From a virus: a stretch of 28,769 nt of DNA. The DNA is taken from positions 1 through 28,769 of the IMG/VR virus record IMGVR_UViG_3300034198_002381. One strand, 5' to 3'. Of this stretch, positions 1-28,769 are shown in pieces (position 1 is the first letter of the stretch; every line of letters begins with the position of its first letter). The notes below the pieces were generated by a model. The model was not told the origin of the DNA. It made no database searches and saw only the letters and a program-made list of their open reading frames with translations. A program made the translations under genes and the position numbers.

Positions 1-261
1 CTTGGTGGTACTGCAGCTGCATCTTATCAGCTCAATTCGACATTAGCTGCTAATGTTGCAATACTGACAGCCAACAATGCGAATAATTTAGGTGGCACGG
101 CTGCATCCAGTTATCAATTGAATAGCACACTAGCAGCTAACGTAGCAATATTAACTGCAAACAATGCGAACAATCTCGGTGGTGTAGCTGCATCTTCATA
201 TGTTAACACTTCTGGTTCTTACACATTATCTGGAGTACATACATATTCAGCGAATATAGTA
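1..261 (+). repeat. 87-bp (29-residue) in-frame tandem repeats in fibre gene
   Basis: Copies begin at 1, 88 and 175, all starting Leu-Gly-Gly. The first two are closely similar in protein (LGGTAA.SYQLNSTLAANVAI) but have diverged at many synonymous sites. The third keeps only the first part before passing into another module. More copies may lie left of the window. Confidence 0.85.
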
Positions 262-867
262 TTAAATAATAATAAAAATTTAAATTTTCAAACAGTCAAC
301 ACTTCTGCATACGTATCGTTCATTCAACAAAACGACGACAACTTTGTTATGTATTCGACAAATACTGCATATGGTCAAAGAGCGATTTGGTCTGTATATG
401 CTAATAGTATAACTAGTGCATTTAATTTATCAGCACCAGCATCGTTTAATGCTAACGTAACATTATTGTCACCACTCATTGCAAATGGTAGTTCTGGTAC
501 ATCTACGCAAGTTTTAACATCTAATGGTTCGACTGGTTCTCCATATTGGTCAACAGTTTCTGCAGGTGGTTCTGCTAACTCTACTGGTGGTACTGGCGCA
601 GTTCAATATTACAATGGCACAACTTTTGGATCTTCTGCTAATATCATATTTTCAGGAACACAGTTAACTGTTGGTAACTCTACATCGAATAGTTCTTTGA
701 ATCAGAATAGATTGTATGCTACATTGGGTATGAGTAACCCTAATACATTCAATTTGGGAACTTATAGTACCATTGCTGCTGAAAACCAAGTGATTGTTGG
801 ACCTTTTACTATCGCGACAGGTAATACGGTGACTATTACCACTGGTTCTCGATTGGTTATACTCTAA
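1..867 (+). CDS. Tail fibre protein, 5' end outside window
   Basis: The frame is open from base 1, so the start lies upstream; the Met codon at 118 is internal to a repeat and is not the start. The N-terminal visible part holds a 29-residue repeat (87 bp) of the type LGGTAASSYQLNSTLAANVA followed by an Asn/Ala-rich stretch. It starts at bases 1 and 88, with a third degenerate copy at 175. A module with SGSYTLSGVHTYSAN follows, then Ser/Thr/Asn/Gly-rich sequence, and a C-terminus of the form VGPFTI...SGSRLVIL. A comparable VVGP...SGGRAIVL ending closes the fibre at 4193-5986, so both probably share a trimeric tip. Composition and repeats fit a phage long-fibre or receptor-binding protein. Family identity beyond 'tail fibre' is not certain. 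Confidence 0.8.
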   Translation, partial: LGGTAAASYQLNSTLAANVAILTANNANNLGGTAASSYQLNSTLAANVAILTANNANNLGGVAASSYVNTSGSYTLSGVHTYSANIVLNNNKNLNFQTVNTSAYVSFIQQNDDNFVMYSTNTAYGQRAIWSVYANSITSAFNLSAPASFNANVTLLSPLIANGSSGTSTQVLTSNGSTGSPYWSTVSAGGSANSTGGTGAVQYYNGTTFGSSANIIFSGTQLTVGNSTSNSSLNQNRLYATLGMSNPNTFNLGTYSTIAAENQVIVGPFTIATGNTVTITTGSRLVIL

Positions 868-879
868 AAAGGAATAATT

Positions 880-1827
880 ATGTCAACTCTTGTATCTACG
901 AATATAGTAACTGCTAACGGAACGACAGATGCCTCTTTAAAGACAGGAAACACCAACGCTGGTGGTGTTATTGTGAACTCTGCTGGTGGATTGGTACTTG
1001 CCAGTAACTCGACAATAAATGCAGTGACAGTTGCGGCTAACGGTAATGTTGGTGTCGGTACTGCTACTCCGGGGTTTCCCATAGTGATCAGTAAACTGGC
1101 ACCCACTTACATATATCAGTATGATGGCACGGGAGTTCAAATCACTGGAGTTAATGGTGCTGGTCTTGCAGTTTCTGGCAGCTTTAGCTCAACAGACTAC
1201 GCTCTTTACTCGAACTCGACCGAGCGTATGCGTATAGGAAGCACGGGATATATCACAACAGTTTCAACTTCTAATGTTGGTATCGGTAATACGGCTCCAG
1301 CACAAAAATTGGTGGTCGAAGGTAACATGTATGCGAATGGTGTCCCTCTTCAGCAAATTTATACAAGAAGTGATACTAAAGCAGCATATGCTATTTCTGC
1401 CACACAAAACGCAGTAAGTACTATTGCTGAAATGACTACTTCTATAACTCCCAGAAGATCCACCAGCAAAGTCAAATTAACATATTGTGTATCTTTCGAA
1501 GCTGACTATAACACTGTTTTTAGGGTATATAGGTGGGATGGTGGTTCTAACACGATCATAGGTCTTAACACCAATGATACCAACTATTGGTCTGGTACAT
1601 TTATAACAGGTTATGATGCTGATACCACCACCACCCCAATGACTAAAACTTATGTTTATTTAGATTCTCCAGCAACGACAAATACGTGCACTTATTATCT
1701 TACTGTTCAGAGCACCAGTGGAGGAGCTTTGAATTTCTATTTAAATAGAGCTTACAGTTCAACTGGTGCATCAACCTATGAAGTTTCTATAAGTCAAGCG
1801 TTTCTTGAAGAAATCGGTAATATATAA
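880..1827 (+). CDS. Tail fibre / receptor-binding protein, paralogue 1 of 3
   Basis: This 315-aa protein follows the upstream fibre after 12 nt, with an AAAAGGA Shine-Dalgarno at about 867-873. Its N-terminus (MSTLVSTNIV...) resembles the N-termini of other fibres here. Residues 56-64 (NVGVGTATP) and 132-148 (NVGIGNTAP...KLVVEG) are the 'NVGIG-ttp-KL-V-G' motif common in phage fibre shafts, often ahead of an S74 chaperone; no such chaperone is present. Residues about 165-315 form a distinct C-terminal domain (ITPRRSTSK, NYWSGT, LNRAYSS) shared with the next two genes. It may be a beta-sandwich receptor-binding head; that fold is inferred, not seen. It ends with EEIGNI, matching the QEIG endings of its paralogues. 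Confidence 0.78.
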   Translation: MSTLVSTNIVTANGTTDASLKTGNTNAGGVIVNSAGGLVLASNSTINAVTVAANGNVGVGTATPGFPIVISKLAPTYIYQYDGTGVQITGVNGAGLAVSGSFSSTDYALYSNSTERMRIGSTGYITTVSTSNVGIGNTAPAQKLVVEGNMYANGVPLQQIYTRSDTKAAYAISATQNAVSTIAEMTTSITPRRSTSKVKLTYCVSFEADYNTVFRVYRWDGGSNTIIGLNTNDTNYWSGTFITGYDADTTTTPMTKTYVYLDSPATTNTCTYYLTVQSTSGGALNFYLNRAYSSTGASTYEVSISQAFLEEIGNI

Positions 1828-1829
1828 TT

Positions 1830-1837
1830 TATAAATA
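1830..1837 (+). promoter_or_regulatory. Putative T4-type late promoter (TATAAATA)
   Basis: Exact match to the T4 late-promoter core. It lies in the 30-nt gap just after the stop of the first fibre paralogue and 20 nt before the start at 1858. An AAGGGA Shine-Dalgarno stands between them. Position in a true intergenic gap makes this one of the better matches. Confidence 0.6.
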
Positions 1838-1857
1838 CTAATAAAAAAGGGACTTGT

Positions 1858-2802
1858 ATGTCTAAAGTTATTGCTGCTAGTTTTGAATCAATCAATGCTA
1901 CATCTAACGCAACTTTAAGAACAGGAAACGCCAGCGCTGGTTATGTTTCTGTGCTTTCTGGTGGCGGTATCGTTTTGTCTAGCAATTCTACATCGAATTC
2001 TTTAGTCATAACTGATACCCTAATTTCTACTAATTCTAATATTGCCATAGGCACAGATAGCACTGACGGTTATAAGTTTGCTGTGAAAGGAGTATCGGGA
2101 GGTACTGCTAAATTATACATGACAACTGACACCACTACCAGTTATATTGTTTCTAATGGAAGTCTTATTTATGGTACTCTTGGTGTTGGTAACTATCTAG
2201 GATTTAGTACGAATGGTGGCGAACGTTTACGCATAAGTTTTAATGGTAATACTGGTATAGGTAATACTGATCCGCAACAAAGATTAGTTGTTGAAGGAGA
2301 TTTTTATGCCAATGGTGCTGTGCTACAAACGGTTTATAATAAAATAGACACTAAAGCTGTTGTGGCTTTTGCTGCTGCTGGTTCTAACGGTTCTATCATT
2401 ACTGACCTTAATACTACAATTACACCAAAAAGAACGACCAGTAAGGTTTTAATTAACTACTGTTTAACTTATGAAGTCACATATAATACTGTTTTCAGGT
2501 TATTTCGTACGATCGATGGCGTAGAAACTCAAATAGGAAGGAACACTTTAGACTCTAATTATTGGTCAGGAACTTGGGTTCCTGGGTACGATTATGATGA
2601 TAATTCTACCCCCAGAACACAGACCATGATGTTTTTAGATTCTCCGGGAGTTGCTTCCCCGATCACATACAAATTGATGATTCAATCTTCCGGTGTCGGC
2701 GCAACTAATTTCTATTTAAATAGATCTATAGCTTCTGCTGGTGCATCACAGTATGAGGTGGGTATCTCAACCGTATATCTTCAAGAAATCGGCGTAGTAT
2801 AA
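1858..2802 (+). CDS. Tail fibre / receptor-binding protein, paralogue 2 of 3
   Basis: A 314-aa paralogue of the proteins at 880-1827 and 2804-3787. The N-terminus MSKVIAASFESINA is nearly the same as in paralogue 3 (MSKVITNSLESIN). Residues 131-147 carry NTGIGNTDP...RLVVEG. The C-terminal domain (about 160-314) keeps ITPKRTTSK, NYWSGTW, FYLNRS and the final QEIG. The start is supported by an AAGGGA site at about 1847-1852 and an upstream late-promoter match. The next gene begins one base after its stop, so the two are probably translated in a coupled way. The role is inferred from composition and position in the fibre locus; the receptor is unknown. Confidence 0.78.
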   Translation: MSKVIAASFESINATSNATLRTGNASAGYVSVLSGGGIVLSSNSTSNSLVITDTLISTNSNIAIGTDSTDGYKFAVKGVSGGTAKLYMTTDTTTSYIVSNGSLIYGTLGVGNYLGFSTNGGERLRISFNGNTGIGNTDPQQRLVVEGDFYANGAVLQTVYNKIDTKAVVAFAAAGSNGSIITDLNTTITPKRTTSKVLINYCLTYEVTYNTVFRLFRTIDGVETQIGRNTLDSNYWSGTWVPGYDYDDNSTPRTQTMMFLDSPGVASPITYKLMIQSSGVGATNFYLNRSIASAGASQYEVGISTVYLQEIGVV

Positions 2803-2803
2803 T

Positions 2804-3787
2804 ATGTCTAAAGTTATCACTAATAGTTTAGAGTCTATAAATTCTTTTACTGATATACATTTACAGTCTGGAAATACCAATTCTGGAAAAATCGGCGTTT
2901 ATCAATCTGGTGGATTGAGATTATTTTCTAATTCTAATTCTTTAAAACTCGATATAAGCAGCAACACAATCTCTGTTAATAATTATTTGTTTATATCTGC
3001 TGTTAATTTTAGTGGTGATGTTCCGTTTATAATGAGAGGTGGCGATGCTATAGATTACAAATATATCGCCGGAACTACAATAGGAACATATAATACTAGT
3101 TCACTTTTCACGAATGGACTTATAAAACTAGATTCTAATAATGGTGCTTCTAGCACTATCATTCTCGCAACTAACAATACGCCAAGGATGATCATAAATA
3201 GTGATGGTAATACGGTAATAGGTGATTTCACTGTTGCTAATGCACCAAATCAAAAATTGGTTATCGGTGGTGATTTTTATGCCAAAGACACAATAACACA
3301 AACAATTTATTATAGGGTTAACACTAAAGCCACGTACAGTTATCCTGTTGCTGTTGCTGGTCAAGACACTAGTGTCATTATTGGACTTCTTAATGCTTCT
3401 ATCACTCCCAGAAGATCTACAAGTAAAATTTTGATTAAATATTGTTTGACATATGAATGTTGGCATGATGCAGTTTTTAGGATATATAGGAACGATGGAG
3501 TTTCTAATACGAGAATTGGTGTAAACACTTTAGACTCTAATTATTGGTCAGGAACTTGGGTTTCTACATATGATAAAGACACGGGCACCACGCCAATAAC
3601 GCAGACAATGATGATCCTAGACGCACCAGGAACAACAAGAACTTGCACCTATTCTTTCGCAGTGCAATCTAGTGATGTTGGTACAGGTTCTATTTTTAAT
3701 TTAAATAGATCTTATGACTCTGTGGGTTCTGATACCAACGAAGTAGGTATTTCATCAATATTAATTCAAGAAATCGGAGACATTTAA
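2804..3787 (+). CDS. Tail fibre / receptor-binding protein, paralogue 3 of 3
   Basis: A 327-aa protein, third of a tandem set. It begins at TAATATG, one base after the previous stop, and has no convincing Shine-Dalgarno, which suggests coupling. N-terminal MSKVIT...LESIN and C-terminal ITPRRSTSK, LDSNYWSGTW, LNRSYDS, QEIGDI match its neighbours, while the middle (about 40-145) has diverged. Residues 148-156 keep the PNQKLVIGG form of the shaft motif, but the preceding NVGIG is degraded to NTVIG. A stretch around 3526-3560 is identical at DNA level to the same place in paralogue 2, pointing to recent conversion or duplication. The stop overlaps the next start (TAATG). Confidence 0.78.
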   Translation: MSKVITNSLESINSFTDIHLQSGNTNSGKIGVYQSGGLRLFSNSNSLKLDISSNTISVNNYLFISAVNFSGDVPFIMRGGDAIDYKYIAGTTIGTYNTSSLFTNGLIKLDSNNGASSTIILATNNTPRMIINSDGNTVIGDFTVANAPNQKLVIGGDFYAKDTITQTIYYRVNTKATYSYPVAVAGQDTSVIIGLLNASITPRRSTSKILIKYCLTYECWHDAVFRIYRNDGVSNTRIGVNTLDSNYWSGTWVSTYDKDTGTTPITQTMMILDAPGTTRTCTYSFAVQSSDVGTGSIFNLNRSYDSVGSDTNEVGISSILIQEIGDI

Positions 3788-4152
3788 TGATTTATGATAT
3801 CAGTCACGCTTTATCTGCACTAGTGCCTGGAGCCGTATGGGTTGTTAGAGGCGATTCTACAGATTATGGTAATTTAGAATGGAATGATACGAGCATAGAC
3901 AGACCTTCTAATATTAGAATCCAAAAATGGATAGACGATAAGAACGCAGAAGAGCCTATGCGTCTTATGAGAATAGAAAGAGACAAACTATTAGCTGCCA
4001 CGGATTGGTGGGGAGTTTCAGATAGAGCAATGACTCAAGAGCAAATAGATTATCGTCAAGCTCTCAGAGATTTAACGAATACTGCTACGCCTGGATTATT
4101 AGAAAACGGTAAATTGGATCCTAACAGTGTTAGATGGCCAACAAAGCCATAA
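3787..4152 (+). CDS. Phage tail (fibre) assembly chaperone, APC family
   Basis: A 121-aa protein whose second half has the signature of the phage tail assembly chaperone family (Pfam Phage_tail_APC type): RIERDKLLAATDWW, then MTQEQIDYRQALRDL, then a C-terminal VRWPTKP. Such proteins are not in the virion; they help fold or attach tail-fibre proteins and are commonly encoded beside them. It overlaps the upstream fibre gene by one base (TAATG), with GGAG at 3776-3779 giving good spacing. The large fibre gene at 4193 follows. By context it should serve one or more of the fibres flanking it. Confidence 0.82.
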   Translation: MIYDISHALSALVPGAVWVVRGDSTDYGNLEWNDTSIDRPSNIRIQKWIDDKNAEEPMRLMRIERDKLLAATDWWGVSDRAMTQEQIDYRQALRDLTNTATPGLLENGKLDPNSVRWPTKP

Positions 4153-4153
4153 A

Positions 4154-4161
4154 TATAAATA
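4154..4161 (+). promoter_or_regulatory. Putative T4-type late promoter (TATAAATA)
   Basis: Exact TATAAATA starting just after the stop of the chaperone gene, 31 nt before the start of the 597-aa fibre. A purine-rich Shine-Dalgarno (AGGGAAAGGG, about 4178-4187) follows. Intergenic placement supports a real promoter. Confidence 0.65.
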
Positions 4162-4192
4162 AAAAGAAAAGCCTGACAGGGAAAGGGAACCG

Positions 4193-5986
4193 ATGGCAGA
4201 AAAAGATTTCGTCGTAAAAAACGGCTTAGTAGTTAATACATCATTTGCTGCGAACTCTACACAGGTCACCCTTAACACCATTAATTCTACTTCTAATGGG
4301 TTTTTCGCTAACAGCACCGACATTAAGGTCGGTAACGGTTCTGTTAACGTAACGATAAATTCAACATCTTTCACGGGCACATCTAATAATGTTGTTTATG
4401 TAGGAACAACACTAGCTGCTGCTGTGGTCAATTCAGCACAACTTTCTTCTAATCTAGCGTTATACACGAACACTGGTAATATGCCAGCATTTATTGCTGC
4501 TAGGACCTCTAATAGTGCATCTTATGTTGGTGATCTTATTGCTGCTAACGTAGTTTCTAATGCGCAACTTTCTTCTAATCTAGCGTTATACACGAATACT
4601 GGTAACCTACCAGCATTTATCGGTAATAATACCGCAAATAACACGCTTTATGTTGGTACTGTTATTGCTGCTAACGTGGTTTCTAATGCGCAACTTTCTT
4701 CTAATTTAGCATTATACACCAATACTGGCAATTTACCAGCATTTATCGGTAATAATACATCTAATAATTCTTATAATTTGAATGGTGTTAATAATTACAT
4801 CACAAATTCAGGAGCTGCTACTATTTCTGGTATTCACACTCATACTGTGAATACTATATTTACTGCTAATTTGATAGTCAATAGCTCTGTTGGTTATATA
4901 ACTGTGGGTAATACGAGCACTAATCTCACGATCAATTCTACCGCTTTAGTGTTCGGTAATTCTACTATCAACGGGATTCTGGCAACAAACACTACGGTTG
5001 CGTATTTTAACGGTACATCTAATAATGCTTTGAATTTTGATGGTGCTAATAAATCAGCATTCGCACTAGTCACAGGTACGACATTCACAGGCAATGTCAA
5101 TTTATCCACTGTTGCTTCTTTAAATGTAAATTCTGGTAACGTTTATGCCAATAATTTGACTTTAAGGGGTGATGGTACGAATGCGTACATCACCACAACA
5201 GCAGCTAATGGTGCTTTATTTTTATCTTCTAATAATACTACGCAAGCGACCTTAGTTGGTAATGGTAACTTGGGTTTGGGTAATAATGCCCCAGCACATA
5301 AATTGTCAGTTGCTGGTACGATACGTGCCACTGCTAATGTTACTGTTGACACCAGTTTAATTTCTCAAACTGCCATAGTTGGAAATTACGATTTAAACGT
5401 CCCAGCAATAACATCTTATAGCAACAGCAATATAGCCGTCCTTGGTTATTCTAAAGATGGTGTGGCTATATATGGATCTTCTAACACTAATGCTGCTGTT
5501 TATGGTGTTTCTAATACTGGCATAGCTGTACAGGGTATATCTTATAACAGTTGGGGTGGATTATTTTATTCTAACAACAGCTTAGGTTTACAGGTAATAT
5601 CTAATAATAGTATTGTTGCTCGTTTCAGTAATAACACCACAACGTTCCTCGTAGTTTCTGCGAACGGTAATGTTGGTGTCAATGATGATAATCCGAACAC
5701 CACATTTAGTGTTAACGGTGTGGTTCAATCTTCATCGGGTGGTTTCAAGTTTCCTGATGGTTCTGTACAGTTAAAAGCATCTGTTGGTGATAGTTATTTC
5801 AAAGGTAACTTAGGAACAATCGGCGACCCTGCGAATAAAGGTAACTTATTCAAAATCAATTCTAACACATTAACTGCCAGTGTCACTATAAATAGTGGTG
5901 AAAACGCATCTGTTGTTGGACCAGTAACTGTTAGTAGCGGTATAACTTTATTGGTCGAGTCGGGCGGGCGAGCAATTGTACTTTAA
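4193..5986 (+). CDS. Large tail fibre protein with 42-residue repeats
   Basis: A 597-aa protein beginning MAEKDFVVKNGLVVN, an N-terminus typical of fibre proteins of aquatic T4-like phages (attachment end). Residues 78 to about 203 are three copies of a 42-residue repeat with AQLSSNLALYTNTGN and PAFI. An SGIHTHTVN module follows, resembling SGVHTYSAN of the fibre at 1-867. Further on are NLGLGNNAP...KLSVAG and NVGVNDDNP shaft motifs and a KFPDGSVQ motif. The C-terminus VVGPVTV...SGGRAIVL matches the end of the first fibre. It has its own late-promoter match and strong Shine-Dalgarno. It is likely a long, trimeric, host-contacting fibre; the receptor is unknown. Confidence 0.85.
   Translation: MAEKDFVVKNGLVVNTSFAANSTQVTLNTINSTSNGFFANSTDIKVGNGSVNVTINSTSFTGTSNNVVYVGTTLAAAVVNSAQLSSNLALYTNTGNMPAFIAARTSNSASYVGDLIAANVVSNAQLSSNLALYTNTGNLPAFIGNNTANNTLYVGTVIAANVVSNAQLSSNLALYTNTGNLPAFIGNNTSNNSYNLNGVNNYITNSGAATISGIHTHTVNTIFTANLIVNSSVGYITVGNTSTNLTINSTALVFGNSTINGILATNTTVAYFNGTSNNALNFDGANKSAFALVTGTTFTGNVNLSTVASLNVNSGNVYANNLTLRGDGTNAYITTTAANGALFLSSNNTTQATLVGNGNLGLGNNAPAHKLSVAGTIRATANVTVDTSLISQTAIVGNYDLNVPAITSYSNSNIAVLGYSKDGVAIYGSSNTNAAVYGVSNTGIAVQGISYNSWGGLFYSNNSLGLQVISNNSIVARFSNNTTTFLVVSANGNVGVNDDNPNTTFSVNGVVQSSSGGFKFPDGSVQLKASVGDSYFKGNLGTIGDPANKGNLFKINSNTLTASVTINSGENASVVGPVTVSSGITLLVESGGRAIVL
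4424..4801 (+). repeat. Three 126-bp in-frame tandem repeats
   Basis: Units start at 4424, 4550 and 4676, each coding for V-V-(NS/SN)-AQLSSNLALYTNTG and PAFI. The second and third are nearly identical in DNA over their first two thirds. The third loses similarity near its end, where the next module begins. Length variation of the fibre shaft by unequal recombination is likely. Confidence 0.85.
5887..5894 (+). promoter_or_regulatory. Possible late promoter inside fibre gene
   Basis: Exact TATAAATA within the end of the large fibre gene, 110 nt upstream of the adhesin start at 6005. It sits inside a short dyad, CACTATAAATAGTG (5885-5898). It may drive the adhesin gene, but the coding codons (Thr-Ile-Asn-Ser) could produce it by chance. 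Confidence 0.35.
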
Positions 5987-6004
5987 AGAAACGGTAGGTA
6001 TATA

Positions 6005-7468
6005 ATGTCAATTTTACAATTAGCAAATTTACATGTTAATGATGCTAACAATAAAATACAATACAATGCATCTACTTCTAAAATAGAAACATATGCTGGT
6101 AATACACTGGTTATTACTTCTAACACCAACACTATGTCTGTTAATGGAAATGTTATAACAAATATTCTTACTGTGCAAGCAAAAACTGATAACTATCTTT
6201 TGACTGCTGCTGATAGTGGAACTTATATCACAGTCAACAACACTGCTGCTAAAACTATAACCATACCGACCCTATTACCTGTTGGTTTTAAATGTACCGT
6301 CGCTAAAATAGGAACAGGTAACGTTATCATATCTAATGCTGCCAGCGTTTCTTTGAATTCTTGGACTAGTAATAATAGTATAGTAACGAGATATGCAACA
6401 GCATCAATAGTTTCTACTGATACTAACACTTTCCTTATAGATGGTACTTTGGACACAAATCCAACGAGCCTTCGAGTAGAGTTTACTATGATCGGTGGTG
6501 GTGGTGGTGGTGGTGCTTCTGCTAATATCAATAGCTGGACTGGTGGTGGTGGTGGTGGCGCTGGTGGTGTAGTTTTTGGTGAAATTAATGGTTCTTATGA
6601 TACTACATTTATCGCAAACACGGGTTACCCATATGTCATAGCTGCTGGTTATGGCGGTAATGGTGGGTTCGAAACCACTCGACCCACAGGATATGGAATG
6701 GGCGCTGGTTATAATGGACAAAATTCGGTATTTCATACATACACAGCATTAGGTGGCGGTGGTGGTGGACCTGGTTTGGCGTATTATAGCAGTAATCTTA
6801 TCAATAGTGGTAGTTCTGGTGGGTGTGGAGGTGGCAGCGGTTATTCGAGTACTACTCCTAATTGGACAGGTTTAGGATTACAATCTGCTTTCACATACTT
6901 TAGCTCTAATGGTGGCGTAGGTACTAATCCTGGTGGTACTTACGGTTCTGGTGGTGGTGGCGGAATCACTGCCAAAGGTGGTGACGGTAAAGCTGGTTAT
7001 GGTGGTGGAGACGGTGGAGCTGGAACAGTTGATTCTAAATTATTAGAAGGTTATGCTAGAGCAGTTTTCGCTTGGTACGGCATTGGTGGTGGCGGCGGAG
7101 CTGGATTCATAGCAGGTTATGCGGGCGTACAAGGCGCTGGTGGATCTGGTGGTGGTGCTTCTGGGCAAGGCAGTTTTGCTCAAGCTTCTACTGTCGCGTC
7201 AGGTCCTGGTAGTGGCGGTGGTGGTGGCACCAGAGGTGGCAGAACTCATGGTTCTAATGGATATTCTGGTATGGTTCTTCTTAAAATAGCTAACACGTTC
7301 ACAGCTACTGGATCTGCGGGAAATACGTTTGGTTCTCCTGGTCACGTAGCTTCTGTTGTTGGACCTGCTGGGTATAAATATTATATAGTATTTAACGACA
7401 CTTATAACTCTTACCCAACTTTGTCTACGAGTTATTTAAATACCGTAACGTTTACTTATACAGGATAA
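6005..7468 (+). CDS. Glycine-rich tail adhesin with N-terminal fibre module
   Basis: A 487-aa protein with two parts. Residues 1 to about 155 (TDNYLLTAADSGTYI, LPVGF, FLIDGTL) form a module that also makes up the whole of the 150-aa protein at 8507-8959. From residue 159 (VEFTMIGGGGGGG) the rest is glycine-rich, with many runs of four to seven Gly separated by short variable segments. This resembles the glycine-rich domains of phage tail-tip adhesins, including the polyglycine sandwich of T4-family gp38-type adhesins; specific homology to gp38 is not claimed. Such domains usually expose variable loops that bind outer-membrane proteins. It has a weak Shine-Dalgarno (GGTAGG). Confidence 0.8.
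   Translation: MSILQLANLHVNDANNKIQYNASTSKIETYAGNTLVITSNTNTMSVNGNVITNILTVQAKTDNYLLTAADSGTYITVNNTAAKTITIPTLLPVGFKCTVAKIGTGNVIISNAASVSLNSWTSNNSIVTRYATASIVSTDTNTFLIDGTLDTNPTSLRVEFTMIGGGGGGGASANINSWTGGGGGGAGGVVFGEINGSYDTTFIANTGYPYVIAAGYGGNGGFETTRPTGYGMGAGYNGQNSVFHTYTALGGGGGGPGLAYYSSNLINSGSSGGCGGGSGYSSTTPNWTGLGLQSAFTYFSSNGGVGTNPGGTYGSGGGGGITAKGGDGKAGYGGGDGGAGTVDSKLLEGYARAVFAWYGIGGGGGAGFIAGYAGVQGAGGSGGGASGQGSFAQASTVASGPGSGGGGGTRGGRTHGSNGYSGMVLLKIANTFTATGSAGNTFGSPGHVASVVGPAGYKYYIVFNDTYNSYPTLSTSYLNTVTFTYTG
6494..6558 (+). repeat. GGT microsatellite tracts in adhesin
   Basis: Seven consecutive GGT codons start at 6494, and a second run of GGT/GGC begins about 6542. They encode polyglycine. Such runs can gain or lose triplets without breaking the frame. 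Confidence 0.8.
7373..7380 (+). promoter_or_regulatory. Possible late promoter inside adhesin gene
   Basis: Exact TATAAATA at the codons for Gly-Tyr-Lys-Tyr near the adhesin 3' end, 94 nt before the fibre start at 7475. Compatible with a promoter for that gene; its coding position means chance cannot be excluded. Confidence 0.35.
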
Positions 7469-7474
7469 TTATTA

Positions 7475-8497
7475 ATGTCAACACTCACAGTATCAAACAT
7501 CCTAGGATCTCCAACATCAACTTTGGGTGTGGTTAATGCTACTTCAATTGGTGTTGGTGGTGTATTAGCTCAAAATGGCGCTGCCACTTTCAGTAACACG
7601 GTAGCAGTGACTGGTGCTGCCACTTTCAGTAACACGGTAGCAGTGACTGGCGCTGCCACTTTCAGTAACACAGTAGCAGTGACTGGCAATATGACCCTTT
7701 CTACTGGCATCACCTTTCCTGATTCTTCTGTACAGACGGTTTCTAGTAAAGTACCCTCTGCTCCTACATCAGTCGGTCAAGTACCATTCAGTACAGATGG
7801 TACTACTTTTACTTCTGTTTCGAAAATCACACAGGGCACAGCAATAACAACTACGACGACCTCTTTCACAGGCGCAGCAACGTCGAGCACAACACTCACG
7901 GCTTCTTCTGTAACTGGTACGATTCAGGTTGGGCAAGTGATTGCCGGTACAGGTGTTACAGCTGGTACAGTTATCCTAGCGCAGCTAACAGGAACATCTG
8001 GTGGTGCAGGCACTTATACTATAAGCAATTCTGGAACCATCAGCGGTACGATTACTGTTGTTGGTGTAGAATTCAGAAACATCCCATCTTGGGTGAAACG
8101 CATTACGGTTGCGGTGTCAGGGCTGTCCACAAACGGAACCAGCGGGATCATAATCCAGTTGGGGGCAAGCGGCGGCGTCGAGTCTACGGGCTATTCTGGG
8201 TCCGTGTCTTTCCTGCCCGCAACTACTGGCGTTGGAAATCTTAGTTCAGGGTTCTTGCTTACGCAAAGCAGCACGTCTGGGGTGGCGTCATACGTCTACC
8301 ACGGCGTAGCGCAATTGGTTTTGTTAACCGGAACTACATGGGCCTGTTCAGGGCAATTTGGTCAATCAGACTCGGTGGTGTTTAACGCCGTGGCGGGTTC
8401 GAAGGCGCTGGCGTCCGTCTTGACCACCGTCCGCATCACCACGGCAGGCGGCGTGAACACCTTTGACGCTGGCTCCATCAACATACTATATGAATAA
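7475..8497 (+). CDS. Tail fibre with repeat neck and GC-rich, probably acquired C-terminal domain
   Basis: A 340-aa protein. Residues 1-35 are a fibre-type N-terminus (MSTLTVSNILGSPTSTLG). Residues 36-71 are three 12-residue repeats (AATFSNTVAVTG). Residues 79-87 (ITFPDSSVQ) are the fibre 'FPDGSVQ' motif. Residues about 132-196 resemble a Thr/Gly-rich domain seen in many phage tail proteins (VGQVIAGTGVTAGTVI, GTYTIS). Residues 199-340 (IPSWVKRITV, GLSTNGTSG, ending FDAGSINILYE) match, from my knowledge of the family, a terminal domain found in fibres of many unrelated phages and prophages. That last part has far higher GC than the rest of the window, which points to horizontal transfer. Its role is probably host recognition. 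Confidence 0.8.
   Translation: MSTLTVSNILGSPTSTLGVVNATSIGVGGVLAQNGAATFSNTVAVTGAATFSNTVAVTGAATFSNTVAVTGNMTLSTGITFPDSSVQTVSSKVPSAPTSVGQVPFSTDGTTFTSVSKITQGTAITTTTTSFTGAATSSTTLTASSVTGTIQVGQVIAGTGVTAGTVILAQLTGTSGGAGTYTISNSGTISGTITVVGVEFRNIPSWVKRITVAVSGLSTNGTSGIIIQLGASGGVESTGYSGSVSFLPATTGVGNLSSGFLLTQSSTSGVASYVYHGVAQLVLLTGTTWACSGQFGQSDSVVFNAVAGSKALASVLTTVRITTAGGVNTFDAGSINILYE
7580..7687 (+). repeat. Three nearly identical 36-bp tandem repeats
   Basis: Units start at 7580, 7616 and 7652 and differ at only a few third positions. Each encodes AATFSNTVAVTG. Near-identity at DNA level implies recent expansion or ongoing homogenisation. Confidence 0.9.
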
Positions 8498-8506
8498 GAG
8501 GAAAAT

Positions 8507-8959
8507 ATGTCATCACTTTCAGTAGCAAATGTTTGGTTCGAATCGACTGCGAATAATAGAATCCAATATGGTGGATCTAATAACATAACCACGTATGTTG
8601 CTGGTATCGGCATGATCACGGTTAACACCACAGCGGTATATGTTAACTCTGCTATTCAATCCGCAAACGTTGTTTACACTCCCAAAACAGACAATTACAC
8701 ATTAACCAGTACTGATAGTGGCACCGTTATATCTATGTCAAACACTGCTCTGAAAACAGTAACTGTTCCTGCTTCTTTGCCTGTTGGTTTTAGATGCCTA
8801 GTTAACATGATAAATACTGGTAACGTTGCGATAGGCAATGCTGCTGGTGTGACTTTAAATTCTAGAACAGGAACTTATACTTGTTCTACTAGATACGGTT
8901 CTTTATCTGTTTTGGTATATGCTGCAAATACGGTTCTTGTAGATGGAACACTCGTGTAA
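8507..8959 (+). CDS. Small fibre-module protein, paralogue of the adhesin N-terminus
   Basis: A 150-aa protein similar along its whole length to residues 1-149 of the adhesin at 6005-7468. Shared positions include a TDNYxLTxxDSGT segment, LPVGF(K/R)C, TGNV, TRY and a final DGTL. The strong Shine-Dalgarno AGAGGAA at 8497-8503 fixes the start. The following glycine-rich gene begins 13 nt later, so together the two genes reproduce the two-part architecture of the 6005 protein as separate polypeptides. It is probably a base or adaptor that carries the glycine-rich partner. Function is inferred from this domain relation. Confidence 0.7.
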   Translation: MSSLSVANVWFESTANNRIQYGGSNNITTYVAGIGMITVNTTAVYVNSAIQSANVVYTPKTDNYTLTSTDSGTVISMSNTALKTVTVPASLPVGFRCLVNMINTGNVAIGNAAGVTLNSRTGTYTCSTRYGSLSVLVYAANTVLVDGTLV

Positions 8960-8972
8960 GGTCTTTTAACAT

Positions 8973-9821
8973 ATGGCTGTAAGTCAAAAAATTATAGTTT
9001 TATCTTCTAGCACTACCTGGACTGTACCATTCGATTGGAATAACAGTAACAACACAGTTTGGTGTGTTGGTGGGGGGGCTGGTGGTTTCAGTGGCGGAGC
9101 GAATTCCGGTCCTGGTGGGGGTGGTGGAGCTTACGCTCAATCTAGTAACGTTGTCCTTACAGTTGGTGCTAGTGTACCTATCGTGATAGGTGCTGGTGGT
9201 GCTGCAAATACTTCTGGTGGATATACTTCTTTCAATAGCAACACTGTTATGGCAAAGGGTGGCGATGCTCCTTCTAATTGGACAGCTGGACCAGGTGGTG
9301 GTGCTGCTAGCACTTCAAATGGAGATATAAGGTGGAGTGGTGGTGGTGGTGGTGGCGCTGCAAATTTGATTAGTTCTGGCGCTGGTGGTGGTGGTGGTGC
9401 AGCTGGTAGTGGGTATGTAGGTTTTGATGGAGAGTTAGCCAATACTAGTATTGGCTCTGGTGTTGGCGCATTGGGCGGATGGGGAGGTGGTAGTGCTGGA
9501 ACCGGAGCAGGAGTATATAGAGTCGGTAGTGGAGCCGCTGGAGATAGGCAAAGATTGCCTTACGCTAATGGTAAAAATGGCGCCGCTGGCTGGGTAGAGG
9601 TCGGTGGTGGTGGAGGCGGAGGTGGTGGAGCAGCTTTGTATTATACTGATGCTTATGGATCTATTCTTCCTAAAGGTGGTAATGGTGGATTTCCTGGCGG
9701 CGGAGGTGGTGGTGGTTATACTGGTGGTTATGGGAATAATGGTGTTATTGTGATAAAATATTTACCAACTGAAAAAGCCTCTTCATCGATGACTACAATG
9801 ATAACAATGGGGTATGTATAA
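8973..9821 (+). CDS. Glycine-rich tail adhesin, stand-alone
   Basis: A 282-aa protein with a short N-terminal strand region (IIVLSSSTTWTVPFDW, then VWCVGGGAGG) followed by glycine-rich sequence to about residue 262. Gly runs reach nine residues (VEVGGGGGGGGG). The start WTVP...VGGG is the usual opening of glycine-rich domains in phage tail adhesins. It lacks the 150-aa N-terminal module, which is supplied as a separate gene just upstream. A tract of seven G at 9072-9078 and a perfect palindrome at 9437-9456 lie within it. It is likely a tail-tip adhesin; the receptor is unknown. Confidence 0.76.
   Translation: MAVSQKIIVLSSSTTWTVPFDWNNSNNTVWCVGGGAGGFSGGANSGPGGGGGAYAQSSNVVLTVGASVPIVIGAGGAANTSGGYTSFNSNTVMAKGGDAPSNWTAGPGGGAASTSNGDIRWSGGGGGGAANLISSGAGGGGGAAGSGYVGFDGELANTSIGSGVGALGGWGGGSAGTGAGVYRVGSGAAGDRQRLPYANGKNGAAGWVEVGGGGGGGGGAALYYTDAYGSILPKGGNGGFPGGGGGGGYTGGYGNNGVIVIKYLPTEKASSSMTTMITMGYV
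9437..9456. repeat. Perfect 20-bp palindrome within adhesin gene
   Basis: Arms AGCCAATACT and AGTATTGGCT are exact reverse complements with no spacer. It lies in the codons for Leu-Ala-Asn-Thr-Ser-Ile-Gly-Ser of the glycine-rich adhesin. No terminator-like T tract follows. Confidence 0.75.
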
Positions 9822-9822
9822 T

Positions 9823-10095
9823 ATGACGATTAGAGCAGCATTGATCAATCTTTCGACCAATATCGTTGAAAACATATTAGTTGTTGATACTTTAGAGGAT
9901 AATGTACCCGAAGGTTTTATTTTGGCTCCTTTAGAGATGGTACAAGAATTTACTTCTAGAGAATTATCAGCATTGCAAGAAATTTTAAAAGCAGTTGACC
10001 CAGATTTCAAAGTGCCAGAGACCGCACCAATAGAACATCCTATAAATATCGGTGTCACTAAGTGGAGTGAAGAAAGAAAATATTACGAAGAGTAA
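9823..10095 (+). CDS. Conserved small protein of T4-like tail region, unknown function
   Basis: A 90-aa protein, starting MTIRAALINLSTN. An in-frame Met three codons earlier (9814) lies inside the previous gene; I prefer 9823 because it follows that gene's stop by one base (TAATATG) and MTIRAAL is the natural start of this type. The protein has the pattern AALIN...IVENILVVD...VPEGFILAPLE near the N-terminus and IGVTKW-EE at the C-terminus. I associate this with short hypothetical proteins next to tail-fibre genes of T4-like phages. No catalytic motif is visible. A possible assembly or structural role is inferred only from position. A late-promoter match lies in its 3' part. Confidence 0.65.
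   Translation: MTIRAALINLSTNIVENILVVDTLEDNVPEGFILAPLEMVQEFTSRELSALQEILKAVDPDFKVPETAPIEHPINIGVTKWSEERKYYEE
10041..10048 (+). promoter_or_regulatory. Putative late promoter for the cargo run
   Basis: Exact TATAAATA in the end of the small tail-region gene, 50 nt upstream of the first PP-loop gene at 10099. A start about 10-12 nt downstream, as in T4, would give a leader of roughly 40 nt. It is within coding sequence (Pro-Ile-Asn-Ile), so it is a candidate rather than a certain site. Confidence 0.5.
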
Positions 10096-10098
10096 TTT

Positions 10099-11130
10099 AT
10101 GATCAAACCTGATATTTTTTATTATGATGAGAAAAACATTTATATCAATCGTTTAGACGCAATAAGATCTGGTAATATCTGTAAATTCTATTATTATGAT
10201 GATTTCTTTTCCACTTTAGATTGGACAAAGGAACCATCAGAATCTTTACAAGAACTTTATCGCGAAAGAGCACAACAGATACGTGAGACATACGATCATG
10301 TTGTGGTTTGTTACTCTGGCGGTATAGACTCGACTCAGGTATTAGAATCTTTTTATTATAACGATATACATATCGATGAAATATTGGTTGTTGGTGCATT
10401 ATCTCAAGATGACCAATTCGGTACAGACAGGAATCATAATGGTGACTTATATTGGAATGTTTTTCCTTATTTGAAAGATTTACATTTACCGAATACCAAA
10501 ATCAGTTTTGTAGATTATACGAAATACTTTAACGATATCAACAATTTCACCTTGCTGCAGAAGTATGGGGTAGATTATATCGAAAAGATCGGTATAAGAA
10601 CAAGCGTCCATAACCTATTATGGTACGACTTAGATAAATTTTTAAATCACAAAAAACATACAGCTTATGTTATGGGAAAAGAAAAACCAACAGTTAAATT
10701 TGATGGGAGATTTTCTTTGGCTTTTCATGATATATCGTTCACTGATTATGGTAATAGATATGAATACGCGACTGGCAGAAGGGTAAATTTTTATTCTGAT
10801 CCTGAAGCTTATAAAATCATATTGAAACAATCTCATAAAATCAAACAGCACCAGCAACATCTGGAAGAATTTCCTTATCCTTTACCATATAGTATATACG
10901 ACAATTATACCGATAGGATCAAACCTATCATTTACGACATCAAAAGACCTTTAAAACATCAATCAAATAAATCTAAATGCACATATTTGAGCGCAAGAGA
11001 TATGTTTATGGTAGATAAGAAAAATTCACAAATTTTTGACATATATTCTAAAGCTATGGTGAATCTGAGTAAGATAGTTGACATAAACTCAAGAGAAGTT
11101 TTCGAATCTAAAAAATACTACCTATCATGA
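10099..11130 (+). CDS. PP-loop ATP-pyrophosphatase-like protein A
   Basis: A 343-aa protein. Residues 69-78 (VVCYSGGIDS) are a hydrophobic strand followed by the PP-loop SGGxDS that binds ATP pyrophosphate in N-type ATP pyrophosphatases (asparagine synthetase B, QueC, TilS, NadE and relatives). These enzymes adenylate a substrate for attack by ammonia, sulfur or an amine. There is no N-terminal glutaminase domain. A preceding helix region (LDWTKEP, YRERAQQIR) and later GKEKP (194-198) and KQSHKIK recur in the protein at 13837-15042, making the two paralogues. The substrate is unknown. The stop overlaps the hydroxylase start (ATGA), consistent with an operon. It could be annotated asparagine synthase-like, but I do not claim that reaction. 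Confidence 0.8.
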   Translation: MIKPDIFYYDEKNIYINRLDAIRSGNICKFYYYDDFFSTLDWTKEPSESLQELYRERAQQIRETYDHVVVCYSGGIDSTQVLESFYYNDIHIDEILVVGALSQDDQFGTDRNHNGDLYWNVFPYLKDLHLPNTKISFVDYTKYFNDINNFTLLQKYGVDYIEKIGIRTSVHNLLWYDLDKFLNHKKHTAYVMGKEKPTVKFDGRFSLAFHDISFTDYGNRYEYATGRRVNFYSDPEAYKIILKQSHKIKQHQQHLEEFPYPLPYSIYDNYTDRIKPIIYDIKRPLKHQSNKSKCTYLSARDMFMVDKKNSQIFDIYSKAMVNLSKIVDINSREVFESKKYYLS

Positions 11131-11549
11131 CATACATATTAGTATTTCTGCTTTGGACTTTTGTTATATACTGGATGCACAGACTCGCGCACGCCATACC
11201 AGTGATGTCAAATATACATTATGACCACCATCAATATGTCAATAAAAACGAAATTGATTGGCATTGGTCTAATTTGTTTCTCTATAACGACACTTGGAAA
11301 AGCACTGTTGACCTCTGGATCACAGAGGTTATACCGACTATAGTCATGAGCATATTTGTTGGATGGTGGTTATTTACTGCGTATTATATATGGGCGGCGT
11401 TTATACAAGAAAGAATAGAGCACAATTCTGATTTTGATTGGTATCCTCTGACCAGTGGTAAATGGCATATGGTACATCACACCAACGGCAATTACAATTA
11501 TGGTATATTTTTCCCAATCTGGGATATAATATTCGGAACTAGAAAATGA
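11127..11549 (+). CDS. Small membrane di-iron hydroxylase (fatty acid hydroxylase/sterol desaturase family)
   Basis: A 140-aa protein with the histidine clusters of the fatty acid hydroxylase superfamily: H18-x3-H22 (HRLAH), H31-x2-HH (HYDHH, 31-35), H99 in IEHN, and H114-x2-HH (HMVHH, 114-118). The family ending NYNYGIFFPIWDIIFGT follows. Hydrophobic segments at about 2-16 and 66-92 should place it in the inner membrane. The family uses a di-iron centre and O2 to hydroxylate or desaturate lipids, sterols or carotenoids. It is shorter than typical cellular members but retains all clusters. It overlaps both neighbours by ATGA and has no clear Shine-Dalgarno, so it is probably made by translational coupling. 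The substrate is unknown. Confidence 0.85.
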   Translation: MTYILVFLLWTFVIYWMHRLAHAIPVMSNIHYDHHQYVNKNEIDWHWSNLFLYNDTWKSTVDLWITEVIPTIVMSIFVGWWLFTAYYIWAAFIQERIEHNSDFDWYPLTSGKWHMVHHTNGNYNYGIFFPIWDIIFGTRK

Positions 11550-12355
11550 CCCAAAATAATTGGTTAGAGCACAACCTCAAAGAAAGATTGTACGATCTCT
11601 CTGTCGATTTCAAACTTCAGATCAATGAAACGCCATACCAACTGACCGATTTTAAAACTGCCTCTTTTGAAGTGGTTAATTTGATTGATAGATTAGATAT
11701 GCCAATTTTCATCAGCTTCAGTGGTGGTATGGATTCTGAATATGTCGTTAAATGCTTTTTAGAAGCAGGAACTAAGTTTACGCCGATAATAGTGAAAACT
11801 TCTGGTAACGATTACGAATCTTCGTATGCTTTTCATTTTTGTAGAAAATATAATATACCATTCATTGTTATCGAGAAAACCGATGTAGAAATTTTGTCTA
11901 TATTCTATAAAGAGATATTCAAAAAGTTGAACAGTAAGGGTATAAACTCCACTCCAGCTCTTATAGCAGGTATGTACGCGAAACAACAAGGCGGAGTTTT
12001 GGTTAAAGGCGAGCACCTCATCGATGATGATAGAGACTGGCGAGGAACTATCGATAGGGTGGGTTCGAACGAATGGGATTTCTACAATGATGTTTTGGTA
12101 GGCAACACTGTTAATTTCTTTTTGGAGACTCCGAATATTGCTGTTTCTTTGGTCAGGGAAATTAGAGCCGAAGAACCTGTACAGGAGTTTAAACATAGGA
12201 TGTTTGATATACCTTTCAGACCTAAATTTTCATATAAATATCCTAAATTGTACAACGAAGCTTTGAAAGAAATTAAAAAGAAAATGGTAGTACAGCCTAA
12301 TTACAACTTCAGTTTCGAACCCAAAGAAACATTTTTAGAAAAAATTAAAGGTTAA
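11546..12355 (+). CDS. PP-loop ATP-pyrophosphatase-like protein B
   Basis: A 269-aa protein with FISFSGGMDS at residues 55-64, the PP-loop after a hydrophobic strand. A second Rossmann-like strand follows (FTPIIVKTSGNDYESSYAF, 78-96), then FIVIEKTD, an order typical of the adenine nucleotide alpha-hydrolase fold. It lacks the DWT-EP and KQSH blocks shared by proteins A and C and is the shortest of the three, so it is a different subfamily. It could be a PAPS-reductase-like or amidotransferase-like enzyme. There is no glutaminase domain and no obvious zinc site. It begins in an ATGA overlap with the hydroxylase gene, and the methyltransferase-like gene follows by 4 nt. Confidence 0.78.
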   Translation: MTQNNWLEHNLKERLYDLSVDFKLQINETPYQLTDFKTASFEVVNLIDRLDMPIFISFSGGMDSEYVVKCFLEAGTKFTPIIVKTSGNDYESSYAFHFCRKYNIPFIVIEKTDVEILSIFYKEIFKKLNSKGINSTPALIAGMYAKQQGGVLVKGEHLIDDDRDWRGTIDRVGSNEWDFYNDVLVGNTVNFFLETPNIAVSLVREIRAEEPVQEFKHRMFDIPFRPKFSYKYPKLYNEALKEIKKKMVVQPNYNFSFEPKETFLEKIKG

Positions 12356-12359
12356 CGAT

Positions 12360-12983
12360 ATGGCTAAGTATTGGTCTGAAAATTACGATTACAATTATGT
12401 CATGAAAGAATCAACTATCAGAAGATTCGAAGGCGATGAAGAAAAAATTAAAGAATGGGAATTTCTTTCTAGGAATAATAGATACTTGTTTTTTAACAAA
12501 GAGGGTGTTAGAAAATTCGTAAGAGATCATGTAAAAGAGTACGATGCTAAGAGCGTATTGGATTATGGTAATGGTGGTAATAGATTTCTAAATCATGTTT
12601 TAGAAATTTACCCTGATGTCACGATAGAAAAATACGACCCGTTCGTAGAAGGTTTAGAAAACGAACCTTTGAAATCTAGTGATATAGTTTATTGTTACAA
12701 TGTATTGAATGTCGTAGAAACAGAGTATGTCGAAGAAGTTTTAAAACACATTCACGAATGCTGTAATAAAGTCGCATTCTTTAATATTCCCACCCCTGGT
12801 CTTTATAGAAGAAAGTATGAGTTTTATATTCAAACGCTCTATAAATTAGACCTATTCAATATAAAAGAAGGGAATTATTATACAGGAATTAGTAGAATGA
12901 ATACTATCAAACCTTATTCTTCTGCAGAAATGTCCAATTTGGACGATTATCAGGCACTTTACCTTTGTCTTGAAAAAAAGTAA
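12360..12983 (+). CDS. Class I SAM-dependent methyltransferase-like protein
   Basis: A 207-aa protein. Residues 65-75 (SVLDYGNGGNR) fit motif I (hydrophobic-D-x-G-x-G), the SAM-binding loop. An acidic residue ends the next strand (VTIEKYDPF, 87-95). SSDIVYCYNVLNVVE (106-120) fits the strand and helix of motifs II/III. The fold therefore looks like a Rossmann methyltransferase; the third Gly of motif I is displaced, so catalytic competence is not certain. The substrate is unknown. An AAAGG Shine-Dalgarno sits at 12347-12351, and the gene is packed between PP-loop B and the amidoligase, 5 nt from the latter. Methylation of the pathway product is a natural but unproven role. Confidence 0.7.
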   Translation: MAKYWSENYDYNYVMKESTIRRFEGDEEKIKEWEFLSRNNRYLFFNKEGVRKFVRDHVKEYDAKSVLDYGNGGNRFLNHVLEIYPDVTIEKYDPFVEGLENEPLKSSDIVYCYNVLNVVETEYVEEVLKHIHECCNKVAFFNIPTPGLYRRKYEFYIQTLYKLDLFNIKEGNYYTGISRMNTIKPYSSAEMSNLDDYQALYLCLEKK

Positions 12984-12988
12984 TATGA

Positions 12989-13840
12989 ATGCTATATGAT
13001 GTTTCTAAGTGGAGTTGGGGGTTAGAATTAGAAATTGGCGACATACCTAGGAATTTAGAGATACCGAATCATTTAGGTGAATGGGAAAATTTTGAAATTT
13101 GCGTAGTCAATCAATTGTCTCCATATAAAGGTATGGCTTGCGATCCGAAAGGGTTAAATCCTCCTGTTGGTGGTGAGATTAATACCAGACCAACCACGAC
13201 AATAGACAAACAAATAAAATTAGTTAGGGAACTTTTATATTATTTTAAAAGTAAAAACCTAACACCAACAACTTCTGCGGTTTCTCACACCCACGTTCAT
13301 GTCCATGTACCCAATCTTAAAGATAAACTGATAGATTTAAAGAAACTACTTTGTTATTTGTGGGTTAACCAAGAAACAGTTATCGATAATGTATATGATA
13401 TCAAATTAAATCCTTCTATGTCTGATTATGCGATAAATTATATATCTTTGGATGGTGGTAGGAAATATGACGCTAAAAAGATACACGATGCATTATCTCT
13501 GACAGAAACGCCTGTATTTTATAAATCATTAGTTTTGGATCCTACCAACCCATCAGATAGGCATTACATAAATATTAAAAACATATTCCGAAACGATACT
13601 ATAGAGTTTAGATGTTTCCGCAACACTATAGATCCTGAACAGATCAGGTCTATGTTAGAATTTTGTAAAGATTTTTTGAATCAAGGTTTGAATACCGATA
13701 TTTCTAAATTTAAATTCGAAAAAAAATACAATTTCCCCAAATTAGATTACGATGATGATCTTTTTAAATCTTGGGAGAAAACAAAACACCCTGTTGATTT
13801 TTCCGTGAAAAAACCTAATGCCTTTAAGGATCCGTTATGA
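12989..13840 (+). CDS. Amidoligase (Amidoligase_2-type COOH-NH2 ligase)
   Basis: A 283-aa protein with the ordered motifs of the amidoligase family, relatives of glutamine synthetase and gamma-glutamylcysteine ligase. WGLELEIG (10-17) supplies the G-x-E-x-E metal-binding acids; GGEINTRPTT is the second acidic strand; SHTHVHVHV (about 98-106) is the His-rich strand; HYINIKN...NDTIEFRCFRNTID is the terminal N-x-E-F-R block. All expected motifs are present, so activity is plausible. Such enzymes join a carboxylate to an amine using ATP, making peptide-like bonds in metabolites or on proteins. The start at 12989 is the only suitable one; an ATG at 12985 opens a four-codon frame. It overlaps PP-loop C by ATGA. 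The substrate is unknown. Confidence 0.82.
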   Translation: MLYDVSKWSWGLELEIGDIPRNLEIPNHLGEWENFEICVVNQLSPYKGMACDPKGLNPPVGGEINTRPTTTIDKQIKLVRELLYYFKSKNLTPTTSAVSHTHVHVHVPNLKDKLIDLKKLLCYLWVNQETVIDNVYDIKLNPSMSDYAINYISLDGGRKYDAKKIHDALSLTETPVFYKSLVLDPTNPSDRHYINIKNIFRNDTIEFRCFRNTIDPEQIRSMLEFCKDFLNQGLNTDISKFKFEKKYNFPKLDYDDDLFKSWEKTKHPVDFSVKKPNAFKDPL

Positions 13841-15042
13841 ATATTGATATGATCAATTATGGTTACTACTTTTACAATAATGAGATTTCGTATAATAGAC
13901 AAGATATTTTGGATAAAATGGTCCACAATAAAGATTATGATGGCGATTTCGAATTTCATTTCAACAATCATGTTTTTGACAATATAGATTGGACAACAGA
14001 ACCAGAAACAGATATCGAAACGATGTATAAGGAAAGAGCTCAACAGCTGAGAGACAAATACAGATATTTGATCGTTTTATTCTCTGGTGGTTCTGATTCT
14101 ATACAAATACTCAATACGTTTATGAAAAACAATATATTTATCGATGAAATACAATGTTTCCATCACGAAAAGGGTATGGAAATAGTTTCTTTAAATCAAA
14201 TACAAGAAAATCAAGATTTAACACATTTGTTAGAATATAAGTATGTAGCAAAAGATTTTCTGGAAAAGGTAAAACAAAAAAGCCCAAATACTATAATAAC
14301 CTCAGTAGACCTTACTGATTTTTTGGTAGACAATGTTGTCGGTAAAAAATATGATTATTTGGGTCAGAATAAAAACAATATTATCATGACTCCAATGGCA
14401 TTCAATTATTTACCAAGGTCTTACAGTTACCAAATAATCAAGATCAACGAAGAAAGAAATAAACAAAAAGACAGTGTTGCTATAGTCAGGGGTATAGAAA
14501 AACCAAGACTAAATGTTTATGGTGAAGATTTGATGTTTCATTTCACTGATGCTACATTGATGACTGGTAGAAATATGATCAATGGTGACATGGCTAAAGT
14601 TGGAACTATTGAGAATTTCTTTTGGACAGCAGATTACCCTTTGATACCTGTGAAACAATCTCATATGATTTTAAAAACTTTTAGAGAAAAAAACCATTTA
14701 AAAAGTAAATTTGTTAAATATAAAAAGAAAATCCAAGAAGATTACAAAGAAAATCAGTACAATTGGTACTCTAGGGGTATTTTGTTATCAGAGAGGATAA
14801 CAAGTTCTATCATATACCCAGGTTGGTCTCCTAATATCTTTTTCGGTCTTAAACCAGAAAAACAATCTCCTGAGTTTATATTGTTGGATAAGATGGGTTA
14901 TAACCATCATGGTCAAACAGTCGTAGACGAATACAGGAATTTCATATTAAAAAAATATTATAAAATATCAAACAAAAATCTTTTGAAAAATTTCATGATA
15001 ACTAAACAGTATTTCGTGGGAAAGGTGAACAATGAGAAATAA
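13837..15042 (+). CDS. PP-loop ATP-pyrophosphatase-like protein C (paralogue of A)
   Basis: A 401-aa protein with LIVLFSGGSDS at residues 78-88, the PP-loop. Similarity to protein A (10099-11130) is clear along the N-terminal half: IDWTTEP against LDWTKEP, YKERAQQLRDKY against YRERAQQIRETY, and IDEIQ against IDEIL after the loop. Further on, GIEKP matches GKEKP and KQSHMI matches KQSHKI. It has an extra C-terminal region of about 60 residues. No glutaminase domain is present. AAGGA at 13826-13830 precedes the ATGA start. The 3' end overlaps the next gene by 11 nt. The paired paralogues A and C bracket the hydroxylase, PP-loop B, methyltransferase and amidoligase genes. Confidence 0.8.
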   Translation: MNIDMINYGYYFYNNEISYNRQDILDKMVHNKDYDGDFEFHFNNHVFDNIDWTTEPETDIETMYKERAQQLRDKYRYLIVLFSGGSDSIQILNTFMKNNIFIDEIQCFHHEKGMEIVSLNQIQENQDLTHLLEYKYVAKDFLEKVKQKSPNTIITSVDLTDFLVDNVVGKKYDYLGQNKNNIIMTPMAFNYLPRSYSYQIIKINEERNKQKDSVAIVRGIEKPRLNVYGEDLMFHFTDATLMTGRNMINGDMAKVGTIENFFWTADYPLIPVKQSHMILKTFREKNHLKSKFVKYKKKIQEDYKENQYNWYSRGILLSERITSSIIYPGWSPNIFFGLKPEKQSPEFILLDKMGYNHHGQTVVDEYRNFILKKYYKISNKNLLKNFMITKQYFVGKVNNEK

Positions 15043-15931
15043 ATTATTAATTATACTATTTGCATTTCTATTTGCAAACACAGCTTTTGCAAAAGAAACC
15101 ATCAATGTCTACACCAAATTCAGTAATGGCTCTCCTCCTGGTAGAATTTTGTTCGACCTACTCAATCGTATGAATGAAATAGATGAAAAATACGAATACA
15201 AATTTTCGACTTTACCAGGCGGCGAAGGAGAAACTGCTATAGCAAGAGTGTTTAAAGATCCTGGTAAAGTTTTGTTATATGCAGCAAATGCTGAGTTTAC
15301 TTTTTTCAGAGAAAAGATTACAGAGTACGATAAGAAGAAAGATTTCATATTCATACAATCTATTCAATCTGCACCCTACTCTTTGATCGTTCCCAAGATC
15401 CATAATATTTCTTCTTTAGACCAATTGATAGATAGGATTAAAAATAAACCAAATGCATTTTATGCCAATTTGTCTGTTTCTGGCGCGACGAATATATTGT
15501 CAGAAAGGTTTATTGAAAAATACGGTTTGGGTAATAATTTAAAACCAATAAATTACAGTAACCTTGTCGATGTTGGAAGGGGAACTATTAATGGCGAATT
15601 TGATTTTTTTATTTTCGAACCATCGACTATCCCTTCTTCTTCGTTTGATGTGTTATTTGTAACTTCTAAAGAAAGAAACCCATTTTTTCCCGAAACTAAA
15701 TCTATAACTGAATTGGGGTTGGACAATTTATATTTTGAGACTTTAACATTTTTCGCCACAAATTCTAAGAACAGAGAATTAGCAGAGCGTGTAGAAAAAT
15801 TAGCAGTCAGAGTTTGCGAAAACGAAAATTTTAAAAATCTGTTATCTAAAAATAATAGAGTTTCCAAATGTATGGGTTCTCAAAAAACAGAACAATTTTT
15901 ATTAAAAGAATACAATCATTTCAGATATTGA
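15032..15931 (+). CDS. Secreted TctC/Bug-type substrate-binding protein 1
   Basis: A 299-aa protein with a clear signal peptide (MRNKLLIILFAFLFANTAFA, cut before KE), so it should be periplasmic. The mature part follows the Bug/TctC receptor pattern of tripartite tricarboxylate transporters: an early loop with LPGGEGETAIARV, SAPYSLIVPK before a segment like 'kTl-eLi', ANLSVSGATNILSE, then RNPFFPETKSITELGL, matching the family's 'R-(x)n-PdvPT-aE-G' block. Cellular members capture carboxylates or other small molecules for a membrane TctAB pair; none is encoded here. It is quite divergent, and two Cys near the C-terminus (264 and 282) may form a disulfide. It overlaps PP-loop C by 11 nt and converges on, and overlaps by 16 nt, the next gene. 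Confidence 0.7.
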   Translation: MRNKLLIILFAFLFANTAFAKETINVYTKFSNGSPPGRILFDLLNRMNEIDEKYEYKFSTLPGGEGETAIARVFKDPGKVLLYAANAEFTFFREKITEYDKKKDFIFIQSIQSAPYSLIVPKIHNISSLDQLIDRIKNKPNAFYANLSVSGATNILSERFIEKYGLGNNLKPINYSNLVDVGRGTINGEFDFFIFEPSTIPSSSFDVLFVTSKERNPFFPETKSITELGLDNLYFETLTFFATNSKNRELAERVEKLAVRVCENENFKNLLSKNNRVSKCMGSQKTEQFLLKEYNHFRY

Positions 15932-16827
15932 ATATTTTCTTTATTCAAACGCTGTAATATCTGTTCTGCTTCTTTCCAATCTATCAAATTAACATCTATA
16001 CCTGCTTTAGAAGCTTCCTCTATATAATCTAAATCTTGAACAGCTGCTGAAAACGCTTTACGCAATTCAGCAGCTTTTTCTTTTGGTATATTTGGGGGCG
16101 CAACGTAAGGTCTCAATAAGATGTATTGGGATTCGAAAATAAATAATTTATTTTGATCTTTGGTCAACTCTGCTAAAGTTTTCACTTCAGGAAAATTAGG
16201 ATGACGATTTACCCCATTACCGAATTGCAATATAGGTTTGATTTTACTATTCGGACTCAACCATCCTGGTTTGGTTGATTTAATCCCTATCATACTATTG
16301 ATCATAGCATCTATTTCTTCGCGCTCGAGAGCGAGTCTGATTTCACTCTGGCTTTTGTAACCTTTTATTTCTTTGATATTCCATATGTTTTTAAGAATAT
16401 CTATAGGGTCACCGACCAATACGTTATCAGAACCGACTATCAATTCACCATCATATTCTTTATTTGACATGACTAACACAGTATCTTTTCTGCCATCCGC
16501 AGTAGAACCTAGCCAAGTGAATTTGATAGGATCGAAGTTTATATTTGGACCTCCTATAGCCCCAACCAAAGGTATGTTTTTATAAAATACTCCTATAGTA
16601 TTTCCATCTTTCGGTGCTATATTGTAAAGGTAATTTGCTGCCACGACACTCGCGGCTCCAGGAATAATTTTAAATTCTACTGTTCGGTTTAGGTGTTTTT
16701 GTAAATACTTTCCGAATATCCTAGCATTGATCGCATGAGAGTCTTCTGCTACTGGTAAGATAATTGTTAGTGTTTCTGCTTTTACCGGAACTATAAATAA
16801 TAAGAAAACTATCAACCACCTAATCAT
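15916..16827 (-). CDS. Secreted TctC/Bug-type substrate-binding protein 2
   Basis: A 303-aa protein on the opposite strand to every other gene here. The start at 16827 (MIRWLIVFLLF) is chosen over one four codons upstream (16839) because GGAGA (16833-16837, minus strand) stands six bases before it. Residues 1-17 are a signal peptide ending VKA. Family features are strong: PGAASVVAANYLYNIAPKDG, FTWLGS, then NRHPNFPEVKTLAEL, APPNIPKEKAAELRKAF and a final DWKEAEQILQRL, the usual end of tripartite tricarboxylate receptors. It is closer to cellular marine bacterial members than protein 1. No TctA or TctB is present. It probably binds a small organic substrate in the host periplasm; which one cannot be read. 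Confidence 0.85.
   Translation of the reverse strand: MIRWLIVFLLFIVPVKAETLTIILPVAEDSHAINARIFGKYLQKHLNRTVEFKIIPGAASVVAANYLYNIAPKDGNTIGVFYKNIPLVGAIGGPNINFDPIKFTWLGSTADGRKDTVLVMSNKEYDGELIVGSDNVLVGDPIDILKNIWNIKEIKGYKSQSEIRLALEREEIDAMINSMIGIKSTKPGWLSPNSKIKPILQFGNGVNRHPNFPEVKTLAELTKDQNKLFIFESQYILLRPYVAPPNIPKEKAAELRKAFSAAVQDLDYIEEASKAGIDVNLIDWKEAEQILQRLNKENIQYLK
16792..16799 (+). promoter_or_regulatory. Putative late promoter before the neck gene
   Basis: Exact TATAAATA, 73 nt before gp13. It lies inside the signal-peptide region of the oppositely oriented receptor gene, where protein-coding demand does not act in this sense. It could start the long gp13-gp17 transcript. Confidence 0.55.
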
Positions 16828-16872
16828 AATTATCTCCATAGTGAAAAGTTATAAATTATTTAGAGGATTAAA

Positions 16873-17613
16873 ATGGCAATACCCACATCAAGAGATACAT
16901 TTAAAGAATATTGTCTTCGAACTCTCGGCAAGCCTGTCATTGAAATTAATGTTGATGACGATCAAGTTGACGATCGTATAGATGAAGCTTTGAAATATTT
17001 CTGGGACTACCATTTCGACGGTTCTGAAAAGATATTTTACAAACATCAGATAACATCACAAAACAAAATAGACAAATATTTCATTCTACCCGATAATGTT
17101 ATCGGCGCTGTTAATATTTTCGAAATCGGTCAAGCTCTGAACACTAACAATTTGTTCAATATCCGTTATCAGATCGCATTGAACGATCTTTATACTTTGA
17201 CCTCTGTATCTATGGTTCCGTATTATATGGCATTGCAGCATGTTCAGTTTTTGGAACAAATGCTTGTCGGTAAACAACCTTTAAGATACAATCGTCACAA
17301 CAATCGTTTGTATGTTGATATGAGTTGGGATATCGTAAATCCCGGAGATTATGTTATAGTTGAAGCTTATCAAATCGTTGACCCTGACGAGTTTACAAAA
17401 ACTTGGGGAGATCGCTGGCTCGCGAGATACTCTACATGCCTAATAAAGCAACAATGGGGCAACAACCTCAAAAAGTTCGATGGTATGAAGATGCCAGGCG
17501 GTCTGACTTTTAACGGTCAAAGAATTTATGAAGAAGCTTCTACAGAAAGATTAGAACTAGAAAAAGAAATGATTTATAGTTACAGCTTGCCTGTGACGGA
17601 TATGATAGGATAA
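16873..17613 (+). CDS. gp13: Neck protein gp13 (head completion)
   Basis: A 246-aa protein beginning MAIPTSRDTFKEYCLRTLG followed by acidic VDDDQVDDRIDEAL, the recognisable N-terminus of gp13 in aquatic T4-like phages. T4 gp13 (309 aa) joins the packaged head and, with gp14, forms the neck to which the tail attaches. AGAGG at 16862-16866 supports the start. It opens the conserved structural run and is followed by gp14 after one base, as in T4. The protein is somewhat shorter than in T4, as is usual in this lineage. Confidence 0.9.
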   Translation: MAIPTSRDTFKEYCLRTLGKPVIEINVDDDQVDDRIDEALKYFWDYHFDGSEKIFYKHQITSQNKIDKYFILPDNVIGAVNIFEIGQALNTNNLFNIRYQIALNDLYTLTSVSMVPYYMALQHVQFLEQMLVGKQPLRYNRHNNRLYVDMSWDIVNPGDYVIVEAYQIVDPDEFTKTWGDRWLARYSTCLIKQQWGNNLKKFDGMKMPGGLTFNGQRIYEEASTERLELEKEMIYSYSLPVTDMIG

Positions 17614-17614
17614 A

Positions 17615-18337
17615 ATGGCAACAAATTTCTTTTTCAATAATTACCAATCTTCAATGGAGCAGCAGCTCCTAGAGAATTTGATTATTGAATCTATTAGAAT
17701 ATATGGTCAGGATATGTACTATATTCCTCGCAAACTTCATAACTATGATAGTGTTTATGGAGCAGATGATCAATCTAGTTATGAGTTCGCATATCCTATA
17801 GAAATCTACATCAAATCTGTTGATGGGTTTGCTGGCGATGGTAATTTTATGTCCAAATTCGGTATTGAGATTAGAGATCAAGTAATATTCTCAGTATCTC
17901 AAAAAATATTCAATCAAGAGATCGGCGAGTACACCACGCAAGTTCGACCTAACGAAGGCGATCTTATATTTTTCCCGCTTAATAAGAAATGCTTCCAGGT
18001 TAAATACGTTAACAAATTTGAAATGTTTTATCAGTTAGGCGCATTACAAACTTGGGAAATGACTTGTGAATTGTTCGAATATTCTGGCGAAACACTAAAA
18101 ACTGGTATACCAGAAATCGATGTTCTTCAAAAGAAATATAGCACTAATGTTTTAGATTGGTCACTTCTGAACGAGTCTGGTGCGAGACTTATCGATGAAA
18201 CTGGTGATTATATAACACTTGAAGGTTCTTCTGTCGGCAATCTCATTGTTGGTGATGACAGTGATGAAATTCAAACAGAATCTAACGAATTTGTAGATTG
18301 GTCTAGAGCCGATCCGTTCAGCGAAAGTAATATTTAA
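17615..18337 (+). CDS. gp14: Neck protein gp14
   Basis: A 240-aa protein with MATNFFFNNY, EQQLLENLIIESIRIYGQD and YYIPR near the N-terminus, then FSVSQKIF, RPNEGDLIFFP and TWEMTCELFEYS in the middle, all features of gp14 in T4-like phages. gp14 forms a ring with gp13 that closes the filled head and receives the tail. The C-terminal part is acidic (DDSDEIQTESNEF). It lies between gp13 and gp15 as in T4, and its stop overlaps the gp15 start by one base. Confidence 0.9.
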   Translation: MATNFFFNNYQSSMEQQLLENLIIESIRIYGQDMYYIPRKLHNYDSVYGADDQSSYEFAYPIEIYIKSVDGFAGDGNFMSKFGIEIRDQVIFSVSQKIFNQEIGEYTTQVRPNEGDLIFFPLNKKCFQVKYVNKFEMFYQLGALQTWEMTCELFEYSGETLKTGIPEIDVLQKKYSTNVLDWSLLNESGARLIDETGDYITLEGSSVGNLIVGDDSDEIQTESNEFVDWSRADPFSESNI

Positions 18338-19185
18338 TGTTCGGTCAAACATTTTATTTCAGCACAATACGTAAATATGTTATACTTGTAGGAACGTTGT
18401 TCAACGATATTCATATAACTCGTTCAGATAAGCAAGGTAATACCACTGCTCTGATTAAAGTTCCTATTTCGTATGCACCTAAAGATAAAATGTTAGCTCG
18501 TGTCCTTCAAGATCCAGCAATAGACAGAGAAACAGCAACTATTCCTTTGCCTATGATTTCTTTCGAAATGGGTCAAATGAGATATGATGGTACCAGAAAA
18601 TTACCAACTGTTGGTAGATCTAGTGTTAAAAATGACACTTTGGCGAACAAATTCAACTATCAGTATAACCCAGTTCCTTATAATATAGAATTTAAAGTTT
18701 ATATTTACGCTAAAAATGCTGAAGACGGAACTAAGATTATTGAACAGATATTACCATTTTTCGCACCTGATTGGACAACGACCGTTAAACTTATACCAGA
18801 AATGGATATTATAATGGACATTCCAATCGTGCTAAATACTATTAACTATAGTGATAATTATGACGGGGCATTTAAAGAACGTAGAGCGATTATTTGGACT
18901 TTAGATTTAGTATTAAAAGGATACATTTATGGACCAGTTAAGAAAGGCGGTATCATTAAATTCGTTAAAACGAATTTCTATATGCCAAACGTTCCTGATG
19001 GTAAACTGAATGATGCAGTGGGAGTTACGCCAATCGCAGAAAGGCTCACTGTACAACCTGGACTGACTGCAGAAGGTAATCCTACTAATAATATTAATGA
19101 AACGATTCCTTATAATGAAATTGAAGCATCTGACGATTATGGTTTCATAACTCAGATTTATAACACAGATGAGATAGATGACTGA
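18337..19185 (+). CDS. gp15: Tail sheath stabiliser and completion protein gp15
   Basis: A 282-aa protein starting MFGQTFYFSTIRKYVILVGTLF, matching the MFG-(x)n-R-Y-(x)-LxG-LF start of T4 gp15 (272 aa). A region with VPISYAPKDK and LPMISFEM follows. gp15 caps the completed tail tube and sheath as a ring and provides the docking surface for the head neck. Order gp14-gp15-gp16 is as in T4. The 3' end overlaps the small terminase gene by 8 nt. Confidence 0.9.
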   Translation: MFGQTFYFSTIRKYVILVGTLFNDIHITRSDKQGNTTALIKVPISYAPKDKMLARVLQDPAIDRETATIPLPMISFEMGQMRYDGTRKLPTVGRSSVKNDTLANKFNYQYNPVPYNIEFKVYIYAKNAEDGTKIIEQILPFFAPDWTTTVKLIPEMDIIMDIPIVLNTINYSDNYDGAFKERRAIIWTLDLVLKGYIYGPVKKGGIIKFVKTNFYMPNVPDGKLNDAVGVTPIAERLTVQPGLTAEGNPTNNINETIPYNEIEASDDYGFITQIYNTDEIDD

Positions 19186-19597
19186 AAAAGAAAATAATGA
19201 TCCTATTGGAAAAGCTTTGGGCGTTTCCCCAATAAACGATGCTGTAAAGGTTATGATGGCGGAAGCTCATAACGATAGTGCATCTGCTGATTTTGAAACA
19301 GCAAGAGCAAACGTTTTGACAGTTATAGAAAGTGGTCAAGAGGCTATATCTACGCTTTCAGAAATTGCCAACAGTTCTCAGCATCCCAGAGCTTTTGAAG
19401 TTTTAGCAAAATTGATGGATACCGTTTTAAATGCGAATAAAGATCTGTTAGATTTACAAACTAAAATTCGTGGTATACAGGCTATTGATGCTCCTATTAA
19501 TGGTAATGCAAAAACAATTAACAACAATCTTTTCGTGGGCAGCACAGCTGAACTTCAAAAAGTTTTGGCGGATATGAAAAATGGACAATCTAGCTAA
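19178..19597 (+). CDS. gp16: Terminase small subunit gp16
   Basis: A 139-aa protein, largely helical. A central segment (about 35-90, ARANVLTVIESGQEAI, AFEVLAKLMDTVLNANKDLLDLQ) fits the coiled central domain of T4 gp16 (164 aa), which assembles into rings, recognises phage DNA and stimulates the gp17 motor. The C-terminal part includes FVGSTAELQKVL. The identification rests mainly on this helix pattern and on the conserved gp15-gp16-gp17 order. It overlaps gp15 by 8 nt and gp17 by 17 nt, which suggests linked translation of the two terminase subunits. Confidence 0.85.
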   Translation: MTEKENNDPIGKALGVSPINDAVKVMMAEAHNDSASADFETARANVLTVIESGQEAISTLSEIANSSQHPRAFEVLAKLMDTVLNANKDLLDLQTKIRGIQAIDAPINGNAKTINNNLFVGSTAELQKVLADMKNGQSS

Positions 19598-21227
19598 CTT
19601 AAAAGGTTATAACGGTAATATAAATCTGAAACGCTCGAACCAAGCTATCGAGTGGACACCAGAGTATGTTCAAGAATACGTGAAATGTTCTAAAGACGTA
19701 GTATATTTTACTGAAAAATATATGAAAATTATTAACGTAGATAAGGGTCTTATAAATTTCACATTGTATCCTTATCAGAAAGATATGTTAACTTCTTTCG
19801 CCGCTAATCGTTTTAATATTGTAACCACGGCAAGACAGGCTGGTAAATCGACAACAACCTGTGCCTTTATCCTTTGGTATATCATATTTCATCCAGATAA
19901 GACCGTAGCCTTACTCGCTAACAAGGGTGACACTGCTCAAGAAATTCTTGGACGTGTCCAGCTAGCTTATCAACATTTGCCTAAATGGCTTCAACAAGGT
20001 GTTAGTGAATGGAACAAAAGATCATTTGTTCTTGAAAATAATAGTCGTGTTATAGCAGCCGCGACAAGTTCTGACGCTATCCGTGGTTACTCTATTAACT
20101 TACTTTTCATCGACGAAGCAGCATTCATCGATACTTGGGATGAGTTTTTCACTTCAGTTTACCCAACTATTTCTTCTGGTACAGAATCTAAAATCGTTTT
20201 GGTGTCAACCCCGAATGGTTTAAATCATTTCTATAAAACTTGGGTTAATGCCAGAGAAGGCAAAAATCAATACGCATATATAAGGGTTCATTGGAAAGAC
20301 GTTCCTGGTAGAGACGATAAATGGAGAGAGCAAACACTTTCTGGTATGAACTTTGACCTTGAAAAATTCGCACAGGAGCACGAGTGTGAGTTTCTTGGTT
20401 CTTCTGGAACTCTTATTGCTGGTTGGAAGCTGAAAGAGCTAGTGCCACAACCTCCTATTTTAGAAAAAGAGGGTTTGATTCAATATATAGCTCCCAGTAA
20501 AGAGAGAGTATATATGATGGTCTGCGACGTTTCTCGTGGTAAAGGATTAGATTATTCCGCATTCCAGTTGATGGATGTTACGACCATGCCATATCAACAA
20601 GCGGCATTATATAGAAACAATTCAGTAACTCCTGTTGATTATGCAGAAGTAATTCATAGAGTGGCGAAAGCGTATAACAATGCTTCTGTTCTTGTAGAAA
20701 TTAACGATATTGGTGAACAAGTTTCACACACTTTACATTATGATTTTAGTTATGATAATGTATTATTTACAGAAAATGCTGGTAGAAGTGGTAAACGTAT
20801 CACTAGCGGATTTGGCGGTAATAATATTGATAAGGGTATCAGAACTACGAAAGTTGTTAAGTCTATAGGTTGTTCACTATTAAAACTATTGATTGAGCAA
20901 AACCAACTTATAATTAACGATTTTCATACTATTGCAGAACTTTCTACCTTTTCCAAAAAAGGTAATAGTTACGAGGCAGAATCTGGTAATCATGACGACT
21001 TAGTCATGTGCCTAGTTCTGTTCAGTTGGTTATCAGAACAACAATATTTCAAAGATTATACTAACATCAACACGTTGCATGCATTGAGAGATAAAACTGA
21101 GGAAGATATAGAGCAAGATTTAGCACCTTTCGGTTTCGTTTTTGACGGTAGGGAAACTTATTCTGACGAATCTTACGAGAGATACGTACCAGACAACTGG
21201 ATGATGGGCAACAATCGAGACTTCTAA
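19581..21227 (+). CDS. gp17: Terminase large subunit gp17 (packaging ATPase and nuclease)
   Basis: A 548-aa protein. The adenine-binding LYPYQ (62-66), Walker A TARQAGKST (83-91), Walker B LLFIDEA (174-180) and motif C LVSTPNG (207-213) define the packaging ATPase. The C-terminal RNase H-like nuclease shows VCDVSRGKG with Asp316, VEINDIG with Glu373 and Asp376, and NHDDLVM with Asp472/473, so all catalytic acids are visible. It docks on the portal, cuts concatemeric DNA and drives it into the prohead. T4 gp17 is 610 aa; this shorter form is normal for aquatic relatives. A 63-nt gap with a promoter-like site separates it from gp18. Confidence 0.95.
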   Translation: MDNLANLKGYNGNINLKRSNQAIEWTPEYVQEYVKCSKDVVYFTEKYMKIINVDKGLINFTLYPYQKDMLTSFAANRFNIVTTARQAGKSTTTCAFILWYIIFHPDKTVALLANKGDTAQEILGRVQLAYQHLPKWLQQGVSEWNKRSFVLENNSRVIAAATSSDAIRGYSINLLFIDEAAFIDTWDEFFTSVYPTISSGTESKIVLVSTPNGLNHFYKTWVNAREGKNQYAYIRVHWKDVPGRDDKWREQTLSGMNFDLEKFAQEHECEFLGSSGTLIAGWKLKELVPQPPILEKEGLIQYIAPSKERVYMMVCDVSRGKGLDYSAFQLMDVTTMPYQQAALYRNNSVTPVDYAEVIHRVAKAYNNASVLVEINDIGEQVSHTLHYDFSYDNVLFTENAGRSGKRITSGFGGNNIDKGIRTTKVVKSIGCSLLKLLIEQNQLIINDFHTIAELSTFSKKGNSYEAESGNHDDLVMCLVLFSWLSEQQYFKDYTNINTLHALRDKTEEDIEQDLAPFGFVFDGRETYSDESYERYVPDNWMMGNNRDF

Positions 21228-21239
21228 GAAACCATTTTT

Positions 21240-21247
21240 AATAAATA
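21240..21247 (+). promoter_or_regulatory. Late-promoter-like AATAAATA before sheath gene
   Basis: AATAAATA in the gp17-gp18 gap, one base off the T4 core, 43 nt before the gp18 start. The same octamer occurs at the same kind of place before gp19. A strong AAAAAGGAGA Shine-Dalgarno follows at about 21276-21285, suitable for a highly expressed gene. Confidence 0.5.
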
Positions 21248-21290
21248 ATAAAAAATAATCAATGCGTTCTCGTAAAAAGGAGATATAAAA

Positions 21291-23789
21291 ATGGCATTTC
21301 AACTAAGTCCAGGCGTAAACGTTACTGAAATTGATCTTACAACCGTTGTGCCTGCAGTTGCCACTTCCGACGGCGCCATTGGTGGCGTGTTCCGTTGGGG
21401 TCCAGTAGGCGAAAGAGTACTTGTAGATTCTGAAAACCAGCTTGTTGCTCGTTTCGCAAAACCAAGTAACCTTAATGCAGAAACATACTTCACAGCGGCA
21501 AACTTCCTTTCTTACGCAAATCGTCTTTACGTTTCACGTGCTGCTAATACTAGTGGTGCAACCCCACATAAAACTGCTCGTTTGAACAAATACGTTGCTA
21601 ACCTAAGTTCAAACAATTCTGGTAGTGCTAACTACGATAATACTGACGTTATCATAATAGTTTCTCAGCATGGAGCTAACGGTACTGGGACTTTAACTAC
21701 TAATTCTGTTGGTGGTATAACTACTGTAAGTGTTTCCACACCAGGATTTGGTATGAACGTAAGTCCTACATTAGTATTTAAAGCTGCTAATGGTGCTGCA
21801 TCTAACGGTACTGGTGCTAACGTTTCTGCTGGCGTTGCAACTTCTCATGTTCAATACGTCGTAGATGGCGGCACATTGAACCTTAACAGTAACATGTATA
21901 TCACTCAGTCTTCTAACACCAGTGCAGTTTCATATGGCGAATCAGTAACTGTTGTTAATAGTGCTATTATTACACTTCCTACTAGCTCTTCGTATTACGA
22001 TGACATTGATCTTTACTTCGGTAACGAGGAAACATCATACACAGCTGTTGCTTTAGAAACTGGTGGTATCGTTGCTAACCTTGTGAATCAAATCGTTAAG
22101 AACGATAATGCATACACAGCAATGGACGGTAATTTCGACTCTGATATTCTTTACGTATCGAAATACCCAGGCGCTTTGGGTAACTCTTTGAAGATAGCTG
22201 TTTGCGATTCTTCTGATGCTTATACTTCTACTATAAATTCTACTGCTAATTTCACATACGATATCGGCGAGAAAATGGCAACTGCTATTTTTGCTGGTGT
22301 CGCTAATACAGATGCTGATGATGTAGCAAACGAAATTTCTATTGGTGATCAAATCCTAGTAGGAAATAGTGCTATCGGTATTCAGTATATGAAAGTAAGT
22401 TCTGTAGAGATTGTATCTAACACTAATACGACTTTAACATTGAATTTTGAAGATCCATATAGACTACACACTGCATATGTTTCTAATACTGTCAATCGTT
22501 ATTGGGAGTTTTTCAACGTTGTAGAATCATCACCTGGTCAAACAGATTGGGTGCTTCGTCACGGCAATACTTCTGCTAATGACGAGTTACACCTTGTTGT
22601 TGTTGATGATGGTGGCCAGTTTACCGGAACTCCAGGAACTATCCTAGAAGTTTATAAGGGTCTTTCAAGAGCAACAGATGCTAAGAATGCTGACACTAGT
22701 GGCAACTACTACAAGGATGTCATCAATCAGAACTCTAATTACATCTGGTGGGCAAATGATCGCTCTGGCGCATCTTCAGCAAACTCTATGTTGATTGCTT
22801 CTTCATCAAACATGACACCTTTCGATACAGAGTTCGCCATGGGTTCTGATGGTCTTGATGAAACTTCTGTATCTCTATCAACTCTTGGTCCTGCTTATGA
22901 CCTGTTCGTTTCACCAGAAGACGTAGATATTTCTCTAATTCTTCAGGGTCATCCTATCGGAGGTTCAAGTTCTTACGACGGTATCACTGTCCAGAACTTC
23001 CAGCTTGCCAACTACATTATCGATAATATCTGTGAAAGCAGAAAAGATTGCGTAGCGTTAATTTCACCAGACAAAAATACTGTACTAAATAACTTTGGTA
23101 ACGAAGCTTTGACATTGAAAGCTTGGAGATCAGCTATCCGTTCTTCTTCTTATGCTGTTCTTGATTCTGGTTATAAGTATCAGTACGATCGTTACAATGA
23201 CATTTATCGTTGGATCCCATTGAACGGTGACATCGGCGGTCTTTGTGTTCGTACAGACAATACAAACGATGCTTGGTGGTCACCTGCTGGTTTCAACCGT
23301 GGTCAAATTAAGAATATCGTTAAGCTTGCTTGGAACCCACGTAAGTCTGAACGCGATGTGCTTTATGTGAACGGTGTAAACCCAGTTGTTACGTTCCCAG
23401 GTCAAGGCACTATACTTTACGGCGACAAAACCCTACTTTCTAAGCCATCAGCATTCGATAGAATTAATGTTCGTCGTCTGTTCATTGTTCTTGAAAAGGC
23501 TATTTCTGTTGCTGCTAAAGCTTCGTTGTTTGAATTTAACGATCAGTTCACTCGTTCCCAGTTTAAGAACTTGGTAACACCTTACCTTCGTCAAATTCAG
23601 GGACGTCGTGGTATCACTGACTTTAAGGTTGTTTGTGACGACAGTAACAACACAGCTCAAATTGTTGATACGAACCAGTTTGTTGGCGATATCTATATCA
23701 AGCCAGCTCGTTCAATCAACTTCATCCAGTTGAACTTTGTGGCTGTAGGATCTGGTGTACAATTTTCAGAAGTTGTCGGCAAGTTCTAA
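21291..23789 (+). CDS. gp18: Contractile tail sheath protein gp18, with insertion
   Basis: An 832-aa protein starting MAFQLSPGVNVTEIDLTTVVPAVATSDGAI in the standard way for T4-like sheath proteins. The C-terminal half is typical: DNICESRKDCVALISP, LDSGYKYQYDRYND, then a final core with GVNPVVTFPGQGTILYGDKT and FVAVGSGVQFSEVVG. The core forms the contractile hexameric sheath. T4 gp18 is 659 aa; the difference lies mostly in residues about 105-260, a Ser/Thr/Asn/Gly-rich insertion resembling fibre sequence. Arginine is coded mainly by CGT here, unlike the fibre and cargo genes where AGA dominates, which fits strong expression. Confidence 0.95.
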   Translation: MAFQLSPGVNVTEIDLTTVVPAVATSDGAIGGVFRWGPVGERVLVDSENQLVARFAKPSNLNAETYFTAANFLSYANRLYVSRAANTSGATPHKTARLNKYVANLSSNNSGSANYDNTDVIIIVSQHGANGTGTLTTNSVGGITTVSVSTPGFGMNVSPTLVFKAANGAASNGTGANVSAGVATSHVQYVVDGGTLNLNSNMYITQSSNTSAVSYGESVTVVNSAIITLPTSSSYYDDIDLYFGNEETSYTAVALETGGIVANLVNQIVKNDNAYTAMDGNFDSDILYVSKYPGALGNSLKIAVCDSSDAYTSTINSTANFTYDIGEKMATAIFAGVANTDADDVANEISIGDQILVGNSAIGIQYMKVSSVEIVSNTNTTLTLNFEDPYRLHTAYVSNTVNRYWEFFNVVESSPGQTDWVLRHGNTSANDELHLVVVDDGGQFTGTPGTILEVYKGLSRATDAKNADTSGNYYKDVINQNSNYIWWANDRSGASSANSMLIASSSNMTPFDTEFAMGSDGLDETSVSLSTLGPAYDLFVSPEDVDISLILQGHPIGGSSSYDGITVQNFQLANYIIDNICESRKDCVALISPDKNTVLNNFGNEALTLKAWRSAIRSSSYAVLDSGYKYQYDRYNDIYRWIPLNGDIGGLCVRTDNTNDAWWSPAGFNRGQIKNIVKLAWNPRKSERDVLYVNGVNPVVTFPGQGTILYGDKTLLSKPSAFDRINVRRLFIVLEKAISVAAKASLFEFNDQFTRSQFKNLVTPYLRQIQGRRGITDFKVVCDDSNNTAQIVDTNQFVGDIYIKPARSINFIQLNFVAVGSGVQFSEVVGKF

Positions 23790-23795
23790 TAAATA
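23788..23795 (+). promoter_or_regulatory. Late-promoter-like AATAAATA before tail tube gene
   Basis: Overlaps the gp18 stop codon and lies 27 nt upstream of gp19, with AAAAGGAG between. Identical to the octamer before gp18. Confidence 0.5.
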
Positions 23796-23822
23796 GATCA
23801 AAGCTCAAAAGGAGTAAAGTAG

Positions 23823-24437
23823 ATGCCATTTAATATTAATACATTCAAGCATCGCGGTCTAGTGTATGGTGGCGCTAGACCAGCCCTTTTCAGCGTGGTA
23901 TTAACAGTACCACCTGGACTTGGTATCGATAACGTATCATCAGACAAGTTTCGCTTTGTTTGTCGCACAGCGGAACTACCAGCCTCTCAGGTTTCATCAT
24001 TCGACATCCCATATTTCGGTCGTAAGATCAAGTTGGCTGGCGACCGTACATTCTCTGATTGGTCAGTAACAGTAATGAACGACGAAGATTTCTCTGTACG
24101 TTCTATGTTCGAAGCTTGGTCAAACGCAATGAACCGCTTGGTTTCTAACGTTCGTGACCCAAATGCGAGCGCAGAGGGTTATAAGGGTATTCTTGATGTT
24201 TATCAGTATGGTAAGGACGGCTCTGAAATTAGAGCTTACCAAATTGTTGGCGCATTCCCAACAGATATCGGTGCAATCTCACTTGATTGGGATTCTGCAA
24301 ATAGTATTGAAACCTTCACTGTAAACTTCGCATACGATTTCTGGATTCCTATCGTTGAGGAATCAGATAAGAAAGCTGGTGGAACTAACGTTTACGGTGA
24401 TTTATCTGAAATTGACGGTATAGCTGGACCGAACTAA
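23823..24437 (+). CDS. gp19: Tail tube protein gp19
   Basis: A 204-aa protein beginning MPFNINTFKHRGLVYGGARPALF, with FVCRTAELPASQVSS, IPYFGRKIKLAGDR and the SDWSVTVMNDEDFSVRSMFE segment characteristic of gp19 tail tube proteins. It stacks as hexameric rings inside the sheath and forms the channel for DNA. T4 gp19 is 163 aa; the longer form is common in aquatic relatives. It follows the sheath gene with its own Shine-Dalgarno and promoter-like site and precedes a hairpin that could trim or end its transcript. CGT/CGC arginine codons suggest high expression. Confidence 0.93.
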   Translation: MPFNINTFKHRGLVYGGARPALFSVVLTVPPGLGIDNVSSDKFRFVCRTAELPASQVSSFDIPYFGRKIKLAGDRTFSDWSVTVMNDEDFSVRSMFEAWSNAMNRLVSNVRDPNASAEGYKGILDVYQYGKDGSEIRAYQIVGAFPTDIGAISLDWDSANSIETFTVNFAYDFWIPIVEESDKKAGGTNVYGDLSEIDGIAGPN

Positions 24438-24445
24438 TATAAGTA
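24438..24445 (+). promoter_or_regulatory. Late-promoter-like TATAAGTA before portal gene
   Basis: One mismatch to the T4 core, starting on the base after the gp19 stop and 48 nt before gp20. The hairpin at 24459-24478 lies between it and the portal gene. Confidence 0.35.
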
Positions 24446-24458
24446 TTATATGATTAAA

Positions 24459-24478
24459 GGAGGGATTAATTTCCCTCC
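24459..24478 (+). terminator. Stem-loop between tail tube and portal genes
   Basis: Arms GGAGGGA (24459-24465) and TCCCTCC (24472-24478) pair fully across a six-base loop TTAATT, followed by ATTTT. The G+C-rich stem and short T run fit an intrinsic terminator or an mRNA 3'-end stabiliser after the abundant tube message. The T tract is brief, so termination may be partial. The portal Shine-Dalgarno (GGAG, 24483-24486) follows just downstream. Confidence 0.6.
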
Positions 24479-24493
24479 ATTTTGGAGATTTAA

Positions 24494-26332
24494 ATGGCAG
24501 AATTATTCGGTTTCGAATTTAAAAGAAAAGAACAGTTAAAAGATCAGACACCATCATTTGCTCCTAAAGAGTCAGATGATGGTGCTGTTGTCGTTGCTGC
24601 TGGTGGTTCTTTCGGTACATATGTTGACTTAGATGGCACTGTAAGAACAGAAGCCGAATTGGTAACTAAGTATAGAGAAATGGCTTTGCATCCAGAATGC
24701 GATGCTGCGGTTGACGAAATCGTTAATGAATCCCTTTCTATAGATGAAGAAACTATCGTAGATGTAAATTTAGATACAACTAATATATCTGATAATATTA
24801 AGAAAATTATTAGAGAAGAATTTCAAAACTGTTTAAAGATTTTAGAATTTAACAAATACGCATATGATATTTACCGTCGTTGGTATATTGACGGTCGTTT
24901 GTACTATCATGTCGTGGTTGACGAGAAAGATCCAAAAGCTGGTATCAAAGAATTAAGATACGTAGATCCTCGTAAAATCCGTAAAGTTAGGGAAATTTCC
25001 AAAAAGAGAATTCAAGCTGGTAATACTGGTGATGCAGTATTAACTAAAACAGTTAATGAATATTTTATTTTCAATGATAAGGGATTCAATTACGGCAATA
25101 AAGCAGTAGGACCATCAACCACAGGTTTAAAGATCGCGAAAGATTCAGTTCTTCATATTGTTTCTGGTTTAACAGACAATCAAGGAACTATGGTTCTTTC
25201 TTATATGCATAAAGCTATTAAAGCTCTCAATCAGTTGCGTACACTTGAAGACGCACTTGTGATTTATCGTCTCGCGCGAGCGCCAGAACGTCGTATTTGG
25301 TACATCGATGTCGGTAACTTACCTAAGATGAAAGCTGAACAGTATGTGCGTGATATCATGGTTAAGCACAAAAACCGCTTGATCTATGACGCACAGTCTG
25401 GAGAAATTAGAGATGATCGTAAGTTTATGACCATGTTGGAAGACTATTGGCTTCCAAGAAGAGAGGGCGGCAGAGGTACGGAAGTTACTACCCTGCCAGG
25501 TGGTCAAACTCTCGGTCAAATGGATGATGTCCTTTACTTCCAGAAAAAGTTTCTCCAGACACTTAACGTTCCTATCAGTCGTTTAAATTCTGATGCACTA
25601 TTTTCAGTGGGTCGTGCGACTGAGATCACTCGTGACGAGTTGAAGTTCGCTCGTTTCACTATACGTTTACGTCAGCGTTTTTCTTTACTTTTCACTAAGA
25701 TGTTAGAAAAACAGTTGGTGCTTAAAGGCATTATGACTATCGAAGATTTTAATGCAATCTCTACATATATTAAATACGATTTTGCAAAAGATAATTATTT
25801 CACTGAACTTAAGAATAATGAAATTGCTGAAGGTCGTATCAATTTAGCTGGTGCTTTCCAGGCAGTTACGGGTAAATATTATTCTCATGATTGGGTTCGT
25901 AAAAATATTCTTCAGCAGTCCGATGATGATATCGAAGAAATGGATAAGCAGATCAATAAAGAGGCTCAAACTCAAGAACCTCGTTGGATCAATCCTGCTA
26001 TATTGGCTAACCTTCAAAGCGAAAATCAGTTGGAAGTTAGCAATCAACAAGTTCAATCTGGTCAACAGCAAATAGATGCACAACAGCAACAGGCTGGAGG
26101 TCCTCCTCAAGCTGGTGGGCAAGCTTCTCCTGGTGACGATAATGCGCAAAAAATGGAAGCTGTTAGACAAGCTATGATCACTGTAGATCAGATGAAAGCT
26201 AAAAAGGGTAATCGCACTATGCAAGACGAGGCTAAGTATAAAGCTGCCGTTCAAATTGTTGCGAAAAACAGGGATCTATTGCCACAAATGGGCGTTCCTA
26301 AATCAGCTGATTCTACAGCATTAACTAAATAA
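24494..26332 (+). CDS. gp20: Portal vertex protein gp20
   Basis: A 612-aa protein with the usual T4-like portal pattern: MAELFGFEFKRKE, HPECDAAVDEIVNES, LRYVDPRKIRKVRE, LEDALVIYRLARAPERRIWYIDVGNLPK, then RREGGRGTEVTTLPGG, LNVPISRLN and the long helix region after it. Twelve copies form the ring at one head vertex through which DNA enters and leaves and to which gp17 docks. T4 gp20 is 524 aa; the extra length is mainly a Gln-rich, probably flexible C-terminal tail (about 515-612: QQQIDAQQQQAGGPPQ) ending in a short helix. A TTTGGAG site at 24480-24486 precedes the start. Confidence 0.95.
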   Translation: MAELFGFEFKRKEQLKDQTPSFAPKESDDGAVVVAAGGSFGTYVDLDGTVRTEAELVTKYREMALHPECDAAVDEIVNESLSIDEETIVDVNLDTTNISDNIKKIIREEFQNCLKILEFNKYAYDIYRRWYIDGRLYYHVVVDEKDPKAGIKELRYVDPRKIRKVREISKKRIQAGNTGDAVLTKTVNEYFIFNDKGFNYGNKAVGPSTTGLKIAKDSVLHIVSGLTDNQGTMVLSYMHKAIKALNQLRTLEDALVIYRLARAPERRIWYIDVGNLPKMKAEQYVRDIMVKHKNRLIYDAQSGEIRDDRKFMTMLEDYWLPRREGGRGTEVTTLPGGQTLGQMDDVLYFQKKFLQTLNVPISRLNSDALFSVGRATEITRDELKFARFTIRLRQRFSLLFTKMLEKQLVLKGIMTIEDFNAISTYIKYDFAKDNYFTELKNNEIAEGRINLAGAFQAVTGKYYSHDWVRKNILQQSDDDIEEMDKQINKEAQTQEPRWINPAILANLQSENQLEVSNQQVQSGQQQIDAQQQQAGGPPQAGGQASPGDDNAQKMEAVRQAMITVDQMKAKKGNRTMQDEAKYKAAVQIVAKNRDLLPQMGVPKSADSTALTK

Positions 26333-26346
26333 AAGGATGGTGTGAA

Positions 26347-26580
26347 ATGGAAAATAATAAATATGAAATACAGGATTTAATTAACGCAGCAGTTGAACAA
26401 AAGCCAACTAATTTTTCTGATATTTTTGGAAATTTACTTGTTGACAGGCTAAGTGATGCAGTTTCTAACAAGAAAATGGAATTAGCCAAATCAATGTATG
26501 GTTCTGCCGCTGAAGTTGAGTCTGACGAAAACGATTACGAAGATAACTCAGAGGAAGAAACATATGGCGAAACCGCTTAG
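26347..26580 (+). CDS. Prohead core protein, gp67-like
   Basis: A 77-aa protein with an N-terminal helix (IQDLINAAVEQK), a middle FSDIFGNLLVDRLSDAVSNKKMELAKSMYG in short form, and a strongly acidic tail (EVESDENDYEDNSEEE). Size, acidic tail and place directly after the portal gene match T4 gp67 (80 aa), a prohead core protein cleaved by gp21 during maturation. The next gene starts inside it. Assignment is by position and composition; direct sequence identity to T4 gp67 is not assessed. Confidence 0.72.
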   Translation: MENNKYEIQDLINAAVEQKPTNFSDIFGNLLVDRLSDAVSNKKMELAKSMYGSAAEVESDENDYEDNSEEETYGETA

Positions 26581-27436
26581 AATTGTAGCTCCGGGCCAAA
26601 AGTCTGTTACTGGTATCATTAAAGGCGCCAAGCTCGATGGTGTGAAGTCTTCAAAAACTTCAAATCTTACTTTGGGCAAAGATGCAGGCGTTGATTACGA
26701 GCCAAAAGCTAAAGCCGAACAAGATTTTGTATCGAAGCATAAAGTTGATAAGCACGCCGATCGTGTAGGTAATGATGAATCACCATATACAGGTGGTAAG
26801 CCAGCCCCATATAAGAAGCAAAATGCTAAAGTTTACGAAGCTAAAAGCATGAAATGCGAATCTTGTGGTAACATTTACGAGGGCGAAACTTGTGATTGTG
26901 GTTCGATGAAAAAAAGTGGTAAAAAGCTTCTACTTGGTGGTAAAAAGGGATTATCAGAAGTTTTAAACCCAGTTTCTGAAGGAGCCAAAGTTGATAGGAT
27001 GGCGGTTCATATCGCCCAAAGCGAAAAGTCAACTGGTAAATCTGCCAAAAAGGCAAAAGAAATTGCATGGGCCACACTCAATAAACGTGGTTATTTAAAT
27101 AATAAAAATAAAAAGATGGAAGAAGCCAAAGAAATTAAAACTACTCCAGTACCTTCTAAGAGTGATGCTCACACCCAAGGTACAGTTGATGCATATTACG
27201 GTCGTCAACCAACCCCACGTGGCTCTAATCGCAAACCATTAACTAACCCTAAAGACATAGCTGATTATATGGACGGTCATAAGAATGGCGATGCAGGTAG
27301 CAAAGTTTACGAAGATCTAGCTATGCCAATGCTCGAAGGTGGGAAAAAGTCAAAAAAGAAACCTGTTAAAGAAACAACTGGCCCAGACGGTGGTATGAAT
27401 ATGTATGGCGACGGCGTATCACAAGGGAAGGTATAA
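26564..27436 (+). CDS. Lys-rich prohead-region protein with zinc-ribbon-like Cys cluster, unknown function
   Basis: A 290-aa protein. The start at 26564 (MAKPLRIVAPGQKSV), preceded by GAGGAA, is preferred to 26498 because the added 22 residues are only a shifted reading of the acidic gp67-like tail. It is basic and mostly disordered. Cys98, 101, 110 and 112 (CESCG...CDCG) could bind zinc. A helix follows, with MAVHIAQSEKSTGKS and IAWATLNKRGY. Residues about 201-250 (DAHTQGTVDAYYGRQPTPRG, NPKDIADYMDGHKNG) form another conserved-looking block. It occupies the place of T4 gene 68 (prohead core, 141 aa), but I see no proof of homology. It might be a core component or internal head protein. Confidence 0.6.
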   Translation: MAKPLRIVAPGQKSVTGIIKGAKLDGVKSSKTSNLTLGKDAGVDYEPKAKAEQDFVSKHKVDKHADRVGNDESPYTGGKPAPYKKQNAKVYEAKSMKCESCGNIYEGETCDCGSMKKSGKKLLLGGKKGLSEVLNPVSEGAKVDRMAVHIAQSEKSTGKSAKKAKEIAWATLNKRGYLNNKNKKMEEAKEIKTTPVPSKSDAHTQGTVDAYYGRQPTPRGSNRKPLTNPKDIADYMDGHKNGDAGSKVYEDLAMPMLEGGKKSKKKPVKETTGPDGGMNMYGDGVSQGKV

Positions 27437-27439
27437 ATA
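27432..27439 (+). promoter_or_regulatory. TATAAATA overlapping a start codon
   Basis: Exact late-promoter core whose last base is the first base of the start at 27439, so it cannot serve that gene with a normal leader. It could add transcripts for the protease at 27988, or be fortuitous. Confidence 0.25.
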
Positions 27440-27978
27440 TGAATATCATTAAACCAATAGGCGATAGTGTAGCTCTGGCGCTTCCTTCGGCTGGCATAGG
27501 AAACACTTGTGGTAATAATAAACTCGTTTATATATCGAGTTATGCCGCAACTTCGAATTTACACGTCGTAAATGCAACACCACTTAGTATTGTTGCCAAT
27601 ACTGTTGGTGTAAGTAATACATTAAACGTGATAAAGATTTCAGGCGCTAACTCTTATGTGAGCGTTGGTTATAGAGTTTATTATAATGTACCACCATCAA
27701 ACAGCGCTATTTCTGGATTAACATCTAATACTATTTACTTTGTATCATTTACAAATTCTTCTTCTTTAGCTATATCAGCAACAAACGGTGGTGCTAATAT
27801 TTCTCTTGCTGGTGTAAGTACAACTAATCCAGCTCAGGTACATAATCTTTATATAATTAAGCATTCAATAGCTGTAGTGAACACTGTACCTTATTTTATC
27901 GAAAAAGACGCTACTGAGTCGCTTATGGTTAGCGCATGTACTGGTATTTTTGCTACACCTGTGGCATATAGAAGTTAA
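27439..27978 (+). CDS. Structural-type protein inserted before the prohead protease, unknown function
   Basis: A 179-aa protein, rich in Asn, Ser, Thr, Val and Ile with almost no charge, so probably all beta. The middle (VGYRVYYNVPPSNSAISGL, IYFVSFTNSSSLAIS, NGGANISLAG) has the rhythm of beta-sandwich or Ig-like repeats in phage structural proteins, where 'SGLT-NT-YFV' loops recur. The end (FIEKDATESLMVSACTGIF) is distinct. AAGGGAAGG at 27423-27430 supports the start. T4 has no gene of this kind between 68 and 21. Possible roles are a head decoration or fibre-like surface protein; position suggests the head, composition suggests external exposure. I do not recognise the family. Confidence 0.55.
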   Translation: MNIIKPIGDSVALALPSAGIGNTCGNNKLVYISSYAATSNLHVVNATPLSIVANTVGVSNTLNVIKISGANSYVSVGYRVYYNVPPSNSAISGLTSNTIYFVSFTNSSSLAISATNGGANISLAGVSTTNPAQVHNLYIIKHSIAVVNTVPYFIEKDATESLMVSACTGIFATPVAYRS

Positions 27979-27987
27979 GGAATTAAA

Positions 27988-28662
27988 ATGAAACTTATTA
28001 CAGAGTTAAACGAGTCAGTTGAGTATATCTCAGAGGCTAATGAAAACGGTAAAAAGCAACATTTTATCGAAGGTATATTTTTACAGGCGGATCTTAAAAA
28101 CCGTAATGGTCGTGTTTATCCATTAGATATTATGGAAAACGAAGTTAATCGTTATGTGAGAGAAGTTGTCAATGTCAATCGTGCATATGGAGAATTAGGA
28201 CATCCTTCCGGACCATCGATAAACCTTGATCGTGTTTCTCATATGATTGTTGAAATTAAGCGTGATGGTAAAAATTTCAGAGGTAAAGCAAAATTAACTG
28301 AAACTCCAATGGGCGATATTGCACGTGGTCTTTTAGAATCTGGCGCTAATCTCGGTGTTTCTTCTCGTGGTATGGGCTCTTTAAAAGAATCAAATGGTGT
28401 AATGGTTGTTCAATCAGATTATAAGATAGCAACCGCTGCTGATATAGTTGCTGATCCTTCTGCCCCTAATGCTTTCGTTAAAGGTATTATGGAAAATGTA
28501 GAATGGATTTACGATCCCGTAAGAGATACATGGCTTGAAGAAAAATTACATGAAACCAAAAAGGCTATTCATAAAATGACAATGAAAGAAATTGAAGAAC
28601 AAAAATTAGCTATTTTTGAAAATTATGTATCTTCTCTAGCAATAAAAACCAGATTAATATAA
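27988..28662 (+). CDS. gp21: Prohead protease gp21
   Basis: A 224-aa protein close to the T4 gp21 length (212 aa). It has the family blocks NRNGRVYP (38-45), AYGELGHP with the likely catalytic His72, and LGVSSRGMGS with the likely nucleophile Ser125 or Ser126, followed by a conserved ATAADIVADPSAPNAFV. gp21 cleaves core and shell proteins after prohead assembly, then itself. AAGGAA at 27977-27982 gives the start. Position before the scaffold gene matches T4. The C-terminal helix (KMTMKEIEEQKLAIFENY) is probably a core-binding or self-cleaved segment. Confidence 0.93.
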   Translation: MKLITELNESVEYISEANENGKKQHFIEGIFLQADLKNRNGRVYPLDIMENEVNRYVREVVNVNRAYGELGHPSGPSINLDRVSHMIVEIKRDGKNFRGKAKLTETPMGDIARGLLESGANLGVSSRGMGSLKESNGVMVVQSDYKIATAADIVADPSAPNAFVKGIMENVEWIYDPVRDTWLEEKLHETKKAIHKMTMKEIEEQKLAIFENYVSSLAIKTRLI

Positions 28663-28665
28663 ATA
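28658..28665 (+). promoter_or_regulatory. Putative late promoter before scaffold gene
   Basis: Exact TATAAATA overlapping the gp21 stop codon, 30 nt before the next start, with AAAAAGGAGA at about 28677-28686. A separate promoter here fits the high demand for scaffold and the major capsid gene expected beyond the window. Confidence 0.65.
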
Positions 28666-28695
28666 ATTTTAAAATCTAAAAAGGAGACTTTTCTA

Positions 28696-28769
28696 ATGGC
28701 TCAAGAATTAAATACTAATGACGACGATCAATTCGAACATGATGAAGTAGAAAATATGGAAGAAGAAAC
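28696..28769 (+). CDS. gp22: Probable prohead scaffold protein gp22, 3' end outside window
   Basis: Only the first 24 residues are present: MAQELNTNDDDQFEHDEVEN and MEEE, an acidic start. Place directly after gp21, a strong Shine-Dalgarno and a late-promoter match point to the scaffold gp22, the main core protein on which the T4 head is built. Too little is visible to confirm this from sequence alone. Confidence 0.65.
   Translation, partial: MAQELNTNDDDQFEHDEVENMEEE

Follow-up and report, generated by a model that had tools for sequence, protein, structure and literature searches.

A PP-loop, membrane-hydroxylase and TctC gene cassette in uncultured T4-like viruses

Introduction

Amidoligase clusters have been described in phiEco32/LUZ24-like phages, where the amidoligase is partnered by a glutamine amidotransferase, ATP-grasp or COOH-NH2 ligase, and where a role in cell-wall modification and superinfection prevention has been suggested (PMC3890496, PMC10580990). 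The window analyzed here, a 28,769-base fragment of an uncultured T4-like virus of bacteria (IMGVR_UViG_3300034198_002381), resembles these clusters in carrying a phage-borne Amidoligase_2 enzyme. However, it differs in possessing three PP-loop enzymes (A, B and C), a fatty-acid-hydroxylase-family enzyme (FAH) and TctC-family proteins, the amidoligase being optional. In addition, searches for a glutamine amidotransferase or an ATP-grasp enzyme gave no confident match in the cassette or the adjoining genes.

Individual components resemble other known systems. The PP-loop enzymes share with AsnB, NadE, LarE and TtuA an SGGxDS loop and a Rossmann-like fold, which PP-loop B matches structurally, but A, B and C have no fused glutaminase. 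Likewise, the N-terminal class II glutaminase domain of glutamine-dependent asparagine synthetase was not found in the six proteins reported earlier for this locus. The A/C family, by contrast, has no relative among solved structures at E ≤ 0.001 and by structure resembles uncharacterised viral proteins only. The exported TctC-family binding proteins recall those of TctABC, whereas here they are paired with a PP-loop ligase and the membrane subunits were not noticed. Compared to the PF04116 superfamily, FAH keeps all histidine clusters and hydrophobic segments, and differs in being short.

Phage-borne biosynthetic cassettes as such are already known, and the chemistry proposed here is a putative one, assigned by protein family alone. 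Searches of an open-licence literature collection gave no described counterpart to the locus, in line with the earlier note, a model's reading of the DNA letters that knew of no such phage system; subscription papers could hold one. Altogether, the cassette looks like an undescribed chemical pathway brought by viruses into infected cells.

Gene organization of the cassette

Scanning of window proteins against PHROGs revealed matches to gp13/14/15-type, terminase, sheath, tube, portal and protease proteins, which mark a T4-like late region and agree with the placement made earlier. Tail-fibre-like genes lie to the left of the cassette, and head-tail, terminase, sheath, tube, portal and protease genes to its right.

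The six open reading frames (ORFs) of the earlier note are all present on the plus strand and tightly packed: at three junctions they overlap by 4 nt (ATGA), and at the other two they lie 4 and 5 nt apart. PP-loop A (10099..11130, 343 residues) is an ATP-pyrophosphatase-type ligase with an SGGIDS loop and a paralogue of PP-loop C. It is followed by FAH (11127..11549, 140 residues), a short membrane fatty-acid-hydroxylase-family di-iron enzyme with four histidine clusters, and by PP-loop B (11546..12355, 269 residues), an ATP-pyrophosphatase-type ligase with an SGGMDS loop and an EWDxY motif. The next two genes encode a SAM methyltransferase in an accessory slot (12360..12983, 207 residues) and an Amidoligase_2-family carboxylate-amine ligase, also accessory (12989..13840, 283 residues). 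The sixth encodes PP-loop C (13837..15042, 401 residues), a further ATP-pyrophosphatase-type ligase with an SGGSDS loop and a GxEKP motif. The operon extends beyond 15042, where it had been supposed to end: the plus-strand gene of TctC1 (15032..15931), an exported TctC-family solute-binding protein, overlaps that of PP-loop C, and the six-gene list had thus missed the TctC partner tied to this enzyme. A second TctC-family solute-binding protein, TctC2, is encoded on the minus strand (15916..16839).

The cassette lies directly after tail-fibre genes in the window and in many relatives, and collagen-like fibres are found near two 2OG-Fe(II) oxygenases in some relatives, an arrangement that would fit modification of virion proteins by enzymes acting on tail fibres. 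Nevertheless, we consider this very unlikely, since the core lies away from fibre genes in other lineages and a membrane oxygenase is unlikely to modify fibres.

Conserved core of the cassette

Two groups are conserved in related viruses: PP-loop A, FAH and PP-loop B on the one hand, and PP-loop C with its exported TctC partner on the other. Versions of this core recur in considerably more than 100 virus sequences of environmental origin, from many metagenomes. Searches of viral contigs gave 165 matches for the hydroxylase and 157 for PP-loop B, and a paired alignment of PP-loop A and C gave 123 related stretches, 80 of which were kept; PP-loop A or the amidoligase, scanned against viral contigs as single proteins, gave no match.

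Among anchor-fetched loci from one pooled set, which are neither independent nor a random sample, PP-loop B lies within 5 kb of FAH in 45 of 56 non-redundant cases; within the same distance of PP-loop B are an A/C-type PP-loop gene in 55, a TctC gene in 47 and FAH in 44 of 69 cases; PP-loop B stands directly downstream of FAH in 36 of 63, and all four core families occur in 96 loci (not deduplicated). The association of the core is strong from whichever anchor family it is viewed.

T4-like relatives mostly show the order A-FAH-B, a variable slot, C-TctC1, two 2OG oxygenase genes in reverse orientation, TctC2 and gp13. FAH and PP-loop B of other lineages occur alongside radical SAM proteins, fatty acid desaturases and additional PP-loop/TctC genes. 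Regarding the neighbour families c9 and c10, an acetyltransferase label was rejected, as the members tested have no Pfam match; the HxD-type motif of one member points to a 2OG oxygenase.

The G+C content of the cassette (0.30-0.35) is lower than that of the tail genes (~0.46), its region is variable among relatives, and the methyltransferase and amidoligase come and go. These features would suit independent auxiliary genes clustered by an insertion hot spot, of which TctC would boost carboxylate uptake and the PP-loop enzymes and FAH would be unrelated to it. However, the FAH-B and C-TctC links remain in place when the genomic setting, the gene order or the phage lineage changes, and we regard such independence as quite unlikely. 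The core families are under strong purifying selection, with a median dN/dS of 0.124 for A/C, 0.073 for FAH, 0.059 for PP-loop B and 0.065 for TctC. Near-invariant catalytic residues together with these low ratios show that the ORFs are not chance ones.

The PP-loop enzymes A, B and C

The three intact SGGxDS loops noticed earlier are all present. Residues S83, G84, G85, D87 and S88 are conserved at ≥95% in the A/C family (166 sequences), as are S59, G60, G61, D63 and S64 in the B family (112 sequences). None of A, B and C passes a curated Pfam or NCBIfam cut-off, and their identity as PP-loop proteins rests on the SGGxDS loops and on structure.

The AlphaFold models of PP-loop B and PP-loop C have pLDDT values of 94.0 and 92.8, respectively. 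At E ≤ 0.001, a structural similarity search with PP-loop B gave 145 matches in the PDB, headed by PP-loop enzymes of the HUP/Rossmann-like fold; its neighbours AsnB, NadE, LarE and TtuA have E-values of ~1e-5 to 1e-6 and TM-scores of 0.32-0.54. By sequence, PP-loop B resembles known PP-loop ligases weakly. The model of PP-loop C has no PDB match at E ≤ 0.001, with TM-scores by query length of ≤0.35, and its best matches are the weak ones to LarE (1.5e-3) and AsnB (2.6e-3), with carbapenam synthetase among others. It has six strong structural matches, all of them uncharacterised proteins of uncultured Caudovirales, with TM-scores by query length of 0.66-0.92. The chemistry of PP-loop C is assigned by its motif because a close solved relative is lacking. 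The catalytic residues are near-invariant across relatives, and the predicted folds of B and C are confident. Pfam searches of the six proteins found no glutaminase domain, in agreement with the earlier reading, and the lack of a carrier protein in the cassette is likewise supported.

QueC, TilS and thiolases are also PP-loop enzymes, and queuosine-type genes lie near some relatives, as would be consistent with a deazaguanine-like or sulfur-based modification of DNA or tRNA bases. Against it, no such genes are among the window matches, the A/C family has no invariant cysteine and the best partner is a membrane oxygenase, which makes base modification highly improbable. As regards the catalytic cysteines known from PP-loop sulfur transferases (TtuA, MnmA, LarE), no cysteine is invariant when A and C are pooled, while most sequences of A alone share C71 (81%) and most of B share C99 (88%). 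No QueD, QueE, FolE or reductase partner is among the PHROG matches of the window proteins scanned from this genome fragment, as the earlier note had observed of queuosine/deazaguanine synthesis. Since the partner conserved most strongly is an oxygenase integral to the membrane, DNA, which that note had listed among the possible targets, is disfavoured. Modification of DNA, a queuosine pathway and sulfur transfer are all less likely readings.

The membrane hydroxylase FAH

FAH matches PF04116 with an E-value of 7e-18 and 65.8 bits against a cut-off of 31. All histidine clusters are invariant in an alignment of 17 sequences, and hydrophobic segments are present; the family match and the invariant histidines bear out the di-iron hydroxylase clusters recognized earlier. 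Most relatives are 140-165 residues long. In the sampled bacterial genomes, FAH matches are weak except for one, the best having an E-value of 5e-21 and the others ~8e-9 or weaker.

Enzymes of the FAH family are integral-membrane oxygenases. A fatty acid desaturase lies near FAH in 19 of 56 cases, which suggests a membrane or acyl substrate. Members of the FAH and desaturase families can use non-acyl substrates as well, and it is this family membership that suggests a lipid as the putative target.

Pairing of PP-loop C with TctC

TctC proteins bind carboxylates. TctC1 matches PF03401 (E = 8e-11, 42.4 bits against a cut-off of 27) and has an N-terminal signal-like segment. TctC2, whose counterpart in relatives frequently separates the cassette from gp13, has a match to the same family (E = 2e-5) whose 24.9 bits are just under the gathering score of 27. 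Signal-like N-termini are present in 206 of 234 TctC proteins. No TctA/TctB-type transporter was noticed among the window ORFs, part of which were searched with Pfam, in a record that is a fragment.

Of the 71 distinct pairs of adjacent PP-loop and TctC genes, 49 have one gene order and 22 the reverse. The correlation between the two distance matrices is 0.853, compared to a maximum of 0.133 in 2000 permutations; when partners were swapped within genomes, 1.1% of trials reached the observed correlation. In a small control set of 13 genomes, PP-loop C tracks the adjacent TctC at 0.82, compared to 0.68 for the other TctC, 0.63 for PP-loop B and 0.45 for gp13. The PP-loop/TctC pair thus travels as a unit, one that may be categorically new. 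We infer that PP-loop C and TctC share a ligand, though the correlation could instead stem from their transfer as a unit.

Methyltransferase and amidoligase as accessories

The methyltransferase matches are weak but consistent: the earlier assignment holds by the PHROG match (phrog_24759, 1e-8), whereas Pfam support is weak (Methyltransf_23, 9e-5). The amidoligase matches PF12224 (E = 5e-6, 27.0 bits against a cut-off of 22), and its ExE, GGE, HxH and ExR motifs are invariant in six aligned sequences, so the motifs described earlier are indeed complete. Both enzymes are rare, with 10 amidoligase and 6 methyltransferase matches over all fetched loci, of which the window alone has the two together. 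The six genes therefore do not form a single conserved unit; the co-occurrence that had been proposed for six families holds for the PP-loop and hydroxylase genes but not for these two, which are swap-in accessories outside the conserved core. Searched against phages with tblastn, the amidoligase gave one weak match, which lies close to queuosine genes of a Vibrio jumbo phage and is too divergent a relative for its context to be transferred.

Proposed pathway

We tentatively favour, at well under even chances, a virus-borne pathway that combines carboxylate adenylation, amide joining and hydroxylation, and whose hydroxylated, amidated lipid or surface product would alter the envelope or metabolism. 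In the periplasm, TctC1 would bind one particular small carboxylate, as its family suggests, which PP-loop C would use in the cytoplasm either as such or as a derivative; a ligand common to both would explain why the pair co-diversifies. The PP-loop enzymes, to which fold and motif assign a putative adenylation activity, would form an acyl-adenylate with ATP and hand the acyl group to an amine or ammonia, forming an amide. As they lack a fused glutaminase, free ammonia or an amine would be the substrate. FAH, coupled to PP-loop B, would hydroxylate a membrane-embedded substrate. Since FAH is an integral-membrane oxygenase, the product would most likely be a lipid, or a surface molecule linked to one, that is hydroxylated and amidated and, in the window phage, methylated or conjugated as well. 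The benefit would most likely lie in an altered envelope or metabolism of the infected cell, for example blocking other phages. The inner membrane, which separates the periplasmic TctC from the cytoplasmic ligases, speaks against such a pathway. Of the amide-linked tailoring cassette proposed in the earlier note, the phage biosynthetic or tailoring reading and, by fold and motif, the adenylation-amide chemistry are retained, and the six-gene unit is not.

The product is probably lipid- or surface-linked, a soluble metabolite being nearly as possible. The latter might be a diffusible hydroxylated amide, such as a signal, a metallophore-like compound or an antimetabolite, for which TctC would scavenge precursors or recapture the product. 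Related arrays contain radical SAM, nitronate monooxygenase, Rieske, amidohydrolase and 2OG oxygenase proteins, which are natural-product types, and signal-less DctP-type binding proteins adjoin PP-loop genes in them. However, FAH is membrane-embedded and the core is without an obvious exporter or carrier protein, so that we hold a small-molecule pathway to be rather unlikely. It is possible, if doubtful, that a PP-loop ligase of the cytoplasm and an exported carboxylate-binder form a virus-specific two-part unit co-evolving on one ligand and that, together with the PP-loop/membrane-hydroxylase pair, this unit gives viruses an uptake-and-ligation pathway of their own to a molecule made by no known host.

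Distribution among phages and bacteria

A nucleotide search of the whole region against phages gave no match. Neither did tblastn searches of 50,697 phage records with seven protein queries of the PP-loop, hydroxylase and TctC families, namely PP-loop A, B and C and TctC1 of the window, a distant PP-loop protein (L067), a further PP-loop protein (L111) and an FAH (L083). As the core is widespread, under strong purifying selection and absent from these records, it apparently serves a common viral function that is undescribed. The enzyme families of the cassette are testable, and the TctC ligand offers a practical entry through the co-variation of PP-loop and TctC.

In bacteria, the A/C family was found in a single genome among the 369 gammaproteobacterial ones sampled, where it lies on a 3.2-kb MAG contig that resembles viral DNA, and in four of 129 genomes from the class of a Bacteriovoracaceae MAG, three of the four sharing chromosomal neighbours. 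For PP-loop B, a class-wide bacterial sample gave only weak, partial PP-loop matches. The best plasmid match of TctC2 is in Caballeronia, with 34% identity, which gives only a hint of a possible host.

Structural genes of the window and fibre genes of its relatives

The tail sheath protein encoded at positions 21291-23789 of the window comprises 832 aa and aligns end to end with a family model of 496 positions, and thus contains a large insertion. Further towards the end of the window, the prohead gene (26347-26580) is overlapped by an ORF at 26498-27436 with a weak match to HNH endonucleases.

At positions 880-3787, three paralogous genes lie in tandem, each encoding ~315 aa with a mutual identity of 40-44%, the third of which matches a tail fibre family. 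Among the related loci L005-L079, glycine-rich, collagen-like fibre genes are located near the cassette, with two 2OG-Fe(II) oxygenases (PF13640 and PF13759) close by.

Gene neighbourhoods of the PP-loop family

The PP-loop genes of phage loci L037, L067, L084 and others are adjoined by genes of DctP-type binding proteins (PF03480, 6e-25), and none of 20 such proteins has a signal peptide. One phage array, in locus L041, combines PP-loop, TctC and DctP genes with a porin-like gene (17485-18366) that appears Burkholderiales-like, as judged by eye only.

In related bacteria (L085, L266, L267 and L268), a homologue of PP-loop A/C resides on the chromosome. Its neighbours are shared at three of the four loci, and a spermidine-synthase-like membrane gene is found nearby in three.
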